Origin: an uncultured Bacteroidia bacterium
GTDB taxonomy: Bacteria > Bacteroidota > Bacteroidia > Bacteroidales > UBA932
Direction of reading: 5' to 3'
Assembly: GCA_902774155.1 (NCBI GenBank)
Contig: CACYHF010000008.1
Coordinates: 23,249-87,248 of the forward strand
DNA: 64,000 bases
In this document: one piece after another, positions 1 to 64,000 of the stretch
Layout of the letters: each line of letters begins with the position of its first letter
How positions within the stretch are numbered: position 1 is the stretch's first letter
Made by a program: the position numbers and the translations under genes
Notes under the pieces: model-generated
Seen by the model: the letters and a program-made list of their open reading frames with translations, nothing else
Database searches by the model: none
What the model was told of the DNA's origin: nothing

Positions 1-1
1 C

Positions 2-1003
2 GGCCAGAACTGGGGCTTTCCCACCTACAACTGGGAAGAGATGGCCAAAGACGGTTATGCCTGGTGGAAGGCCCGCATGGGCAAGATGTCCCAGTACTTC
101 GACGCCTTCCGCATCGACCATATACTGGGTTTCTTCCGCATCTGGGAAATACCCATCCCGTACAAAAGCGGCCTCATGGGCCATTTCAGCCCCGCATTGC
201 CGTATCCGGAAGATGAACTGCGCAGGCAGGGATTCGACCCTCACGCGGGCGTTGGCACGGATGTGCTCTTTGTGGAGGATCCGCGTCGTCCCGGCTGGTG
301 GCACCCGCGTATTTCCGGCAACCTGACGGCCCATTACGCCGCCCTTTCCCCGGAACTGCAATATCGCTATAATCAGCTTTCGGAGGAATTCTTCTGGCGT
401 CGGCACGATGACTTCTGGCGCAACAGCGCCATGCAAAAACTCCCGGCCCTGCTGCGTTCCACGGGCATGTTGTCTTGCGGCGAAGACCTGGGCATGATTC
501 CCAATTGCGTGGCCTCCGTGATGGATGAGCTGAACATCCTGTCCTTGGAAATCCAGCGCATGCCCAAGGATCCGAAGGATACTTTCGGCCATCCGGAACG
601 CTATCCTTACTGGAGCGTCTGTGCCACCGGTACGCACGACACTTCGCCGCTGCGCGCCTGGTGGGAGGAAGACCGTGCCCTCACCCAGCGATACTACAAC
701 GAGATCCTGGGCTGCGAAGGCGATGCCCCGTACTTCTGCGAACCTTGGGTGGCCGATCTCATCGTGGCCCAGCATATGAAATCGCCGGCCATGCTGGCCA
801 TCCTGCCCCTGCAGGACTGGCTGGCCACCGACGGTGAGGTACGCTATGGCGGCCATCCGGTGGACGAGCGCATCAACGTTCCTGCCATTCCCCGCTATTA
901 CTGGCGCTACCGCATGCACTGCACCCTGGAGAGCCTGGAGGCCAACGACACCCTCAACGCCCATCTCCGGACGCTGGTAAATGCCGCCGGCCGTGGCCAG
1001 TAA
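2..1003 (+). CDS. malQ: 4-alpha-glucanotransferase (amylomaltase, GH77), C-terminal part, cut by window edge
   Basis: Transfers glucan chains between maltodextrins in cytoplasmic starch/glycogen metabolism. The reading frame is open from base 2, so the gene starts outside the window and only the last 333 residues are seen. All three GH77 catalytic acids are present in conserved context: the nucleophile Asp in FDAFRIDH (about codon 39), the acid/base Glu in CGEDLG, and the transition-state Asp in GTHDTSPLRAW. Family members in Bacteroidota are long (about 900 residues, with N-terminal starch-binding modules), so the missing part is probably large. The next gene starts 4 nt after the stop and is probably co-transcribed. 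The identification is secure; upstream domain content cannot be seen. Confidence 0.93.
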   Translation, partial: GQNWGFPTYNWEEMAKDGYAWWKARMGKMSQYFDAFRIDHILGFFRIWEIPIPYKSGLMGHFSPALPYPEDELRRQGFDPHAGVGTDVLFVEDPRRPGWWHPRISGNLTAHYAALSPELQYRYNQLSEEFFWRRHDDFWRNSAMQKLPALLRSTGMLSCGEDLGMIPNCVASVMDELNILSLEIQRMPKDPKDTFGHPERYPYWSVCATGTHDTSPLRAWWEEDRALTQRYYNEILGCEGDAPYFCEPWVADLIVAQHMKSPAMLAILPLQDWLATDGEVRYGGHPVDERINVPAIPRYYWRYRMHCTLESLEANDTLNAHLRTLVNAAGRGQ

Positions 1004-1007
1004 GCCC

Positions 1008-1346
1008 ATGAACGATTGGAAAGACCGGCTGGGCGTGGTGTTCTCCACCAACCCCGACTTCCAGTACACCACTTCCCGGGAAGAGGAGCCCGAAACGCTC
1101 CCGCCCGGGAAGCAGCGGCTGGTGGTAGGTATTGACCGCCGCAACCGGGGTGGCAAGCAGGTAACTCTTGTGAGCGGCTTTGTGGGCAAGGCCGATGACC
1201 TCAAGGAACTGGGCCGTCAGCTCAAGACCAAACTGGGAGTTGGCGGCAGTGCCAAGGACGGGGAAATCACCATCCAGGGAGATTTCCGTGACAAAGTGGT
1301 AGACCTGCTCAAGTCTTTAGGGTATAACGCGAAACGCGGCAATTGA
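1008..1346 (+). CDS. SUI1/eIF1-like translation factor (YciH family)
   Basis: Small 112-residue protein of the SUI1/eIF1 fold, which in bacteria is thought to influence fidelity of start-site or tRNA selection on the ribosome. The family core is visible as RNRGGKQVTLVSGF followed by a glycine-rich turn (GVGGSAKDGEITIQG) and the C-terminal helix with DKVVDLLKSLGY. An upstream in-frame ATG at 981 lies inside malQ; I prefer the ATG at 1008 because MNDWKDRLGVVFSTNPDF matches the usual N terminus and it sits 4 nt after the malQ stop. It is followed after 1 nt by the next gene, so malQ-SUI1-DUF4271 looks like one transcript. Exact role in Bacteroidota is not established. Confidence 0.85.
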   Translation: MNDWKDRLGVVFSTNPDFQYTTSREEEPETLPPGKQRLVVGIDRRNRGGKQVTLVSGFVGKADDLKELGRQLKTKLGVGGSAKDGEITIQGDFRDKVVDLLKSLGYNAKRGN

Positions 1347-1347
1347 G

Positions 1348-1962
1348 ATGCTGTTCAATATCCTGGTCATAGTAAGTGTTCTGCTGGGGATCGTGCTGTT
1401 GAAGTGCTTCATTCAGTTCTTCCCTTATATGGCCGATTGTGTCCTGCGGGCCCGGGGCAGTCTTGCCCTGGAAAAAAGCGTCCGTACCAGTACGGACCGC
1501 GATATCCTGGGCGTGGCCCTGCTCCTTCCGGCCGATCTGCTCATGTACCGTTACCGGCTCTATGACCCGGCTTTCCTGCAGGGCTTGTCGCCCAATATGT
1601 ACATGCTGTCCCTGCTGGGCGTCCTGCTGGCCTTCGTACTGCTGCGGCTTGCGCTGTACCTGCTCATGAAACCCCGTCGCAGAAATGACATTTATCGGCT
1701 TGCGCACAAGGCGGATTATACCTACTTCGTCTTGCTCATGCTGCTCTTGCTGTTTACCGTGGGCATTCTCTCGCTCTTTTCATGCAACGATTTAACAGTC
1801 AAGCGTTTCATTTATATCGAAACCATAGCTGTCTATGCGGTTTTTTTGCTTCGGAAGGCACAAATTCTTTCCATGATTTGCAATCCTTTGAGAACTTTTT
1901 TGTACCTTTGCGGCCTGGAATTTTTGCCCACATCGCTGTTGGTGCTGTCGGCTGTCCTTTAG
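1348..1962 (+). CDS. DUF4271 integral membrane protein
   Basis: A 204-residue protein with about five to six hydrophobic segments (near residues 3-25, 85-110, 124-144, 152-170, 183-204), hence an inner-membrane protein. The C-terminal pattern with RTFLYLCGLEFLPTSLL and the position directly upstream of hemD fit DUF4271, a Bacteroidota family conserved in this neighbourhood. Its function is unknown; synteny with hemD and rnpA/yidD only suggests co-regulation. The start follows the SUI1 stop by 1 nt. The 3' end holds a minus-7 element for hemD. Confidence 0.7.
   Translation: MLFNILVIVSVLLGIVLLKCFIQFFPYMADCVLRARGSLALEKSVRTSTDRDILGVALLLPADLLMYRYRLYDPAFLQGLSPNMYMLSLLGVLLAFVLLRLALYLLMKPRRRNDIYRLAHKADYTYFVLLMLLLLFTVGILSLFSCNDLTVKRFIYIETIAVYAVFLLRKAQILSMICNPLRTFLYLCGLEFLPTSLLVLSAVL
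1877..1910 (+). promoter_or_regulatory. Promoter for hemD inside the 3' end of the DUF4271 gene
   Basis: TACCTTTG at 1903-1910 matches the Bacteroidota minus-7 element TAnnTTTG. A TTTG at 1877-1880 lies 22 nt upstream, slightly longer than the usual 19-21. It would start transcription about 70 nt before the hemD ATG and lets hemD-rnpA-yidD-menG be expressed apart from malQ. Confidence 0.5.
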
Positions 1963-1983
1963 TAGTGTAGAGAAGCGAATAAA

Positions 1984-2727
1984 ATGAACATTAAGAAGAT
2001 CCTGGTTTCCCAGAACGCTCCCCGCGTTCTCACGCAGTATGAGGCTGTAAGCGAGAAGTTTGGCGTGACCTTTGACTTCCGTCCCTTTTTCAAGATAGAA
2101 CCCCTCAGCTCCAGAGAATTCCGCGCCCAGCGCATCAATGTCCTGGATTATACGGCCATTGTTTTCTCTTCCCGCCACACCATCGACGCCTTCTTCTCCC
2201 TGGCCGAAGAATTGCGGGCCAAGATTCCCGAGACCATGAAGTACTTCTGCACCACGGAAGCCGTGGCCATGTATCTGCAGAAACACATCGTGTACCGCAA
2301 GCGGAAAATTTTCTTCGGCACCGGTACGCCGGAAAGCGTGGTGGCCCTCATCGGCCCCAAGCACAAGGGGGAGAATTTTCTCATCGCCATGTCGGATTCC
2401 GCTTCGTCCGAGGCACTCACCTCCCTGTTCCAGGCCAATCACCTGCAGTATACCACCGGTGTTTTCGTGAAGTCCGTGAGCCAGGACCTCAAGGCGCTGG
2501 ATCTGGCCTCCTACGACATGATTGTCTTCTACAATCCGGCCGATGTGAAGTCCCTCCAGGAAAATTTTCCGGCTTTCCAGCAGGGAGATATCAAGATGGT
2601 CTCCTATGGCCGCTCCATCGTGCGGGCCATGGAGGAGGCCGGCCTGCGGATCGATGTAAAGGCTCCGTCTCCTGAAGCTCCTTCCGTGGCGTCGGCCATT
2701 GAATTGTATCTGAAGGGTTTACAATAA
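1984..2727 (+). CDS. hemD: Uroporphyrinogen-III synthase
   Basis: Cyclises hydroxymethylbilane to uroporphyrinogen III in cytoplasmic tetrapyrrole synthesis. The 247-residue length is typical, and the two-lobe HemD architecture can be followed: an N-terminal lobe with [12 protein letters not shown], a hinge with [12 protein letters not shown] and [14 protein letters not shown], and a C-terminal lobe with [14 protein letters not shown] and [16 protein letters not shown]. Family sequence conservation is low, so synteny with DUF4271 upstream and rnpA downstream, the standard Bacteroidales arrangement, carries part of the weight. The stop overlaps the rnpA start by one base (TAATG), which suggests translational coupling. 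Confidence 0.85.
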
Positions 2728-3068
2728 TGGACAATACGCTTCCCAAGTCCGAACGCCTCTGCGGCAAAACTGCCGTGGCGGCCTTGTTCGAACACGGGAA
2801 GAGTTTTCAGGCCGGCTGCCTGCGTTGCCGCTATCTCCGGCGCGAAGACGCAGAACCGGTCCGGATCGTGGTGTCGGTTCCCAAGCGCCATTTCAAGCGC
2901 GCCGTGAAGCGGAATCTCCTCAAGCGCCGTATCCGGGAAAGTTATCGTCGGCAAAAATCCCTCCTTTCCGGTGGCGTGGACTTGCTGTTCGTGTACACCT
3001 CCCGCGAGGTCTTGCCATACGAAACCATCTATGCCGATATGACGGCTGCGCTGGAGGGCTTGCAATGA
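2727..3068 (+). CDS. rnpA: Ribonuclease P protein component
   Basis: Protein subunit of RNase P, which helps the RNA subunit mature tRNA 5' ends. The 113-residue size and the basic RNR signature ([20 protein letters not shown], about residues 53-72) are diagnostic. The N-terminal [19 protein letters not shown] motif also fits the family. In many bacteria rnpA follows rpmH; here it lies in the Bacteroidota context hemD-rnpA-yidD. Its start overlaps the hemD stop by 1 nt and its stop overlaps the yidD start by 4 nt (ATGA). Confidence 0.95.
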
Positions 3069-3298
3069 ATCCGACGCTGAAAAAGATACTCATCGCTCCG
3101 GCGGTGCTGCTGATCAAGTTCTATCAGGTGTGCATCAGCCCGTTCACGCCGCCCAGTTGCCGGTTTACCCCTACCTGTTCGCAATATGCCCTGGAGGCCT
3201 TCCGGAAGCACGGTCCGTTCAAAGGGCTGTACCTCACCGTCCGCCGCCTGCTCCGCTGCCATCCCTGGGGCGGTTCCGGTTATGATCCCGTTCCCTGA
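3065..3298 (+). CDS. yidD: Membrane protein insertion efficiency factor YidD
   Basis: Small 77-residue inner-membrane-associated protein thought to assist YidC-dependent membrane insertion. The family signature is intact: an amphipathic N terminus ([20 protein letters not shown]), the cysteine-containing [16 protein letters not shown] segment and the C-terminal [17 protein letters not shown]. The start overlaps the rnpA stop (ATGA at 3065), supporting this ATG over longer in-frame extensions that run into rnpA. Its stop overlaps the next start (TGATG). Confidence 0.96.
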
Positions 3299-3996
3299 TG
3301 CCTAGGAAAGAAAAAATACAGCAGATGTTCGACGACATTGCGCCGTCGTACGACCGACTGAACCACCTGATGTCCCTGGATGTGGACAAATGGTGGCGCC
3401 GGCGTGCGCTGAAGGAAATAGTGGACGGCACGCCGCAGCAAATCCTGGATGTGGCCTGCGGGACGGGGGACAGTACCATCGCCATCGCCCAGGCGGCCGG
3501 TTCCGGTTCGCGGGTCACGGGGGTGGACATTTCGGAGGGTATGATGGCCCTGGTGATGCGCAAGGCCGCCCACGAGGGCGTGCACGACCGCATCCGCCTT
3601 CAGGTGGCCGATGGAGAAAACCTGCCGTTTGCCGAAGGCAGTTTCCACCGGGTCTTCTGCGCTTTCGGCATCCGGAATTTCGAACATAAGGAACTGGGCT
3701 TGAAAGAGTTTTACCGGGTATTGAAGCCGGGCGGAAAGGTGGTGATTCTGGAACTTTCTCTGCCGGAGAACCGTCCTTTACGCGGGCTCTACAACGTCTA
3801 TTTCCAACATATTCTTCCCTGGATAGGCGGGCGGGTGTCCGGGAACAAGGACGCCTATCGCTACCTGCCGGCTTCCGTCCAGGCGTTCCCGTCGCCGGAG
3901 CGCTTTTGCACCATGATGTGGGCGGCCGGTTTCACGCGGGTGCGGCACCGTTCACTGAGCCTGGGCCTGTGCCGTATGTTTGTTGGGGAAAAATGA
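3298..3996 (+). CDS. menG: Demethylmenaquinone methyltransferase (UbiE/MenG family)
   Basis: A 232-residue SAM-dependent methyltransferase for the last step of menaquinone synthesis, the quinone used by Bacteroidota. Motif I is clear (LDVACGTGDSTIAIAQ, about residues 49-64), followed by the acidic VTGVDISEGM and the UbiE-specific VFCAFGIRNFEHKELGLKEF and LPENRPLRGLYN segments. The start overlaps the yidD stop, so it ends the hemD-rnpA-yidD-menG unit. The next gene has its own minus-7 box overlapping the menG stop codon. Confidence 0.93.
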   Translation: MPRKEKIQQMFDDIAPSYDRLNHLMSLDVDKWWRRRALKEIVDGTPQQILDVACGTGDSTIAIAQAAGSGSRVTGVDISEGMMALVMRKAAHEGVHDRIRLQVADGENLPFAEGSFHRVFCAFGIRNFEHKELGLKEFYRVLKPGGKVVILELSLPENRPLRGLYNVYFQHILPWIGGRVSGNKDAYRYLPASVQAFPSPERFCTMMWAAGFTRVRHRSLSLGLCRMFVGEK

Positions 3997-3997
3997 T

Positions 3998-4005
3998 TAT
4001 CTTTG
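3998..4005 (+). promoter_or_regulatory. Minus-7 promoter element for the acyl-AMP ligase gene
   Basis: TATCTTTG fits TAnnTTTG. A TTTG at 3979-3982 is only 15 nt upstream, too close for a good minus-33, so only the minus-7 part is supported. Start would be about 30 nt before the ATG at 4037. Confidence 0.5.
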
Positions 4006-4036
4006 TAAACTTTGACAAGTACCTAAATCTCTAGAT

Positions 4037-5524
4037 ATGTCCAATTATTTCGTAGACTTACTCCCGAAGGAAGAGTACGAGCGCTTACCGTACCTTCCCA
4101 CTATGGGTCAATTCGTTGACTGGTTCACCAAGGAATACGCCGATAAACCGGCGCTGAGCAACCAGGTCGACACCATTACTTACAAGGAACTGGGAGAGCG
4201 TGTGGCTCGTCGCCGCGCTTTCATCGAAGGTCTGGGTCTGCCCAAGGGCGCCCATATTGCCATCTGGGACCGCAACAGCCAGGATGCCATCGAGCTTTAC
4301 CTGGCCGTCACATCGGCCGGTTATGTGGTGATGAATCTTCCGTCTATGCTGCCGGAGATGGCCGTGGTCGGCTCCTGCATGAAGTTTGACATCGCCGCCA
4401 TTTTCGTGCGCGAGGAATTCATGCCCATGACCACCAAGCTGCAGGGCGTGAAGGTGCTTCCCGCCGCTTCCATCGCGGAAAAGGGTGTCCCTTCGGCCGA
4501 GATCGATCCGGACAGCACGGCGGCCATCTTCTTCACCGGCGGTACCACGGGTCAGCCCAAGGGCGCAGTCCTGAGCCACCGTGCCCTCATGCGCGGCAAC
4601 TACAATACCATCTTCAAACCCGGCCCCATCATCGGCGTGCACCGTTATATCGCCCTGCTGCCGCTCAGCCACGTGTTCGGCGCCATCGCCGGCCTGTGCG
4701 GCTGCTTCTACTCCGGCAACCTTATGTTCACCTGCGAGGATATGAAGGCCACCATCGGCAAACTGCCTGTGATCCGGCCCACCCTCCTGGTCATCGTGCC
4801 CGGTATCTGCGATATTCTGGCCGGCCTGTGCAAGATGTACGGTCCGCAGTTCCTGGGCAGCCTCAAGATGATCATCTCCGGCGCCGCCAACGTGCCGCCG
4901 CGTCTCACGGAGATCTTCACCAAGATGGGCGTGACCTTCTGCTTCGGCTACGGCCTCACGGAAACCGCCAACCTCACATCGGCCAATGCCGATGCCGTTA
5001 CGCACCCTACTTCCATCGGCAAGATTTATCCCGGCCAGGAGACCAAGATCGTGGACGGCGAACTGTGGGTAAAGGGCGACAACGTCTTCTCCGGTTACTA
5101 TAAGGATCCCGAAAAGACGGCCGAAGTCCTCACCCCCGACGGCTGGCTCCGCACCGGCGACCTCTGCCGCTTCGACGAAGACGGCTTCCTGTACATCACC
5201 GGCCGCATCAAGAACCTCATCATCCTGTCCAACGGCGAAAATGTGAGCCCGGAGTCCCTGGAAGAGCCCTTCTACGCAGATCCTTGCGTCCGCGACGCCA
5301 TGGTGAAGGAAGATGAACTCAACGGCCAGCAGGTAATTGCCGTGGAGATTCTGCCCTTCATGCCTGCCTTCGAGGGCAAACCTTTCGAGGAAGTCCAGGC
5401 CTACATGAACGCGCTGGTTAAGAAGATTAACGACACGCTGCCCACCACGCACCGGATTATCAAAGTGACCGTGCGCACGGAAGACTTCAAGCGCACCGGC
5501 AGTATGAAAGTGGCGCGCGTATGA
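4037..5524 (+). CDS. AMP-dependent acyl-CoA/acyl-ACP synthetase (long-chain fatty-acid ligase type)
   Basis: Activates a carboxylic acid with ATP to an acyl-adenylate and passes it to a thiol acceptor. The 495-residue protein has the ANL-superfamily motifs in order: the phosphate loop FFTGGTTGQPKGAVLSH (about residues 171-187), FGYGLTETANL, WLRTGDLC, and GRIKNLIILSNGENVSPESL, with a C-terminal RTGSMKVAR providing the catalytic Lys. The gene overlaps an acyl carrier protein gene by 4 nt (ATGA), which suggests that the acceptor is that ACP rather than CoA. Together with the facing GNAT gene this resembles the acyl-ACP supply part of bacterial sphingolipid synthesis (inference). The real substrate cannot be told from sequence. 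Confidence 0.85.
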   Translation: MSNYFVDLLPKEEYERLPYLPTMGQFVDWFTKEYADKPALSNQVDTITYKELGERVARRRAFIEGLGLPKGAHIAIWDRNSQDAIELYLAVTSAGYVVMNLPSMLPEMAVVGSCMKFDIAAIFVREEFMPMTTKLQGVKVLPAASIAEKGVPSAEIDPDSTAAIFFTGGTTGQPKGAVLSHRALMRGNYNTIFKPGPIIGVHRYIALLPLSHVFGAIAGLCGCFYSGNLMFTCEDMKATIGKLPVIRPTLLVIVPGICDILAGLCKMYGPQFLGSLKMIISGAANVPPRLTEIFTKMGVTFCFGYGLTETANLTSANADAVTHPTSIGKIYPGQETKIVDGELWVKGDNVFSGYYKDPEKTAEVLTPDGWLRTGDLCRFDEDGFLYITGRIKNLIILSNGENVSPESLEEPFYADPCVRDAMVKEDELNGQQVIAVEILPFMPAFEGKPFEEVQAYMNALVKKINDTLPTTHRIIKVTVRTEDFKRTGSMKVARV

Positions 5525-5766
5525 CCCGGGAAGAAGTTTTCGAAGGACTGAAGGAAGTCCTTTCCGTGATTCGTCCCCATACGGACCTGAGCCAGACCAA
5601 TTTCCAGACGGAACTGGTGCGCGAACTGGGCATCGATTCCCTGTCCATGCTGGTGCTGGCCCTGGCCGTAGAGGAGAAGTTCCAGATGCACTTCCCCGAT
5701 GGCGCCGCCGCCCCCTTCACCGTGGGCGATGTCTGCGACGCCGTCCTCGCCGCCCGTGGCAAGTAA
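5521..5766 (+). CDS. Acyl carrier protein, dedicated partner of the preceding ligase
   Basis: An 81-residue acidic carrier protein. The phosphopantetheine attachment site is Ser40 in LGIDSLSML, followed by the helix LALAVEEKFQM. It is not the housekeeping ACP, which is normally next to fabF; here it overlaps the acyl-AMP ligase by 4 nt, so the two are translationally coupled and probably work as a loading pair. The transcript ends at the 21-bp palindrome beginning 19 nt after the stop. The product pathway is uncertain: ceramide-type lipid synthesis is a reasonable guess given the facing GNAT acyltransferase. Confidence 0.88.
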   Translation: MTREEVFEGLKEVLSVIRPHTDLSQTNFQTELVRELGIDSLSMLVLALAVEEKFQMHFPDGAAAPFTVGDVCDAVLAARGK

Positions 5767-5784
5767 GCTGCTGATAGTCAGCAT

Positions 5785-5833
5785 ATTATAAGAAAGTCCT
5801 CGTTCAAAAATCGAACGAGGACTTTCTTATAAT
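5785..5833. terminator. Bidirectional terminator: perfect 21-bp inverted repeat
   Basis: Arms 5785-5805 and 5813-5833 are exact reverse complements with a 7-nt loop. A-rich and T-rich flanks give a U-tract in either direction. It separates the convergent ACP and GNAT genes. The core AAGTCCTCGTTC is shared with the element at 14366-14398. Confidence 0.9.
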
Positions 5834-5861
5834 TACCTCACAGTCAACGAATTGGCTGCCA

Positions 5862-6995
5862 CTAGATTTCTTTGACGAAGCTGCGGCGGCGCTGGTAGGG
5901 TTTGGGATCGTATTCGCCGAAGAGGGTCTGGACCTTGTGGTTGTCTTCCAGCTGGGGGTTCAGGAGCATATGCTTGATGCCCAGGCGGAGATAGTTCTCG
6001 TGCAGGTACTTGAACATAAGCAGGGCAGCGCCCTTGGCCTGGTATTCCGGAAGAACGCCGATGAGCAGGGCTTCCACCGTTTCGGTCTTCTTGGAGAAGA
6101 TGGCTGGCAGCAGATGGATCCAGCCGAAAGGGAGGATCCGGCCCTTGGCCTTGCGAACGGCGGCCGATAGATGCGGCGCCGTAACCGTGAAGCCCACCAG
6201 CTGGTCTTCGTCGTTCACCACGAAGGCTACCAGGTCTTTGTTCAGGACGGGGGCGTACTGCTTCACATAGCCGTCAATTTGTTCGTCGGTGAGTTTGGAG
6301 TACTCGTACAGGCCTGCGAATGCGGTGTTGAGCACGTCGAACATTTCGCGGCCCCGGCGCACCATCTGCTTGAAATGGGGCGGCCGATAAATATGCACGC
6401 CGTAACGCTTCTCCACCAGATCGGCATATTGCATCATAGCCGGCAGCTGGTCCGGCAGGTCGATCACGCGCTGGGTCCAGTCCACGTCCTTGGTGAAGCC
6501 CATCCGCTCCAGGTATTCCGGATAATACGGATAGTTATAGATAACGGTGAAAGGGCTTTCCTTTTCGAAACCGTCCACCAGCAGGCCTTCGCGGTCCATA
6601 TCGGTGAAACCCAGGGGACCCTTGATTTTCACGGCGCCACGGGCGCGGCCCCATTCTGCTACGGTGTCGATGAGGGCCTTGGCCACCTCGAAGTCTTCGA
6701 TGAAGTCAATCCAGCCGAAGCGGACGGTGTTCTCCTTCCACTTTTCGTTGGCTTTCTTATTGATGATGGCGGCTACGCGACCCACAATCTTGCCACCTTG
6801 CAGGGCAAGATACAATTCCCGTTCACAGAAAGCGAGGGCGGGATTGTCGGGGCCCAGGGCTTTGAATTCGTCGTCTTCGAAGGCAGGTACCCAGTTCTCA
6901 CAGCCTTTGTAAAGGTCCAGCGGGAAACGGATAAACTGTTTGAGCATCTTTCGCCCGCTTACCGGGACGATTTCCAGGTTAGGTTTCGTATTCAT
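5862..6995 (-). CDS. GNAT-fold N-acyltransferase, possible bacterial ceramide synthase-like protein
   Basis: A 377-residue cytoplasmic protein with a C-terminal GNAT domain: acyl-CoA/ACP binding loop in VLPEYQAKGAALLMFKYLHE, then LEDNHKVQTLFGEYD and the terminal PYQRRRSFVKEI. The N-terminal half contains RFPLDLYKGCENWVPAF and IKGPLGFTDMDREGLLVDGF, typical of a large uncharacterised Bacteroidota family. Longer in-frame extensions upstream are rejected because a minus-7 box (7013-7020, minus strand) lies 17 nt before the ATG at 6995, which starts MNTKPNLEIVPV. It faces the ligase-ACP pair across a shared terminator. Bacterial ceramide synthases are GNAT-like proteins found near such pairs; assignment here is inference only. 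Confidence 0.72.
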   Translation of the reverse strand: MNTKPNLEIVPVSGRKMLKQFIRFPLDLYKGCENWVPAFEDDEFKALGPDNPALAFCERELYLALQGGKIVGRVAAIINKKANEKWKENTVRFGWIDFIEDFEVAKALIDTVAEWGRARGAVKIKGPLGFTDMDREGLLVDGFEKESPFTVIYNYPYYPEYLERMGFTKDVDWTQRVIDLPDQLPAMMQYADLVEKRYGVHIYRPPHFKQMVRRGREMFDVLNTAFAGLYEYSKLTDEQIDGYVKQYAPVLNKDLVAFVVNDEDQLVGFTVTAPHLSAAVRKAKGRILPFGWIHLLPAIFSKKTETVEALLIGVLPEYQAKGAALLMFKYLHENYLRLGIKHMLLNPQLEDNHKVQTLFGEYDPKPYQRRRSFVKEI

Positions 6996-7012
6996 CAGGT
7001 TAGGTTTGTCTG

Positions 7013-7041
7013 CAAAGATATGCATTTTTTTCTTAACTTTG
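7013..7041. promoter_or_regulatory. Divergent promoters for the GNAT gene (minus) and DUF2723 gene (plus)
   Basis: TATCTTTG on the minus strand at 7013-7020 reads toward the GNAT ATG at 6995. TAACTTTG on the plus strand at 7034-7041 reads toward the DUF2723 ATG at 7068. No minus-33 element with normal spacing was found for either. Confidence 0.65.
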
Positions 7042-7067
7042 TCACTCTGTATTCTTTGAACGACTTT

Positions 7068-10000
7068 ATGGACAAGAAGACCTTCAACAAGTGGAATTGG
7101 ATAGTAGGACTGGCCGTGCTGGTGGTATCGGCCGCCACTTACCTTTCCACCATAGAGCCCACGGCGTCTTTCTGGGACTGCGGCGAATTCATCGCCTCTT
7201 CCTATAAACTGGAGGTGGGCCACCCCCCGGGAAACCCTGTTTTCCAGCTACTGGCGCGCTTTTTCACCCTGCCGGTGAAGCCGGAGCATGCGGCCGTGGC
7301 CGTGAATGCTATGAACGCCCTCCTGAGCGCCCTCACCGTTTTCCTGCTGTACTTCACCATCGTTTTCTTTGCGAAGCGCATCGCCAAGAATCCTATAGCG
7401 ATTATGGGGGCAGGGGCTGTTGGGGCGCTGGCGTATTGCTTCTCCGACACGTTCTGGTTCAGTGCGGTGGAGGGAGAGGTGTATGCAATGTCGTCGCTGT
7501 TTACGGCACTGGTGTTCTGGGCCATGTGCAAGTGGTACGACCAAGCCGAGGAGCCGTACGCCAGCCGCTGGATCGTGCTCATCGCCTTCCTGATGGGCCT
7601 CAGCATCGGCGTACACCTGCTGAACCTCCTCACCATTCCGGCCTTCGTATTTATGTATTATTACCGGATGAACGAGGGCAAGCAACTGCCTTTCAAGAAG
7701 CTGGTTGGGATCTTTGCCATTGGCGTGGTCATCGAGTTCCTGCTGGTGTATCTGTTCATCCCGTACCTGCCCAAGCTGGCGGCTTTCTTCGACCGTATCT
7801 TCGTGAACGGCCTGGGTCTTCCGTACAACAGCGGGGCGGTGTTCTTCCTGGTGGGCCTGTTGGTGCTGTGCTTCTGGGCGCTCTTCGTCACGCTGCGCAA
7901 AGGCAAGGTGTTCTGGAACACGGTGCTGCTATGCGTCACCACCCTGGTGATGGGCTTCTCGCTCTTTGCCATCGTGATCATCCGTTCCAGCGTAAAAACG
8001 CCCACCAACGAGTATCAGCCCGATAATCCCTACACCCTGGTGCGCTACCTGAGCCGCGAGCAGTACGGTTCCACGCCCCTGCTTTACGGCCAGTATTACG
8101 ATGCCCCCTACGAACTCACGCAGGGCAAGTACTGGGCCCCGATGAACGGGAAGTACATCAAGGCCGATGCCCCGGCCGATGCCCGATACCAGCCGGACGG
8201 CAAGATGCTGTTCCCGCGTATGTGGCAGGGCGGGGACCAGCGCTACATTGAATTCTATGAGCTCTATACGCAGGGGAAAGGCATCCGCGTGAAGGGTGCC
8301 AAGCACCGCAAACCCACCTTCGGCGCCAACCTGGCCTATTTCTTCGACTATCAGGTGAACTGGATGTACTGGCGCTACTTCATGTGGAATTTCGTCGGCC
8401 GCCAGAACGACGTTCACAGCCCGCTGCCCGGCAATGTGTTCTACGGGAACTGGGAAAGCGGCGTGGGCTTCCTGGATGCCCTGCGGCTGGGAGACCAGCA
8501 GGATGCGCCGGCACCGCTGCGGGACAACAAGGGCAAGAACCATTATTATTTCCTGCCGCTGCTGCTGGGTCTGCTGGGCCTGGTCTTCCAGTTCGACAAA
8601 GACAAACGCGGCAGCTGGCTGGTGTTCCTGATGTTCTTTATGACGGGCATCGCCATCGTGATTTACCTGAATCAGCCGCCCTACCAGGTGCGTGAACGGG
8701 ATTACGCCTATGCCGGCTCCTTCTATATGTTTGCCATCTGGATCGGCCTGGGTGTCCTGGCGCTGTATCAGTGGCTGGCCGATGGCGTGAAGAAAGTGCC
8801 GACCACTGCGCTGGCGGGCGGGGTAAGCGTGCTGTGCCTGGGCGTCCCTGCCCTTATGGCCGCCCAAAACTGGGACGACCACGACCGTTCCAACCGGTAC
8901 ACGGCGCCTGAAATGGCCTATAATTACCTGGAATCGGTAGGACCGAACGGCCTGCTGGTCACGCACGGAGACAACGATACTTTCCCGCTCTGGTATGCGC
9001 AGGAGGTGGACGGCGTCCGCACGGACGTGCGCGTGGTGAACACCTCCCTGCTGGGCACCGACTGGTACATCGACCAGATGAAATGGGCCTGCAACGAGAG
9101 CAAACCCCTGCCCCTCACCGTTCCTCAGAGCCAGTACCTGTACGGAACCAACGAATTCGTCTATATCGCATACGATGACGGTTCGCCCATGTACCTCTCG
9201 GACGTGATGAAGGTGTTCAAGGATCCGGCTATGAAAATTGCCCTGGATGGCGGTCAGAAGCTGGATTTCATCTGCGCCCGCAACCTGGTGATCCCGGTGA
9301 ACAAGGAGAACTGTCTCAAGTACGGCATCGTGCCGGAAATGTTCGCGGACCAGATTCCGGAGACCATCACCCTGTCTATGTCCAAGGACAAGAACTATCT
9401 GTCCAAGCCGGAGATTTTTATGCTGGACCTGCTGTCCAATTATCAGTGGGACCGTCCGCTTCACGTGCTGAATATGGGCGGAGACCTGAATGTGGGCATC
9501 AAGGACTACCTTATGTTCGATGGCTTCTCCTACCGCTTCACACCCATCCGGAACAAACCCGGTTCCACGGACGCCGGCAAGGTGGATGCCCTGCAGCTGT
9601 ACAAGGACTTCAAGACCAAGTATAAGTGGGATGCCCTCAAGCGCACGGACTATTATGTGGACTACCAGAATATGTACACCTTCCTGGGCGTACTGGGTCA
9701 GCGGCAGCTGTTCCTTACGGTAGCCAATGCGCTCATCGACATCGGCGAAGACGAAAAGGCCCTGGAAATTATGGATATGTGCCAGGAGAACTGCCCGGAA
9801 GAGAACTTCCCGCTGGAGAGCATCTCGCTGGGCTTCAGCTCCAACGACTATATGGTGGCCCAGCTCATTGAGAACTACTATTACCTGGGCTCCGTGAACA
9901 AGGCCCGGGACCTGGCCGCCCGTTTCGGAGACCAGCTGCTGGACACCATCACCTTCTACCTGGAGTGGGGGACGCTGGGATCGGCCGAATTTGAAACCGC

Positions 10001-10157
10001 CAGCCGCGTGCTCCTGTACCTGGGCGATGTATGCAAGCAGTACGGTGACAAAGAACTGGGCGATGCTATGGTGAACAGCCTGGAAGCCCTGCTCCACGCC
10101 GCCGCCGGCAGTGCTTATGAGGTGGAACGCAAAGATTCCCTGGAAGTGGGGTCTTGA
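7068..10157 (+). CDS. DUF2723 GT-C-type membrane glycosyltransferase (GT117-like) with long periplasmic tail
   Basis: A 1029-residue integral membrane protein. About a dozen hydrophobic segments fill residues 10-330 and 480-600; the C-terminal 400 residues are soluble. The DUF2723 signature follows the first membrane helix: SFWDCGEFIASSYKLEVG and HPPGNP, where the acidic residue after TM1 corresponds to the catalytic Asp position of GT-C enzymes. The eukaryotic homologue TMEM260 is a protein O-mannosyltransferase, so a role in protein or surface-glycan glycosylation is likely (family knowledge, not shown here). The ATG at 7068 is 26 nt after a minus-7 box; an in-frame extension to 6171 is antisense to the GNAT gene and rejected. 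A hairpin follows the stop. Confidence 0.82.
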   Translation: MDKKTFNKWNWIVGLAVLVVSAATYLSTIEPTASFWDCGEFIASSYKLEVGHPPGNPVFQLLARFFTLPVKPEHAAVAVNAMNALLSALTVFLLYFTIVFFAKRIAKNPIAIMGAGAVGALAYCFSDTFWFSAVEGEVYAMSSLFTALVFWAMCKWYDQAEEPYASRWIVLIAFLMGLSIGVHLLNLLTIPAFVFMYYYRMNEGKQLPFKKLVGIFAIGVVIEFLLVYLFIPYLPKLAAFFDRIFVNGLGLPYNSGAVFFLVGLLVLCFWALFVTLRKGKVFWNTVLLCVTTLVMGFSLFAIVIIRSSVKTPTNEYQPDNPYTLVRYLSREQYGSTPLLYGQYYDAPYELTQGKYWAPMNGKYIKADAPADARYQPDGKMLFPRMWQGGDQRYIEFYELYTQGKGIRVKGAKHRKPTFGANLAYFFDYQVNWMYWRYFMWNFVGRQNDVHSPLPGNVFYGNWESGVGFLDALRLGDQQDAPAPLRDNKGKNHYYFLPLLLGLLGLVFQFDKDKRGSWLVFLMFFMTGIAIVIYLNQPPYQVRERDYAYAGSFYMFAIWIGLGVLALYQWLADGVKKVPTTALAGGVSVLCLGVPALMAAQNWDDHDRSNRYTAPEMAYNYLESVGPNGLLVTHGDNDTFPLWYAQEVDGVRTDVRVVNTSLLGTDWYIDQMKWACNESKPLPLTVPQSQYLYGTNEFVYIAYDDGSPMYLSDVMKVFKDPAMKIALDGGQKLDFICARNLVIPVNKENCLKYGIVPEMFADQIPETITLSMSKDKNYLSKPEIFMLDLLSNYQWDRPLHVLNMGGDLNVGIKDYLMFDGFSYRFTPIRNKPGSTDAGKVDALQLYKDFKTKYKWDALKRTDYYVDYQNMYTFLGVLGQRQLFLTVANALIDIGEDEKALEIMDMCQENCPEENFPLESISLGFSSNDYMVAQLIENYYYLGSVNKARDLAARFGDQLLDTITFYLEWGTLGSAEFETASRVLLYLGDVCKQYGDKELGDAMVNSLEALLHAAAGSAYEVERKDSLEVGS

Positions 10158-10194
10158 TGGTAGTTCTTGACTACGGTTCTTGACTGCGGTTTCC

Positions 10195-10227
10195 GCCTGA
10201 CATGTGAGGCCACCGCTTGCGTCAGGC
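10195..10227 (+). terminator. Hairpin after the DUF2723 gene
   Basis: GCCTGAC (10195-10201) and GTCAGGC (10221-10227) form a perfect 7-bp stem around a 19-nt loop, 37 nt after the DUF2723 stop. Only three T follow, so termination strength is doubtful. Confidence 0.4.
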
Positions 10228-10405
10228 TTTGGCACAAGCGTTAACTGCTTGAATAATAGATACTTAACCAAATGACAAGTTCCCGGCCCTTATTATCCAA
10301 GGGGTGTCGGGATTCTTTGTTTTCATAACAGCCTGTAAATCAGATATTTGCGAAATGTCCGGTGCCCGTGCCTGTTTGTCAATCCAAGTCGTTGGTGGCA
10401 TTTTT

Positions 10406-10447
10406 GTCATCCTGAGGAGCCATTTCACCACTGTCATCCTGAGGAGC
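10406..10447. repeat. Two direct copies of GTCATCCTGAGGAGC
   Basis: The 15-mer occurs at 10406-10420 and 10433-10447, the second followed by GGAGGCGACGAAGGATC, whose AAGGAT can pair with ATCCT of the repeat. This resembles the short intergenic palindromes scattered through many Bacteroidales genomes. Confidence 0.65.
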
Positions 10448-10486
10448 CGGAGGCGACGAAGGATCTGTAGGCGCAGAAAAGAAAGC

Positions 10487-10563
10487 AAAACGGGCCGATT
10501 TTTAAATTTATCCGTTTGGTTTCGGAGAAAAATCGGCCTTCCACAGCCATCCGGACCCGTTTT
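10487..10563. repeat. Nested inverted repeat
   Basis: Inner arms GGCCGATTTTT (10493-10503) and AAAAATCGGCC (10528-10538) are an exact 11-bp match. Outer arms AAAACGGG (10487-10494) and CCCGTTTT (10556-10563) are also exact. Inside the inner loop TCCG...CGGA can pair again. The architecture is close to the hairpin at 28491-28548. Confidence 0.7.
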
Positions 10564-10609
10564 TGAAAGTAAACATTTCTTTTTTCGGTACACCGATATG
10601 TTTTCTTTC

Positions 10610-10655
10610 CTTTGTACTGCCCTGATGGCACGGGCCGTCAGGTTAAAGTACAAAG
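10610..10655 (+). promoter_or_regulatory. Hairpin covering the 5' leader of the Rpn-type nuclease gene
   Basis: CTTTGTACT (10610-10618) pairs exactly with AGTACAAAG (10647-10655); inside it CCTGATGGC pairs with GCCGTCAGG with one G-U. The stem ends 3 nt before the ATG at 10659, so it would hide the ribosome entry region. Confidence 0.5.
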
Positions 10656-10658
10656 TAT

Positions 10659-11615
10659 ATGAATGACAACACCTTAACCCAGGACCAGTACGACCTGTAT
10701 CTGTCCATAGTTGATGAATATGAAAAGCTTCGTCCGCTGTCCGACGACGAAAAGTATGAACTCATCGAGCAGATTGCCACGTCCAGTTACATCGACCTGT
10801 TGTGCGATTGGGCGTTTAAGCACGTCTTCGGGTACAACGAGGAAAACCTGATGATGCTGCTGAACGATTTCCTTCCGGAGAGGATTATGAAAGTGGAGGA
10901 GGTTCACTTTACACCCAATGCGGCCGATCCTTTCAAGGGCGATGACAAGCATGTGCTCATGGACGTGATGTGCCGGCTGGAGGACAGCCGGAGCATCATT
11001 GTGGAGATGCAGAAGTCCAACAACCGGGAATTCCGGAACCGGATGTTCTATTACGGGGCGTCCATGGTGTCCCGGCAGTTGAAGAAAGGGGACAGCTACC
11101 GGAAACTGAAGCCCGTGTATGTGATTTGCTTCATGAATTTCAGGACACGGCATAGGACCAATCAGCTGGTGTACCGGTACCAGTTGCAGGAACAGGAGTC
11201 CGGAGAATGCTACGGGAACCAGCTGTCGGTATTCTTCTGCGAGCTTCCGCGTTTTGTCCCCAAGCCCAGAAAAGACCTTTCCCCGATAGAAGAATGGTTT
11301 GATATTTTGAGAAATATGCGTACTTTTGCGCAGAAGCCCAAGGACATCAACCAGCGTTTCAATTCCATCTTCGATGCGTGTCGGCAGAATGTCCTGGACC
11401 CGACGGAACGAATTCAATACTTTAAAGCCATGATCAGCGAAGAGGAAAAACAGGGGATAGCCGAAGCGTACCGCGAAGAAGGCTGGTATGAAGGCCACGA
11501 GGCCGGAAAGGCAGAGGGAAAAGCAGAGGAAAGGGAGTCTATGCTTGCGGCATTCAAGGCTGCTGGTGCTTCAGAGGAAATGATTGCAACAGCGCTCAAG
11601 ATTGTGAATAAGTAA
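10659..11615 (+). CDS. Rpn family PD-(D/E)XK nuclease (recombination-promoting nuclease / putative transposase)
   Basis: A 318-residue protein of the Rpn/YhgA-like family, in which characterised members are nucleases that promote RecA-independent recombination or act in phage defence. N-terminal FKHVFGYNEENLMMLLNDFLPE and the nuclease core with Asp in HVLMDVMCRLED and Glu-x-Gln in IIVEMQ (the D...ExQ form of PD-(D/E)XK) are intact, followed by RNRMFYYGASMVSRQLKKG. The C-terminal tail is Glu/Gly/Ala-rich (AGKAEGKAEERESM), normal for the family. The gene stands alone between structured non-coding DNA and a terminator, and is a likely recent or mobile arrival. An active enzyme is plausible; its target is unknown. 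Confidence 0.85.
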   Translation: MNDNTLTQDQYDLYLSIVDEYEKLRPLSDDEKYELIEQIATSSYIDLLCDWAFKHVFGYNEENLMMLLNDFLPERIMKVEEVHFTPNAADPFKGDDKHVLMDVMCRLEDSRSIIVEMQKSNNREFRNRMFYYGASMVSRQLKKGDSYRKLKPVYVICFMNFRTRHRTNQLVYRYQLQEQESGECYGNQLSVFFCELPRFVPKPRKDLSPIEEWFDILRNMRTFAQKPKDINQRFNSIFDACRQNVLDPTERIQYFKAMISEEEKQGIAEAYREEGWYEGHEAGKAEGKAEERESMLAAFKAAGASEEMIATALKIVNK

Positions 11616-11670
11616 GTTTGTAGGCGCGGTGTTGTAGTCGCGAGAATATATATTAATATAGGTTATAAGG

Positions 11671-11697
11671 AAGTCACTCCGGACGGAGTGGCTTTTT
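11671..11697 (+). terminator. Rho-independent terminator after the Rpn gene
   Basis: AGTCACTCC and GGAGTGGCT form a 9-bp stem with one G-U and a GGAC loop, followed by TTTTTT. Confidence 0.85.
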
Positions 11698-11749
11698 TGT
11701 GTAAAAAAGAGAGGGGTACAAGTATTTCAAAAAAGTTTTTAAAAAGATA

Positions 11750-12074
11750 ATGCCCAACACCATCCGATACCCCGACGCCCTGCGGCAGCAGGCCATTGCC
11801 CTTCACCTCCAGGGGAAGGGCTACAAGACCATCGGCCTCGCTGCTGTCCATTGCGCAGAAGCACGGGCTCAACTACAACAATCTTCGCAACTATCTGCTG
11901 AACAACCATCCGGAGAGCAACTTGCTGCATACTTATGCCAAGCAATCGGCCAAGATACAGGCCGCGTTGGATGAGCAAATGGCTGCCCTGCAGCAGAAAG
12001 GCGACGAGTACCTGCAGCAGATGCGCGAAGAGCTGGACGCCCAGCAGAAGGCCTACCGTTTAAGCCGTACGTAA
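11750..12074 (+). pseudogene. Frameshifted small HTH/coiled-coil gene
   Basis: Two overlapping frames form one sensible protein only if joined. Frame 1 from the ATG at 11750 gives MPNTIRYPDALRQQAIALHL then QGKGYKTIG, which looks like the first helices of a helix-turn-helix. Near 11837-11840 the sense switches by +1 to frame 3 (SLLSIAQKHGLNYNNLRNYL), which continues as a Gln/Glu-rich predicted coiled coil to the stop at 12072-12074. A single extra C in CGGCCTCGCTG would explain this; the repaired product would be 107 residues. Without the shift frame 1 ends at 11974. No slippery site is obvious, so I favour a mutation or sequencing error over programmed frameshifting. Its 3' end overlaps the next, convergent gene by 22 nt. 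No function recognised. Confidence 0.55.
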
Positions 12075-13006
12075 ATACTGAGCGGCAGGATTTTGCCGAA
12101 AGAATCGTTGAAAGCCAGTTCCCCGGAAGTCATTTCGCGGAACTGGTTTTTGAATGCCTCGCGCACCACGGTTTCGCCCAGGGCAGCGCTGTAACCGTTG
12201 GAATAGAGGTTCAGAACCATAAAGGCGTCGCGGGGTGAAAGGATATCGGCCACATTCTGCAGCAGGCCGAAGAGGAGCTCGTCCAGTTTCCACTTTTCGC
12301 CGTCGGGGCCGTGGCCGTAGGCGGGCGGATCCAGGATGATGCCGTCGTACTTATTGCCGCGCTTGGCTTCCCGGCGCGCAAACTTCAGCGCGTCCTCCAC
12401 CACCCAGCGGATGCCGTCCAGGCCGCTGCGTTCCATATTTTCGCGGGCCCAGGTGACCACCTGCCGGACGGAGTCCAGGTGGGTGACATCGGCCCCGGCG
12501 CATTTGGCGGCCAGGGAGGCGGCGCCGGTGTAGGCGAAGAGGTTCAGCACCTTGGGAGCAGGCAGGCCGTTGGCTTTATGGATGCGGCTCAAGCGGCTGG
12601 CTTCCTTGAAGATGAACTCCCAGTTGGGGGCCTGCTCGGGGAACACGCCCACGTGCTTGAAGGCGGTGAGGCCCAGGCGCAGGTTCAGATGCAGGTCACT
12701 GGCGGCGTGCGTCTCCGCGTCCGGCTCCCCGTTGTACACGATGCTCCACTGGTCTTCCATCTTCTTGGTCTTGTTCCAGATACCGCTGTCTTCCTTGCCG
12801 GCCTTGCCGAAGCCCGCGCCGGGCTGGAAGGTCACGTGGCTCAGGCGTTTCCAATCGGCCTCCGGGAGGGAAGGCGTCCACAGGGCCTTGGGTTCCGGCC
12901 GGCGCAGTACGTACTTGCCGAAACGCTCCAGTTTCTCACCGTTGCCGCTGTCCAGAAGCTCGTAATCTTTCCAATAGGGTGCAGGGAATTCTACCGCCAT
13001 ATACAT
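12053..13006 (-). CDS. Class I SAM-dependent methyltransferase, RlmI/RlmK-like (COG1092)
   Basis: A 317-residue protein related to 23S rRNA cytosine-5/guanine-N7 methyltransferases RlmI/RlmK but lacking a recognisable PUA domain. SAM motif I is NLFAYTGAASLAAKCAGADV; the acidic strand THLDSVRQVV and catalytic-region motif IIVLDPPxY-type (IILDPPAYGHGPDG) follow. The N-terminal FGKYVLRRPEPKALW is typical of the Bacteroidota branch. The longest frame begins at 13021, but that ATG lies in its own minus-7 box (13019-13026), so I choose 13006 (MYMAVEFPAPYW); 13000 is equally possible. It is divergent from pgk and convergent with the frameshifted small gene. The RNA target is unproven. Confidence 0.78.
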   Translation of the reverse strand: MYMAVEFPAPYWKDYELLDSGNGEKLERFGKYVLRRPEPKALWTPSLPEADWKRLSHVTFQPGAGFGKAGKEDSGIWNKTKKMEDQWSIVYNGEPDAETHAASDLHLNLRLGLTAFKHVGVFPEQAPNWEFIFKEASRLSRIHKANGLPAPKVLNLFAYTGAASLAAKCAGADVTHLDSVRQVVTWARENMERSGLDGIRWVVEDALKFARREAKRGNKYDGIILDPPAYGHGPDGEKWKLDELLFGLLQNVADILSPRDAFMVLNLYSNGYSAALGETVVREAFKNQFREMTSGELAFNDSFGKILPLSIYVRLKR

Positions 13007-13036
13007 TTGAATTTTCTGCAAAGATAGTTATCTTTG
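13006..13036. promoter_or_regulatory. Divergent overlapping promoters: pgk (plus) and methyltransferase (minus)
   Basis: For pgk, TTTG at 13006-13009, a 19-nt spacer and TATCTTTG at 13029-13036 match the full consensus. On the minus strand TATCTTTG occupies 13019-13026, inside the pgk spacer, and the two minus-7 boxes are 2 nt apart. Only one polymerase can bind at a time. Confidence 0.8.
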
Positions 13037-13069
13037 TAAACTGGAACAATATTAAAACCTTATATATCC

Positions 13070-14323
13070 ATGCAACAATTCATCGACAAGTACGACTTCA
13101 CCGGCAAAAAAGCCATCGTGAGAGTAGATTTCAACGTTCCCCTGAACGAAAATTTTGAAATTACCGACGACACCCGCATCCGCCGTGCCATGCCCACCCT
13201 CAAGAAGGTGCTGGCAGAAGGTGGTTCCCTCATCATTATGTCCCACCTGGGCCGTCCCAAGAAAGTGGATCCCAAATTCAGCCTCAAGCACATCGTGGGC
13301 CGCGTGAGCGAATGCCTGGGCGTTCCCGTCCAGTTTGCCGATGACTGCATGAAGGCCAAGGCCCAGGCCGATGCCCTGAAGCCCGGCGAGGCCCTCCTGC
13401 TGGAAAACCTCCGCTACTACGCAGAGGAAGAAGGCAAGCCCCGTGGACTGGCCGAAGATGCCACCGATGAGGAAAAGAAAGCCGCCAAGAAGGTGGTGAA
13501 GGAGTCCCAGAAGGAATTCGTCAAGACCCTTGCCTCCTACGCAGACTGCTACATCAACGACGCTTTCGGCACGGCCCACCGCGCCCACGCCTCCACCGCC
13601 CTCATCGCCGAATACTTCCCCAACGACAAGATGTTCGGCTACCTGATGGAAGGCGAAATCAAGGCCATCGACAACGTGCTCAAGAATGCCCAGCGTCCCC
13701 TGACCGCCATCATCGGCGGCTCCAAGGTGAGCTCCAAGCTGGCTGTGCTCAAGAACCTCGTGGGCAAGGTGGACAACCTCATCATCGGCGGTGGTATGGG
13801 TTATACCTTCATCAAGGCCCAGGGTGGCCACATCGGCAACTCCCTGCACGAGGACGAACTCATTCCCGATGCCCTCGAAATCATGAAGGAAGCCAAGGAG
13901 AAGGGCGTGAACCTTTCCCTGAGTGTTGCAACCGTCTGCGGACAGGCCTTTGACAATGACACGCCCCGCCAGATCTTCCCCATCAACCAGATTCCCGACG
14001 AGTGGGAAGGCATGGACGCCGCTCCCGCCAGCCTGGAGAACTGGAAGAAGATCATCCTGGCCTCCAAGACCGTCCTCTGGAACGGTCCCGTGGGTGTGTT
14101 CGAGCTCCCGAACTTCGCCAAAGGTACCCTCCAGATCGCCGAAGACCTGGCCGAAGCCACCAAGAACGGCGCCTACACCCTGGTAGGCGGCGGTGACTCC
14201 GTAGCAGCCGTTACCCAGATGGGCTATGCCGATAAGGTGAGCTACGTCTCCACCGGCGGCGGCGCTATGCTGGAAGCCATCGAAGGCAAGATCCTCCCCG
14301 GCATCGCTGCCATCCAGGACTAA
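13070..14323 (+). CDS. pgk: Phosphoglycerate kinase
   Basis: Glycolytic enzyme making ATP from 1,3-bisphosphoglycerate in the cytoplasm. The 417-residue length is normal. Hallmarks are the N-terminal [20 protein letters not shown], the substrate-binding MSHLGRPK (about residue 60), [11 protein letters not shown], the hinge-region [17 protein letters not shown], and the nucleotide-binding WNGPVGVFE and [11 protein letters not shown] in the C-terminal domain. A consensus promoter lies 33 nt upstream. The gene is monocistronic and ends at a large palindrome. Strong GCC/CTC/AAG codon bias fits high expression. Confidence 0.98.
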
Positions 14324-14325
14324 TC

Positions 14326-14438
14326 TCCGTGACAGCCAAGTGGCTGATTGCCACTAAGTTATATAAAAGTCCTCGTTCAAATTTTGAACGAGGACTTTCT
14401 TGTAAGTGTCTGTGAGTGAGCTGATTGGCTGTCACGGA
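14326..14438. terminator. Two-tier palindromic bidirectional terminator between pgk and the metalloprotease gene
   Basis: Inner arms 14366-14381 and 14383-14398 form a 16-bp perfect inverted repeat with A/T tracts. Outer arms 14326-14339 and 14425-14438 are an exact 14-bp inverted repeat (TCCGTGACAGCCAA and its complement) that starts 2 nt after the pgk stop and ends exactly at the stop of the converging gene. The inner stem shares AAAGTCCTCGTTCAAA with the terminator at 5785-5833. Confidence 0.85.
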
Positions 14439-16868
14439 CTATTTGAAGGCCTCTTCGATCTGGAGGGCCATCACCCGCCAGTGGGCGGCGGTGGCATCGG
14501 TTCCCTCCACTTTGGAGGCTTTGTCCATGATGTTCAGGAGTTCACCCACGAGCAGCGCACGGCTGGGAGAGGATTTGGAACGATCGGCCTTCACCACTTC
14601 CAGGGCGGTGTTCACAAAGCGGGTTTGCAGGTAGCGTCTGTAGCTGGACACCTTGGAGCCTTTCTCAAGCTCTGTGAAAATCATATTGTGCAGGTCTGAC
14701 AGATAGTCTTCCGGCGTGTAGTCGCCCAGCTGGGCCATACGGTCCATGCGTTCCAGGCTCAGGAGAAAGCTGGTGCTGACCACGTTGTTGATGAGCGGAT
14801 ACAGCTTGGTTTCCGGCGTATCCGTAAGCTGATAGATATAGGAAGGTTCCACCAGCCATTCCGGCTTGTTGAACAGGCGTTCGTTCAGGAAATCCAGGCA
14901 CTTCTTCTGGTGCTTTTTGGGCACGGGGGCATACTTGGTGCCTTTCTGCTCGATGGATACGTTGGTGATGTACCGTCCGCCGATATTCATGGCCACGTGG
15001 CCCATATAGCGGCCGTACTGCTGCACCACGGCGTTGTACATCCGGTTCAGGTTGGTGTACATATTGGCTTCCTCGGCATTCCAGGCCGGGAGTTCTCCAA
15101 TGATGCGCTTCAGGTTGGCAATACCGTATTCGCTGGCGGCCACGGCGTCGTCGCCCAGGTCTTCGCTCTGGGCGCGGGGATCCTGGTCATAGCCTTCACC
15201 GCCGAACCACAGCTTGGGATCGGCCTTCAGGCGGGCGATGATTTCCTTGTTCCACCACAGATGGTCTTCCTTGGGATCTTCGATATAGGTGGGTTTGTAG
15301 CCGAACTCGATGGCCCACTTGTCGTAGGTATTGATGCGGGGATAGAGACCGTCCTTGCCAATCTTGTCTTCCGGCTGGGCCACGTAGTTGAAGCGGGCGT
15401 AGTCCATAATGGAAACGGTGTGGCCGTTGGCTTCCACCCAGGCTTTGTCGCGCAGTTTCTTAACGGGCGTGAAGCTGGAGGAACCCTTGTTGTGGCGCAG
15501 GCCCAGGGTATGGCCCACCTCGTGGGAGGAGACGAAGCGGATGAGATCGCCCATGAGTTCGTCGCTGTATTTGAAACTTCGGGCGCGGGGATCCACGGCG
15601 GCCACCTGTACCTGGTACCAGTCGTGCACCAGGGTCATTACATTGTGATACCAGCCGATATGGCTTTCCAGGATTTCTCCGCTGCGGGGGTCGTGCACGT
15701 TGGGACCATAGGCGTTGGCGACGGGAGAGGCCAGGTAGCGGATTACGGAGAAACGGGCGTCTTCCATGCTCATTCCCAGTTCTTCGGCGTTCTCCGGCCA
15801 TTCTTCGGCCCGGATGGCGTTTTTCCAACCGGCCTGTTCGAAGGCCTTCTGCCAGTCGTTCACACCTGCGATCAGGTACGGACGCCACTGCTTGGGCGTA
15901 GCGGGGTCGATGTAATAGACGATGGGCTTGACGGGCTCCACCAGTTCGCCGCGCTTCTGCTTCTCCACGTCCTCGGGACGGGCTTCCAGGCGCCAGCGGG
16001 TGATATAACGGATCTGCTCCACGCCTTGTTGCTCGTCGGAGAAATGGGTGTAGCCGCCGGCGAAATATCCCACGCGGGGATCGAACCAGCGCTGCTGCAT
16101 AGGGACTTCCGGCAGCAAGATGATGGAGGTGTTCAGCACGATGGTAACCACTCCGGTTTCGCGGCCGGCGGGCAGGCTGGTGCTGCGGGACGGGCCTCCG
16201 GGAGCAGCGCCGGGAGCGCCGCTGGGCATAGGCTGGTTGTAACCATAGGTCTTGGTTACGGTCACTTCCGTATTAATAGGATAGGTGCGGATGCTCTGGA
16301 TGAAGCTGGCGTCGTTTTTAATGCCGGCCAGGTTGTACTGCTTCTTGGTGCGGCTGTCCAGCGAGAAGATCTGCAGGTCTCCTTCAAAAAGGCTGTTGGC
16401 CTTGATGCGGGTGGTACCGGCCGATGCATTCTTTTCCGGCTTGAAAGAAGCCACGATGGGGTTTTCGGAGCTCACGCGCACGGCCTGGGCGATGGCATCG
16501 GCCTGCGGCGCCTCCACGTTTACCACATCCACGCGCAGCAGGAGGTTGCCGGTGGGGGCTTTCTCCCAGTACAGCATAACGTCGTTCACCTCTTCACCGC
16601 CGTACACGCCGGCGCCCATCGTATTGGCTGCGTAGCGGGTGACGGCCAGCAGGCGGCGTCCCAGCAAGGCGTCCGGAATCTCCAGATACCAGTCTTTCTC
16701 GTTCTGGGCTACGGAAAAGAGACCCTGGCTGAAAGTCAGGTTCACCGGAGTTTCTTTCTTTTCTTCGGGTTTGTCTTTGGGACCGGCGCCCGGACGCGGC
16801 GGACGCTCCTGGGCCAGCATGCTTACGCACAGCGCGCAGGCAAGCAGTGAAATAAGGGCTCTTTTCAT
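14439..16868 (-). CDS. Secreted zinc-dependent metalloprotease (DUF5118-DUF5117 family)
   Basis: An 809-residue protein with a signal peptide (MKRALISLLACALCVSMLAQ, cleavage around residue 20) and a low-complexity Pro/Lys segment after it. The order DUF5118-like N terminus, DUF5117 middle and metzincin-like catalytic domain is inferred. The zinc site is HEVGHTLGLRH starting at His449, matching HExxHxxGxxH, so the third His ligand is present. A Gly/Ala/Pro-rich loop around residues 215-235 interrupts the middle domain. Expected location is periplasm or outer surface. It lies 12 nt downstream of lgt and is probably co-transcribed with it. Substrate unknown; peptide scavenging is a guess. Confidence 0.88.
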   Translation of the reverse strand: MKRALISLLACALCVSMLAQERPPRPGAGPKDKPEEKKETPVNLTFSQGLFSVAQNEKDWYLEIPDALLGRRLLAVTRYAANTMGAGVYGGEEVNDVMLYWEKAPTGNLLLRVDVVNVEAPQADAIAQAVRVSSENPIVASFKPEKNASAGTTRIKANSLFEGDLQIFSLDSRTKKQYNLAGIKNDASFIQSIRTYPINTEVTVTKTYGYNQPMPSGAPGAAPGGPSRSTSLPAGRETGVVTIVLNTSIILLPEVPMQQRWFDPRVGYFAGGYTHFSDEQQGVEQIRYITRWRLEARPEDVEKQKRGELVEPVKPIVYYIDPATPKQWRPYLIAGVNDWQKAFEQAGWKNAIRAEEWPENAEELGMSMEDARFSVIRYLASPVANAYGPNVHDPRSGEILESHIGWYHNVMTLVHDWYQVQVAAVDPRARSFKYSDELMGDLIRFVSSHEVGHTLGLRHNKGSSSFTPVKKLRDKAWVEANGHTVSIMDYARFNYVAQPEDKIGKDGLYPRINTYDKWAIEFGYKPTYIEDPKEDHLWWNKEIIARLKADPKLWFGGEGYDQDPRAQSEDLGDDAVAASEYGIANLKRIIGELPAWNAEEANMYTNLNRMYNAVVQQYGRYMGHVAMNIGGRYITNVSIEQKGTKYAPVPKKHQKKCLDFLNERLFNKPEWLVEPSYIYQLTDTPETKLYPLINNVVSTSFLLSLERMDRMAQLGDYTPEDYLSDLHNMIFTELEKGSKVSSYRRYLQTRFVNTALEVVKADRSKSSPSRALLVGELLNIMDKASKVEGTDATAAHWRVMALQIEEAFK

Positions 16869-16880
16869 ATTGATTAAGGA

Positions 16881-17774
16881 TTATTTGTTCAGCGGACGGG
16901 CGTAATGGGTTTCGGGCTTGGCTTTGGGGCCGGACGGTTTTTCCGGGGAAGTGGCCCGGGCGGGAATCTTTTTCACGTAGGCGTACACCAGGAAGCCGAT
17001 GCCCAGCAGGATGAAGGGAATGCTCAGAATCTGGCCCATGTTCAGGACCATATCGGCCTCGAACGCCACCTGGTCGTTCTTGATGAACTCGATGAGGAAG
17101 CGGGAACCGAAGCACACCGTAAAGAAAATCCCCACGTAGGTGCCGCGCCAGGTGCTGTCCAGTTTTTTCCAGTACAGCCACATGAGGCCGATGCCCAGCA
17201 GGAGGTAGGTGAGGGCCTCGTACAGCTGGGTGGGATGGCAGGGGACCGTTTCCCCGTTGCGCTCGAAGACAAAGCCCCAGGGCAGGGAAGTGGGGCCGCC
17301 GTAAATTTCTGAGTTGAAGAGGTTCCCCAGCCGGATGAAACAGGCGGCAAAGGAGATGGGAATCACAAGATGATCCAGCACCCACATCATGTCGAAGCCG
17401 TTGGCGGGGCCGTACTTGCGGGCATACCACCAGATACCCAGGATAATGGCGATGGTGCCGCCGTGGCTGGCCAGGCCGCCCTTCCAGGGCATGAAGATTT
17501 CCCAGAATCCGGTCCAGCTGCCGAAGTAGTAATCCGGCTGATAGAAGATGCAGTGTCCCAGCCGGGCGCCCACGATGGTGCAGATCAGGAGCATATACAG
17601 CAGGGGGTCCAGCAGGGCGGTGTCTATCTTTTCCCGTACGAAGAAACTCTTCATGATGTACCAGCCCAGGATGAAGCCGCTCACGAACAGCAGCGAATAC
17701 CACCTGAGTTCGAACCCGCCGATATGCAAAATGACGGGATCAACATTCCAGTGAACTACCAAAAAATCTATCAT
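16881..17774 (-). CDS. lgt: Prolipoprotein diacylglyceryl transferase
   Basis: First enzyme of bacterial lipoprotein maturation: transfers diacylglycerol from phosphatidylglycerol to the lipobox Cys in the inner membrane. The 297-residue polytopic protein shows the Lgt signature in FIRLGNLFNSEIYGGPTSLP, together with ICTIVGARLGHCIFY, KGGLASHGG and CHPTQLYEA. Seven membrane segments are expected and visible. The C-terminal tail is basic and Pro-rich. Its minus-7 box (17783-17790) is only 8 nt upstream of the ATG, so the mRNA is probably near-leaderless. Several lipoproteins in this window would be its substrates. Confidence 0.96.
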   Translation of the reverse strand: MIDFLVVHWNVDPVILHIGGFELRWYSLLFVSGFILGWYIMKSFFVREKIDTALLDPLLYMLLICTIVGARLGHCIFYQPDYYFGSWTGFWEIFMPWKGGLASHGGTIAIILGIWWYARKYGPANGFDMMWVLDHLVIPISFAACFIRLGNLFNSEIYGGPTSLPWGFVFERNGETVPCHPTQLYEALTYLLLGIGLMWLYWKKLDSTWRGTYVGIFFTVCFGSRFLIEFIKNDQVAFEADMVLNMGQILSIPFILLGIGFLVYAYVKKIPARATSPEKPSGPKAKPETHYARPLNK

Positions 17775-17782
17775 AGCAAGGA

Positions 17783-17846
17783 CAAAGATAGTAAAATTTT
17801 ACAGATATGTTTCTTTTGCACAGGCGTGATTTTTGTAGTAAATTTG
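17783..17846. promoter_or_regulatory. Divergent promoters for lgt (minus) and the RND efflux operon (plus)
   Basis: Minus strand: TATCTTTG at 17783-17790. Plus strand: TTTG at 17815-17818, a 20-nt spacer and TAAATTTG at 17839-17846, a full consensus match, 19 nt before the TolC-family ATG at 17866. No operator palindrome was seen and no local regulator gene is present. Confidence 0.75.
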
Positions 17847-17865
17847 CAACTCTTAAGTTAGTTGT

Positions 17866-19362
17866 ATGTATTTGAAAAAGATATTTCTTGTGCTCGCGTT
17901 GCTGATTCCCGGCCTGGCATGGGCACAGTTTCAGGGGACAGAACGTCCCGCGGGAGACAGCACGCTGGTTCTGAGTCTGGAGGACGCCATCCGCATTGCC
18001 CTGTCGGAGAACACATCCGTGAAAGTGGCCGATATGGAAATCCGGCGTCAGAAATACGCCCACAAGGGCACCTACGCCGCCCTGTTCCCGCAGGTTAACG
18101 GTTCGGGATCTTATCAGCGCACCATCAAAAAGCAGGTGATGTATATGGGCGGCGGAGACGACAGCGGCTCCGGTTCCGGCAGCTCCGGCGGCATGTTCGA
18201 CAGCATCCTGGCGCCCATTGAGTGGTACCTGAACCAACTCATCGCGCAGGCTCCCGGCCCTATCCTGCCCTATGTCCCCGAACCCACGCCGGAACAGGAC
18301 AACTCCGGCGGAATCGCCGTGGGTAGGCTCAACACCTGGAGCGCCGGCATCAGCGCGTCCATGCCCCTGGTGAACGCCCAGCTCTGGAAGAGCATCTCCA
18401 TATCGGCCGACCAGGTGGAACTGGCGGTGGAAAAGGCCCGCGAAAGCCGCCTGAGCACCGTCACCTCCGTGAAGCAGGCCTATTATGCCGTGCTGCTGGC
18501 CAAAGAAGCTTTCGAGGTGTATAAGCAGGTGTACGAGAACGCCGTGGAGAATTTCCGGCAGACGGAAAAGAAATACAATGTGCAGAAGGCCTCCGAACTG
18601 GACCTCACCCGGGCCAAGAGCAACGTGGCCGCCGCCGTCCCCAACGTATACAATGCGGAAAGCAGCATCCTGCTGGCCCTGTGGCAGCTGAAGGCCGTTA
18701 TGGGCCTGGACCTGGAGCGTGAGATTGACGTGAAGGGCAGCCTGGAAGACTACGCCCAGACCATGTTCCGGGATATGAACGAAGGCGAATACGCAGACCT
18801 GGACCGCAACACCACCCTCCGGCAACTGGATATGCAGGCCCGGCAGCTGGCCAAGACCGTGCGGATGCAGCAGTATGCCTACATCCCCACGCTGAGCCTG
18901 AGCTTCACCTACAGCTTCAACGCCATGACGGACAACTTCAAGTTCAGTGAATACCATTGGACGCCTTACTCCTTCGTGGGCCTGAGCCTGAGCATCCCCA
19001 TTTTCTCCGGCGGCCAGCGTCTTTACACCATCAAGCAAACACGCGTCCAGGCCGATGAACTGGTCCTCCAGCGGGAGAACACCGAGCGGCAGCTCCGGAT
19101 CGGCATCCACCAGAACCTCCAGTCGATGGAGACGGCTATGCGCACCTACGACGCCGCCAAGGACGCCGTGGGGACAGCGCAGAAGGCGTACAACATTACC
19201 GCCGCCAGCTACCAGCTGGGCAAGAGCACGCTCACAGACCTGAGCAACACGGAGCTCACGCTCACCCAGACCCGGCTGCAGGCTGCACAGGCCGTGTATA
19301 ATTTTGTAGTGGCCAAGGCCAGCCTGGAGCAGACCCTGGGTTACGATTTCACCGAAAAATAA
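17866..19362 (+). CDS. TolC-family outer-membrane efflux protein
   Basis: Outer-membrane exit duct of a tripartite RND pump. The 498-residue protein has a signal peptide (MYLKKIFLVLALLIPGLAWA) and the TolC repeat layout: LSLEDAIRIALSENTSVKVA at the start of repeat 1 and TVRMQQYAYIPTLSLSFTYS with IFSGGQRLYTIKQ in repeat 2, each followed by long coiled-coil helices. Residues about 88-110 hold a Gly/Ser-rich insertion (GGGDDSGSGSGSSGG) and about 125-145 a Pro-rich stretch, unusual inserts probably in an exposed loop. It is the first gene of a three- to four-gene operon. Confidence 0.93.
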   Translation: MYLKKIFLVLALLIPGLAWAQFQGTERPAGDSTLVLSLEDAIRIALSENTSVKVADMEIRRQKYAHKGTYAALFPQVNGSGSYQRTIKKQVMYMGGGDDSGSGSGSSGGMFDSILAPIEWYLNQLIAQAPGPILPYVPEPTPEQDNSGGIAVGRLNTWSAGISASMPLVNAQLWKSISISADQVELAVEKARESRLSTVTSVKQAYYAVLLAKEAFEVYKQVYENAVENFRQTEKKYNVQKASELDLTRAKSNVAAAVPNVYNAESSILLALWQLKAVMGLDLEREIDVKGSLEDYAQTMFRDMNEGEYADLDRNTTLRQLDMQARQLAKTVRMQQYAYIPTLSLSFTYSFNAMTDNFKFSEYHWTPYSFVGLSLSIPIFSGGQRLYTIKQTRVQADELVLQRENTERQLRIGIHQNLQSMETAMRTYDAAKDAVGTAQKAYNITAASYQLGKSTLTDLSNTELTLTQTRLQAAQAVYNFVVAKASLEQTLGYDFTEK

Positions 19363-19377
19363 AAGAAGAAGAGATAT

Positions 19378-20391
19378 ATGAACAAGTATGTAGCAATCCT
19401 CTCCGCCCTGGTTGCCGCGGTGGCCTGCGGAAACAATGGCGCCGGCACCGCCGGACCGGCTGCCGAAGCTGCGTTGCCCAACGTGGAAGTAACCACCGCC
19501 GTGCTCCGCGACGTCCCTCAGGACAACACCTATGCCGCCAACGTGCAGGCCTGGGCCGTGAACAACATTATGCCGCAGACCGGCGGCCGCATCCGCAAGA
19601 TCAACGTGGAGGTGGGCGACTATGTGAACAAGGGTCAGATCCTGGCCGAAATGGACCGCCTCCAGCTGGACCAGCTGGAACTGCAGGTAAAGAACGATGA
19701 TATCGAATATGCCCGTCTGAAGGGCCTGCTGGCCGAAGGCGGCGTAACCCAGAGTGACTTCGAAACTGCCGAATTGAACTATCAACTGCGCAAGACCAAT
19801 CTGGAGAATACCCGGGAAAATACCATCCTGCGCAGCCCCATCAGCGGTTATGTGAGCGCCCGCAACTTTGACGCCGGGGATATGTTCTCCCTGAGCGCCC
19901 CGCTCTTCGTGGTGCAGCAGGTTACTCCCGTGAAGCTCCTGGTGGGCATTTCGGAGAGCGAATATACCAAAGTGAAGAAGGGCGATGTGGTTCACATCAC
20001 CGTGGATGCCATCCCGGGACGCGAATTCACCGGCAAGGTGGAGCGCCTGTATCCCACTATGGATGCTACCACCCACACTTTCAAGGTGGAGGTGAACGTT
20101 CCCAACTCGGACCGCGTGCTGCGTCCCGGTATGTATGCCCGCGTGACGGTGAACTTCGGCACGCGCCGCAGCGTGATTGTGCCGGACCAGGCCCTGGTGA
20201 AGCAGGAAGGCACCGGTACGCGCTTCATCTATGTGCTGCAGGCCGATAACACCGTGAGCTATGTGCCGGTGACCATCGGCCGCCACATCGGCCGGGAATA
20301 TGAAATCCTTGAAGGCCTGGAAGCAGGCAGTCAGATTGTGGTGAAAGGCCAATCCCTCCTCAGAGACGGCGTTAAGGTGAACGTACTATGA
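19378..20391 (+). CDS. RND efflux periplasmic adaptor (membrane fusion protein), lipoprotein
   Basis: Links the inner-membrane pump to the TolC channel. The 337-residue protein starts with a lipoprotein signal ending in AVAC (Cys17), so it is probably lipid-anchored after Lgt processing. The lipoyl/hairpin region is short (IRKINVEVGDYVNKGQILAEMD, then a hairpin around residues 100-145, then TILRSPISGYVSARNFDAGD), followed by beta-barrel and membrane-proximal domains with PGMYARVTVNFG. It lies 15 nt after the TolC-like gene and overlaps the pump gene by 4 nt (ATGA). Confidence 0.94.
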   Translation: MNKYVAILSALVAAVACGNNGAGTAGPAAEAALPNVEVTTAVLRDVPQDNTYAANVQAWAVNNIMPQTGGRIRKINVEVGDYVNKGQILAEMDRLQLDQLELQVKNDDIEYARLKGLLAEGGVTQSDFETAELNYQLRKTNLENTRENTILRSPISGYVSARNFDAGDMFSLSAPLFVVQQVTPVKLLVGISESEYTKVKKGDVVHITVDAIPGREFTGKVERLYPTMDATTHTFKVEVNVPNSDRVLRPGMYARVTVNFGTRRSVIVPDQALVKQEGTGTRFIYVLQADNTVSYVPVTIGRHIGREYEILEGLEAGSQIVVKGQSLLRDGVKVNVL

Positions 20392-23300
20392 GTATCTACA
20401 GAACATCCGTAGAGCATCCGGTAACCACCGCGCTGGTCTTCCTGGCGTTTGCCATCCTGGGCGTTTTCTCCCTGGTGCAGCTGCCGGTGGACAACTTCCC
20501 GGATTTCGAGTCCAACACCATTATGGTGATGAGCTCCTATCCCGGCGCATCGGCCGAGGACGTGGAGACCAACCTCACCAAGGTGTTGGAGAACGCCCTG
20601 AACGGTGTCCCCAACCTGAAGGACATCACCTCCAACTCCCGCGAGAACATCGCCGTCCTTACGCTGGAATTCGAATATGGCATTGATATCGACGACGCCA
20701 CCAACGACGTTCGCGACAAACTGGATATGGTGAGCCAGAGACTCCCGGACGGAGCATCGGCCCCTTATCTGTTCAAGTTCAGCGCCGATGATATGCCCAT
20801 TATGATCCTGAGCGCCACGGCCAACCAGAGCGTGAGCGCCCTGGACAAGATCCTGGACGAAAGGGTGGCCACGCCCCTGGCCCGCGTGACCGGTGTGGGT
20901 ACGGTTTCCGTTTCCGGTGCCCCCAAGCGTGAAATCCAGGTGTATGTGGATCCTTCCCGTCTGGAGGCCTACAACCTGAGCATCAGCGCTATTTCCTCCA
21001 TCATTGCGTCCGAAAACCGGAATACTCCTTCCGGAAGCATTGATATCGGCTCGGATACCTATACTCTGCGCATCAAGAAGGAATTCCAGGATCCCTCGGA
21101 ATTGCTGGATGTGGTGTTGGGTTCCTATAACGGCGGCACCATTTACCTGCGTGACGTGGCCCGCATTACAGATACGGTGGAAGAAAAGTCCCAGGAGTCC
21201 TACACCAACGGCACCCGCGGCGCCCAAATTATTATCCAGAAGCAGTCGGGCTACAACACCGTGGAGGTAATCCGCCAGGTGAAGGCCACCCTGGCCAATC
21301 TGGAGCGCAACCTGCCCTCCGATGTGAAGATTACTACGGTAGTGGATAACTCCCGTAATATCCTCCGCACCATCAATTCCCTGAAAGAGACCATCTTCAT
21401 CACCTTCCTGGTGGTGATGCTGGTGGTGTTCCTCTTCCTGGGCCGATTGAAAGGTACCCTCATCGTGGTGCTGTCCATCCCCATCGCCCTGCTGGCCTCC
21501 CTGATGTACCTGTACGCCACGGGTAATACGCTCAACATCATCTCCATGAGCGCCTTGTCCATTGCCATAGGTATGGTGGTGGACGATGCCATCGTGGTGT
21601 TGGAGAACGTGACATCACACCTGGAACGGGGCGAAAAGCCCACGGAGGCCGCCGTGCACGGTACGGCGGAAGTGGGTATCTCCGTTATTGCTTCCACGCT
21701 CACCATGCTGTGCGTGTTTATGCCGCTCACCATGATCAACGGTATGGCCGGCATTATGTTCCGGCAGCTGGGTTACATCGTGTCCATCATTATGATCGTG
21801 TCCACCACGGCCGCCCTCACGCTGGTACCGATGCTCTGCGCCCTCCTGATGGACAACAAGCCCAACAACAACAAGATTTTCAAGGCCATCTTCGTTCCCG
21901 TGAATAAGGCGCTGGACGGCCTTTCGGCCGGTTATTCCCGTATGATCGGCTGGTGTATGACCAAGAAGAAGCTCATTGCGGTGTTGGCCGTCGTGATCTT
22001 CGGCGTGGTGATGGGCATCTATGTACCCCGTATGAAGACGGAGTTCTTCCCCAACTCCGACTCCGGCCGTATCCGCGCCACCATCGAACTGCCCATCGGC
22101 ACGGCGCAGGACGTGACGCGCGAAGTGGCCGCCCGCATCTACGACAAGCTCAGGGCCGATATCCCCGAAATCGAGATTATGAGCTACAGCTTCGGCCAGG
22201 CCGATTCGGAGAACGCCTTCGCTTCCATGCAGCAGAACGGTACGTACCTGATCTCCATGAACATCAACGTGGGTTCCATGGAAGACCGTGACCGCTCGGT
22301 GTCCGAGATTGCGGACGTCATCCGGGCCGACCTGAAGATGTTCCCCGAACTCAACCGCTTCAACGTGACCGAAGGCGGTATGGGTATGGGCGGCCGCGCC
22401 TCCGTGCAGCTGGAAATCTATGGTTACGATTTCGCGGAGACGGAAGCTGCCGCCCGTGATATGCGGGCCCAGATGATGGAGAGCGGACTCTTTACGCAGG
22501 CCATCCTGTCCCGCGACCAGTACACGCCGGAATATGAGGTGGACTTCGACCGCGAAAAACTGGCCCTGAACGGACTCAATTCCGTGACGGCGGCTATGGC
22601 GGTATCGGCCGCTATGAGCGGTTCCGTAGCTTCCTATTACCGTGAAGACGGTGAGGAATACAATATCCGGGTGCGCTATGCGCCGGAATTCCGTACCAGT
22701 ATCGAAGACCTGGAGAATATCATCATCACCAATGCGGCCGGTAACACCATTAAGGTGAAGGATTTGGGCCGGATTGTGGAGTCCAAGGTCCCGCCCACCA
22801 TCCAGCGTAAAAACCGTGACCGCTATATTTCCGTGAACGGCATTATGGCCAAGGGATATGCCCTCAGTGACGGTGTGGAATATGTGCAGGGCTTCCTCAA
22901 TGCCAACCCGCTGCCCCAGGGTCTTACCTGGCAGATCGGCGGCGATTATGAGGAGCAGCAGAAAATGTTCAGCAGTATGATTCTGCTGGCCCTCCTCATC
23001 ATTATCCTGGTGTATATGGTGATGGCGTCCCAGTTCGAGTCCTTCCTGGGCCCGTTCGTGATTATGTTCTCCATCCCCTTCGCCTTCGTGGGCGTGGCTT
23101 TGGGCAATATGGCCGCTAACCTGGCCATCGGCATGATGTCGGCCGTGGGTATCATCATCCTGCTGGGTATCGTGGTGAAAAACGGTATCGTGCTCATCGA
23201 CTACACCATCCTCTTGCAGGAACGGGGATACAGCGTGCGGGAGGCTTCCATTACGGCGGCCAAGGCCCGTATGCGCCCCATCCTGATGACCACCCTTACC

Positions 23301-23483
23301 ACCGTGCTGGGTATGCTGCCCATGGCGTTGGGCCGGGGAGAAGGTTCGGAAATGTGGAATGGTCTGGGTACCACCGTGGCCTGGGGTCTTTCCGTCTCCA
23401 CGCTCATCACCCTGGTGCTCATCCCCGTCCTCTACTGCGGCTTGTCCGAACACCGAGAAAGACGTAAAGCTAAGAAAAGATAA
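20388..23483 (+). CDS. RND-family efflux permease (AcrB/HAE1-like)
   Basis: A 1031-residue inner-membrane proton-driven exporter with the duplicated 12-helix RND layout: TM1 at residues 10-30 (TTALVFLAFAILGVFSLVQL), a large periplasmic loop, helices 2-6 around 340-480, TM7 near 525-545, a second loop and helices 8-12 from about 865 to 1020. The TM4 segment SIAIGMVVDDAIVVLENV carries the adjacent Asp pair of the proton relay. Substrates could be drugs, bile acids or lipids; the short adaptor and complete set favour small-molecule export. It is followed by a PG0541-family partner gene. Confidence 0.95.
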   Translation: MSIYRTSVEHPVTTALVFLAFAILGVFSLVQLPVDNFPDFESNTIMVMSSYPGASAEDVETNLTKVLENALNGVPNLKDITSNSRENIAVLTLEFEYGIDIDDATNDVRDKLDMVSQRLPDGASAPYLFKFSADDMPIMILSATANQSVSALDKILDERVATPLARVTGVGTVSVSGAPKREIQVYVDPSRLEAYNLSISAISSIIASENRNTPSGSIDIGSDTYTLRIKKEFQDPSELLDVVLGSYNGGTIYLRDVARITDTVEEKSQESYTNGTRGAQIIIQKQSGYNTVEVIRQVKATLANLERNLPSDVKITTVVDNSRNILRTINSLKETIFITFLVVMLVVFLFLGRLKGTLIVVLSIPIALLASLMYLYATGNTLNIISMSALSIAIGMVVDDAIVVLENVTSHLERGEKPTEAAVHGTAEVGISVIASTLTMLCVFMPLTMINGMAGIMFRQLGYIVSIIMIVSTTAALTLVPMLCALLMDNKPNNNKIFKAIFVPVNKALDGLSAGYSRMIGWCMTKKKLIAVLAVVIFGVVMGIYVPRMKTEFFPNSDSGRIRATIELPIGTAQDVTREVAARIYDKLRADIPEIEIMSYSFGQADSENAFASMQQNGTYLISMNINVGSMEDRDRSVSEIADVIRADLKMFPELNRFNVTEGGMGMGGRASVQLEIYGYDFAETEAAARDMRAQMMESGLFTQAILSRDQYTPEYEVDFDREKLALNGLNSVTAAMAVSAAMSGSVASYYREDGEEYNIRVRYAPEFRTSIEDLENIIITNAAGNTIKVKDLGRIVESKVPPTIQRKNRDRYISVNGIMAKGYALSDGVEYVQGFLNANPLPQGLTWQIGGDYEEQQKMFSSMILLALLIIILVYMVMASQFESFLGPFVIMFSIPFAFVGVALGNMAANLAIGMMSAVGIIILLGIVVKNGIVLIDYTILLQERGYSVREASITAAKARMRPILMTTLTTVLGMLPMALGRGEGSEMWNGLGTTVAWGLSVSTLITLVLIPVLYCGLSEHRERRKAKKR

Positions 23484-23521
23484 AATGAAAGCATCAGGCA
23501 TACAATCAGGAGATTGTAGAG

Positions 23522-23761
23522 ATGCTGGAAGGGATGGGCCAGCGGGGTTACACCGTGTGGCAGGAAATAGGTGGCCGTGGATCCGTGGATGGAGAACCCC
23601 ATCTGGGGAACCACGCCTGGCCCACGCAGAATCACGCCCTCTTGAGCGTAGTGGAAGATGCCCTGGCCCCTAAGATCATGCAGGAGCTCAGGAAGACCGA
23701 TACCGCCAACAAGGCCTTAGGCCTCCGTGCCTATGTCCTGCCGGTAGAAGATCAGCTCTAA
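23522..23761 (+). CDS. PG0541-family transporter-associated small protein, N terminus probably frameshifted
   Basis: A short ferredoxin-fold protein (P-II-like) found next to RND pumps in Bacteroidota. The conserved body is clear: GYTVWQEIGGRGS, PHLGNHAWPTQNHALLSVV and the C-terminal GLRAYVLPVED. Read from the ATG at 23522 it has 79 residues and lacks the usual first beta strand. The same frame stays open upstream to 23489 (KHQAYNQEIVEMLEG), but its only ATG, at 23485, is out of frame by one base. Removing one A from ATGAAAGC would give MKHQAYNQEIVEMLEG and a normal 91-residue product. So this is either a one-base insertion or a start at 23522. Likely function is sensing or regulating the preceding pump. 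Confidence 0.6.
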   Translation: MLEGMGQRGYTVWQEIGGRGSVDGEPHLGNHAWPTQNHALLSVVEDALAPKIMQELRKTDTANKALGLRAYVLPVEDQL

Positions 23762-23770
23762 AAAAATTCT

Positions 23771-23778
23771 TATATTTG
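23771..23778 (+). promoter_or_regulatory. Minus-7 promoter element for the thioredoxin gene
   Basis: TATATTTG fits TAnnTTTG and lies 21 nt before the ATG at 23800. No minus-33 match at normal spacing. Confidence 0.6.
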
Positions 23779-23799
23779 TAAGATTAAAGACTAAATATT

Positions 23800-24114
23800 A
23801 TGGCAAAAGTAGCTACCAATACCAATTTCCCGGAGCTGTTGCTGGGCAACAAGCTCATCATTGTGGACTTCTGGGCCACCTGGTGCGGCCCCTGCCGCAT
23901 GCTGTCTCCCATCCTGGACGAGGTAGAGGAGGAAATGGCCGGCCAGATCAGCGTGGTGAAAGTAAATGTGGACGACGCTGATGAGATTGCCGCCAAGTAC
24001 CGCATCATGAGCATCCCTACGCTGCTCTTCTTCAAGAACGGCCAGCTGGTGGACAAGACCGTGGGTGCCATGCCCAAGGCTGTTCTGGTAGAAAAAATCA
24101 AAGCAAACCTGTAA
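23800..24114 (+). CDS. trxA: Thioredoxin
   Basis: A 104-residue cytoplasmic dithiol reductant. The active site WATWCGPC has cysteines 29 and 32, and the cis-Pro loop is in RIMSIPTLLFFKNGQ. There is no signal peptide, so it is not a periplasmic variant. It has its own minus-7 box and starts a long run of closely spaced genes: the following barrel protein begins 4 nt after its stop. Confidence 0.95.
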   Translation: MAKVATNTNFPELLLGNKLIIVDFWATWCGPCRMLSPILDEVEEEMAGQISVVKVNVDDADEIAAKYRIMSIPTLLFFKNGQLVDKTVGAMPKAVLVEKIKANL

Positions 24115-24118
24115 ACCA

Positions 24119-24772
24119 ATGAAAAAACTTTTCCTGACCCTTACCCTGGCGCTGCTCACCTTTACTGCGGCGCACGCACAGTTTGGCATCATCGGTGGTT
24201 TCACCTCTTCTTCCACCAAGCTTCCCAACGGGACCAACTGGTCGGCCGAGGTTAAGAACGCTGCCCTCTGGCACGCCGGCGTGGCTTATAAGATCGGGAT
24301 GGGCCCGTTCTTCACCCTGCAGCCGCAGCTGGTCTATCAGACCAAGGGCTCCCAGGTGAACGATGGCCTCAGGGACCTCAAGTCGCAGGCCGGTTTCGTG
24401 GAATTGGAGCTGAGCGCCCAGCTGGGTCTGGACCTGCTCGCTGTTCGTCCCTTTATTATGCTGGAGCCTTTTATCGGCTATGATGTTACTCCCGGTGAGC
24501 GCCTCAACGGAGGCATTACAGGCGCGACCAGCGATGAAATTAACAAATACCTGAGAGATGCCAAGAACAAATTCGAGGTAGGTTTCGGCGTGGGTGGCGG
24601 TATCGAAGTGATGCGCCACGTCCAGGTTTCCGTGCAGTGGTTTATGAACGCAGGCAAACTGTTCAATGAGGACAAGCTGGCGGCCGATACCATTTTGAAG
24701 ACCGTCGCTTCCAACTACAAGGACATTAAGAACTATCAGGGTCTCAAGGTGACTGTCGGCATCTTCTTCTAA
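24119..24772 (+). CDS. Outer-membrane beta-barrel protein (porin/PorT-like family)
   Basis: A 217-residue exported protein with a signal peptide (MKKLFLTLTLALLTFTAAHA) followed by alternating hydrophobic strands typical of small eight-stranded outer-membrane barrels, starting with QFGIIGGFTSSSTKL and ending in an aromatic residue (LKVTVGIFF), the usual BAM signal. GPFFTLQPQLVYQTKGSQV is the kind of strand seen in Bacteroidota outer-membrane beta-barrel (OMP_b-brl) families. Function unknown; no catalytic residues seen. Its stop overlaps the next start by 1 nt. Confidence 0.78.
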   Translation: MKKLFLTLTLALLTFTAAHAQFGIIGGFTSSSTKLPNGTNWSAEVKNAALWHAGVAYKIGMGPFFTLQPQLVYQTKGSQVNDGLRDLKSQAGFVELELSAQLGLDLLAVRPFIMLEPFIGYDVTPGERLNGGITGATSDEINKYLRDAKNKFEVGFGVGGGIEVMRHVQVSVQWFMNAGKLFNEDKLAADTILKTVASNYKDIKNYQGLKVTVGIFF

Positions 24773-25302
24773 TGGGAAAGAAGGTGGTGATATTCTGCGC
24801 TTCGAGCAATACCATTGACCCGAAGTACAATCAGGCTGCCCGCCAGTTGGTGAGCGGCCTGCATACGTTGGGATACGATGTGGTTTCCGGCGGCGGCGCG
24901 CGTGGCACCATGGGTGCCATCACCGGCGAATCCGTTCGCGTGGGCGGCCGGCATATTGCCGTACTGCCGCGTTTTATGGCGGGACTGGAGCATCCGGAAG
25001 TGAAGGAGCACGTGTGGACGGACACGATGTCGTCCCGCAAGGAAGCTATGCGGAAAGACACCGTGGCAGCCATCGCCCTGCCCGGCGGCATCGGCACCCT
25101 GGATGAACTTATGGAAACCCACGTGTTGCGCAAATTGCACAAGTACGAAGGAGATATCTATGCCCTGAACCTGGACGGTTTCTATAATCCGCTCAAGGAC
25201 TTGCTGGCTCATTTTGCCAAGACCAACATGACGGCGCAGCAGGATATCGACCTCATTCGTTTTCCGGAAACAGTAGAAGACCTTTTGGCATACTTCAAGT
25301 AA
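24772..25302 (+). CDS. LOG-family protein (cytokinin riboside 5'-monophosphate phosphoribohydrolase-like)
   Basis: A 176-residue Rossmann-like protein of the LOG/TIGR00730 family, members of which release nucleobases from nucleoside 5'-monophosphates. The signature PGGIGTLDELMET is intact, as is the glycine loop SGGGARGTMGAI and SRKEAMRKD containing the catalytic-region Arg. In most relatives the glycine loop is GGGxxGLMG; here Thr replaces Leu. The physiological substrate in bacteria is not settled. Old annotations as lysine decarboxylase are wrong for this family. It starts in the stop of the barrel gene and is followed directly by the prenyl synthase. Confidence 0.88.
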   Translation: MGKKVVIFCASSNTIDPKYNQAARQLVSGLHTLGYDVVSGGGARGTMGAITGESVRVGGRHIAVLPRFMAGLEHPEVKEHVWTDTMSSRKEAMRKDTVAAIALPGGIGTLDELMETHVLRKLHKYEGDIYALNLDGFYNPLKDLLAHFAKTNMTAQQDIDLIRFPETVEDLLAYFK

Positions 25303-26283
25303 GTGGAAATCAAAGAAATCCATACCTTCCTGCAGGACGGGCTGGCCCGCGTGGAGGCGCAGATCGATGCGTCGCTGCGCTCGGATATCCCGCTGCTGGA
25401 CGCGACCAATCGCGGGCTGCGGGAACACCCTGGCAAAATGCTTCGGCCTATGCTGGCGTTGCTGGTGAGCGGTGCGTTGGGGAAGAAGACGCCGGACACG
25501 TATCGCTTTGCGGCGTCGGTGGAGTTGTTGCACAATGCCACCCTGTTGCACGACGATGTAGTGGATGGCGCGGCTTGCCGCCGGGGACTTCCCACCGTTT
25601 TTTCCCAGCTGGGCGCCAGCCCTGCCGTGCTTATGGGCGACTACTGGCTGGTGGCCTGCCTGAAATTGATCCTGGGCGCAGAAAAACATATCCTGCAGGT
25701 GCTGGAACTGTTCTCCAATACGCTGGGGCACCTGACGGAAGGGGAATTGCTGCAATTGGAAAAGACCACCCGGGCCGATACTACGCAGGCCGATTATCTG
25801 CGGATTGTCTACGGAAAAACGGCGTCGTTGTTCGAGACTGCGGCCCTGTCGGCCGCTATCTCAGTGGATGCTACGGAGACACTGTGCCGGGCGGCGGGGG
25901 ATTTCGCCCGCCGGGTGGGAATTGCCTTCCAGATTAAGGACGATATTTTCGACTATAGCGAACCTTCGGCCACCCTGGGAAAGCCTGTGGGCATTGACTT
26001 GAAGGAACAAAAAATAACCCAGCCGCTGCTCTGTGCGCTGGAAACGGTTCCGCCTCAGGAGGCCGAAGCCGTCCGCGCCCAGGTGGCCCGTCTGGCCGAG
26101 CATCCCGAAGGGGAGGCGGAGATCCGTGCTTTCGTCCGGGCCAAGGACGGAATGGCGCGTGCCGCCCGGGTGATGGACCAGTATATCAACGAAGCCCTGG
26201 CCTGTCTGGAAGCTTTCCCGGCATCGGCCGAAAAAGAATACCTGGCGGCGCTGGCCCGCTATGTGGGAGACCGGACGATATGA
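25303..26283 (+). CDS. ispB: Polyprenyl (long-chain) diphosphate synthase
   Basis: Makes the isoprenoid tail of menaquinone by condensing isopentenyl diphosphate units onto an allylic primer. The 326-residue all-helical enzyme has both Asp-rich motifs: first DDxxD in LLHDDVVDGAACRRG (about residues 85-99) and second in FQIKDDIFDYSE, with GKPVGIDLKEQKIT after it. The start is GTG at 25303, directly after the LOG stop; no ATG is near. The residue set before the first DDxxD (VELLHNATLLHDD) suits a long-chain product but chain length cannot be fixed. It overlaps holB by 4 nt. Confidence 0.9.
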   Translation: MEIKEIHTFLQDGLARVEAQIDASLRSDIPLLDATNRGLREHPGKMLRPMLALLVSGALGKKTPDTYRFAASVELLHNATLLHDDVVDGAACRRGLPTVFSQLGASPAVLMGDYWLVACLKLILGAEKHILQVLELFSNTLGHLTEGELLQLEKTTRADTTQADYLRIVYGKTASLFETAALSAAISVDATETLCRAAGDFARRVGIAFQIKDDIFDYSEPSATLGKPVGIDLKEQKITQPLLCALETVPPQEAEAVRAQVARLAEHPEGEAEIRAFVRAKDGMARAARVMDQYINEALACLEAFPASAEKEYLAALARYVGDRTI

Positions 26284-27254
26284 TGGTGTATGGGAATACG
26301 GAAGTGGTGAATGCCCTCCATCAGATGGTGGAAAGCGGGCGTGTGCCGCACGCCCTGCTCCTGCACGAGGACGACGGCGGCGGCGCTTTTCCGCTGGTGC
26401 TGCAATTTCTGGAGGAACTCTACGGCGGGAATCCGCGCGTGGGGAAGCTCATCCACCCGGATATCCACTTCGTTTTCCCGGTAGCGGGATCCGACAAACC
26501 CGTCTCGCTGCAGTATATGGGCCCGTTTCGGCAGTTGTTGCTAGAGAACCCGTATTTCTTTGAGAATGAGCTGTATACGTCCATCGGCATAGAGGGGAAA
26601 CAGAGCAATATCTCCGTGAATGAAGCGCGAAGCATCCTGGAGCGCCTGTCGCTGAGCGCCGTGGAGGGCGGTTACCGGACGGTGGTCCTGTATTTGCCGG
26701 AAAAGATGAACGCCCAGGCGGCCAATGCGCTGCTGAAAATGGTGGAAGAACCGCCGCAGAAGACGCTGTTCATCCTGATTACCCACGCCCCGGAAAAGGT
26801 GCTGGTGACCATCGCTTCCCGCTGCCTGCACCTGCGTGTGCAGCCTTTGTCGCCGGAAGCGGAACGCGAAGTACACGCCAAGGAGGCCGCCGGCCAGAGC
26901 GTGCTCACGGACCTCTTCCACGACTTGCTGGAAGCCCTCCTGGCGCGCGACCTGCTCAAGGCCCTGGAAACGGGGGAGGCCGTGGCCGATTTGAAAGTGC
27001 GGGAGCAGCAGAAAAGCTTCTGCCGGCTGGCTTCGGAAGACCTTCGGCGCATCTTCCTGCTGCAGAAAATGCCCACCCTGGCCCGGGTTCCGGAAGAGGA
27101 AGAAGACTTTTACCGAAAGATGGCCGCGGCGCTGAAGCCTTCGTTCCCGCGTCGGGGGATGGCCGTCCTGGACCGCGCCCTGCTCCTGCTGGAGCGCAAT
27201 GTGAACCAGAAAATCCTTTTCACCGATATGGTGAACAGGCTTTATATGTTATGA
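26280..27254 (+). CDS. holB: DNA polymerase III delta' subunit, degenerate P-loop
   Basis: Clamp-loader delta' subunit of the replisome. The 324-residue protein has the conserved MNAQAANALLKMVEEPP helix (about residues 141-157) and the sensor/SRC motif VTIASRCLHL. The position expected for the Walker A loop reads LLLHEDDGGGAFPL, without the GKT/S lysine, and the four zinc-binding cysteines of gamma/delta' proteins are absent. Delta' is naturally a non-ATPase, so loss of the P-loop fits, but the loss is extreme. It precedes ricT, as usual in Bacteroidales. Confidence 0.85.
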   Translation: MMVYGNTEVVNALHQMVESGRVPHALLLHEDDGGGAFPLVLQFLEELYGGNPRVGKLIHPDIHFVFPVAGSDKPVSLQYMGPFRQLLLENPYFFENELYTSIGIEGKQSNISVNEARSILERLSLSAVEGGYRTVVLYLPEKMNAQAANALLKMVEEPPQKTLFILITHAPEKVLVTIASRCLHLRVQPLSPEAEREVHAKEAAGQSVLTDLFHDLLEALLARDLLKALETGEAVADLKVREQQKSFCRLASEDLRRIFLLQKMPTLARVPEEEEDFYRKMAAALKPSFPRRGMAVLDRALLLLERNVNQKILFTDMVNRLYML

Positions 27255-27256
27255 TA

Positions 27257-27304
27257 ACCCCCTAATAAGTCCCTCCCCCGAGGGGAGGGGTTTCGGGAGG
27301 GGGT
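27257..27304 (+). terminator. G/C-rich nested hairpin between holB and ricT
   Basis: Inner arms CCCTCCCC (27271-27278) and GGGGAGGG (27282-27289) with a CGA loop; outer arms ACCCCCT (27257-27263) and AGGGGGT (27298-27304). The inner stem is followed by GTTTCGGG, so the U-tract is weak. It may attenuate rather than stop transcription into ricT. Confidence 0.55.
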
Positions 27305-27333
27305 AACGTCGATTATTTAATATTCAATTGAAT

Positions 27334-28482
27334 ATGGAATATTCAAATGAATCCATCCAGTTTGACTGTTTCCGCGGATGCACCGTGGTCACAGACGAAG
27401 CCACCGGCGAGCGGGACATCCGCTACCGCCAGGGCTGCTGCAAGCTGGAGGTTTATGATACCCTCAAGGGAATTGCCCAGGAACAGTTTGACAATTATTT
27501 CGAGGTTCGCTTCAAAAACACCCGGAAGGCCATTTACGTGAACGCCTCCGGGCAAAGCATCAAGACCGGCGACCTGGTGGTGGTGGAAGCCGCCAACGGG
27601 CACGACCTGGGCATCGTGACCCTGGAAGGCGCAGCCGTGGGTCGGCAGATGAAGTGCAAGGGGGTGGATCCCGCCACGCAGGAACTGCGGAAAATCTACC
27701 GCAAGGCCCGCCCCTTCGACATCCAGCGCTGGCAGGACGCCATTGCCCGGGAGCAGGAAACCATGATCCGCGCCCGCGTGCTGGCCGCTAACTTGGGCTT
27801 GGAAATGAAAATCGGCGACGTGGAATTCCAGGGCGACGGCACCAAGGCCATCTTCTATTACATCGCCGATGGCCGCGTGGACTTCCGCCAGCTCATCAAG
27901 GATTTCGCCGAGGAGTTCCATATCCGGGTGGAGATGAAGCAGATCGGCGCCCGACAGGAAGCCGGCCTCATCGGCGGCCTGGGCGTTTGCGGCCGGGAAC
28001 TGTGCTGCGCCAATTACATCACGGAGTTCAAGTCCATCACCACATCGGCCGCCCGCACGCAGGACCTGTCGCTGAATCCGCAGAAACTGGCGGGCCAGTG
28101 CGGCAAGCTCAAATGCTGCCTCAATTACGAAGTGGCCGCTTATCTGGACGCCCATTCGCGCATTCCGCGGGTGAGTGAACCGCTGGAGTTCCAGGACGGA
28201 CAGGCCTGGCTGGTGAAGACGGATATCCTGGCCGAAAAACTCTACTTCTCCTATGAGAAAGGCTCTCTGACCCAGACGTTTGCCCTGTCGGCCGATGAAG
28301 TGCGGGACATCCAGTCGATGAACCGCCGCGGGGAGAAGCCGCAGACGCTCAAGCAGGAGGTGGTGGCTACGCCGGAGTTCATCGACGCCGTGGGTGACGA
28401 TGCCATCAACCGCTTCGACCAGGAGAAGAAAAAACGGCGCAAGAAGAACAGGTCCAAGAAGAAAAACCAGAAGGTTGAGTAA
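27334..28482 (+). CDS. ricT: PSP1-domain Fe-S protein RicT (YaaT)
   Basis: A 382-residue protein of the RicT/YaaT family; in Bacillus the RicAFT complex binds Fe-S clusters and stimulates RNase Y-dependent RNA processing. The PSP1 core (PFDIQRWQDAIAREQETM, then IGARQEAGLIGGLGVCGREL) and the cysteine clusters VCGRELCCANY and QCGKLKCCLNYE are intact. The tail is very Lys/Arg-rich, suggesting nucleic-acid contact. The frame opens at a TTG (27328), but the ATG at 27334 (MEYSNESIQFDCF) is the better start. gldH, the usual Bacteroidales downstream neighbour, is missing here; trmB follows instead. Confidence 0.9.
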   Translation: MEYSNESIQFDCFRGCTVVTDEATGERDIRYRQGCCKLEVYDTLKGIAQEQFDNYFEVRFKNTRKAIYVNASGQSIKTGDLVVVEAANGHDLGIVTLEGAAVGRQMKCKGVDPATQELRKIYRKARPFDIQRWQDAIAREQETMIRARVLAANLGLEMKIGDVEFQGDGTKAIFYYIADGRVDFRQLIKDFAEEFHIRVEMKQIGARQEAGLIGGLGVCGRELCCANYITEFKSITTSAARTQDLSLNPQKLAGQCGKLKCCLNYEVAAYLDAHSRIPRVSEPLEFQDGQAWLVKTDILAEKLYFSYEKGSLTQTFALSADEVRDIQSMNRRGEKPQTLKQEVVATPEFIDAVGDDAINRFDQEKKKRRKKNRSKKKNQKVE

Positions 28483-28490
28483 CTCCCCAC

Positions 28491-28548
28491 GGCCGAAAAA
28501 AATTTATTTTCCGTGCGGTAGCCCGGAAAACCAAATTTTCTTTCGGCC
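28491..28548. repeat. Long nested inverted repeat between ricT and trmB
   Basis: Outer arms GGCCGAAA (28491-28498) and TTTCGGCC (28541-28548), then AAATTT at 28500-28505 with AAATTT at 28533-28538, and TTTTCCG (28507-28513) with CGGAAAA (28524-28530). It could fold into one long stem and act as a terminator or RNA element; its order of elements resembles 10493-10538. Confidence 0.6.
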
Positions 28549-28577
28549 AACACGAAGCCAACGCACAGTAAATTGTT

Positions 28578-29384
28578 ATGGGTCACGGAAAGCTGAAGAA
28601 ATTTGCCGAGAACGAGACGTTCCGCTGCCTGCTGCAGCCGGACGCGTTGCAGGTACTGGCGGCCAAGGAGCCCGGCAGCAAGGCGCTCCGCCTGTGCGAC
28701 CATCCCATCAAAGGCCGCTGGGGGGCCGAAATGTTCGGCAACGATCATCCCATCGTGCTGGAATTGGGCTGCGGCAAGGGGGATTACACCATTGCCCTGG
28801 CCCTGCGCCATCCGGAGATCAACTATATCGGCGTGGATATCAAGGGGGCCCGGTTGTGGAAGGGCGCCAAGTATGCCACGGAGAATACTTTGCCCAATGT
28901 GGCTTTTCTGCGCACGCGCATCGAGTTCATCGAGGCGTTTTTCGGCCCGGAGGAAGTATCCGAAATCTGGCTCACTTTTTCCGATCCGCAGCTCCGCGGC
29001 AGTGAGAACAGCCGCCTTTCCTCTCCGCTCTTCCTGGAGCGCTACCGCCAATTCCTCCGGCCCGGCGGCATCATCCACCTGAAAACCGACTCCCGCTATC
29101 TGTACGAATACACCCAGGCCGTCTGCCAAGTGAACCACCTGCCCATCCTTTTCCAAAGTACAGACGTGTATCACGATACTGCTTGTCCGGAGGTGGTTAC
29201 GCAGGTGCAGACGTTCTATGAGAAGATGTTCCTGGAGATGGGGTTGCCCATTACGTATATGGCGTTCTGCATAGACCACGAGGGGCCATTCGTCTTTCCG
29301 GGGGAGGCTTTCGACCACGAGCATTGGCTGGAGGCCGAGGGGCCGCGAAGAAGTTTTTCGCATCAGCCTGCCAAACGGGGATAA
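28578..29384 (+). CDS. trmB: tRNA (guanosine(46)-N7)-methyltransferase
   Basis: SAM-dependent enzyme forming m7G46 in the tRNA variable loop. The 268-residue protein has SAM motif I in VLELGCGKGDYTIALAL (about residues 57-73), the acidic GVDIKGARLWKGAK, and the TrmB-specific WLTFSDPQLRGSENSRL where Asp is catalytic, then PGGIIHLKTDS. It has about 30 more residues at the C terminus than minimal TrmB proteins. The stop codon sits in the loop of its own terminator (29373-29399). Confidence 0.93.
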   Translation: MGHGKLKKFAENETFRCLLQPDALQVLAAKEPGSKALRLCDHPIKGRWGAEMFGNDHPIVLELGCGKGDYTIALALRHPEINYIGVDIKGARLWKGAKYATENTLPNVAFLRTRIEFIEAFFGPEEVSEIWLTFSDPQLRGSENSRLSSPLFLERYRQFLRPGGIIHLKTDSRYLYEYTQAVCQVNHLPILFQSTDVYHDTACPEVVTQVQTFYEKMFLEMGLPITYMAFCIDHEGPFVFPGEAFDHEHWLEAEGPRRSFSHQPAKRG

Positions 29385-29399
29385 TCCCCGTTTTTTTTT
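29373..29399 (+). terminator. Rho-independent terminator embedded in the trmB stop codon
   Basis: AAACGGGGA (29373-29381), loop TAA (which is the trmB stop), TCCCCGTTT (29385-29393), then a run of T to 29399. The stem is a perfect 9 bp. Confidence 0.92.
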
Positions 29400-29400
29400 C

Positions 29401-29408
29401 TATCTTTG
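29401..29408 (+). promoter_or_regulatory. Minus-7 element for the MerR-like gene, abutting the trmB terminator
   Basis: TATCTTTG lies 2 nt after the T-run and 6 nt before the ATG at 29415. The 18-mer CTATCTTTGTACATTATG recurs exactly at the beta-galactosidase start (60634-60651). Confidence 0.8.
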
Positions 29409-29414
29409 TACATT

Positions 29415-29732
29415 ATGGCAAAATTGATTTACACGATGGGCGAAGTAGCGGCAGAGCTGGGCGAAAATGCCTCGGCCATCCGCTATTGGAGCAACTGTTT
29501 CGAGAAATTCATCAGACCCCAGCGCAACGCCAAGGGCAACCGGCTGTACCACCCGGACGATGTAGAAACCCTCAAGCAGATCCAGTATCTCCTGAAGAAC
29601 CAGGGGCTCACGCTGGAGGGTGCCAGACAGCGCCTGACGGAAGACCGCCGCAGTGTGGACAAGCGGGTGAAGGCCATCGGTGCGCTCAAGGAAATCCGGG
29701 CGCAGCTGGTGCAAGTACGCAAGGCCTTATGA
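29415..29732 (+). CDS. MerR-family transcriptional regulator, short form
   Basis: A 105-residue DNA-binding protein with the MerR winged-helix N terminus: YTMGEVAAELGENASAIRYW (residues 5-24) followed by NAKGNRLYHPDDVETLKQIQ and a helical C-terminal arm, with no effector domain. Such short forms are common in Bacteroidota and act as dimers through the helix. A TTG 9 nt upstream is in frame, but it overlaps the minus-7 box, so the ATG at 29415 is chosen. The ATG is 6 nt after that box, predicting a leaderless or nearly leaderless mRNA. It overlaps nif3 by 4 nt. Confidence 0.85.
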   Translation: MAKLIYTMGEVAAELGENASAIRYWSNCFEKFIRPQRNAKGNRLYHPDDVETLKQIQYLLKNQGLTLEGARQRLTEDRRSVDKRVKAIGALKEIRAQLVQVRKAL

Positions 29733-30517
29733 CGGTAGGGGACATTACCGCCGTGCTGGAGCAATTCGCTCCGCTGGGCATCCAGGAGCAGTGGGACAAC
29801 AGCGGGCTGCTGATCGGCAGTCCGTCAGACCCCGTCACGGCCGTCCTGGTGGGCTTCGACTGTACGCCCGAACTCATTGCAGAGGCGGTGGAGGAAGGCT
29901 GCGATATGGTGGTTACCCATCATCCGCTCATCTTCAAGGGGCTCAAGCGCATCAATGCCCAGGATCCCGTGGGGGCCGCCGTTATGCAGGCGGTTCGGCA
30001 CGGTGTGGCCGTGTATGCGGCGCATACCACGGCGGATAAAGTGATTGCCGGCGTCAGCGGTGCCATGGCCCGCCGGCTGGCCCTGAAAAACGTACAGATC
30101 CTGGTTCCGGAGGCCGATGAATGCGTGGGCCTCGGCTGTATCGGCGATTTTCCCAAGCCTATGGACGGCCAGGAAGCCCTTCGCTATGTGAAAGAGCAGT
30201 TCGGCCTGCGCGTGATCCGCAGTTCCAAGCCGCTGGAAACGCCCATCCGGAAGGTGGCCCTGCTGGGTGGCAGCGGCGGTTCGGAGGCCGAAGTAGCCCG
30301 CGCCAAGGGCGCCCAGTTGTACATCACGGCCGATGTGTCCTACCATCAGTTCTTTACGCCGGATGGCTTTATGATTATGGATATCGGCCATTTCGAGAGC
30401 GAAGTGGAGATTGTGGACATCTTGTTGGCACAGATACGGAAAAATTTTCCTACCTTTGCAAGCTACAAAAGTGCCGTACTGGACAGGAGCAACCCTGTCC
30501 ACTACTTTGGGTTGTAA
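29729..30517 (+). CDS. Nif3-like dinuclear metal-centre protein
   Basis: A 262-residue protein of the Nif3/YbgI family, often labelled GTP cyclohydrolase 1 type 2, which assembles as a toroid with a two-metal site. Metal ligands are visible in MVVTHHPLIFKG (about residues 56-67) and near the C terminus in MDIGHFESE. The central insertion found in the longer Bacteroidota and Firmicutes forms (about 360 residues) is missing. The frame can be read back to 29324 through the MerR gene; the ATG at 29729, overlapping the merR stop, is the sensible start. Function in the cell is not established. Confidence 0.88.
   Translation: MTVGDITAVLEQFAPLGIQEQWDNSGLLIGSPSDPVTAVLVGFDCTPELIAEAVEEGCDMVVTHHPLIFKGLKRINAQDPVGAAVMQAVRHGVAVYAAHTTADKVIAGVSGAMARRLALKNVQILVPEADECVGLGCIGDFPKPMDGQEALRYVKEQFGLRVIRSSKPLETPIRKVALLGGSGGSEAEVARAKGAQLYITADVSYHQFFTPDGFMIMDIGHFESEVEIVDILLAQIRKNFPTFASYKSAVLDRSNPVHYFGL
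30451..30458 (+). promoter_or_regulatory. Minus-7 element inside the end of nif3
   Basis: TACCTTTG fits TAnnTTTG and lies 83 nt upstream of the zinc-ribbon gene. It could drive the downstream genes apart from merR-nif3. The match may be fortuitous, since it is within coding DNA. Confidence 0.4.
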
Positions 30518-30541
30518 ATAATAAATCGATTTATACTATTT

Positions 30542-31369
30542 ATGGCAAGTACCAAGAAAACCCCCGCCGCCAGCAAAGTGGAGGCTCCCATCGACAACAG
30601 GGAGACTTTCGTTTCCCTGCAAAAGAACTTCGCGGATTCCGATATGCCCGTAGAGGAAAAACTGAAAACCCTCTATGAACTGCAGGCCGCGGATTCGGAG
30701 ATTGACAAGATCATCCAGCTGCGCGGTGAACTCCCCGCAGAGGTGAGCGCCCTGGAGGCCGAAATCGCCACGCTCAAAGAGCGCAGCGCCGCCATCTCGG
30801 CCGTCATCGACCAGTTCAACCGCAACATCGCCGATGCCAAGCTCTCCATCGCAGAGCACGAAAGCGTGATTGAGAAATACCAGCGCCAGCTGGACACCAT
30901 CCAGAACTCCCGCGAGTACGACTCCCTGAACAAGGAGATCGAAAACCAGGAGCTCCTGCGTCAGATTGATGAGAAGACCATCAACGACTCCCGCTATGAG
31001 ATTGGTGCCAAGAAGGCCGAACTGGACGAAATCAAGGACCGCCTGACCATCCGCAACGAGGACCTGAAGGCCAAGAAGGCCGAACTGGAGACCATCGTGG
31101 AAGAGACCGCCAAGGAGGAAGCCGTGCTGCGTGAGCGCCGCGACGCCTGCGCCGCCAAGATCGACAACCGTACCATGAGCGCCTATGAGCGCATCCGTGC
31201 CAGCGTGAACAACCACCTGGCCGTGGTAGGTATCTATAACGGAGATTCCTGCGGCGGTTGCTTCAACACCATCACGCCCCAGCGCCGCGTGGAAATCGCC
31301 TCCAACCGCAAGCTCATCATCTGCGAGCACTGCGGCCGCATCATCATCAATCCGGATTTCGAGCAGTAG
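30542..31369 (+). CDS. Coiled-coil protein with C4 zinc ribbon (CT398/COG1579-like)
   Basis: A 275-residue soluble protein. Residues about 25-205 are a long antiparallel coiled coil rich in Glu, Lys and Ala; residues 235-275 hold the zinc ribbon with CGGC (in DSCGGCFNTI) and CEHC (in IICEHCGRIII). This is the COG1579/CT398 family; proposed roles include nucleic-acid or flagellar-related scaffolding elsewhere, but nothing is proven for Bacteroidota. A Pro/Ala/Thr-rich N terminus (STKKTPAASKV) precedes the coil. It lies 6 nt upstream of dnaB, suggesting joint transcription with replication genes. Confidence 0.85.
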   Translation: MASTKKTPAASKVEAPIDNRETFVSLQKNFADSDMPVEEKLKTLYELQAADSEIDKIIQLRGELPAEVSALEAEIATLKERSAAISAVIDQFNRNIADAKLSIAEHESVIEKYQRQLDTIQNSREYDSLNKEIENQELLRQIDEKTINDSRYEIGAKKAELDEIKDRLTIRNEDLKAKKAELETIVEETAKEEAVLRERRDACAAKIDNRTMSAYERIRASVNNHLAVVGIYNGDSCGGCFNTITPQRRVEIASNRKLIICEHCGRIIINPDFEQ

Positions 31370-31375
31370 ACCTTT

Positions 31376-32860
31376 ATGGCCGATACCTCCCGCAAAAAGA
31401 ACCGTTCGGCAGAGCCCCTGAACCTGGAGGCCCTGATGGGGAACAAACCCCCGCAGGCCCTGGATGTGGAAGAGGCTGTGCTGGGCGCTATGCTGGTAGA
31501 ACCCGCCACCATCGACGAATCGATGGAGGAGCTCTCCGCCGCCTGCTTCTACGACCCCAAGCACCGCATGATCTTCGAGGCCATGAGCGAGTTGGTGAAC
31601 GAGCACGTGAGCATAGACCTGGTAACCGTGAGCGAAAAACTTCGCTCCAAGGGCAACCTGGAGGTAGTGGGAGGTCCTGTTGTGCTGGCCAGCCTGTCCC
31701 AGAACATCGGCGCGGCCGCGCACATCGAGTATTACATCAAAATCCTCAAGCAGAAGACCATCCAGCGGGACCTGATCACCGCTTCGTATGAGATTCTGAA
31801 ACAGTCGTTCGACGAGTCCACCAACGTGGACGACCTCATCGACAACGCCCAGACCAAGGTGTTCGCCGCCATCCAGAACAATGTGAAGCGGGATGTGCAG
31901 GACATCGGCTCCATCATCAACTCCGTGCTGGACAACCTGCAGGAGTTGCAGGGCATCACCGGTCCTTCGGGCGTCCCTTCCGGCTATCCCAGCATAGACC
32001 GCGTCACCCAGGGCTGGCAGAAGAGCGACCTTATCATCCTGGCTGCCCGTCCATCCGTGGGTAAAACGGCTTTTGCCCTGAACATCGCCCGCAACGCGGC
32101 GGTGGATGCCAATATGCCCGTTGCCGTGTTCTCCCTGGAAATGAGCGCCGACCAACTGGGCAAGCGCCTGATCACCACGGAAAGCGGCCTGTCCGGCGAA
32201 AAGATCAAGGGCGGCGTGAAGCTGGAGCAGTACGAGTGGGTGCAACTGGAAGACACCCTCAAGCGCCTGGCCAAGGCCCCCCTGTACATAGACGATACGC
32301 CCGGCATTCCCATCATGGAGTTCCGCACCAAGGCCAAGCGCCTGGTGAAGCAGAAAGGCGTACGCCTGATCGTGGTGGACTACCTCCAGCTGATGCAGGG
32401 CCCGGTGGAACTGCGCGGCCTGCGTGAGCAGGAAGTGGCGGCCATTTCCCGTACGCTCAAGGCCACCGCCAAGGAGCTGAACATCCCCATCATCGCCCTG
32501 TCCCAGCTGTCCCGAAACGCCGTGCAGCGCACCGGCGGCACCGGCAAGCCCCAGCTCAGCGACCTCCGCGAATCCGGCTCCATCGAGCAGGATGCCGATA
32601 TGGTCATCTTCATCCATCGGCCGGACTTTGTGGGCATGAGCGACAACCCGGAAGACAAGGAAAAAGCGTATATTGTTATTGCGAAACACCGCAATGGCGA
32701 GGTTTGTGATATAGAGATGAAATACAAGGCCGGCCAGGTGAAGTTTGTGGAGCCCGACCAGAGCCTGGACGTGTATGCCCGGAGGGGTCCGGTGGCCAGT
32801 GCGGCCAATGAACCCCCGGCGGGAACACCGTACAACTTTGAAGACCAGCAACCCTTCTAA
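31376..32860 (+). CDS. dnaB: Replicative DNA helicase
   Basis: Hexameric 5'-3' helicase that unwinds DNA at the fork. The 494-residue length is normal. The N-terminal domain begins PPQALDVEEAVLGAMLVEP; the RecA-like C-terminal domain has Walker A AARPSVGKTAFALN with Lys230, the Walker B region LIVVDYLQLM and the DnaB signature SQLSRNAVQ and LSDLRESGSIEQDADMVIF. No intein interrupts it, although this is a common intein site. Confidence 0.97.
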   Translation: MADTSRKKNRSAEPLNLEALMGNKPPQALDVEEAVLGAMLVEPATIDESMEELSAACFYDPKHRMIFEAMSELVNEHVSIDLVTVSEKLRSKGNLEVVGGPVVLASLSQNIGAAAHIEYYIKILKQKTIQRDLITASYEILKQSFDESTNVDDLIDNAQTKVFAAIQNNVKRDVQDIGSIINSVLDNLQELQGITGPSGVPSGYPSIDRVTQGWQKSDLIILAARPSVGKTAFALNIARNAAVDANMPVAVFSLEMSADQLGKRLITTESGLSGEKIKGGVKLEQYEWVQLEDTLKRLAKAPLYIDDTPGIPIMEFRTKAKRLVKQKGVRLIVVDYLQLMQGPVELRGLREQEVAAISRTLKATAKELNIPIIALSQLSRNAVQRTGGTGKPQLSDLRESGSIEQDADMVIFIHRPDFVGMSDNPEDKEKAYIVIAKHRNGEVCDIEMKYKAGQVKFVEPDQSLDVYARRGPVASAANEPPAGTPYNFEDQQPF

Positions 32861-32863
32861 TCC

Positions 32864-33652
32864 ATGCGTTGGAAGCTCCTCATACTGAGCCTGTTTGTAT
32901 CCGTTGCCCTGAACGGACAAGGAAAGGGATGCATCCCCACCGTGCCGGACCCGCCGTTCAAGGCCGGTGAGAGAATCGATCTGGGGCTCTTTTACAAATG
33001 GGGAGCGGTGAACACGGAAGTGGCCCAGGCCGCCATCACGCTGGATTCCCTGCAGTTCAATGGCCAGGATGCCTGGCATCTGAATTTCAATGTGAAATCG
33101 GCCCCTTTCTTCGACGTCTTTTTCAAAATGCGGGAAGACTTTCACAGTTGGATGACCATGGACGGTATCCGCCCGCTCCGTTTCACCCGGAACACCCTGG
33201 AAGGGAAGTACACCGCCACCAACGACTACAATTACGACTGGGAGGAAATGGTCATCCACGCCGATGTGAATTTCTACAACCGCGGGATGGAGCATTACGA
33301 AATTCCCCTGCATCCCTGCGTGTATGACCTTCCGGCCATGATCTTTTATCTCCGGACCATGGACCTGTCCAAAATGAAACCCGGAGACCAATATCCCCTG
33401 AGTTTTGCCATCGACGAGGCCGTTTTTGATATTATTCTTACTTTTCAAGGCGCGGAGCCGTTGAAAGTACGGAAGCTTGGCGTCCGCAACTCCCTGCTGT
33501 TCTCCTGCTCGGTGGTGTCGGGCGCTATGTTCGAGGGAAATCAGGAACTCAAGTTCTGGCTCTCGGACGATGGAACCTACGTTCCCCTGGCCATCATGGC
33601 GCCTTTGCGGGTGGGTTCGGTATGGGCCTGGCTCAAGGATTATCAGCCATGA
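32864..33652 (+). CDS. DUF3108 periplasmic protein
   Basis: A 262-residue protein with a signal peptide (MRWKLLILSLFVSVALNGQG). The sequence pattern GERIDLGLFYKWGAVNTEVAQA, the Trp/Phe-rich beta strands and DYNYDWEEMVIHADV fit DUF3108, predicted all-beta periplasmic proteins of unknown function in Bacteroidota and Proteobacteria. The gene lies 3 nt after dnaB and overlaps the RseC-like gene by 4 nt, so it is part of the transcript that enters the rnf operon. Confidence 0.78.
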   Translation: MRWKLLILSLFVSVALNGQGKGCIPTVPDPPFKAGERIDLGLFYKWGAVNTEVAQAAITLDSLQFNGQDAWHLNFNVKSAPFFDVFFKMREDFHSWMTMDGIRPLRFTRNTLEGKYTATNDYNYDWEEMVIHADVNFYNRGMEHYEIPLHPCVYDLPAMIFYLRTMDLSKMKPGDQYPLSFAIDEAVFDIILTFQGAEPLKVRKLGVRNSLLFSCSVVSGAMFEGNQELKFWLSDDGTYVPLAIMAPLRVGSVWAWLKDYQP

Positions 33653-34062
33653 GTGAGTCTGTAAGCCATAAGGGGAAGGTTATCAAGATGACACCGCAGC
33701 TCACTACGGTGTCCATTTTACAGCATAGCGCCTGCTCGGCCTGTCACGCGGCCGGCCTGTGCGGAATGGCCGATTTAGCCGAAAAGACGGTGGAAATACC
33801 CACGGACCCTTATGCCAGCTATGGCGTTGGCGACGAAGTGGAAGTGCTGCTCAAGGCCTCTATGGGTATGAAGGCCGTCTGGCTGGCCTATTTCATCCCC
33901 CTCCTGATCATCGTGGCCGTGATCCTGATTCTCGTGGGCTTCGGGGTAGGAGAGGTGCCGGCGGGCCTGAGCGGCCTGGGAGCCCTGGCCCTTTATTACT
34001 TGCTCTTGTACCTGTTCCGCGACCGACTGAAAAACGAATACATATTTACAATAAAAGGATAA
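33649..34062 (+). CDS. RseC/MucC-type SoxR-reducing family membrane protein, first gene of the rnf cluster
   Basis: A 137-residue inner-membrane protein. The cysteine cluster SACSACHAAGLC (about residues 25-36) marks the RseC family, and two membrane helices lie near 75-95 and 100-118. In Bacteroidota this gene regularly begins the rnf operon, where it may help insert or reduce Fe-S clusters (family inference). A longer frame from 33622 overlaps DUF3108 further; the ATG at 33649, overlapping that stop by 4 nt, is preferred (MSESVSHKGKVIKM). Confidence 0.85.
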   Translation: MSESVSHKGKVIKMTPQLTTVSILQHSACSACHAAGLCGMADLAEKTVEIPTDPYASYGVGDEVEVLLKASMGMKAVWLAYFIPLLIIVAVILILVGFGVGEVPAGLSGLGALALYYLLLYLFRDRLKNEYIFTIKG

Positions 34063-34065
34063 CTT

Positions 34066-34983
34066 ATGCTAAACATTTTCATTTGGACAATCGCAGTGGT
34101 GACCGTCCTGGGTCTCGTGCTGGCGCTGGTCCTGTACCTTGTAGCCCAGAAGTTCAAGGTAGAGGAGGATCCGCGCATCGACGAGGTGGAAAAGGCCATG
34201 CCCGGCGCCAATTGCGGCGGTTGCGGCTTTGCCGGCTGCCGTGCGTTTGCCGAAGCGGCGGTGAAGGCCCCCAACCTGGACAACAACTACTGTCCGGTGG
34301 GCGGGAACGACACTATGGCCAAGGTGGCGGCCATCCTGGGCTACGAGGTGAAAGCCAAGGCTCCTATGGTGGCTACCGTGCGCTGCAACGGCAATTGTGA
34401 GGCCCGTCCCAAGGTGAACACGTACGACGGATTTGCCTCCTGCTACGTGAAGTCCCTCCTGTATACCGGCGACACCGGCTGCGCTTTCGGCTGCCTGGGT
34501 TGCGGTGACTGCGTGAACGCCTGCCAGTTCGGCGCGCTCTCTATGGATCCTGTCACCGGCCTGCCGGTAGTGGACCAGGAGAAGTGCACCGCCTGCGGCG
34601 CCTGCGTGAAGGCCTGTCCCAAACGCATCATCGAGCTTCGGCCCAAGGGTCCCCGCGGTATGCGGATGTTCGTGAGCTGCGTGAACAAGGACAAGGGTCC
34701 GGTGGCCAAGAAGGCCTGCGCCAGCGCCTGTATCGGCTGCGGCATCTGCGCCAAGACCTGTACGCACGAGGCCATTACCGTGGAAGGGAACATCGCCTAC
34801 ATCGATCCTGCTAAGTGTAAACTGTGCCGGGAGTGCGAGGCTATGTGCCCCACCGGCGCCATCCACGGCGTGAATTTCCCGAAGCCCCTGGACAAAGATG
34901 CCATCAAGGAACGCATCAAAGTCCGTCAGCAGAAGGCTAAAGAGGCAGCAGAAGCTGCCAAAAAGGAGGCTGCAAATGAGTAA
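34066..34983 (+). CDS. rnfB: Rnf complex Fe-S subunit RnfB
   Basis: Electron-entry subunit of the Rnf complex, which couples reduced ferredoxin and NAD to ion transport across the inner membrane. The 305-residue protein has one N-terminal membrane helix, the 4Fe-4S motif NCGGCGFAGCRAFAE (about residues 46-60), then several ferredoxin-type CxxCxxCxxxC clusters (CFGCLGCGDC in variant form, CTACGACVKACP, CIGCGICAKTC, CKLCRECEAMCP). The Lys/Ala-rich tail runs into rnfC with an 8-nt overlap. Confidence 0.96.
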   Translation: MLNIFIWTIAVVTVLGLVLALVLYLVAQKFKVEEDPRIDEVEKAMPGANCGGCGFAGCRAFAEAAVKAPNLDNNYCPVGGNDTMAKVAAILGYEVKAKAPMVATVRCNGNCEARPKVNTYDGFASCYVKSLLYTGDTGCAFGCLGCGDCVNACQFGALSMDPVTGLPVVDQEKCTACGACVKACPKRIIELRPKGPRGMRMFVSCVNKDKGPVAKKACASACIGCGICAKTCTHEAITVEGNIAYIDPAKCKLCRECEAMCPTGAIHGVNFPKPLDKDAIKERIKVRQQKAKEAAEAAKKEAANE

Positions 34984-36349
34984 GCATACATTCTCCCTGG
35001 GCGGTGTCCATCCGCACGACAACAAGATTTCCCGGGAATGCCCCATCACCCCGCTTCCCATCGCCCCTACCGTGTACCTGTCCGTGGCCCAGCACATCGG
35101 CGCCCCGTCCGTGCCCTGTGTGGCCGTGGGCGACAAAGTGAAGGTGGGCCAGGTGATTGCCCAGCCGGGCGGTTTCGTGGGTGCGTTCATCCATTCTTCC
35201 GTGTCGGGTACGGTGAAATCCATCGCCCCCCGGGCCGATCTGGCCGGCCGCGCCAGCACCCACATTGAAATTGCCGTGGAAGGCGATGAGTGGCTGGAAG
35301 GCATCGATACCTCCGACACCCTCATCACCACCATCCCTGAAGACCCCAAGGCCATCGTAGAGAAGATCAAGCTCGGTGGTGTAGTGGGCCTGGGTGGTGC
35401 CACCTTCCCCACGCATGTGAAGCTTTCGCCGCCTCCGGGCTCCAAGTGCGAGCGCGTAATCATCAACGGCTGCGAATGCGAGCCGTACCTTACCTCCGAC
35501 TTCCGCACCCTGCTGGAGAAAGGCGAGCAGGTGGTGGTGGGCGCCGCCCTGCTGCAAAAGGCTATGGGCGGGGTTCCCTGCACCATCGCCATCGAGGAGA
35601 ACAAGCCGGAAGCCATTGCCCATATCAATGAGGTCATTGCCAAACTGGGCTACAAAGACATGGACGTGATGGTGATGAAGATGATGTATCCGCAGGGCGG
35701 TGAAAAGCAGCTCATCGATGCCGTGATGCACCGTCAGGTGGGCTCCGGTGCACTGCCTATCAGCGTAGGTGCCGTGGTCCAGAACGTGGCAACGGCCCTG
35801 GCCGTGTACGACGCCGTCCAGAAGAACAAGCCCATCGTGGACAATTCCGTCACCGTTACGGGTCAGTGCTTCCCCAAGCAGGCCAACCTGCTGGTACGCG
35901 TAGGTACGCCGCTGCAGTATATCATCGATTATCTGGGCGGTATTCCGGCCGATGCCGCCAAGATCATCAGCGGCGGTCCTATGATGGGTCGCGCCGTGGC
36001 CAACCTGCAGGCGGCCACCGTCAAGGGCACCGGAGCCCTGCTCTTCCTCACGGAAGCCCAGACCAAGCGCGCCCCGGAAACCAACTGCATCCGCTGCGGC
36101 AAATGTGCCGATGCCTGCCCCATGGGCCTGGAGCCGTTTCTGCTGAACAAGCTCTCCAAGAACGCCGACTGGGACGCCTGCGAGGCCAATGCCGCGCAGG
36201 ACTGCATCGAGTGCGGCTGCTGCCTGTATTCCTGTCCCGCCCATATTCCGCTGCTGGATAACATCCGCGTAGGCAAGGGCTTTGTGTTAAGCGCTATCCG
36301 CGCACGTGCTGCCGCCGCCAAGGCCGCAGCAGAAGCTGCTAAAAAGTAA
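34976..36349 (+). CDS. rnfC: Rnf complex NADH/flavin subunit RnfC
   Basis: Soluble membrane-bound subunit resembling NuoF that binds FMN/NADH. The 457-residue protein shows GVVGLGGATFPTHVKL (nucleotide loop), NGCECEPYLTSDFRTLLE, MYPQGGEKQLI and two 4Fe-4S motifs, CIRCGKCADACP and CIECGCCLYSCP, with an Ala/Lys-rich C terminus. The start is the ATG at 34976 within the end of rnfB (MSKHTFSLGGVHPHDNK is the canonical N terminus); the longer frame from 34898 is a shadow. Confidence 0.96.
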   Translation: MSKHTFSLGGVHPHDNKISRECPITPLPIAPTVYLSVAQHIGAPSVPCVAVGDKVKVGQVIAQPGGFVGAFIHSSVSGTVKSIAPRADLAGRASTHIEIAVEGDEWLEGIDTSDTLITTIPEDPKAIVEKIKLGGVVGLGGATFPTHVKLSPPPGSKCERVIINGCECEPYLTSDFRTLLEKGEQVVVGAALLQKAMGGVPCTIAIEENKPEAIAHINEVIAKLGYKDMDVMVMKMMYPQGGEKQLIDAVMHRQVGSGALPISVGAVVQNVATALAVYDAVQKNKPIVDNSVTVTGQCFPKQANLLVRVGTPLQYIIDYLGGIPADAAKIISGGPMMGRAVANLQAATVKGTGALLFLTEAQTKRAPETNCIRCGKCADACPMGLEPFLLNKLSKNADWDACEANAAQDCIECGCCLYSCPAHIPLLDNIRVGKGFVLSAIRARAAAAKAAAEAAKK

Positions 36350-36355
36350 AGGACT

Positions 36356-37339
36356 ATGAATAAATTATTAGTTTCACCTTCACCCCATATCCACTCCAAG
36401 GACTCTACCCGGTCCCTGATGCTGGATGTGGTGATTGCGCTGCTGCCGACCGTCATCTGCACCTTCATCTTATACGGATGGCGGGAGATCATGGTCATGG
36501 GCGTGAGTGTGGCTTCCTGCGTGCTGCTGGAATGGGCCATCACCAAATATATGCTCAAAAAGCCCTCCACTATCGGAGACCTCTCCGCCGTCATTACCGG
36601 TATCCTGCTGGCTCTGAACCTGCCCTTTACCACGCCCTGGTGGGTGGTGGTCATCGGCTCGGTCGTCGCCATCGGCGTAGCTAAGATGACGTTCGGCGGT
36701 CTGGGCCAGAACATCTGGAACCCCGCCCTGGTGGGCCGTGTGTTCCTGCTGGTTTCCTTCCCCACCTATATGACCACCTGGAGCGCCCCGCAGGGACTCT
36801 TCGGCCTGGATGCCGTTACCCAGGCAACGCCCCTGGGCGCCATTCAGGAAGGCCTGCTGCAAGGCTCCTCCATCCAGGAGATTATGAGCGCCGGAGAATA
36901 CACCTATTCCAAGATGCTGTTCGCCAACATGGGCGGCAGCGCCGGTGAGTTCTGCGTCATTTTCCTGCTGCTGGGTTTTGTGTACCTGTGCCTCCGCAAG
37001 GTCATCAAGCCTTGGATTACCCTGAGCATCTTCGGTACCGTGGCGCTCACTTCCCTGATTTTCTGGGGCATTGATCCGTCCCGTTTCACCGACCCGCTGT
37101 TCAACCTGCTCAGCGGCGGTATGGTGCTGGGTGCCTGCTTCATGGCCACCGACTATGTGACCAGTCCCATGAGTGTGAAGGGCGGTATCATCTTCGGTGT
37201 GGGCATCGGCTTCCTTACCATGATGATCCGTTACTTCGGCTCTTATCCGGAAGGTATGAGCTTCGCCATCCTTATTATGAACTCTGTGGTGCCCCTGATC
37301 AATATGGGCTTCAAACAGAAAAAATTCGGGAGGAAATAA
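36356..37339 (+). CDS. rnfD: Rnf complex membrane subunit RnfD
   Basis: Membrane subunit homologous to NqrB with covalent FMN. The 327-residue protein has the N-terminal signature MNKLLVSPSPHIHSKDSTRS, about nine to ten membrane helices, the GGLGQNIWNPALVGRVFLL segment and the flavin-attachment region MATDYVTSPMS near residue 263, where the Thr carries FMN in relatives. It follows rnfC by 6 nt. Confidence 0.95.
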   Translation: MNKLLVSPSPHIHSKDSTRSLMLDVVIALLPTVICTFILYGWREIMVMGVSVASCVLLEWAITKYMLKKPSTIGDLSAVITGILLALNLPFTTPWWVVVIGSVVAIGVAKMTFGGLGQNIWNPALVGRVFLLVSFPTYMTTWSAPQGLFGLDAVTQATPLGAIQEGLLQGSSIQEIMSAGEYTYSKMLFANMGGSAGEFCVIFLLLGFVYLCLRKVIKPWITLSIFGTVALTSLIFWGIDPSRFTDPLFNLLSGGMVLGACFMATDYVTSPMSVKGGIIFGVGIGFLTMMIRYFGSYPEGMSFAILIMNSVVPLINMGFKQKKFGRK

Positions 37340-37342
37340 GTT

Positions 37343-37921
37343 ATGGCAGTGAAATCCAATTTAACCAATATGGTTCTGGTCCTGAGTCTCACCTGCCTGG
37401 TGTGCTCGGGCCTGCTGGGCGGAGCCTATGCCCTTACCAAGGAGCCCATTGAGAAGGCGCAGGCCGAAAAGACCAAAAGCGCCATCAGCCAGGTACTCCC
37501 GCATTTCGAGACGCTCGAATATGAAGATGACCACCATTACTATACCGCCTTTGACGGTGATCGGGTGGTGGGCTATGCCATCGAATCCAGCGCGGTAGGT
37601 TTCGGCGGAAACATCAGCCTGATGGTGGGCATCACCCCGGACGGCGTGGTGTACAACACTTCCGTGCTGTCCCACAGTGAAACCCCCGGTCTGGGCGCCA
37701 AGTGCACCACCGATACCAAGTTCATGGACCAGTGGAGGGGCTTTGATCCTTCCGTGAAACAGCTTTCCGTGAAGAAGGATGGCGGCGACGTGGATGCCAT
37801 CACGGCTTCCACCATTACTTCCAGGGCCTATACCCAGGCAGTAGCCAACGCCCTGCTGCTCTTCGATGAGCTGGGCCTGGATGAAATCAACGATGAAAAG
37901 GAGGAGGAAGACCATGAGTAA
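37343..37921 (+). CDS. rnfG: Rnf complex FMN-binding subunit RnfG
   Basis: A 192-residue periplasm-facing subunit with one N-terminal membrane helix (LVLSLTCLVCSGLLGGAYAL) and an FMN-binding domain. The covalent FMN site is the Thr cluster in DAITASTITS near residue 155; VLSHSETPGLGAKC is the usual neighbouring motif. The acidic C-terminal tail (NDEKEEEDHE) overlaps the rnfE start by 8 nt. Confidence 0.95.
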   Translation: MAVKSNLTNMVLVLSLTCLVCSGLLGGAYALTKEPIEKAQAEKTKSAISQVLPHFETLEYEDDHHYYTAFDGDRVVGYAIESSAVGFGGNISLMVGITPDGVVYNTSVLSHSETPGLGAKCTTDTKFMDQWRGFDPSVKQLSVKKDGGDVDAITASTITSRAYTQAVANALLLFDELGLDEINDEKEEEDHE

Positions 37922-38501
37922 AATCAAACTGATTACCGACGGTCTGGTAAAGAACAACCCGACCTTCGTCCTGCTGCTGGGCATGTGCCCCACGCTGGCC
38001 ACCACCACATCGGCCATCAACGGCCTTTCCATGGGCCTCGCCACGCTCTTCGTGCTGGTGCTGAGCAATATGGCCATATCGGCCATTTCGCCCATTGTGC
38101 CGGACAAGGTGCATATCCCCGTGTACATCGTAGTTATCGCTACCTTCGTGACGCTGCTGCAGTTCCTGATGCAGGCCTACACCCCGGCTATGTATGAGAC
38201 GCTGGGCCTCTTTATTCCGCTCATCGTGGTGAACTGCATCGTGCTGGGCCGGGCCGAAGCCTTCGCCAACAAGCACGGCGTGCTGGAAAGCGCCTGCGAC
38301 GGCATCGGCGTAGGCCTGGGCTTCACCTGCTCGCTCACCGTGCTGGGCCTGGTGCGTGAAATCCTGGGATCCGGCAGCGCCTTCGGCTACAACTTTATCG
38401 GCGGCCACGACGGTATGCTGGCCTTTGTGATGGCCCCCGGCGCCTTCCTGTGCCTGGGCTACCTGATGGTCCTGTTCAACAAATTCCTTAAAAAGAACTA
38501 G
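37914..38501 (+). CDS. rnfE: Rnf complex membrane subunit RnfE
   Basis: A 195-residue polytopic membrane subunit homologous to NqrD. The N terminus MSKIKLITDGLVKNNPTFVL and the helix pair LLLGMCPTLATTTSAINGL carry the conserved Cys that helps bind the intramembrane Fe centre with RnfA; CIVLGRAEAFANKHG is also conserved. AAGGAGGAGG just before the ATG at 37914 is one of few purine-rich Shine-Dalgarno-like stretches in the window, though it also encodes the acidic tail of RnfG. The frame from 37866 is not the start. Confidence 0.95.
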   Translation: MSKIKLITDGLVKNNPTFVLLLGMCPTLATTTSAINGLSMGLATLFVLVLSNMAISAISPIVPDKVHIPVYIVVIATFVTLLQFLMQAYTPAMYETLGLFIPLIVVNCIVLGRAEAFANKHGVLESACDGIGVGLGFTCSLTVLGLVREILGSGSAFGYNFIGGHDGMLAFVMAPGAFLCLGYLMVLFNKFLKKN

Positions 38502-38504
38502 GCT

Positions 38505-39104
38505 ATGGAGTACTTTCTGATTATTATTTCGGCGATTTTCGTCAACAATATCGTCCTGGCCCAGTTCCTGGGAATTTGTCCCTACCTGGGCGTATCCAAC
38601 AAGCTGTCCACCGCCACGGGCATGTCCATGGCCGTGTGCTTCGTGATTACGCTGGCCACGCTGGTCACTTACCTGATTAACCAGTATCTGCTGGTGCCGT
38701 TCAGCCTCACCTTCCTGCAGACCATCGTCTTCATCCTGGTGATTGCGGCGCTGGTGCAGATGGTGGAGATTGTGCTCAAGAAGGTTTCTCCTTCGCTGTA
38801 CCAGGCCCTGGGTATCTTCCTGCCCCTGATTACCACTAACTGCGCGGTGCTGGGTGTGGCCATCAACGTGGTCACCAAGGAATTCGCCTTTGTGCCCGGC
38901 GGCATGCTGAACCTGGGTCAGGCCCTGGTGTATGCCTTTGCCACCTCGCTGGGTTACGGCCTGGCCATGGTCATCTTCGCGGGCATTCGCGAGCACCTGG
39001 CCATGAACAACGTTCCCAAGGCCTTCAAGGGCGTTCCCATCGCCATCGTGAGCGTGGGTATCCTGGCCCTGGCCTTCATGGGCTTCAGCGGAATGGTGAA
39101 ATAG
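38505..39104 (+). CDS. rnfA: Rnf complex membrane subunit RnfA
   Basis: A 199-residue membrane subunit homologous to NqrE and structurally the inverted partner of RnfE. The conserved segments are [19 protein letters not shown]-like near the N terminus ([19 protein letters not shown]) with the Fe-binding Cys, and [12 protein letters not shown] in the middle. Six helices are visible. It closes the rnfBCDGEA operon, whose gene order is standard. A small hairpin follows. Confidence 0.96.
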
Positions 39105-39109
39105 TGTAA

Positions 39110-39124
39110 GCGGCTAAAAGCCGC
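39110..39124. terminator. Short hairpin between convergent rnfA and the phosphorylase gene
   Basis: GCGGCT (39110-39115), AAA loop, AGCCGC (39119-39124), perfect 6-bp stem. No T-run follows, so it may be weak. Confidence 0.5.
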
Positions 39125-39130
39125 GTGGAT

Positions 39131-39838
39131 TCAGAGCAGCGACAAAGCTACGTCCATCATGTGGGTGAACGTGTTTTGGCGCTGTTCTGCTGTTGTGGCC
39201 TCTCCGGTGATGAGGTGATCGGAGATGGTGAACAGGGCCAGGGCTTTCTTTTTGGCCCAGGCGGCGTTCATGTACAGGGCCGCGGCTTCCATTTCTACGG
39301 CCAGCACGCCCATCTTGATCCATTTGTCGGTCTGGGGATAGGCCGAATAGAACACGTCTGACGACAGCACATTGCCAATTTTGTAACGATAGCCGAATTC
39401 CTCGCAACTGTTTACGGCCTTTTGCAGCAGGTGGAAGTCGGCGATGGGGCAGAAGGTGCCGTTGAGCTGGAACTGGGCGCCGTAATTGGAGTCCGTGCAG
39501 GCACCCTGGGCCAGGACCAGGTCTCCGATCTGGAGGTCTTCGTCATAGGCCCCAGCAGAGCCGATGCGCACGATGCTCTCAACGCCGTAGAAGTGGAACA
39601 GCTCATAGGTGTAGATGGAAATGGAGGGAATGCCCATGCCGTGGCCCATGACACTGACCGGCTTCCCTTTATAGGTGCCGGTATAGCCCAGCATGCCGCG
39701 TACGTTGTTGAACTGTACGGGGTTTTCCAGGTAATTTTCTGCCATAAAGCGGACCCGCAAGGGGTCTCCGGCCATGATGACAAACGGGGCAATCTCGCCT
39801 TTCCGGGCGCCGATATGAGGGGTGGGTGTATTACTCAT
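39131..39838 (-). CDS. deoD: Purine-nucleoside phosphorylase (DeoD type)
   Basis: Phosphorolysis of purine (deoxy)nucleosides to base and (deoxy)ribose 1-phosphate in cytoplasmic salvage. The 235-residue size suits the hexameric DeoD class. Visible are MSNTPTPHIGARKGEIAPFV at the start, the phosphate-binding VIMAGDPLRVRF, GSAGAYDEDLQIGDL, the ribose-binding AVEMEAAALY (Met and Glu), and SDHLITGEATTAEQRQ where the base-contacting Asp lies. Longer in-frame extension upstream is rejected because the promoter is at 39866-39873. Confidence 0.9.
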   Translation of the reverse strand: MSNTPTPHIGARKGEIAPFVIMAGDPLRVRFMAENYLENPVQFNNVRGMLGYTGTYKGKPVSVMGHGMGIPSISIYTYELFHFYGVESIVRIGSAGAYDEDLQIGDLVLAQGACTDSNYGAQFQLNGTFCPIADFHLLQKAVNSCEEFGYRYKIGNVLSSDVFYSAYPQTDKWIKMGVLAVEMEAAALYMNAAWAKKKALALFTISDHLITGEATTAEQRQNTFTHMMDVALSLL

Positions 39839-39865
39839 AGTGTAAATCATTAGAGGTGGTTCGTA

Positions 39866-39893
39866 CAAATATAGTGTTTTTTGCGTATATTTG
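39866..39893. promoter_or_regulatory. Divergent promoters for deoD (minus) and the hexosamine-kinase-like gene (plus)
   Basis: TATATTTG on the minus strand at 39866-39873 reads to the ATG at 39838. TATATTTG on the plus strand at 39886-39893 ends 3 nt before the ATG at 39897, so the transcript would start at or inside the start codon. Confidence 0.65.
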
Positions 39894-39896
39894 AGC

Positions 39897-40988
39897 ATGC
39901 AAAGCACTAATGAACTAAGCCAAATCGTGAACCAGTTTGCCATCCAAGGGCAGGTGCTGGATATCAAGCCGTTAGGGAACGGACTCATCAACGACACATT
40001 ACTGGTCCATACCGATGGACCTGAAGATTATGTCCTGCAGCGGATTAACAATGCCATTTTCCAGGATGTGGAGCTGCTGCAGCACAACATAGACTGTGCC
40101 ACGGCCCACATCCGGAAGAAGCTCGCCGGAGACCCGGACATCGAGCGGAAGGTGCTCCGTTTCCTGCCCTGCAAGGCTACGGGGAAGTCTTATTGGACCG
40201 ACGGAAACAGCTATTGGCGTGTGTCGGTGTTCATCCAGGGCGCCCATACGCTGGAGGCGGTGAATCCGGAGTCTTCCTACTGCGCCGGCAAGTCTTTCGG
40301 CCAGTTCGAGGCCATGCTGGCCGATATCCCGGATCAGCTGGGAGAACCCATCCCGGACTTCCATAACATGGAGCTTCGGGCCCGGCAGCTGCATGAGGCT
40401 GTATCGGCCAATCCTGTCGGCCGTCTGGCCGAACCTGAGGTACAGGCCATCCTGGCGGATCTTCTGCCCTTCGAGGAGCAGATGTGCAAGGCGGAACGGC
40501 TGTACCGGGAGGGGCGGCTGCCCAAACGCATCTGCCACTGCGACACCAAGGTGAACAACATGCTCTTCGATGAGAACGGGGCGGTCCTTTGCGTGATCGA
40601 CCTGGACACCCTCATGCCGTCCTTCGTCTTCTCCGACTTCGGCGATTTCCTGCGCACCGGCGCCAATACTGTGGCCGAGGATTGCCCGGATATCGATAAG
40701 GTGGATTTCCGGATGGATATCTTCGAGGCGTTTGCCAAGGGCTATCTGGAGGGTGCCGGCAGCTTCTTAACGCCCATCGAGGTGGAGAACCTGCCCTATG
40801 CCGCCTGTCTGTTCCCTTACATGCAGGCCGTGCGTTTCTTCGCCGATTACATTAACGGCGACACCTATTATAAGATTCAGTACCCGGACCACAACCTGGT
40901 GCGCACACGGAACCAGGTGGCGCTGTTCCACGCCGCCCTGGAAAAGACTCCGCAAATGCAGGCGATTATTGCCCGCGTTACTGGATAA
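39897..40988 (+). CDS. APH-fold sugar kinase, N-acetylhexosamine 1-kinase-like
   Basis: A 363-residue phosphotransferase of the aminoglycoside-kinase fold. The catalytic loop is ICHCDTKVNNMLFDENG with its Asp and Asn, and the metal-binding segment VIDLDTLMPSFVFSDFGDFL followed by GANTVAEDCPDI closely resembles NahK, which phosphorylates GlcNAc/GalNAc at C1. A role in salvaging host- or peptidoglycan-derived amino sugars fits the GH20 and GH2 enzymes in this window (inference). The ORF can start at TTG 39891, but ATG 39897 is more likely. Its last 11 nt overlap the convergent transporter gene. Confidence 0.78.
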   Translation: MQSTNELSQIVNQFAIQGQVLDIKPLGNGLINDTLLVHTDGPEDYVLQRINNAIFQDVELLQHNIDCATAHIRKKLAGDPDIERKVLRFLPCKATGKSYWTDGNSYWRVSVFIQGAHTLEAVNPESSYCAGKSFGQFEAMLADIPDQLGEPIPDFHNMELRARQLHEAVSANPVGRLAEPEVQAILADLLPFEEQMCKAERLYREGRLPKRICHCDTKVNNMLFDENGAVLCVIDLDTLMPSFVFSDFGDFLRTGANTVAEDCPDIDKVDFRMDIFEAFAKGYLEGAGSFLTPIEVENLPYAACLFPYMQAVRFFADYINGDTYYKIQYPDHNLVRTRNQVALFHAALEKTPQMQAIIARVTG

Positions 40989-42354
40989 AGCTGGAGAAAT
41001 ACCCCGCGAAGAATACGTTGGTGATCAGGTAAGCCACGATGGTGGAGACAAATACGCTGATGAGCCCCGGCATCATAAAGCTGTGGTTCAGCAGGTATTT
41101 GCCGATAACCGTGGTGCCGCTTCGGTCGAAGTTCACGGTGGCGATATCCGAAGGGTAGTTGGGGATGAAGAAGTAGCCGTACACGCTGGGGAATACACCC
41201 AGGAGCACGGGACCGGCAATGCCCAGTTCATAGGCCAGCGGCAGCATGGCCACCACCACGGCTCCCTGGGAGTTGATGAGTACGGACACCAGGAAGAACA
41301 CCAGGGCGATGCTCCAGGGATAGTTGGTAACCAGGTCTGAGAGCATGAGCTTCATCTGGTCCATGTAGTTGCCGAAATAGGTGTCGGCCAGCCAGGCAAT
41401 GCCATAGATGGCTACCACGGCCACCATACCCGACTGCCAGACGGCGCCGCCCACGGCTTTCTTGGGCTGGGCTTTACAGAAGATGATATTGGCGGCTGCT
41501 GCCGTGAGCATGATGATCTGGATGCAGATGTTCATCTTGGGCAGGTTGATGGCCTTGGCCAGGGTGTCTCCGTTGGAGACGTGGATCATCTGGCAGAAAG
41601 CGAAGCCCACAATGACCAGCAGGGAAGCCAGGAACACGTATACGGAAGCTTTGGCCTCTTTGGAGATGACTTTGTCAAGGGTGGTGGCGGAGCTGCCGTA
41701 CATATACTGGTACAGCTCAGGGTCTGACTTGCGGCGGAGGAACTCGGGATCCTTATCCAGGTCTTTGCCGCGTTTGTAGGAGGCTGCGGAGGCGCACAGG
41801 AGGCCGATGACGCAGGCCGGGATGGTGACCATGAGCACCTGCGGGATGCTTACCATATAGCCGTTGGCATTGGAGATGGTGACGAAAGCCACCACGGCGG
41901 CTGCGATGGGTGAGCAGGTGATACCCACCTGCGAAGCTACGGAAGCCACGCCGCAAGGACGTTCCGGACGGATGTTCTTCTTGAGGGCGATGTCACAGAT
42001 GATGGGCATAATGGTGTACACCACGTGGCCCGTACCCACCAGCACGGTGAGGAAGAAGGTCACCAGCGGGCCCAGGAAGGTAATGTGTTCCGGGTGCTTG
42101 CGCAACATCCTTTCGGCAATCTGGATCATCCAGTCCATACCGCCCGACGCCTGTAGCGTACCGGCGCAGGTGACAGCGGCGATGATGATATAGATAACGT
42201 CCGTGGGAGGAGTGCCGGGCTTAAGGCCGAAGCCGAACACCAGGATGGCCAGGCCGATGCCGCTGATGGCGCCCAGGGCCAGGGACCCGTAGCGGGAACC
42301 CACATAGAGGGCTGCCAACACGATGAGCAGCTCGATAATCATGGTAATGGTCAT
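40978..42354 (-). CDS. Anaerobic C4-dicarboxylate transporter (Dcu family)
   Basis: A 458-residue inner-membrane protein with about eleven hydrophobic helices, in the DcuA/DcuB family that exchanges fumarate, malate or aspartate for succinate during fumarate respiration. Diagnostic segments include AAVTCAGTLQASGGMDWMIQ, FLTVLVGTGHVVYTIMPII and CGVASVASQVGITCSPIAAA. This fits a succinate-producing anaerobe, together with the Rnf complex and menaquinone genes. It starts 12 nt before cpsB in the opposite sense of spacing (cpsB lies upstream on the same strand), so it could be the last gene of that transcript. Confidence 0.92.
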   Translation of the reverse strand: MTITMIIELLIVLAALYVGSRYGSLALGAISGIGLAILVFGFGLKPGTPPTDVIYIIIAAVTCAGTLQASGGMDWMIQIAERMLRKHPEHITFLGPLVTFFLTVLVGTGHVVYTIMPIICDIALKKNIRPERPCGVASVASQVGITCSPIAAAVVAFVTISNANGYMVSIPQVLMVTIPACVIGLLCASAASYKRGKDLDKDPEFLRRKSDPELYQYMYGSSATTLDKVISKEAKASVYVFLASLLVIVGFAFCQMIHVSNGDTLAKAINLPKMNICIQIIMLTAAAANIIFCKAQPKKAVGGAVWQSGMVAVVAIYGIAWLADTYFGNYMDQMKLMLSDLVTNYPWSIALVFFLVSVLINSQGAVVVAMLPLAYELGIAGPVLLGVFPSVYGYFFIPNYPSDIATVNFDRSGTTVIGKYLLNHSFMMPGLISVFVSTIVAYLITNVFFAGYFSSFIQ

Positions 42355-42366
42355 AGTCGGGGTGTA

Positions 42367-43089
42367 TTAATCTTCAGTGTAAGGGGGCATAATGGGGCGG
42401 ACAAGGGGCAGGGTCCTTTTCCGGATGGCCTTGCTTCCGAACTGATGCAGCAGGGTCTTGAAACGATGGACATCGGAGCCGGCCATACAGTAATAGCCTT
42501 TTTTCAGCAGCCAGTCGGCCCGGTTCTTTACCTCCGATCCATAATAGTGGGCCAGGGAGGGCAGGTTCAATTGCAGGCGGACGCCCATATTGATGAGCCG
42601 GTCGTAGTCTTCCTGATGCAAATAGTGATAGCGTTCCGCGTGCGCCAGGATGGGACGGTATCCGGCCGATAGCGTCTGTTCCAGGATTTCCCACAGGTTG
42701 TAGGGCGGAATACCGGTGGAGGTTTCTACCAGGATACGGTCCTGACCGTGCAAAAGGAGGTCGCGGTTTTTCAGCCGTTCCAGGTAAAGGTTGTCCAACA
42801 TATATTCGGCGGCGAGATGCAGCCGGATGGGGCCTTTGTAGGCGCTGGTGAGCTCCTGAAAACGTTTCTGAAGGTCTTCGGTCCGGTTGGGAACGTCCTC
42901 CATAATGTGCGGTGTGCACCATACATCCGTTACGCCGTGGGCGGCTTCCCAGTCCAGAATACGGAGCGACCCCTCCAGGGTTTTGACGCCGTCGTCCACA
43001 CCGTAGAGAATATGGGAGTGGTGATCGGCGGCACCTTGAAGGAGGCCGCTATGCGCAAGGGAGGTATGCGGATTCAGGAAGGAGAACAT
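42367..43089 (-). CDS. cpsB: CpsB/YwqE-type tyrosine-protein phosphatase (PHP fold)
   Basis: A 240-residue metal-dependent phosphatase that removes phosphate from the tyrosine cluster of the cognate BY-kinase and so sets capsule output. PHP metal-binding motifs are intact: ADHHSHILYGVDDG (from Asp22), the His in WCTPHIME, ILAHAERYHYL and GSDVHRFK. It follows wzc by 2 nt on the minus strand, so kinase and phosphatase are made together. The substrate here is presumably the Tyr-Gly tail of that kinase. Confidence 0.92.
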   Translation of the reverse strand: MFSFLNPHTSLAHSGLLQGAADHHSHILYGVDDGVKTLEGSLRILDWEAAHGVTDVWCTPHIMEDVPNRTEDLQKRFQELTSAYKGPIRLHLAAEYMLDNLYLERLKNRDLLLHGQDRILVETSTGIPPYNLWEILEQTLSAGYRPILAHAERYHYLHQEDYDRLINMGVRLQLNLPSLAHYYGSEVKNRADWLLKKGYYCMAGSDVHRFKTLLHQFGSKAIRKRTLPLVRPIMPPYTED

Positions 43090-43091
43090 GC

Positions 43092-45566
43092 CTATTCGTC
43101 GTCCTGATCGTCCTCGTTGCCGTAACCGTAACCATAGCCGTAGCCATAGCCGTAACCATAGCCGTAGCCGTATCCATAGCCATAACCGTAGCCATAGCCG
43201 TAACCGTATCCGTACCCGCTTTGGACTGCGTAGGTGTCCACACCGTTGAGGATGATGGCCATACGTTTGTATTCGTTCTTCCGGTACATTTCGTCCAACA
43301 TCGGGAGGGCGCGCCTGTCGAACAGGCCGGCTCGGATGACGAAGAGGGTAATGTCGGCTTGCTCGTCGATGATGGAGGCATCGGCGACAAGGGCCACGGG
43401 CGGAGCATCCATGAAGATATAGTCATAATGCTCCCGCAGGGTGTCGATAAGGGTCTTGAAGCGTTCGGAGACCAGCAGTTCCGTGGGGTTGGGAGGTACG
43501 GTACCCACCGGCAGCAGGTCCAGGTTGTCACGGAGGTGCTGGACGTGGGACAGGGGGTCGTTCGATTTGCCGGTGAGGTAGGCGGTGACGCCGGTGTGGT
43601 TCTTCCCGACAGACTTGGACAGCGTGGCTTTACGGATGTCCAGGTCAATGATCAGGACCTTGGCATCCTTCAGGGCCATGGATGCGGCCAGGTTCAGCAG
43701 CGTGAAGGTTTTGCCGGCGTTGGGGTTAAAGGAGGTGAACATAATCACCTTGGCAGGTTCGCCGGAACGGATGAGCAGGTCCAGATTGGTACGCAGTACA
43801 CGGAAGGCCTCGTTGATGGAGTTTCGCTTGCCGGCTTCTACCATAATACGGGTGTTGCCGTTGTCGAAGCGGTTGGTTACCAGGCGTTTCCAGTAGTTTT
43901 TGCTCAGGCCCATCTGCGGAATCTCGCCTACGAACGGAACCGAAAGCCGCTCCATATCCAGGCGGGACTTCACGGAGGTGTCGAACAAGCTGATGAGATA
44001 GAAGACGGCGAACGGAAGACCCAGACCCAGTACCAGGGCCACCAGCAGAACCATCATCTTTCTGGGGGCTATGGGTGAGGAAGAACCGTTGGCACGGGTA
44101 ATGAGGCGGTTGTTGCTCACCGAGAGCATGCTCTGGAGTTCGTTCTCTTCCCGCTTCTGGAGGAGGAAGACGTACAGCTGCTCTTTCACCTTTTGCTGAC
44201 GCTCAATGGAGAGCAGGGCCAGTTCCTGTCCGGAGATGTTGGATACCCGGCCCAGGAGGGCCTGCTCCTTGGATTCCAGTTGTTTCAGCTCCAGTTGGAG
44301 GGAGGAAATGAGGCTTTCGACGGAACGGTTGATGGCCAGGCGAAGACTCATAAGGGTGGAGGTGAGGTCCTGTACGATGGGGTTGTTCTCCGTGGTATAG
44401 GAAAGGGCGCGATCCCGCTGCAGCAACGTATTGTTGTATTCGTTAATTTGGCTGGCGATACTGGCACTTTCCAGTCCCGTATTGGCCGGCAGGAGGTCCT
44501 GGGCGTGGGAGGGGTCGTTGGCGAAGTCGCGGAGCATCCGGGCGATGGATAGCTGGTTGTTAACCTCGAAGACCCGGTTGTTGTAATTGATTGACTGCTG
44601 GGAAATGGCTGATCCAGCTTGGGAAATATCCGAAATCTGGTGGGTCTGCTTATAACTCTTCAGGGCGTTTTCAATGCCGCCCAGGTCTCCTTCGATAACG
44701 GCGATACGTTCTTCCAGGAATTTGGAGGTGGCGCGCAGGGATTTGTCGTGGTTTTCCATCCACACTTCGTTGTACACGTCCAAAAGGGTAGTGAGGACAA
44801 GGTCTGCGCGGGAGGGGAATACATCCGTTAGGGCCAGTTGAATGACCGAGGACATCTTGGTGACCAGGGTCACGGAGAGACGGCTGCAATAGGATTTACC
44901 CCGTGCATAAGGATTCACCCAGGCCACTTGTACTTTGCGCTTCCACCGGTTGATGCCGGTACCGGGGATCATACGGATGACGCCCGCCGGGGTTTGGAGG
45001 GTGTCTCCCAGCTTGCCGCTGATATCGACGGTCTCCTTAGGATTGTTGGAGGTGCGGAAGTCTTCCAGGACAAAGGAGTCCTCTCCCTTCTTGACCACGG
45101 TGAAGGAGAAAGAAGAAACATTTCCCCGCTCCAGGACTTGCATATCCACGGGAGAGGAAAGGTACATTTCGCGCCGACGCAGGAACCGTTTTTCCGTATA
45201 AGAAGTTTCCAGGCCCAGGCGGGCGATGACCAGTTCCATCAGGTCCGGGGAGGACAGGGCCTGCATTTCGTTGTCTACCGAGTTACCAGAAGAATACCGG
45301 CGGGAGGCGGAGCTGGAGGTGACGGATGTCAGCTCTCGCATAATGGCATTCTGGTTGTCTACGTCCAGGATGATTTGCTCCGACCGGCTGAAGGTCTTGG
45401 GGGTGCGGTACAGATAGAACAGGGCCAGGAAGAGGCAGGCGGCCAGGGAAAAGACGTACCACCATTTGTGGTTCCAGACCATAGCCCAAATATCGGCCAG
45501 GCGGATGGTCTGCTCCTCTTCTTGCTGTGCAGGGGTGATATTCGTTGACAGGTAGTTGTCGGACAT
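43092..45566 (-). CDS. wzc: Wzc-like polysaccharide chain-length regulator and BY-type tyrosine kinase with Tyr-Gly tail
   Basis: An 824-residue inner-membrane protein that controls export and length of surface polysaccharide. It has an N-terminal Wzz domain (TM1 near residues 34-53), a long periplasmic coiled-coil part (about 270-480), TM2 near 505-525, and a cytoplasmic kinase with Walker A FNPNAGKTFTLLN, Walker A' VLIIDLDIRK and Walker B YIFMDAPPV. The C terminus is remarkable: 33 residues of strict Gly-Tyr alternation with 16 tyrosines, then NEDDQDDE. Typical BY-kinases have about four to eight clustered tyrosines. It lies between wza and cpsB. No glycosyltransferase genes are adjacent. 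Confidence 0.95.
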   Translation of the reverse strand: MSDNYLSTNITPAQQEEEQTIRLADIWAMVWNHKWWYVFSLAACLFLALFYLYRTPKTFSRSEQIILDVDNQNAIMRELTSVTSSSASRRYSSGNSVDNEMQALSSPDLMELVIARLGLETSYTEKRFLRRREMYLSSPVDMQVLERGNVSSFSFTVVKKGEDSFVLEDFRTSNNPKETVDISGKLGDTLQTPAGVIRMIPGTGINRWKRKVQVAWVNPYARGKSYCSRLSVTLVTKMSSVIQLALTDVFPSRADLVLTTLLDVYNEVWMENHDKSLRATSKFLEERIAVIEGDLGGIENALKSYKQTHQISDISQAGSAISQQSINYNNRVFEVNNQLSIARMLRDFANDPSHAQDLLPANTGLESASIASQINEYNNTLLQRDRALSYTTENNPIVQDLTSTLMSLRLAINRSVESLISSLQLELKQLESKEQALLGRVSNISGQELALLSIERQQKVKEQLYVFLLQKREENELQSMLSVSNNRLITRANGSSSPIAPRKMMVLLVALVLGLGLPFAVFYLISLFDTSVKSRLDMERLSVPFVGEIPQMGLSKNYWKRLVTNRFDNGNTRIMVEAGKRNSINEAFRVLRTNLDLLIRSGEPAKVIMFTSFNPNAGKTFTLLNLAASMALKDAKVLIIDLDIRKATLSKSVGKNHTGVTAYLTGKSNDPLSHVQHLRDNLDLLPVGTVPPNPTELLVSERFKTLIDTLREHYDYIFMDAPPVALVADASIIDEQADITLFVIRAGLFDRRALPMLDEMYRKNEYKRMAIILNGVDTYAVQSGYGYGYGYGYGYGYGYGYGYGYGYGYGYGYGYGNEDDQDDE
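43119..43217 (-). repeat. 6-nt-period coding repeat for the Tyr-Gly tail of Wzc
   Basis: 99 nt encoding Gly then 16 Tyr-Gly units. Both codons vary at the third base (TAC/TAT; GGC, GGT, GGA, GGG), so it is not a pure microsatellite: the protein pattern, not the DNA, is uniform. Confidence 0.95.
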
Positions 45567-45576
45567 ATGTTATCAG

Positions 45577-46389
45577 TTATTTTAATCGGGAGATGGTAAT
45601 GACCAGGTTGGCTATGGTTACGCCCAGGGAGCCCATGGCCATCCAGAAAGAACCGGACTTGAAGTAATTCTCGTTGATGGTGGACTGACCGGCGCGGACG
45701 TCGCTGGGGGTCACGTACACGACGTCGTTCTGCTGGAGGTAATAGGCGGGGGAGTTGAAGATGTCGCTGGAACGCGGATCCAGGGTATAGATGGTGCGTT
45801 CTCCGTTCTTTTCCCGGATTACCATCACGTTGTTGCGCTGACCGTAAATGGTGAGGTCCCGGGCAAGGGCCAGGGCCTGGAAAATGGTAATCTTGTCACC
45901 GGTTACGGAATAGGTGCCGGGAGAGGATACTTCGCCCAGGACGGAGATCTTGAAGTTGAGGAATTCTACCGTGACGGTGGCATCCTTCAGGAGACCGGTT
46001 GTATGCAGCATATCTTCCAGCAGGGTTTGCAGTTCCCAGCGGTTCAGGCCGGCCACTTTGATGGCCCCCAGCTGAGGGAAAGTGATGTTTCCTTCATTGT
46101 CCACGACATAACCAGTTACATATTGGCCACCGCTGGACCTCATTTCGGAACCGGCATAATGGGTGGCGATGGACTTGTTAAACATAGCTGCCAATTCTTG
46201 GTTGGAGCTGTTGACAATGATGGACAACTGGTCCTGAGGCTGGATGATGATACCCTTGTTGATGGCCATGTTCATGGAGGTATCGGCCTGTATATCCTGG
46301 AGATAATTGATGTTCTTCCAGGTGGTTGTGCTGCAGGATGCAGCCAGAAGGGCTAAAACCAGGAGAAGCGGAACAAAGAACTTCTTCAT
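45577..46389 (-). CDS. wza: Polysaccharide export outer-membrane lipoprotein (Wza-like)
   Basis: A 270-residue lipoprotein (signal ending LLAASC, Cys19) with the polysaccharide-export domain beginning at IIIQPQDQLSIIVNSS, then TFPQLGAIKVAGLNRWELQTLLEDML and a SLBB domain (VSVLGEVSSPGTYSVTGDKITIFQAL-type pattern). The C-terminal hydrophobic helix MGSLGVTIANLVITISRL could cross the outer membrane as in Wza. It heads the wza-wzc-cpsB operon. No TAnnTTTG box lies in the 35 nt between it and tRNA-Arg upstream, so read-through from the tRNA promoter is possible. Confidence 0.92.
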   Translation of the reverse strand: MKKFFVPLLLVLALLAASCSTTTWKNINYLQDIQADTSMNMAINKGIIIQPQDQLSIIVNSSNQELAAMFNKSIATHYAGSEMRSSGGQYVTGYVVDNEGNITFPQLGAIKVAGLNRWELQTLLEDMLHTTGLLKDATVTVEFLNFKISVLGEVSSPGTYSVTGDKITIFQALALARDLTIYGQRNNVMVIREKNGERTIYTLDPRSSDIFNSPAYYLQQNDVVYVTPSDVRAGQSTINENYFKSGSFWMAMGSLGVTIANLVITISRLK

Positions 46390-46424
46390 AGTATTTCAGT
46401 TAATTTGTCTGTTATTAAGTTTTG

Positions 46425-46498
46425 TGATTCCGAAGGGATTCGAACCCTTGACCCACAGCTTAGAAGGCTGTTGCTCTATCCAACTGAGCTACGGAACC
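46425..46498 (-). tRNA. tRNA-Arg (anticodon TCT)
   Basis: 74-nt cloverleaf on the minus strand. Acceptor GGTTCCG pairs with CGGAATC (one G-U), D arm GCTC/GAGC, anticodon stem ACAGC/GCTGT with loop CTTCTAA, T arm AAGGG/CCCTT with TTCGAAT. Discriminator A; CCA is not encoded. It decodes AGA/AGG, rare codons in this GC-rich genome. Confidence 0.96.
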
Positions 46499-46505
46499 GG
46501 AACTG

Positions 46506-46537
46506 CAAAGATAGTGAATAATTTGCCAATAGGCAAA
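46506..46537 (-). promoter_or_regulatory. Promoter of tRNA-Arg
   Basis: Minus strand: TTTG (46534-46537), 20-nt spacer, TATCTTTG (46506-46513), then CAGTTCCG leading directly into the tRNA. Consensus spacing. The minus-33 box is also the distal arm of a TTTGCC/GGCAAA hairpin (46522-46537) just downstream of the next gene's stop. Confidence 0.85.
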
Positions 46538-47521
46538 CTAACGGGGGCTTAACGACAGCAGAAGCTGTACTTGCTGGTTGATGGCGTCGGAAAATCCGTT
46601 CTTCTCCTCCCCGGCGGGGAAGCTGTCTTCCAGTGTACCGCCCTTGTAATCAATGGCCAGGCCGGTGATGCCCACTTCACACATGCGGGCCAGGTCTTCC
46701 ATACTGGGGTAGAGATAGACGAAGTTGGTGTCTTCGCGGGCCTGGAGGAGGCTGATGAGGGAACCGTCGGCCAGGGTAAAGCGCACGGGGGAGTCATAGG
46801 GGATGAAGAATTGCTCCTGGGTGCCGATGACAAAAGCCAGGTCCATATCTTCCCCATTGGTGTTTTTGTAATAGAGATGGGACAGGAGGATGTTGTAGTC
46901 GAAGCGGGAGCCGCGGGCCACGATAGGGTCTGCGGTGGACATAATGCTGTTGGCGTTTTCCGTGTACCCCGACAAGTTGGATTGGAGGTCGATGGTCTTG
47001 GAAGACGCGTTCAGGATGGCTTCGCAGTGGCGTTTGAGCAGGGCGCCCATCTGGTCTTCGGAGAATCGGGCCGATACAAAATCGTCCGGATTCCAGCCGG
47101 TTACCAGTTCGACGGACTTGATGCCCTTCACCATCTTTTCCATATCGGCGGGTTCGGTGGCGTATTTGAGCCGATTGAGGATGGTGCCGTCTTCCAGCCG
47201 GTTTGGGGTGGAAGATACCTGATTGATCTGCTCCAGGCGGATGAGCTTGCCATTGGCAAGGGTGACGGCCATCTTGACGCCTTTGGGGACCACTACGGCC
47301 TCTTTCTGCACCAGGTTGATGTACAGCAGATAGAGGGTGGAGCCATCCGGAAAGCCCACCAGTTCTACGCGCAACTGGGCGGGGATGCCTCCCAAGGTGA
47401 GCGGCTCATAGTCGGTGGAGATATGGGTCATGCCTTCGGAACGGTAGTTGGTCCGGATGGACTGGCACCATACCGGGAAAGATAGAAGGGCCGCCAGGGC
47501 TATCAGGAGGGTTTTTCTCAT
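46538..47521 (-). CDS. Secreted hypothetical protein
   Basis: A 327-residue protein with a signal peptide (MRKTLLIALAALLSFPVWCQ). I do not recognise a family. The mature part looks like mixed alpha/beta with repeated small beta units (VELVGFPDGSTLYLLYINLVQ near the start and a related-looking FIPYDSPVRFTLADGSLISLL near the end), so an internal duplication is possible. No catalytic motif seen. The frame opens at 47539, only 4 nt from the minus-7 box; the ATG at 47521 gives a clean signal peptide and a 22-nt gap, and is preferred. It lies upstream of tRNA-Arg on the same strand with a hairpin between them. Confidence 0.65.
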   Translation of the reverse strand: MRKTLLIALAALLSFPVWCQSIRTNYRSEGMTHISTDYEPLTLGGIPAQLRVELVGFPDGSTLYLLYINLVQKEAVVVPKGVKMAVTLANGKLIRLEQINQVSSTPNRLEDGTILNRLKYATEPADMEKMVKGIKSVELVTGWNPDDFVSARFSEDQMGALLKRHCEAILNASSKTIDLQSNLSGYTENANSIMSTADPIVARGSRFDYNILLSHLYYKNTNGEDMDLAFVIGTQEQFFIPYDSPVRFTLADGSLISLLQAREDTNFVYLYPSMEDLARMCEVGITGLAIDYKGGTLEDSFPAGEEKNGFSDAINQQVQLLLSLSPR

Positions 47522-47543
47522 AAGAGGCTTTTTCTGCATTGTA

Positions 47544-47591
47544 CAAATTTACACAAAAACCCCAAAAAATCGCCAGTTTTTTGTAAATTTG
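47544..47591. promoter_or_regulatory. Divergent minus-7 boxes for the secreted hypothetical (minus) and Na/Pi cotransporter (plus)
   Basis: TAAATTTG on the minus strand at 47544-47551; TAAATTTG on the plus strand at 47584-47591, 19 nt before the ATG at 47611. No minus-33 match at normal spacing was found. Confidence 0.65.
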
Positions 47592-47610
47592 CGCACAAAC
47601 TCGTTCCACT

Positions 47611-49290
47611 ATGCTCATAGCGTTGAAACTCCTGGGCAGTATCGCCCTCCTGATCTACGGCATGAAGGTCATGAGTGAGGCCTTGCAGAAAATGGCGGGC
47701 CCGCAGTTGCGTCACATGTTGGGCGCCATGACCACCAACCGTTTTACCGGTGTGGTCACCGGTGCGTTGGTTACGGTAGCGGTACAGTCATCGGCCGCCA
47801 CCACCGTCATGACCGTGTCGTTCGTGAACGCTGCACTGCTCACCCTGGCTCAGGCCATCTCCATCATCATGGGTGCCAATATCGGCACCACCATGAGCGC
47901 CTGGATTATGAGCGCCGGCTTCTCCTTCAACGTAATGTCGCTGGTCTGGCCGGCTTTCCTGGTGGGTATTATCCTCATCCAGGCCGGAAAGCACCGCTAT
48001 GTGGGTGATTTCCTCTTCGGCCTGTCCTTCCTGCTCTTTGCCCTGGGTATGCTCAAGGAAACGGGCATTGAGATGGATCTGGCCAACAAGCCGGCCGTGG
48101 TAGACTTCTTCGCCAGCTTCAAGACCAACTACGGCACCATCCTGCTGTTCCTCCTTATCGGCTCCATCCTTACGGCAGCCGTACAGTCTTCGGCCGCCCT
48201 TATGGCCATCACCATGGTGCTGTGCTCCACCGGTGCCATCACCATCTACCAGGGTATTGCGCTGGTAATGGGCGAAAACATCGGCACCACCGTAACGGCC
48301 AACCTGGCAGCCCTCAGCGCCAATGTCCAGGCCCGTCGTACGGCCCTTTCGCATATGGTGTTCAACCTGTTCGGCGTATTCTGGGTCCTCATTCTCTTCT
48401 TCCCCTTCGTGCGCATGGTTTGCGGCGTGGTGGGACTGGATCCCGATGCGGCCGAACAAAGCCCTACGCAGCTGTCCTTCGCCCTGGCCACCTTCCATAC
48501 GTTCTTCAACGTGATCAACACGGCCATCCTTATCTGGTTCATCCCGCAGATCGAAAAACTGGTGTGCTGGCTCATCAAGCCCAAGCAGACGGAGCAGGAA
48601 GACGAATTCCACCTTACCTATATCAAGGGCGGTATCATGAAAACGCCCGAAATCTCCGTGCTGCAGGCCCAGAAGGAAATTGCCATCTTCGGCGACCGGA
48701 TGCAGCGCGTGCTGGGCATGGTGAAAGATCTCTCGCAGGAAACCGATGAAAAAGCTTTCCAGGAAATCTTCGACCGCATCAAGAAGTACGAAGAAATCTC
48801 CGACCGGATGGAAAACGAGATCGGCCGATACCTGGGTCAGGTGGGCGACGCCCATCTGTCGGACGATACCAAGGGGAAGATCCGCGGTATGCTGCGTGAG
48901 ATCGGGGAACTGGAGTCCATCGGCGACAGCGGCTTCAACATGGCCCGCATCCTGCAGCGTAAGCGGGACACCAAGGTCACGTTCTCGAAGACCCAGGAGC
49001 AGAGCATTATCCAGATGGCGGGCCTGGTGGATGGCGCCATGACGCGCATGAACGTGCTGCTGAAAGGCCAGAAGGAAGATTATACCCTGGACGAATCGGC
49101 CCGCTATGAAATGCAGATCAACAATCTTCGCAACAGCCTGAAGCAGCAGAATATCATAGACCTGGACAACCACGTGTACAGCTACGACAACGGCACCGTG
49201 TTTATGGATCTGGTCAACGAGTTTGAAAAGGTGGGTGACTACGCCCTCAACGTGTCCGAAGCCCATCTGGGAGAAAAGTTAGAAGCGTAA
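47611..49290 (+). CDS. Na/Pi cotransporter family protein with C-terminal PhoU-like domain
   Basis: A 559-residue inner-membrane protein. Two inverted Na_Pi_cotrans repeats carry the QSSAATTV (near residue 57) and QSSAALMA (near 195) signature loops; MGANIGTTMSAW and MGENIGTTVTANL follow each. Residues about 345-555 are soluble, helical and PhoU-like (KYEEISDRMENEIGRYLGQV). It probably takes up phosphate with sodium; a cation gradient could come from the Rnf complex, if that pumps Na (inference). It is followed 1 nt later by the CobW-like gene. Confidence 0.92.
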   Translation: MLIALKLLGSIALLIYGMKVMSEALQKMAGPQLRHMLGAMTTNRFTGVVTGALVTVAVQSSAATTVMTVSFVNAALLTLAQAISIIMGANIGTTMSAWIMSAGFSFNVMSLVWPAFLVGIILIQAGKHRYVGDFLFGLSFLLFALGMLKETGIEMDLANKPAVVDFFASFKTNYGTILLFLLIGSILTAAVQSSAALMAITMVLCSTGAITIYQGIALVMGENIGTTVTANLAALSANVQARRTALSHMVFNLFGVFWVLILFFPFVRMVCGVVGLDPDAAEQSPTQLSFALATFHTFFNVINTAILIWFIPQIEKLVCWLIKPKQTEQEDEFHLTYIKGGIMKTPEISVLQAQKEIAIFGDRMQRVLGMVKDLSQETDEKAFQEIFDRIKKYEEISDRMENEIGRYLGQVGDAHLSDDTKGKIRGMLREIGELESIGDSGFNMARILQRKRDTKVTFSKTQEQSIIQMAGLVDGAMTRMNVLLKGQKEDYTLDESARYEMQINNLRNSLKQQNIIDLDNHVYSYDNGTVFMDLVNEFEKVGDYALNVSEAHLGEKLEA

Positions 49291-49291
49291 T

Positions 49292-50440
49292 ATGGAAATC
49301 CAACTGACCCGTCAGGAAGTGCCGGTGCTTCTGCTCACCGGTTATCTGGGAAGCGGCAAAACCACCCTGCTGAACCGCATCCTCTCCAATAAAAAAGGCA
49401 TTAAGTTCGCCGTCATCGTCAACGATATCGGCGAAGTGAATATCGACGAAAGCCTCATTGAAAAAGGCGGCGTGGTGGGCGGCACCGACGACAGCCTGGT
49501 GGCCCTCCAGAACGGCTGCATCTGCTGCACCCTCAAGATGGACCTGGTGGCCCAGCTGGCCGATTTGATAGCGGCCCGGCGCTTCGATTATATCGTGATC
49601 GAGGCCAGCGGCATCTGCGAACCCGCCCCCATCGCCCAGACCATCAGCACGATGCCTGCGCTGGCGCCGCAATATGCCCAGGGCGCCCTTCCGTACGTGG
49701 ATTGCATCTGTACCGTGGTGGACGCCTTGCGAATGAAGGACGAATTCGACAGCGGCTCCGCCCTGGAGAAGGAAGACATCGGCGAAGATGACCTGGAAAG
49801 GCTTGTGATAGAGCAGATTGAGTTCTGCAATATTGTGCTGCTGAATAAGGCTGCAGAGGTGAGCCCGGAGGAACTGGGCAAGCTCAAGGGTATTGTCAAG
49901 AGCATCAACCCCGGGGCCAAGGTGCTCAGCTGCAATTACGGCGACATAGACCTGGACGAGCTTATCTACACCGGGATGTTCCGCTTCGACGAAGTGGCCA
50001 CTTCGGCCGCCTGGATCGCCGCCATCGAGGGCGAGGAAGACGAGGACGAAGAGGCCGAAGGGGAAGCCCTGGAATATGGCATCGACACCTACGTGTACAC
50101 CCGCCGTCCGGCCCTGGACCTGAACAAGTTCGACCATATGGTAGCCACCCGTTGGCCCAAGGAAATCATTCGCGCCAAGGGCCTGTGCTACTTCTCCAAC
50201 GACCCCGACAAGTGCTTCCTGTTTGAGCAGGCCGGAAGGCAGAAGTCCCTGCGCGACTGCGGCCTCTGGTTCGCCACTATGGAACCCGATGAACTGGCCC
50301 AGATGATGGAGCGCGACCGCAAGCTCCGGGCCGATTGGGATCCCCAGTACGGTGACCGTATGCAGAAGATTGTGTTCATCGGCCAGCACCTGGATAAACC
50401 GGCCCTGGAAAAGCTTATGGACAGCTGCCTGGCCGAATAA
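49292..50440 (+). CDS. CobW/ZNG1-family GTP-binding metallochaperone (COG0523)
   Basis: A 382-residue G3E GTPase. Walker A is TGYLGSGKTTLLNR with Lys23; the metal-binding CxCC motif is NGCICCTLK (Cys76, 78, 79); the switch region contains VIEASGICEP and the guanine motif is LLNKAAE rather than NKxD. A Glu/Asp-rich stretch (EGEEDEDEEAEGEAL, about residues 247-261) separates the two domains, perhaps a metal-holding loop. The metal is not evident; family members serve Zn, Co or Fe. It lies 1 nt after the Na/Pi cotransporter. Confidence 0.88.
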   Translation: MEIQLTRQEVPVLLLTGYLGSGKTTLLNRILSNKKGIKFAVIVNDIGEVNIDESLIEKGGVVGGTDDSLVALQNGCICCTLKMDLVAQLADLIAARRFDYIVIEASGICEPAPIAQTISTMPALAPQYAQGALPYVDCICTVVDALRMKDEFDSGSALEKEDIGEDDLERLVIEQIEFCNIVLLNKAAEVSPEELGKLKGIVKSINPGAKVLSCNYGDIDLDELIYTGMFRFDEVATSAAWIAAIEGEEDEDEEAEGEALEYGIDTYVYTRRPALDLNKFDHMVATRWPKEIIRAKGLCYFSNDPDKCFLFEQAGRQKSLRDCGLWFATMEPDELAQMMERDRKLRADWDPQYGDRMQKIVFIGQHLDKPALEKLMDSCLAE

Positions 50441-50447
50441 TCTTTTT

Positions 50448-50497
50448 TTTGCAGAATAAGAAAAAGTTCCTATCTTTGCAGTCCCGATTTTTCGGGA
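50448..50497 (+). promoter_or_regulatory. Promoter and 5' hairpin of tRNA-Ser
   Basis: TTTG (50448-50451), 19-nt spacer, TATCTTTG (50471-50478): full consensus. Initiation region CAGTCCCG, then a perfect hairpin TCCCGA (50482-50487), TTTT, TCGGGA (50492-50497) in the short leader. Confidence 0.88.
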
Positions 50498-50505
50498 ATA
50501 AGCCT

Positions 50506-50593
50506 GGAGAGATGCTCGAGTGGCTTAAGAGGCACGCCTGGAAAGCGTGTATACTCCAAAAGGGTATCCCGAGTTCGAATCTCGGTCTCTCCG
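50506..50593 (+). tRNA. tRNA-Ser (anticodon GGA)
   Basis: 88-nt class II tRNA. Acceptor GGAGAGA pairs with TCTCTCC, discriminator G; anticodon stem CACGC/GCGTG with loop CTGGAAA; long variable arm TACTCC...GGGTA; T arm CCGAG TTCGAAT CTCGG. CCA is not encoded. Its last 19 nt and the next two bases are duplicated at 55405-55425. Confidence 0.96.
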
Positions 50594-50595
50594 CA
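50575..50595 (+). repeat. Left copy of 21-nt direct repeat at the tRNA-Ser 3' end (candidate att site)
   Basis: Positions 50575-50595 are identical to 55405-55425. The repeat starts in the T loop (TCGAAT) and ends two bases beyond the discriminator, the usual form of tRNA attachment sites. Confidence 0.8.
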
Positions 50596-50628
50596 AAATG
50601 CCTTCTGCGCTATTGCAGGAGGCATTTT
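50595..50628 (+). terminator. Terminator of tRNA-Ser
   Basis: AAAATGCCTTCTGC (50595-50608) pairs with GCAGGAGGCATTTT (50615-50628), 14 bp with one G-U, ending in TTTT. Confidence 0.88.
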
Positions 50629-50710
50629 CATATAAAAATATCCCAAATAGTATCCCGAAAACAGATTCTTCTCTCCATTTATATTCACTTGAATATAGCT
50701 GGTTTGTCCC

Positions 50711-53700
50711 CTAATGATAATCGAAAATTTCCCGGAGCTCGGCGTCGGAAAGTTTTCCAATCCAGCTTTCCCCTGAAGCTACAGTAAGGTCGGCAAGGGC
50801 TTTCTTTTCCGTTATCATTCTATCTATCTTCTCTTCGAATGTCCCGGCGGTGACAAAGCGGGTGACCATGACGTTTTTATGCTGGCCTATGCGATAGGCG
50901 CGGTCTGTGGCCTGGGCCTCCACGGCCGGGTTCCACCAGAGGTCGAAGTGGATGACATGTGATGCGGCCGTAAGGTTGAGTCCGGTTCCGGCGGCCTTCA
51001 GGGACAAGATAAATACTTGCTCGCTACGGATGTTCTGGAAACGCTCTACCATTTCCGTGCGCTGTTTGAGGGGGCAGCCTCCATGATAGAACAAGGGCTT
51101 GAAACCCAGTTCTTGCTTGAGGATTTGGGAAAGCAAGTCTCCCATTTCCTTGAACTGCGTGAAAATGAGAACTTTCTCGCCGCTTTCCACGATGCTTCCG
51201 ACAAGATCCGCAAGCATGCCGCATTTCCCGGAAAGCGCTGTGTCGGCCTTTCCATCCTTGAGGAAAAGGGATGGATGGTCGCAAATCTGTTTCAGTGCAA
51301 GTATCATTTGCAGAACGATTCCCTGGCGTTTGAACAGGGACTCGTCACCGGCGCCTTCGATCGTTGCCATGTACTCCTGAACGACCTGCTGGTACAAGGC
51401 GGCCTGGGAAGGGGTCAGCACCGGCATGAAGTTGCGCGTAACCTTGTCTGGGAGGTCCGAGATGATGTTTTTGTCGGTCTTCAGGCGTCGCATCATAAAA
51501 GGGGCGGTAACCCTGCGGAACCTCTCGGCGCATGCCTTGTCGCCTTCCTGCTCGATAGGCGCCGCATATTGCTCCCGGAAACGTTTGGCGGTGTCCAGAT
51601 AGCCCTTGTTGGCGAAGTCCATGATACTCCAGTACTCGCTCAGGCGGTTTTCCACCGGAGTGCCGCTCATGGCTATCCTTACTTCTGCAGGAATGGATTT
51701 CACGGCCGATGTCTGGGCGGTGGAGGTGTTCTTGATATTCTGCGCCTCGTCAATGATTACCACTTCCCATTTTGTCTTTCCCAGCACAATGGCGTCGCTT
51801 CTGAGAACTCCGTATGAGGTAAGGAGGATGTCTGCGCCAAAATCTTTGAGATTCCGCCCGGGGCCGTGGTAGCGGAAGTGCGAAAGTGCCGGTGCGAACC
51901 GGTCCAGCTCGGACTCCCAGTTGGCAAGGAGCCCGGTCGGCACCACAACAAGGGCTTTCCTGTTTTCCAGCGCCTCCTCGTCCTTCAGCTTCTGCAAAAG
52001 CGATATGACCTGCAGGGTTTTGCCCAGTCCCATATCGTCGGCAATAATGCACCCGAAGCCCAGGCGGAAGTTCTTGTACATCCATGAATACCCTCTGGCC
52101 TGGTAGGGGCGCAGCTGTGCATTTATTCCCGCCGGAACGGGAATATCCTCTGTAGCGGTAAGCTCTCGGATAAGTTCCCGCACTTCGTCGGAGAGAGAAA
52201 CCTGCGCTCCCTCATACTCCCCGGAGAGGGCTGCCTGAAGAAGCCGCATCTTGCCCGGCCCCTTGGACGATGAAAAAGCCTTCTCCAGGCGCAGGAGATC
52301 GCCCTCGTCTACGCAGAAATACCTGGACTTGAAGCGGATAAGACCCTTCGCGCCTTTGATGAGCCTTGAGAATTCGGCTTCATCTACAAGTTCGTCTCCA
52401 AGGGCAACTGCCCAGTTGAAGTCCAGCAAGTCATCGGCCCGGAAGAAGGATTTTCCTCCGGAGTTTTTTTTGGTTATGCGAAGGCTTGGCCTCGGATGAA
52501 TCAGGGTTTCAAGTCCCTTAGGCAGGATAACCCGGACGGAGAGGAGGCGTACCACGGGAACAATATCCTGGAGGAAGTCAAAAAAGCGGCTGTCCGTCAT
52601 ATCCATCGGCTCTTTTGCTCCGCCGTCCACCCAGGCCGAAGCCCCCGGAACGTGCCTCAGAACCAGACTCAGTTGCTGGAGCATCTTGAAACGGTCTGTC
52701 TCATAAGTTTTCCGTGAAAGGATATTGCGCAGCGCGACCTCCCGCCCTTTTATTTCAAAGCCGAAATCGAGGGTAAAGTCCTCACCGGTATCATTGGCCT
52801 TGAGAAAGGGTTTGTGTCCGCTGCCTGCAATCCTGAATGGCGACAGCCAGGCCTTGATGCTGCCCGGTATCCCTTTTTCGCCGACGCTGTCAAATATACA
52901 AAGACTCCCGCAGAAGAACATGTCGGCCAGGTCATTGTCTTGCGGGAGCACACTCTCCTGGACAAGGATGGTGATGAATGCTTCAAGGATAAGAGGGCCG
53001 GCATTATGTAGCGCCTTCCCTTTTGCATTGACTGCAATCCCGTCTCCAGAAGCTTCTGAAAGTTCTTTTACAAGTGCGGAAACCGTATTATCCATCATGG
53101 CTGGCTCCCAGATGATCTTGTAATTCCCGTCATCTGTTGCCATAATTTTTGGCACAACGCAGCCTTTCAGCACAAGAGAGGTCCCTGCTCGGAAAATGTT
53201 GTACAAAAGAAGGGCCGATGGCTGCATCATGCTGCGGTCCTTGTCTTCCCATTCCCGGAGCGCCTCTATGAGGATGCTGGATTGCAGCCTCCCGGACTTC
53301 TTCCCGGCGTCAAAGACTTCGGCGATGATTTCAAGATCCGGATAGAAGACAATCCTGATGTCTGCCGATGTACGGACAGGGTTAAACTGCAAGCCCTGCG
53401 CTCCTGCTTTGCCAAGAGTGCGCTGCGCTCTGTGAAGGAGTTTCCGATATTTTTCCCGGAACCCTTTTTCGAAGGGCGGATTTTCATCCAGAATATCCGT
53501 GAGTTTGTCGGTAAGGTCGGGCAGTACCGAAAGATCCGGTGCCCAGGGTTTGATATCCGTTGTTTTATCGGCAAGGACAAGCCTGTCCGACGTCTTCTCA
53601 ACGGAGAGGGTCTGGCTGCTGCCCAATTTTATGCCAAGGGATTCAATCTCCGAGGGAATATCCAGTCCGTGCATCCGGAATACCAGAAACGGGTCGTTGT

Positions 53701-54145
53701 CTATCTCCTGGCTCACTTTATAGATGACGGCGGCAAGGTGCTTGCAGGGGACGGCCCAGTCCGGGCAACTGCATTTCATCCCAAGATCTTTCCAACTTGT
53801 CGGGAACACCTTGAGACCGCATTTTACCGCCATCAGCAGCACCTCTTCCGGGAGTTCGTGATTCATAAGGCGGGACAGGATGGCAGGATGGGCCGACAAT
53901 TCCTTCACCAGCTTCCTCTTCCCGTCCTCCGGAAACTGCGGCACTTTTATTTCTATCTTGTAGGGAGAAGGCCTGGAACCCTTTACCCTTGCCTTTATGG
54001 TTCCGTTTTTATCAAACATCACTTCCCGCACGCTGCCGTTACGTGCGTAACGGGCACCGCGTGGTATCCGATTCGCGAAATCGATATGGGTGAGCGAGTC
54101 CAGCCAACGCTGTCCCCACCAAGTGAGTCCGAAGTCTTTGGGCAT
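50711..54145 (-). CDS. SNF2-family helicase with N-terminal SWIM zinc finger
   Basis: A 1144-residue DNA-dependent ATPase. The SWIM finger is CSCPDWAVPCKH (Cys125, Cys127, Cys134, His136); residues about 200-640 are a variable middle region; the C-terminal half is a complete Swi2/Snf2 motor with Walker A DDMGLGKTLQV (Lys709), DEAQ box IIDEAQNIKN (Asp799), SGTPVENRLSEYWSIMDF, VLIFTQFKEM, and motif VI AQATDRAYRIGQ. All motor motifs are intact. SNF2 proteins occur in housekeeping and in phage-defence systems such as DISARM; no DISARM partner is here. It is the main cargo of the tRNA-Ser island, has its own promoter and may be a solitary defence gene (inference). Confidence 0.9.
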   Translation of the reverse strand: MPKDFGLTWWGQRWLDSLTHIDFANRIPRGARYARNGSVREVMFDKNGTIKARVKGSRPSPYKIEIKVPQFPEDGKRKLVKELSAHPAILSRLMNHELPEEVLLMAVKCGLKVFPTSWKDLGMKCSCPDWAVPCKHLAAVIYKVSQEIDNDPFLVFRMHGLDIPSEIESLGIKLGSSQTLSVEKTSDRLVLADKTTDIKPWAPDLSVLPDLTDKLTDILDENPPFEKGFREKYRKLLHRAQRTLGKAGAQGLQFNPVRTSADIRIVFYPDLEIIAEVFDAGKKSGRLQSSILIEALREWEDKDRSMMQPSALLLYNIFRAGTSLVLKGCVVPKIMATDDGNYKIIWEPAMMDNTVSALVKELSEASGDGIAVNAKGKALHNAGPLILEAFITILVQESVLPQDNDLADMFFCGSLCIFDSVGEKGIPGSIKAWLSPFRIAGSGHKPFLKANDTGEDFTLDFGFEIKGREVALRNILSRKTYETDRFKMLQQLSLVLRHVPGASAWVDGGAKEPMDMTDSRFFDFLQDIVPVVRLLSVRVILPKGLETLIHPRPSLRITKKNSGGKSFFRADDLLDFNWAVALGDELVDEAEFSRLIKGAKGLIRFKSRYFCVDEGDLLRLEKAFSSSKGPGKMRLLQAALSGEYEGAQVSLSDEVRELIRELTATEDIPVPAGINAQLRPYQARGYSWMYKNFRLGFGCIIADDMGLGKTLQVISLLQKLKDEEALENRKALVVVPTGLLANWESELDRFAPALSHFRYHGPGRNLKDFGADILLTSYGVLRSDAIVLGKTKWEVVIIDEAQNIKNTSTAQTSAVKSIPAEVRIAMSGTPVENRLSEYWSIMDFANKGYLDTAKRFREQYAAPIEQEGDKACAERFRRVTAPFMMRRLKTDKNIISDLPDKVTRNFMPVLTPSQAALYQQVVQEYMATIEGAGDESLFKRQGIVLQMILALKQICDHPSLFLKDGKADTALSGKCGMLADLVGSIVESGEKVLIFTQFKEMGDLLSQILKQELGFKPLFYHGGCPLKQRTEMVERFQNIRSEQVFILSLKAAGTGLNLTAASHVIHFDLWWNPAVEAQATDRAYRIGQHKNVMVTRFVTAGTFEEKIDRMITEKKALADLTVASGESWIGKLSDAELREIFDYH

Positions 54146-54172
54146 GGCGGAATCTTTCAGTAGTAGTCAGGG

Positions 54173-54193
54173 CAAAGATACCGCTTATCTTTG
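54173..54193. promoter_or_regulatory. Divergent minus-7 boxes for the SNF2 gene (minus) and the lipoprotein fragment (plus)
   Basis: TATCTTTG on the minus strand at 54173-54180 and TATCTTTG on the plus strand at 54186-54193, 5 nt apart, forming a near-perfect palindrome. The minus one reads to the SNF2 ATG 27 nt away. On the plus strand the first ATG (54208) opens only a 19-codon frame. Confidence 0.7.
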
Positions 54194-54236
54194 AATTATC
54201 ACGTTTTATGGGTATTTTCGCGGAAAATCATATCAT

Positions 54237-54446
54237 ATGCATCGACAGTTCACATTATATTTTTTAATTCCCATCATCATTCTTGGCTCATGTGGGACGA
54301 ACCGGACGAAAGAATTACTTGTAAACGTTGCTTCGTATCTACAAGATTACCCAGACAGCGCCCTTAGGGTTTTGAATTCTATAGACACACTGGCTCTATA
54401 TACAAAATCAGACAAGACTGTCAGCCTAATGGGATCCGATATTTAG
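54237..54446 (+). pseudogene. Truncated lipoprotein with TPR-like start
   Basis: A 69-codon frame with a lipoprotein signal (IPIIILGSC, Cys19) followed by VASYLQDYPDSALRVLNSID. That resembles the beginning of Bacteroidota TPR lipoproteins and HTH regulators, which normally run on for several hundred residues. Here it stops after LMGSDI, 6 nt before the next ATG. I read it as a 5' fragment left by recombination. A real small lipoprotein cannot be excluded. The base composition is AT-rich relative to flanks. Confidence 0.5.
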
Positions 54447-54452
54447 AAAAAT

Positions 54453-55322
54453 ATGCATATATTTGCAGATGTGAATAGGCGTAACCATATCATCCAGAAT
54501 TCCAAAGATAAATTGGATGGATTGAACCAGGAAATCTGGGACAATGGTTTTACCACAAATACATTAAGCCGTTTATCGGCAATTGCAAAGGAGGTATACA
54601 ATGGCACCACGGTATTTGAACGAATTCCACAAGCGCAACAGCCAGGCTTGTCAAAGGGCTCTGCGCTCCTCTGCGCGGCGGCCATTATCTGTAGAGGCTG
54701 TCCTGGAACAGAGTCGGAAGCAAGGGAGATCTACCGCACGGACGATCTCATCGGCGAAGGACGCGTTCAGGAAGCGCTCGTAGAAGAATGGGCCCGCATC
54801 GTAGGATGCTGGTTTGATGAGGCACGTCTCTACCTTTCTTCGATATCCCAGGCATACGACATGGGAACAGAGAGTACGGTCTTCTTCGACACAGAGAATA
54901 GGCTTGTAAGAAAGTTCATAACGCTGAAGCATTATAACGTCCTTCGCCTCGCGCTTGACAGGATAATCATTCATAATGCAATCTTCCCAAATGCCTATAT
55001 GAAGGTAATAGGCTTTGGAAAGGACGAGGATAGTCAGTTTGGTGTTTTGATAGAACAGCCATACATCGAAGGAATCAAAGTCTCCGAAGAGGAACGCGCA
55101 GAATTCATGCACAAACTTGGTTTTGAAGACGCCGGTGAAGACTTTGGTATGCGCCTCAACTACAAAACACAGGATCTTTACATTGGAGACCTCAACGAGT
55201 ACAATGTTTTAAAGCATGACAATGGGGCAATCTTTGTGTTTGACTGTGACTGCCGATTGAATGTTCCTACCCTGGGTTATGGAGGAACATGGAAAATACA
55301 ACCGCCTGCGGTGAAATTTTAA
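54453..55322 (+). CDS. Protein-kinase-fold protein similar to kinases of mobile-element polyvalent proteins
   Basis: A 289-residue protein whose C-terminal half has the spacing of a protein kinase: candidate ATP-binding Lys154 (NRLVRKF), catalytic Asp246 and Asn251 in IGDLNEYNVL (D+5=N), and metal-binding Asp264 in FVFDCDC (N+13=D), the same spacing as in canonical kinases. Residues about 1-120 are helical and unrecognised. The combination resembles the Ser/Thr/Tyr kinase domain embedded in phage and conjugative-element polyvalent proteins. A minus-7 box (54458-54465) lies just after the ATG at 54453, so GTG 54471 may be the true start. It may be a detached domain of a longer mobile protein. 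AT-rich, last gene before the right repeat. Confidence 0.55.
   Translation: MHIFADVNRRNHIIQNSKDKLDGLNQEIWDNGFTTNTLSRLSAIAKEVYNGTTVFERIPQAQQPGLSKGSALLCAAAIICRGCPGTESEAREIYRTDDLIGEGRVQEALVEEWARIVGCWFDEARLYLSSISQAYDMGTESTVFFDTENRLVRKFITLKHYNVLRLALDRIIIHNAIFPNAYMKVIGFGKDEDSQFGVLIEQPYIEGIKVSEEERAEFMHKLGFEDAGEDFGMRLNYKTQDLYIGDLNEYNVLKHDNGAIFVFDCDCRLNVPTLGYGGTWKIQPPAVKF
54458..54465 (+). promoter_or_regulatory. Minus-7 element overlapping the start of the kinase-like gene
   Basis: TATATTTG followed by CAG. It ends 5 nt before the in-frame GTG at 54471, the same short gap as at other genes here. Confidence 0.45.
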
Positions 55323-55327
55323 GATTT

Positions 55328-55349
55328 ACCCGCAAATAACCCGCAAGTA
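55328..55349. repeat. Tandem 11-nt repeats near the right island end
   Basis: ACCCGCAAATA (55328-55338) and ACCCGCAAGTA (55339-55349), one mismatch. Possible arm-type recombinase sites. Confidence 0.5.
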
Positions 55350-55394
55350 AGACATAAATAATAGCGTAGAACCCTCTAGAATAGACTTTTTGAG

Positions 55395-55425
55395 ACGCCT
55401 GGAATCGAATCTCGGTCTCTCCGCA
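55395..55425 (+). repeat. Right copy of the tRNA-Ser repeat, joined to a piece of the anticodon arm
   Basis: 55405-55425 equals 50575-50595. The ten bases before it, ACGCCTGGAA, equal 50534-50543 in the anticodon arm. So the right end looks like a tRNA-Ser gene with 31 internal bases (50544-50574) removed. It cannot fold as a tRNA. Confidence 0.75.
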
Positions 55426-55433
55426 TAAAATTT

Positions 55434-55465
55434 GAGACTCCGGTGCTTCCCAGCAACGGAGTCTC
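55434..55465. terminator. Hairpin beyond the right island end
   Basis: GAGACTCCG (55434-55442) and CGGAGTCTC (55457-55465), perfect 9-bp stem, 14-nt loop, no strong T-run. It lies where a tRNA terminator would be expected and may be the original tRNA-Ser terminator displaced by the insertion. Confidence 0.55.
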
Positions 55466-55500
55466 TCATTCTAACCTAAAAACTTAACCTATTAAAAAAA

Positions 55501-56250
55501 CTATTCGGTTTTTTCTTCTGCGAATTTCGTGCCAGAAAGTTCGTTCTGGCGTTCAATTTCGTTAAGTTCCGGGTTGGGGCGGATGGAAAGGATGCGGACA
55601 TCGGCCATGGGGCGGTCCCGGCGGTCTGTGGCCACGGCGGCAATCTTGTCAATCACGTTGAGTCCGGCAACGGTTTCGCCGAAGACGGTATACTCGCCGT
55701 CCAGGTGCACGCAGTGGTCCGGATCCTGCACCAGATAGAACTGCGAGCCCGACGAGGCCTTGAACGGATTGGCCATATCTCCCACGCGGGCGGCGGCCAG
55801 TGCCCCTTTCTTATGCCGATGGAGCGGTTGCCCGTCGGCATCCCGCATTTCGGCCGGAATGGTATATTTGGGTCCGCCTTCCCCGTATTGGGCCACCAGG
55901 GCGGTGTCTTTGGTGAAGGGGTCTCCGCCCTGGATCATGAAACCGTTGATGACGCGGTGGAACAGCGTGCTGTCGTAATAGCCGGACAGGGCCAGTTTCT
56001 CAAAGTTGTCCCGGTGGCGGGGCGTGTCCTTGTACAGCTTGACGCGGATGGTGCCCATATTGGTGACAATGTCGAAGACGGGCTCTTCCGGGAGGGCTTC
56101 CGCGGCCTTTTTGGCGGCCAGGGTATCGGTGGGCTCCACCGTCAGTTCAATCTCTTCCGGAGCGGCATCGGCCGCTTCCTTTCCTTTGTTGCGGTTTTTG
56201 CAGCCGGCCAGCACGGCCAGGGCTATAAACAGGTACAGATACTTCTTCAT
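55501..56250 (-). CDS. Cyclophilin-type peptidyl-prolyl isomerase, lipoprotein
   Basis: A 249-residue periplasmic foldase anchored as a lipoprotein (signal ending LAGC, Cys17). After a Glu/Ala-rich linker the cyclophilin domain begins at FDIVTNMGTIRVKLY; catalytic and binding residues lie in STLFHRVINGFMIQGGDP and NPFKASSGSQFYLV. The usual cyclophilin Trp is replaced by His in DPDHCVHLDGEYTVFGE, common in bacterial forms. The gene is monocistronic, and its minus-7 box is back to back with that of the flippase gene. Confidence 0.93.
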   Translation of the reverse strand: MKKYLYLFIALAVLAGCKNRNKGKEAADAAPEEIELTVEPTDTLAAKKAAEALPEEPVFDIVTNMGTIRVKLYKDTPRHRDNFEKLALSGYYDSTLFHRVINGFMIQGGDPFTKDTALVAQYGEGGPKYTIPAEMRDADGQPLHRHKKGALAAARVGDMANPFKASSGSQFYLVQDPDHCVHLDGEYTVFGETVAGLNVIDKIAAVATDRRDRPMADVRILSIRPNPELNEIERQNELSGTKFAEEKTE

Positions 56251-56271
56251 AAGAATATTTCTTTCTCACCG

Positions 56272-56289
56272 CAAAATTAGTTATTTTTG
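56272..56289. promoter_or_regulatory. Back-to-back minus-7 boxes for the cyclophilin (minus) and flippase (plus) genes
   Basis: TAATTTTG on the minus strand (56272-56279) and TATTTTTG on the plus strand (56282-56289), separated by GT, exactly the arrangement at 13019-13036. The plus box ends 7 nt before the flippase ATG at 56297. Confidence 0.7.
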
Positions 56290-56296
56290 TGGTGAA

Positions 56297-57751
56297 ATGG
56301 CAAAAAATCCACTCAAACAGCTTGCGGGGGAAACCGCTATCTACGGCTTCAGTTCCATTCTGGCCCGCGTCCTCAATTTCTTGTTCGTGCCCATCTACAC
56401 GCGCATGCTCACCCAGGTGCAGTATGGTGTGGTAACGGAATTCATGGCCTATATCGCCATCCTGCAGGTGGTGTTGGTGCTGGGGTTGGAAACGGGTTGT
56501 TTCCGCTTTGCGAATAAGGAAGGGGAGGACCCCCGGAAGGTGTATTCCGGCGCGCTGTTAACCGTCACTGGACTCAACCTGGCGTTCCTGGCCTGCATGG
56601 TGGCGTTTTCAGGGCCCATATCGGCCGCCCTGGGCTATGAAGGATATCGGCGGCTGATCATCTATGTGGCGGCCATCCTTTTCTGCGACAGCATAACGGC
56701 CATCCTCTTTGCCAAACTGCGGCAGGAGCACAAGGCCGTGAAGTTTGCCATCCTCAAGACCGTCAAGATTTTAACGGAAACCGGCGCCAATTTGGTTCTG
56801 TTCTTTGTATGGCCCGCCCAGCCGGATTTCACCTATCCCGTTTTCGCCATCTTTGTGAGCTGCGTGCTGTGCCTGGCCCTGTTCATCCCGGATATGCTTC
56901 GCCTGAGGCCCATTTGGGACGGCTCTGTGGTAAAACGCCTGTTAATCTACTCCCTGCCGCTTATGGTGGCGTCCCTGCCGGGTGTGGCCAACGACTTCCT
57001 GGACCGGGTGCTGTTCCGTTATTTCGACACTTCCTCAGAGGCCTGGCGCGCTTCGCTGGGCGTATACCAGGCAGCCGTGAAGCTGGCGGTGATCATGAAC
57101 CTGTTCATCCAGATGTTCCGCTATGCGGCCGAACCTTTCTTCTTCCAACGGGCGCGGGACAAAAACTCCAAGGAGCTGTATGCCGTGGTGATGGAGTACT
57201 TCACGGCCTTCTGCGGCGTGGTATTTCTGGGGGTTATCGGCTATATCGACATCATTTCCCTGTTCCTGGGACGGGACTTCCGGGTGGGGATCGGCGTTGT
57301 GCCCATCATGCTCCTGAGCTACATGCTGCTGGGCATGCTCTTCAACGTGTCCATGTGGTACAAGCTCTCCGGCAAAACCAATATGGCCATCTGGATCACC
57401 TTGGCGGGCCTTCTGGTAACCGTCGTGGTGAACGTGACGTTTATGCCGCGCTTCTCCTATTGGGCATCGGCCTGGGGCCACCTGGCCAGCTACCTGGTTA
57501 TGTTTATCATCAGTGCCTGGCTGGGGTCCAAGTATTATCCCATCCCGTACAGCTGGAAGCGCATCGGCGCATTTTTCCTGCTCATGGGGGCGGCCTATAT
57601 GGCCATGCGGGCCTGTTTCGGCCACATCGAGGCCCTTTGGCTGCGCCTGGCGGTAAATACCGTACTCATCGGTCTGTATGGCGGGGCCTCCTGGCTGCTC
57701 CTGCGCCGTCGCCCCGTGGACGTATCGGACAGTGAATCTAATAACCAATAA
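56297..57751 (+). CDS. Polysaccharide/lipid-oligosaccharide flippase (MOP superfamily, Wzx-like)
   Basis: A 484-residue inner-membrane protein with about twelve to fourteen hydrophobic helices and no soluble domain. The N terminus KQLAGETAIYGFSSILARVLNFLFVPIYTRM is characteristic of Bacteroidota lipopolysaccharide biosynthesis flippases. It probably moves lipid-linked glycan repeat units across the membrane; its product is unknown since no glycosyltransferases are adjacent. The frame extends upstream to 56006, but the minus-7 box and cyclophilin gene fix the ATG at 56297. It precedes the GH20 gene by 14 nt. Confidence 0.88.
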   Translation: MAKNPLKQLAGETAIYGFSSILARVLNFLFVPIYTRMLTQVQYGVVTEFMAYIAILQVVLVLGLETGCFRFANKEGEDPRKVYSGALLTVTGLNLAFLACMVAFSGPISAALGYEGYRRLIIYVAAILFCDSITAILFAKLRQEHKAVKFAILKTVKILTETGANLVLFFVWPAQPDFTYPVFAIFVSCVLCLALFIPDMLRLRPIWDGSVVKRLLIYSLPLMVASLPGVANDFLDRVLFRYFDTSSEAWRASLGVYQAAVKLAVIMNLFIQMFRYAAEPFFFQRARDKNSKELYAVVMEYFTAFCGVVFLGVIGYIDIISLFLGRDFRVGIGVVPIMLLSYMLLGMLFNVSMWYKLSGKTNMAIWITLAGLLVTVVVNVTFMPRFSYWASAWGHLASYLVMFIISAWLGSKYYPIPYSWKRIGAFFLLMGAAYMAMRACFGHIEALWLRLAVNTVLIGLYGGASWLLLRRRPVDVSDSESNNQ

Positions 57752-57765
57752 TTTACATCCACGCT

Positions 57766-59457
57766 ATGAAGCGATTCCTTCTTTTTCTTTCTGCCCTGGC
57801 GGTGCTTTCCTGCGCCAAGCCGCAACCCCAGGCTTTCCAGGTAATTCCGATGCCGGACCAGGTCACGGTGAGTGACGGCACCTTCTGCGTGAAGGGCGCC
57901 GCGGTACACTTTGACGACGACCTGGACGAGGCTTCGGCGGCCGCCGTCCTTCGCTTTGTGGACGCCATTGAAACGGCCACCGGCACCCAGTGCAAATGGG
58001 CCGAAGGCGGCATGATTTTCCGGGCCAATCCCAGCCTGGCTGCCGAGCAATACTCCATCAACATCACGCCTAAGAGCGTCACGGTGGAGGCATCGGCCCT
58101 GAACGGCTTCGTTTACGCCTGTGAAACCTTGAAGCAGATGCTTCCTGCCGCCATTTATGGCAAGGAGGCCGTGAAGGCCGATTGGGTGCTGCCCTGCGTA
58201 AGCATCCTGGACCAGCCGCGCTTCGGCTACCGGGGTATGCACCTGGATCCCTGCCGCCACTTCTTCTCCATCGAGGAGACCAAGCGCTACCTGGATGTGA
58301 TGACGGCCTACAAACTGAACCGCTTCCACTGGCATCTCACGGAAGACCAGGGCTGGCGGATGGAGGTGAAGAAATACCCTAAACTCACCGAGGTAGGCGC
58401 CTGGCGCAACGGCACCATGATCGGGAAAAACTGGGGCTCCAACGACGGCATCCGCTATGGCGGTTTCTATACCCGGGAGGAGATGAAAGAAGTGGTGGAA
58501 TATGCCGCCGCGCGGGGCATCACCGTGATTCCGGAAATCGACCTGCCCGGTCACATGGTGGCAGCGCTGGCCGCTTATCCGGAACTGGGCTGCACCGGCG
58601 GTCCCTATGAGGTCTGGACCCGTTGGGGCGTGGCTCCCGATATCCTCTGCGCCGGCAACGAGCAAATCTACACCTTCCTGGAGGACGTCCTCACGGAAGT
58701 GATGGACATCTTCCCTTCGGAATACATCCATATCGGCGGAGATGAAGCCTTCAACGAGTCCGAAGGGATTCCGTGGGAGCACTGCCCCAAGTGCGCCGCC
58801 AAGATGCGTCAGCTGGGCATCAAGAAAGGGCCGATGGCCAAGCACTACCTGCAGAACTACGTTACTGCCCGCATCCAGCAGTTCCTCAACGACCACGGCC
58901 GCAAGATTATCGGTTGGGACGAGATTCTGGAAGGGGAACTGGCCAAAGGCGCCACAGTGATGTCCTGGCGCGGTGTGGAAGGCGGTATCAAGGCTGCCGC
59001 CAAGGGCTTCGACGCCATCATGACCCCCAGCAGCCACCTGTATTTCGACTACTATCAGGGTCAGGAGCGTGACAAGGAGCCGCTGGCTATCGGTGGCTTC
59101 CTGCCGCTTGACAAGGTGTACAGTTATGAGCCTTTCGACGGCCTGGTTCCCGGTTCCGAAAAGCATATCCTGGGCGTTCAGGCCAACCTCTGGACCGAAT
59201 ACATCCCCACGCCGGAGCAACTGGAATATATGCTGTTGCCCCGTATGTGCGCCTTGTCGGAAATCCAGTGGTGCGCGGCCGATAAGAAGGACTTCGCCCG
59301 CTTCGACGCCTCGCTGGACCACGCCTTCGCTATCTTCGATGCAATGGGTCTGAACTACTCGATGGATTGCCGCGGGCTCATCGGCCTGGACCGCCAGCCC
59401 GCCCGCAGCCCCGAAGAACTGGAAGCTTACCTGGAAAAGAAAGACTGGGGCTGGTAA
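57766..59457 (+). CDS. Beta-N-acetylhexosaminidase (GH20), lipoprotein
   Basis: Removes terminal GlcNAc/GalNAc from glycans. The 563-residue protein has a lipoprotein signal (LAVLSC, Cys16), a GH20b N-terminal domain (about residues 25-140) and the (beta/alpha)8 catalytic domain from about 145. The catalytic Asp326-Glu327 pair lies in HIGGDEAFNES, the substrate-binding NRFHWHLTEDQGWRMEV is intact, and WTEYIPTPEQLEYMLLPR is the usual C-terminal active-site segment. It is convergent with the chromate transporter gene with no gap. It would feed the hexosamine kinase encoded at 39.9 kb (inference). Confidence 0.95.
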   Translation: MKRFLLFLSALAVLSCAKPQPQAFQVIPMPDQVTVSDGTFCVKGAAVHFDDDLDEASAAAVLRFVDAIETATGTQCKWAEGGMIFRANPSLAAEQYSINITPKSVTVEASALNGFVYACETLKQMLPAAIYGKEAVKADWVLPCVSILDQPRFGYRGMHLDPCRHFFSIEETKRYLDVMTAYKLNRFHWHLTEDQGWRMEVKKYPKLTEVGAWRNGTMIGKNWGSNDGIRYGGFYTREEMKEVVEYAAARGITVIPEIDLPGHMVAALAAYPELGCTGGPYEVWTRWGVAPDILCAGNEQIYTFLEDVLTEVMDIFPSEYIHIGGDEAFNESEGIPWEHCPKCAAKMRQLGIKKGPMAKHYLQNYVTARIQQFLNDHGRKIIGWDEILEGELAKGATVMSWRGVEGGIKAAAKGFDAIMTPSSHLYFDYYQGQERDKEPLAIGGFLPLDKVYSYEPFDGLVPGSEKHILGVQANLWTEYIPTPEQLEYMLLPRMCALSEIQWCAADKKDFARFDASLDHAFAIFDAMGLNYSMDCRGLIGLDRQPARSPEELEAYLEKKDWGW

Positions 59458-60060
59458 TCAATACAGCAGCAAGCCCAGGGCGGCACCGGCCAGAATGAGA
59501 TAGATGGGGTTCACCTTGCCCCAGTAGCCGGCCACGAAGGCTCCGCCCAGCAGCACCCAGCTTATCCAGTCGGGGAAGTTATCGGAAACCACTTGGACCG
59601 AAGGCACGCCGCCCGTCCAGGTGGTTTTCAGGATTAAGATGACGGCCGCCGCGCCGATAAGGCCCACCACAGCCGGCTTGAGCCAGGCCAGGGTGCCGGC
59701 ATAGAGCGTGCTGCTGCGGAAGCGGAAATAGAATTTCACAATGAGCAGCATCATCACGAAGGACGGCAGGATGAGGGCCAGGGTGGCCGTGAGAGAGCCG
59801 ATAACCCCCAGCAGGGGACTGCCGGAAGCGTTCAAGAGCACGTCATAGCCCACATAGGTGGCGCTGTTGATGCCGATGGGGCCCGGCGTCATCTGCGAAA
59901 TGGCCACGATGTCGGTGAAGGTGGCTTCGGAAATCCAGCCGTGCTCCACCACCACCTGGTTCTGGATGAGGGACAGCATGGCATAACCACCGCCGAAAGT
60001 AAAGGCGCCGATCAGGAAGAAGGTCCAGGCCAGTTGGGCCAATAACACTATCGTTTCCAT
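59458..60060 (-). CDS. Chromate transporter, half-size (second of pair)
   Basis: A 200-residue membrane protein of the CHR family. The signature GAFTFGGGYAMLSLIQNQVV (about residues 18-37) and DIVAISQMTPGPIGINSATYVGY are present, with about six helices. Half-size CHR proteins act as heteromeric pairs in which the two halves have opposite membrane topology. It overlaps its partner by 13 nt. Whether the natural substrate is chromate or another oxyanion is unknown. Confidence 0.9.
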   Translation of the reverse strand: METIVLLAQLAWTFFLIGAFTFGGGYAMLSLIQNQVVVEHGWISEATFTDIVAISQMTPGPIGINSATYVGYDVLLNASGSPLLGVIGSLTATLALILPSFVMMLLIVKFYFRFRSSTLYAGTLAWLKPAVVGLIGAAAVILILKTTWTGGVPSVQVVSDNFPDWISWVLLGGAFVAGYWGKVNPIYLILAGAALGLLLY

Positions 60061-60602
60061 CGGCCCTCCTGATAATAAGTGAGACTGAAGCCCAGCACCA
60101 GCACGCAGAGGATGATGTAGATGGGCGAAACGTTCAAGAAAGCCACCAGCAGCAGGGAAGCCACGGCCAACAGCCAGTGCCAGACGTTCTTGCAGGATTT
60201 GCGGGCCATATTCACCGTGGGGACGGCGATGAGCGAAATCACCACCGGCCGGATGCCCTTGAACGCCCGCTGTACCCAGGGATTGTCCTGGAAGGCCACG
60301 AAGAACATGGCGATGGCCAGAATCATCAGGAACGAAGGCGTGATGCTGCCCAGCGTGGCGGCCACACTGCCCTTGAAGCCCCGCAGTTTATGCCCGGCGA
60401 AGATGGAGATGTTCACCGCCATCACGCCCGGTGCGCTCTGGGAAAGCGCCACGATATCCGGCAGTTCGTCTTCCGAAATCCAGCCGCGGCGGGAAAGCTC
60501 GGACTGGATGAGCGGGATCATGGCATAGCCTCCGCCAATGGTGAAGGCACCGATTTTGGCGAAAACCTTGAAAATCTGCCAGAGGGACACTTGTTTTTCC
60601 AT
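60048..60602 (-). CDS. Chromate transporter, half-size (first of pair)
   Basis: A 184-residue CHR-family half protein with GAFTIGGGYAMIPLIQSEL and DIVALSQSAPGVMAVNISIFAGH. The two halves share a clear relationship (GAFTxGGGYAM, DIVAxSQ), showing an ancient duplication. A GTG at 60611 lies in the minus-7 box, so ATG 60602 (MEKQVSLWQIFKVFAK) is chosen; it is 8 nt after that box. The 13-nt overlap with the second gene suggests coupled translation. Confidence 0.88.
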   Translation of the reverse strand: MEKQVSLWQIFKVFAKIGAFTIGGGYAMIPLIQSELSRRGWISEDELPDIVALSQSAPGVMAVNISIFAGHKLRGFKGSVAATLGSITPSFLMILAIAMFFVAFQDNPWVQRAFKGIRPVVISLIAVPTVNMARKSCKNVWHWLLAVASLLLVAFLNVSPIYIILCVLVLGFSLTYYQEGRWKR

Positions 60603-60610
60603 ATCGGCCA

Positions 60611-60642
60611 CAAAGTTACCAAATAATTATTTGCTATCTTTG
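60611..60642. promoter_or_regulatory. Divergent minus-7 boxes for the chromate transporters (minus) and beta-galactosidase (plus)
   Basis: TAACTTTG on the minus strand at 60611-60618, 8 nt before ATG 60602. TATCTTTG on the plus strand at 60635-60642, 6 nt before ATG 60649. No normal minus-33 for either. Confidence 0.7.
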
Positions 60643-60648
60643 TACATT

Positions 60649-63600
60649 ATGAAAAAACTCGTCCTCTTTTCCCTGGCCCTTCTGGCCCTTACCTCTTTGC
60701 AAGCCCGAAAACTGGAACCCTGGCAGGACCCCGAAGTCTTCCAGGAGAACCGCCTTCCCATGCACACCAGTTTTGTCACGGACCAGCAGCAGACCCTTTC
60801 GCTCAACGGCCGCTGGCGTTTCCACTGGAGTGAAACGGTAGATAGCCGCCTGAAGGGTTTCGAGGCCATCAACTACAACGATGCCGGCTGGGCCGAAATG
60901 CCCGTCCCCGGCCTGTGGGAGCTCAACGGCTACGGGAATCCGGTGTATGTGAATATCGGCTATGCCTGGAAGGGACTGCAGCCCAATACGCCGCCCATCG
61001 TGCCCAAGGAGGGCAACCATGTGGGCCAGTACCGCCGTGTGTTCGACCTTCCGGCCGATTGGGAAAAGCAGCCGGTGTATCTTTGCATCGGCAGCGCCAC
61101 CTCCAACGTACGCGTGTGGATCAACGGGAAAATGGTGGGCTACAGCGAGGACAGCAAACTGGAAGCCCGTTTCGACGTGAGCAAGTTCGTGACACCGGGC
61201 CTGAATGTCATCGCCCTGGAAGTGTTCCGCTGGTGCGACGGTACCTATCTGGAAGACCAGGACTTCTGGCGCCTGAGCGGCATTTCCCGCGGCATCTATC
61301 TTTATACGCGCGCAAAACAGCGCCTGGAGGACGTGCATATCCTCGCCGGGGCCGATGGCTCCCTGCAACTGCAGGCCGATGTCACCTCCGGCATTGCCTC
61401 CGTACAGGGGGACCTGTACGATGCTGCCGGTGTCCGGGTGGCCGGTTTATCGGCCAAGCCCCGGAAAGGGAAAGCCTTGGCCCAGACGCAGGTGGGCGGC
61501 GTGAAGCCCTGGAGCGCGGAAACCCCTTATCTGTACCGCCTGCAGGTAAGCGCCTTGGATGGGGCGGGCAACGTGATGGAGAGCGCCCCTTTCGAAGTGG
61601 GCTTCCGCACAGTGGAGATCAAGGATGCCCAACTGCTGGTGAACGGCCAGCCTGTCCTGATCAAGGGGGCCGATCGACATGAAATGCACCCCACCAAGGG
61701 CTATATCGTCTCCGAGGAAGACATGATCCGGGATGTCCGCATCATGAAAGATCTGAATATCAATGCGGTGCGCACCTGCCACTATCCCGACGACCCTCGC
61801 TGGCTGGCCCTGTGCGACCGTTTCGGCCTGTATGTGGTGGACGAAGGCAATATCGAATCTCACGGAATGGGCTATAAAGACGGCGAAACCCTGGCGCAGG
61901 ATCCGCAGTTCCGCGCTGCGCACCTGGTACGCGACCAGCGCATGGTCCAGCGGGACTTTAACCATCCTTCCGTAATTGTCTGGAGCCTGGGCAACGAGGC
62001 CGGTCCCGGTCCCAACTTCGTAGACTGCCGGGATTGGATCAAGTCCTACGATTCCAGCCGCCCCGTCCAGTACGAGAACGCCCTCATGACCCAGTACGAC
62101 TGTTCCGATATCGTGTGTCCCATGTACTGGAGCCCGGAGAAGAGTGAGGCCTATGTATCGGCCCACCCGGACCGTCCGCTCATCCAGTGCGAGTATGCCC
62201 ACGCTATGGGGAATTCCATGGGTAATTTCAAGGAGTACTGGGACTTGGTGCGTAAGTACCCGGCGTACCAGGGCGGTTTCATTTGGGATTTCCAGGACCA
62301 GGCGCTGTGGAACGGCAGGTTCTTCGCCTTCGGCGGCGATTATGACCCGGCCGATCCTTCCGACGGTTCCTTCAACTGCAACGGCATCATCGCGGCCGAC
62401 CGCAGCCTGCATCCGCACGCTTATGAAGTCCGTTACCAGTATCGGGACATCCTCACTTCCGGCACGCCGGAAGCTTTAACCATCCATAACGAATATTTCT
62501 TCCGGGATTTGTCCGATGTTCGTCTGCTCTGGAGCCTGGAGGCCGATGGCGTTCCCGTACGCTCCGGCGTAGTAGAGGACCTGGTTGTCCGTCCGCAGAG
62601 GTCCACGGAGCTGGACCTGGGCATCGGCCCGATGGACGACATTCCCGGAACGCTCACCCTCACGGTGCGCTATGTGCTCAAGCGGGCCCGGCCTTTGCTC
62701 CCGGCGGACTGGGAGCTGGCCTATGACCAGTTGCTGCTCCGCGACAGCCGTCCGCTGCTGTTGGAGTGCGAAGGCGGCCAGTTGGGGGTATACAACACTT
62801 CGCAGGTGCTGGTGCTCACCGGTTTTCTGCCGGCTCCCGGCACCACCGGAGAGCGTGAAGCCCTGTGGACTGCCAGCTTCGACAAACACACCGGCGCCTT
62901 GGATTCCTATACTGTGGAGCGCAAGGAACTGCTCACGCAGCCGTTTATGCCTTGTTTTAACCGCGCCCCGGTAGAGAACGACCTGGGAGCCGGTCTGCAA
63001 TTCCGGCAGGCGCTGTGGCGGAACCCCGTTTTTGAGGTATCGGACTTCCGGGTAACGCCGCAGGACGGTGCCTGCCTGGTGGAGGTGGATTATGCGCCCA
63101 TCGGCGGGAAGGCGGCGGTGTCGGTTTTCTATCGGGTCACCTCCGACGGCACGCTAAGCGTAGTGGAGAAGATGGCCGATGCCGGCGGCCTGTCAGAGGC
63201 CCCGGACCTGTTCCGCTTCGGAATGTCCTTTGCTATGCCGGCTTCCTTCGACCGGCTGGATTTCTTCGGCCTGGGTCCTTGGGAAAACTATGCCGACCGC
63301 TGCAGCGCCGCCCTTTTGGGCCGCTATCGGCAAAGCGTGGCGGAACAATATCATTACGGGTACGTGCGCACGCAGGAATCCGGCACTCATACCGGGCTTC
63401 GCTTCCTGCGCATCCTGGACGAAGGCGGAAACGGCCTGGAGGTATCGGCACCGTTGGATTTCTCGGCATCGGCCCTGCCGTACTCCATTGCCGACCTGGA
63501 TGTAGTGGCTCCGGAAGGGGATACGTCCCAGAAGAACCATAACGGCCAGTACGGCGTGGCACGTCATCCGCAGGAACTGGTGCCCTCCGGGAACACTTAT

Positions 63601-63732
63601 GTCCACGTGGACGCCGTACAGATGGGGGTGGGCGGCATCGACTCCTGGGGCCGGCGGCCGTTGGAGAAGTATCGGCTCCCGGCCTGCGAGCGGGAATTCC
63701 GCTTTGTCCTCCGCCCGGTAGTGAATCTGTAA
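60649..63732 (+). CDS. Beta-galactosidase (GH2, LacZ-type), exported
   Basis: A 1027-residue glycoside hydrolase with a signal peptide (MKKLVLFSLALLALTSLQA) placing it in the periplasm. The domain order is that of LacZ: jelly-roll, immunoglobulin-like, TIM barrel, immunoglobulin-like, Bgal_small_N. Acid/base Glu450 is in SLGNEAGPGPNF and nucleophile Glu515 in IQCEYAHAMGNSMG. GADRHEMHPTKGYIV and CHYPDDPRWLALCDRFGLYV are family hallmarks. The frame extends back to 60538 through the chromate gene; the signal peptide and minus-7 box set ATG 60649. No SusC/D pair or regulator is adjacent. Confidence 0.95.
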   Translation: MKKLVLFSLALLALTSLQARKLEPWQDPEVFQENRLPMHTSFVTDQQQTLSLNGRWRFHWSETVDSRLKGFEAINYNDAGWAEMPVPGLWELNGYGNPVYVNIGYAWKGLQPNTPPIVPKEGNHVGQYRRVFDLPADWEKQPVYLCIGSATSNVRVWINGKMVGYSEDSKLEARFDVSKFVTPGLNVIALEVFRWCDGTYLEDQDFWRLSGISRGIYLYTRAKQRLEDVHILAGADGSLQLQADVTSGIASVQGDLYDAAGVRVAGLSAKPRKGKALAQTQVGGVKPWSAETPYLYRLQVSALDGAGNVMESAPFEVGFRTVEIKDAQLLVNGQPVLIKGADRHEMHPTKGYIVSEEDMIRDVRIMKDLNINAVRTCHYPDDPRWLALCDRFGLYVVDEGNIESHGMGYKDGETLAQDPQFRAAHLVRDQRMVQRDFNHPSVIVWSLGNEAGPGPNFVDCRDWIKSYDSSRPVQYENALMTQYDCSDIVCPMYWSPEKSEAYVSAHPDRPLIQCEYAHAMGNSMGNFKEYWDLVRKYPAYQGGFIWDFQDQALWNGRFFAFGGDYDPADPSDGSFNCNGIIAADRSLHPHAYEVRYQYRDILTSGTPEALTIHNEYFFRDLSDVRLLWSLEADGVPVRSGVVEDLVVRPQRSTELDLGIGPMDDIPGTLTLTVRYVLKRARPLLPADWELAYDQLLLRDSRPLLLECEGGQLGVYNTSQVLVLTGFLPAPGTTGEREALWTASFDKHTGALDSYTVERKELLTQPFMPCFNRAPVENDLGAGLQFRQALWRNPVFEVSDFRVTPQDGACLVEVDYAPIGGKAAVSVFYRVTSDGTLSVVEKMADAGGLSEAPDLFRFGMSFAMPASFDRLDFFGLGPWENYADRCSAALLGRYRQSVAEQYHYGYVRTQESGTHTGLRFLRILDEGGNGLEVSAPLDFSASALPYSIADLDVVAPEGDTSQKNHNGQYGVARHPQELVPSGNTYVHVDAVQMGVGGIDSWGRRPLEKYRLPACEREFRFVLRPVVNL

Positions 63733-63762
63733 AAACTATCCCCGGCTCGAAATGCACCCGTC

Positions 63763-63792
63763 ATCCCCGGCTTGACCGGGGATCTCTTTTTT
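63763..63792 (+). terminator. Terminator after the beta-galactosidase gene
   Basis: ATCCCCGG (63763-63770), CTTGA loop, CCGGGGAT (63776-63783), then CTCTTTTTTCT. The core GTCATCCCCGGCTTGACCGG is a sequence type often repeated in bacterial intergenic DNA. Confidence 0.85.
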
Positions 63793-63813
63793 CTAAAAAT
63801 TTTGTAGAAAAAA

Positions 63814-63844
63814 TTTGCCGGTTCGGAAATAATTACTACCTTTG
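63814..63844 (+). promoter_or_regulatory. rRNA operon promoter
   Basis: TTTG (63814-63817), 19-nt spacer, TACCTTTG (63837-63844), full consensus, with an A/T-rich stretch upstream (63785-63813) that could serve as an UP element. The start region is CAGTCCCG, shared with the tRNA-Ser promoter. Confidence 0.9.
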
Positions 63845-63847
63845 CAG

Positions 63848-63990
63848 TCCCGTTTGAAACGAACGGGATTTTTTACGGCTCATTGACAATATTGAAAGAC
63901 TAAAAGTACAAGCAAGCAAATTTAAACGAGCGTCAGTTTCTTTAGAGAAACTAGGATGTCAGGGACAAGCTTAGAATTTTATAAAGAATA
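63848..63990 (+). promoter_or_regulatory. rRNA leader: 5' hairpin with T-tract, boxA-like site and processing hairpin
   Basis: TCCCGTT (63848-63854) and AACGGGA (63862-63868) form a stem followed by TTTTTT, which looks like an intrinsic terminator about 25 nt into the transcript. GGCTCATTGACAA at 63877-63889 resembles boxA of antitermination systems. AGTTTCT (63935-63941), TTAG, AGAAACT (63946-63952) is a perfect hairpin. The final 40 nt approach the 16S 5' end. Confidence 0.7.
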
Positions 63991-64000
63991 TACAATGAAG
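63991..64000 (+). rRNA. 16S rRNA, first bases only, cut by window edge
   Basis: The window ends in TACAATGAAG, which is how Bacteroidales 16S genes begin (ACAATGAAG followed by AGTTTGATCCTGG). Only about ten bases are visible, so the call rests on this match plus the strong stable-RNA promoter and leader upstream. Confidence 0.65.

Follow-up and report, generated by a model that had tools for sequence, protein, structure and literature searches.

The window, the whole 64,000-nucleotide stretch of DNA analyzed here, contains an island of ~4.8 kb from a gut or rumen Bacteroidales, positioned beside a serine tRNA gene. This intact target gene, tRNA-Ser(GGA), was placed by ARAGORN at 50506–50594 (+ strand), and its 3′ end plus one base forms the left copy (50575–50595, +, attL side) of a 21-mer, TCGAATCTCGGTCTCTCCGCA, that recurs exactly at 55405–55425, as the original prediction had stated. 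This is the sole exact same-strand 21-mer repeat in the window, and such a repeat appeared in 0 of 20 first-order Markov simulations. At the right end, ACGCCTGGAA, an anticodon-arm match overlooked in the original prediction, is directly joined to the second 21-mer, with 31 nt of the tRNA missing between them (55395–55425, +, attR side), although the match is short and 7 of 4973 random 25-mers score equally well. The second 21-mer is part of an attR-type tRNA-Ser remnant rather than an unrelated tandem tRNA remnant. The first host sequence past the island carries a terminator-like hairpin (55426–55473, +).

The limits of the island were set by comparison with 400 congeneric genomes, among which genome G248 has the closest right flank. 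Homology to G248 spans 49292–50594 (90.5%) and restarts over 55427–56253 (90.9%), the two stretches being separated in G248 by 417 bp of other DNA; hence 50595–55425 is inserted DNA. The island is thus absent between matching flanks, as had been expected of an empty site, but these flanks are not joined directly: no clean empty site was found, the G248 site holding the 417 bp of unrelated DNA. A regenerated tRNA at one end, a tRNA fragment at the other, and a differently occupied site in a same-flank relative are the marks of a decayed tRNA island. GC content is 0.44 for 54231–55425, against 0.53 for 50595–54230 and 0.57 for the window, matching the AT-richer right part described earlier. Neither an integrase, in line with the original prediction, nor transfer genes were seen in the island, whether by eye among ORFs of at least 60 aa or by Pfam on the three sense ORFs.

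Most of the island is occupied by a gene encoding a SWIM-DUF3670-SNF2 helicase/translocase of 1144 aa (50711–54145, − strand), for which Pfam recovered SWIM zinc finger, DUF3670, SNF2-rel, and Helicase_C domains; with these domains and intact motifs, it belongs to the SWIM-SNF2 family, as predicted. A Bacteroidetes-type −7 box, TATCTTTGC, was read upstream (54172–54180, −) and is a putative promoter element of SNF2. The best solved relative is PDB 1z63, “helicase of the snf2/rad54 family” (E 1.1e-127, residues 670–1142), which we take to be SsoRad54. Most likely, the protein would act alone, as a predicted SWIM-associated, SsoRad54-like ATP-driven translocase on dsDNA. A close SNF2 gene (E at most 1e-100) was found in only 12 of the 400 genomes, i.e., it is not conserved beside the tRNA in all relatives. 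In G106, DNA identity reaches 91.4% over 3675 bp, compared to only 67% for the cyclophilin region, and 54151–54313 is 98.8% identical to locus L106 of that genome as far as the contig's end. From this one core-gene comparison, the gene has probably been shared horizontally. The G106 SNF2 contig (4.2 kb) is unjoined to the G106 tRNA-Ser contig, and MAG mixing may therefore apply. By a simple Nei-Gojobori count, in which dS is near saturation for the G019 comparison and for the G157 kinase, SNF2 dN/dS versus G106 was 0.11, and on this sequence measure the gene is under purifying selection. In G019, the SNF2 gene (82% identity) lies among integrase genes, with relaxase genes about 7 kb away, and the G277 locus looked similar by eye. 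Relatives are also common in phages (12 PHROGs, best phrog_29996, E 7e-262; 1130 phage records, all <60% identity, the best being Wolbachia phage WO at 34.5%). These matches tell against a purely cellular gene but do not make the island a phage, and a conflict role of SNF2 alone may therefore hold.

The second gene, on the opposite strand, encodes a stand-alone Kinase-PolyVal protein (54471–55322, +; likely GTG start at 54471, longest ORF from 54453). The polyvalent-type kinase originally proposed was upheld by a match to PF18762 of 101.6 bits against a curated cut-off of 27, with the D..N and D motifs conserved, as DLNEYN and FDCD in the alignment. An inferred −7-like box, TATATTTGCA (54458–54467, +), lies 3 nt before the likely start, a spacing identical in G157, where the kinase is found alone at the same tRNA-Ser site. 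Neither a PHROG nor any of the phage records searched matched the kinase, and a satellite phage was set aside on that basis. The most likely role predicted for the kinase is that of a selfish or addiction-type cargo that phosphorylates a protein of the host. Between the two modules, the junction zone contains a 69-aa ORF with a lipoprotein-like N-terminus (54237–54446, +; Pfam match below cut-off only) that is probably a truncated gene.

The short tandem repeats reported just inside both ends proved real, and they differ. On the left, a terminator-like hairpin with a short T run directly follows the tRNA (50595–50628, +, inverted repeat), and two TATCCC motifs 12 nt apart (50639–50656, +) form putative arm sites; on the right, the putative arm sites are a tandem ACCCGCAAATA / ACCCGCAAGTA (55328–55349, +), both motifs being assigned as arm sites by position only. 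The left margin (50595–50662) shares 82.6% identity over 69 columns (blastn) with the left end of an element in G061, with similar ends also in G334, and the TATCCC motif recurs at integrase ends in G061 and G019. The right part (54534–55398) is 74.7% identical to the one-gene kinase insert of G157, arms included, and a motif similar to ACCCGCAAATA/ACCCGCAAGTA sits at the right end of that insert and of a G106 cassette; outside the kinase gene, the right-margin match is 73 nt at 75% (E 1e-4), weak on its own. By sequence, the two ends of the island resemble the termini of distinct elements, two in number and both with an integrase, that occupy this tRNA in relatives.

We surveyed this site across the 400 genomes through an exact-match search for an 18-mer, which missed 340 of them. 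The 18-mer was found in 60 genomes, and 7, the island's own included, had same-strand copies >1 kb apart on one contig. Except where Pfam is cited, locus contents come from visual reading of the output of a greedy ORF caller. Integrase-bearing elements occupy the same tRNA-Ser in congeners such as G061 and G349, which, together with the island's absence from G248, upholds the predicted tRNA-bounded island of tyrosine-recombinase type. In G061, a second tRNA 3′ copy lies 43.1 kb away with a type A integrase beside it, 62% identical to the G019 integrase, the latter with Pfam matches. In both G349 and G313, the tRNA-Ser copies are adjoined by type B integrase-like genes with a Pfam SAM_5 match. 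PF00589 gave a match below its cut-off in G313 and none in G349, so that both calls rest on other domains. In G106, four tRNA 3′-end copies are spaced 1.0–1.3 kb apart around DUF3990, DUF3791, and RhuM genes, and the stretch before the last copy is nearly identical in G113. PIN proteins related to one another (84–92% identical) were found at three loci, namely inside the G349 insert, downstream of the G062 tRNA-Ser, and next to the G106 SNF2 gene, and the G349 cassette includes a 123-aa integrase fragment. Related species thus hold different small gene cargoes at this site.

Taken together, the island is probably CIME-like: an integrative element of composite origin that has decayed within an additive hotspot at the tRNA-Ser(GGA) 3′ end. 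Its SNF2 and kinase genes are separate, unrelated, and seemingly intact cargoes. At least two elements would have entered in tandem: a type A element, which had arms of the TATCCC type and an integrase resembling the G061 and G019 enzymes, may have brought SNF2, and a type B element, with ACCCGCAAATA-type arms and a cut in the tRNA anticodon arm, may have brought the kinase. A later deletion would then have taken out the middle, i.e., the integrases and part of the lipoprotein gene, and the same deletion would have shrunk the attR tRNA fragment. In its present state, the island can probably move only if an incoming element accretes at its att sites.

Other readings can be weighed against these data. 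The two genes could be old residents with no island at all, the right 21-mer being a chance match or tandem-tRNA remnant, and SNF2 is indeed chromosomal in some congeners, e.g., G167 and G140, with no integrase recognized nearby by eye; given the absence of the island in G248, the scarcity of SNF2 (12/400), and the uniqueness of the 21-mer repeat in the window, this is highly improbable. Alternatively, trans-acting tyrosine recombinases may still shuffle small att-bounded inserts at tRNA-Ser as a live, integron-like cassette array, with toxin-antitoxin-like pairs, PIN, kinase, and SNF2 as inserts and the island as one or two cassettes rather than a wreck. The closely spaced G106 copies, the stretch shared by G106 and G113, and the related PIN proteins of G349, G062, and G106 would fit such an array, but the G349 integrase fragment shows ordinary elements decaying, and accretion plus deletion accounts for arrays with no special system, which makes both the shuffling and this view of the island unlikely.

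The original prediction had favored a small defense or satellite-type island, immobile or mobilized in trans; in its strictest form, this would be a dedicated two-gene unit mobilized in trans whose SNF2 and kinase cooperate. Both genes look intact and are divergently transcribed, each with its own −7-like box; resemblance to ZorD, DpdE, and DrmD is seen in the SNF2 motor region; SNF2 relatives are common in phages; a type A integrase is encoded on contig C43 of the same genome; and PolyVal kinases are described from conflict systems in the relevant section of PMC5512222. However, the kinase is present in only 2 of the 12 SNF2-bearing genomes, in G106 on another contig with no SNF2 around; the G157 insert holds the kinase alone; the arm motifs differ between the ends; and no PolyVal-kinase-like family was seen by eye among the 11 neighbor clusters occurring in at least 3 of 79 SNF2 loci. 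Because the two genes adjoin only here among the 12 genomes, a joint defense system is unsupported, and this part of the prediction was not supported: we rejected the joint unit on co-occurrence and consider a cooperating pair improbable, slightly more so than the live array. No multi-gene system was recognized either, as the 25 of 39 PADLOC matches listed all fell in the common SNF2 motor region, on which ground Zorya, Dpd, DISARM, and BREX membership was dismissed. All 15 NCBIfam matches were below cut-offs (ZorD, 295.9 bits versus 1500), and the two-gene island is not a type I Zorya, which combines a ZorD bearing an Mrr-like nuclease part with ZorA-C: the PADLOC ZorD matches cover only the motor (residues ~660–1125), and ZorA-C are absent from the island.

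Separately, we observed a roughly 190-nt covarying element downstream of many tRNA genes in the genus, which repeats the 3′ end of its own tRNA. No Rfam family was found for it in 26 loci, where the only families to reach gathering scores were tRNAs and cobalamin-type riboswitches. Because RNAalifold on alignment A2 found only inner hairpins, its structure (alignment A3) was derived by vote over single-sequence folds. The 188-bp repeat PINSR of Prevotella intermedia, described in the pertinent passage of PMC4755523 as dispersed in intergenic regions, was set apart by that description and not by sequence. By eye, the G157 kinase insert is flanked by two identical 59-nt copies of the element's tail. 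Tentatively, and with well under even confidence, this gene-less structured element, with the copy of the tRNA 3′ end in its tail, could be a miniature tRNA-targeting element or tRNA mimic on which the kinase and other small cargoes land, and the tRNA-Ser site would therefore be a cassette-capture locus with no resident integrase.

The island provides a clear example, on a small scale, of accretion and decay within a tRNA hotspot, in which SNF2 and PolyVal-kinase genes would move as separate cargo under purifying selection, and it raises the testable question of what selective advantage maintains a SWIM-SNF2 protein on its own in mobile DNA. The tRNA-downstream element, although a by-product, matters more than the island itself: if true, a structured element that follows many Bacteroidales tRNA genes and bears, in each case, the 3′ end of the tRNA it follows would represent a new type of tRNA-associated element, whether RNA or DNA.

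Among known systems, IMEs and ICEs carry their own integrase and tycheposons, as outlined in the text of PMC10872708 considered here, a tyrosine recombinase, neither of which was seen in the island's ORFs of at least 60 aa (by eye) or by Pfam on its three sense ORFs. SsoRad54 is named among SWIM-associated SWI2/SNF2 ATPases in the corresponding section of PMC5512222, and the island protein is similar in its SWIM and DUF3670 domains and in having 1z63 as best solved relative, but it fuses SWIM, DUF3670, and motor in 1144 aa, while the solved chain matches the motor only. The same section reports stand-alone Kinase-PolyVal versions in Bacteroidetes, which the PF18762 match recalls; unlike polyvalent-protein kinases, the island kinase is an unfused tRNA-Ser cargo with no match in the phage records searched. 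CIMEs (cis-mobilizable elements), defined in the passage concerned of PMC5704250 as decayed ICEs or IMEs keeping attL and attR, are comparable in the tRNA 3′-end repeats at both borders, the lack of integrase or transfer genes seen between them, and a site common to integrase-bearing elements in congeners; in contrast, this island has two cargo genes only, its ends apparently derive from different elements, and cis-mobilization is predicted at most. Finally, the additive flexible genomic islands with repeated tRNA 3′ ends, exemplified by tRNA-Lys of Ca. Methylopumilus in the portion of PMC10872708 dealing with them, likewise show small, variable sets of genes among recurring copies of the final ~20 nt of a tRNA gene, whereas here the target is tRNA-Ser(GGA), the hosts are Bacteroidales, and the cargo comprises toxin-antitoxin-like, kinase, ATPase, and SNF2 genes.

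The island (window 50595-55425, ~4.8 kb) belongs to contig C8 of a 2.43-Mb genome assembled in 88 contigs. The identical 21-mers noted at the end of tRNA-Ser(GGA) (50506-50594) and at the right border were confirmed (starts 50575 and 55405) and form the sole exact same-strand 21-mer repeat in the window; no such repeat arose in 20 Markov simulations. Between them lie two divergent genes, SNF2 (50711-54145, minus strand) and a PolyVal kinase (54471-55322, plus strand), and, by ORF reading, a 69-aa lipoprotein-like fragment. A tRNA-Arg(TCT) gene (46424-46498) is found 4 kb left of the island.

We searched 400 congeneric genomes at the DNA level with the right flank. The closest right-flank match was genome G248 (91%), in which a cobW gene and tRNA-Ser match window 49292-50594 and the right flank matches from 55427, i.e., homology breaks off at the tRNA end and resumes where the right 21-mer stops. 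The island is thus inserted DNA. The empty tRNA-Ser site that the original note expected in relatives was not found in clean form: G248 has none of the island, but 417 bp of unrelated DNA stands between its flanks. Nor is the island conserved beside tRNA-Ser in all relatives: besides its absence from G248, a close SNF2 gene (E ≤ 1e-100) occurred in only 12 of the 400 genomes.

The exact 18-mer GAATCTCGGTCTCTCCGC was present in 60/400 genomes, in 17 of which (own genome included) it recurred on the same strand of a single contig, with copies spaced by 82-201 bp in ten and by >1 kb in seven. The latter were G204 (2.5 kb), G349 (1.5 kb), G113 (2.4 kb), G157 (1.2 kb), G061 (43.1 kb), the window's genome (4.8 kb), and G106 (four copies at 1.0-1.3 kb). 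Cargo included RelB, a PIN protein, and an integrase fragment (G349), the PolyVal kinase alone (G157), ATPases by eye (G113, G204), and, in G106, two DUF3990 genes, one DUF3791, one small unmatched partner, and RhuM. This four-copy G106 array of tRNA-Ser 3' ends spans 6151-9773 of the extracted locus L234 (contig C22), and no integrase was seen by eye between its copies.

In 8 of the 10 close-pair genomes, a ~190-nt structured element was seen by eye between the two copies (only partly in G365; exceptions G380 and G101). Covarying segments of this kind lie directly 3' of tRNA genes in congeners and order-level genomes (L091 2186-2365, L090 4844-5032, L319, L320, L321, L324-L373), and their tail hairpin repeats the 3' end of their own tRNA. 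Across 16 chosen sequences, 44/70 pairs changed on both sides (shuffles 26.8, 0/500 as high; slid versions 13-25), a test that favours the structure because the latter is a consensus vote over folds of these 16 sequences. Further pair types gave a weaker signal in these sequences (86 vs 76; 3/500 shuffles), and the outer stem was paired in only 62-69% of cells. A model of the element, R1, matched 91/151 congeneric genomes and 16/198 order-level genomes, of which one is also congeneric, with no match in the window's own genome. Among the best 50 R1 loci (30 + 20), 42 had a same-strand ARAGORN tRNA (Ser of four kinds, Ala, Gly, Gln, Pro, Asp, Arg, or Met) ending from 8 nt before to 5 nt after the element start; the other 8 were contig ends, tRNA-like remnants, or unclear. 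In the 42, tail and last 20 nt of the own tRNA shared a mean of 9.7 nt exactly (shuffled partners 6.0, max 6.9 in 300), and in 35 loci, i.e., leaving out 7 without the motif, the T-stem 6-mer recurred in the tail of 24 (shuffled 5.7, max 11), and the 5' arm of 17 contained its reverse complement (shuffled 5.4, max 11); because the loci include related sequences alike in tRNA as well as element, these shuffles do not give probabilities. An Rfam scan of 26 loci yielded no family at gathering score over the element, and no comparable tRNA-downstream element was recognised in the parts of the literature consulted, including portions of PMC2864571 and PMC4755523.

At the island's right end, ACGCCTGGAA, whose only other occurrence in the window is within the tRNA, directly precedes the 21-mer, and the two are collinear with tRNA-Ser except for 31 nt missing between them; we read the right copy as an eroded attR. 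tRNA-Ser copies starting in the anticodon arm were also found in G349 and G313. The G313 copy adjoins a complete recombinase-like gene (SAM_5 and Arm-DNA-bind_5 above cut-offs, PF00589 below cut-off), and the G349 insert contains an Arm-DNA-bind_5 domain on a 123-aa fragment. Because such copies occur with integrase-like genes, the right boundary fits an integrase cutting in the tRNA anticodon arm (type B). The left margin instead resembles the left end of the G061 element (82.6% identity, 69 columns), with TATCCC repeats of the kind that G061 and G019 show at their integrase ends, and fits an integrase other than type B. The integrases of this other type (type A) in G061 and G019 are 60-62% identical to each other. 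Another, at 58-62% identity, sits on own-genome contig C43 next to a partial tRNA-Ser(TGA)-like 3' end, and this element could supply a type A integrase in trans. The C43 element (L318 3302-6285) also holds a DUF3853-like gene, by eye. Since the two ends fit different integrase types, we read the island as a probable composite.

The SNF2 protein carries SWIM, DUF3670, SNF2-rel, and Helicase_C domains (Pfam), has 1z63 (SNF2/Rad54 family) as nearest solved chain (E 1.1e-127) and phrog_29996 (function unknown) as best PHROG (E 7e-262), and from family knowledge would be a DNA translocase. Its nearest named relatives are MAGs of rumen and gut Bacteroidales, and dN/dS was 0.11 against G106 (dS 0.33) and 0.07 against G019 (dS 1.5). 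The module is 91.4% identical to G106 DNA while the cyclophilin region is 67% identical, which makes interspecies transfer likely. In G106, the module is preceded by a PIN gene (PIN_3) and a 45-bp exact tRNA-Ser fragment (L106 1-600, C95), on a 4.2-kb contig unlinked to that genome's tRNA-Ser contig; L106 is 68 bp short of the margin present in the window, perhaps through deletion between GTATCCCGA repeats. An 82%-identity SNF2 in G019 (L088 1776-15231) lies amid integrase, Schlafen-AlbA_2/ATPase, DUF3853, and relaxase genes, a setting that L116 (G277) resembles by eye; in G019, another tRNA-like 3' end adjoins. Across 79 loci from the 80 retained of 185 in the named collection, the largest SNF2 neighbour cluster (an ABC transporter by eye) covered 9 loci, and by eye none of the 11 clusters with at least 3 loci resembled the kinase.

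The kinase, by family knowledge presumably a protein kinase, had matches at E 0.001 or better in 5/61 genomes, own included. Relatives were 57-78% identical in G157, G106, and G007, with a shorter one (73%) in G079; dN/dS against G157 was 0.12 (dS 1.5). A search of 17 genomes, 12 of which carry SNF2, found it in G000, G106 (away from SNF2), G157, and G334 (31%); each cargo also occurs separately. The G157 kinase-only insert (L238 3573-4659, C34) is flanked on both sides, by eye, by an identical 59-nt copy of the structured element's tail, rather than by the tRNA end alone.

Taken together, we infer a history in which a type A element would have delivered SNF2, a separate insert the kinase, and a deletion with one end between about 54313 and 54457 would have joined them. 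The island's borders, its absence from G248, each cargo occurring on its own, and the types of integrase found here are observed, and it is the sequence of steps, the putative arm sites, and a loss of integrases that belong to the proposal. The island is real and ordinary in kind, its minimal cargo is unusual, and its neighbours open the way to something less ordinary.
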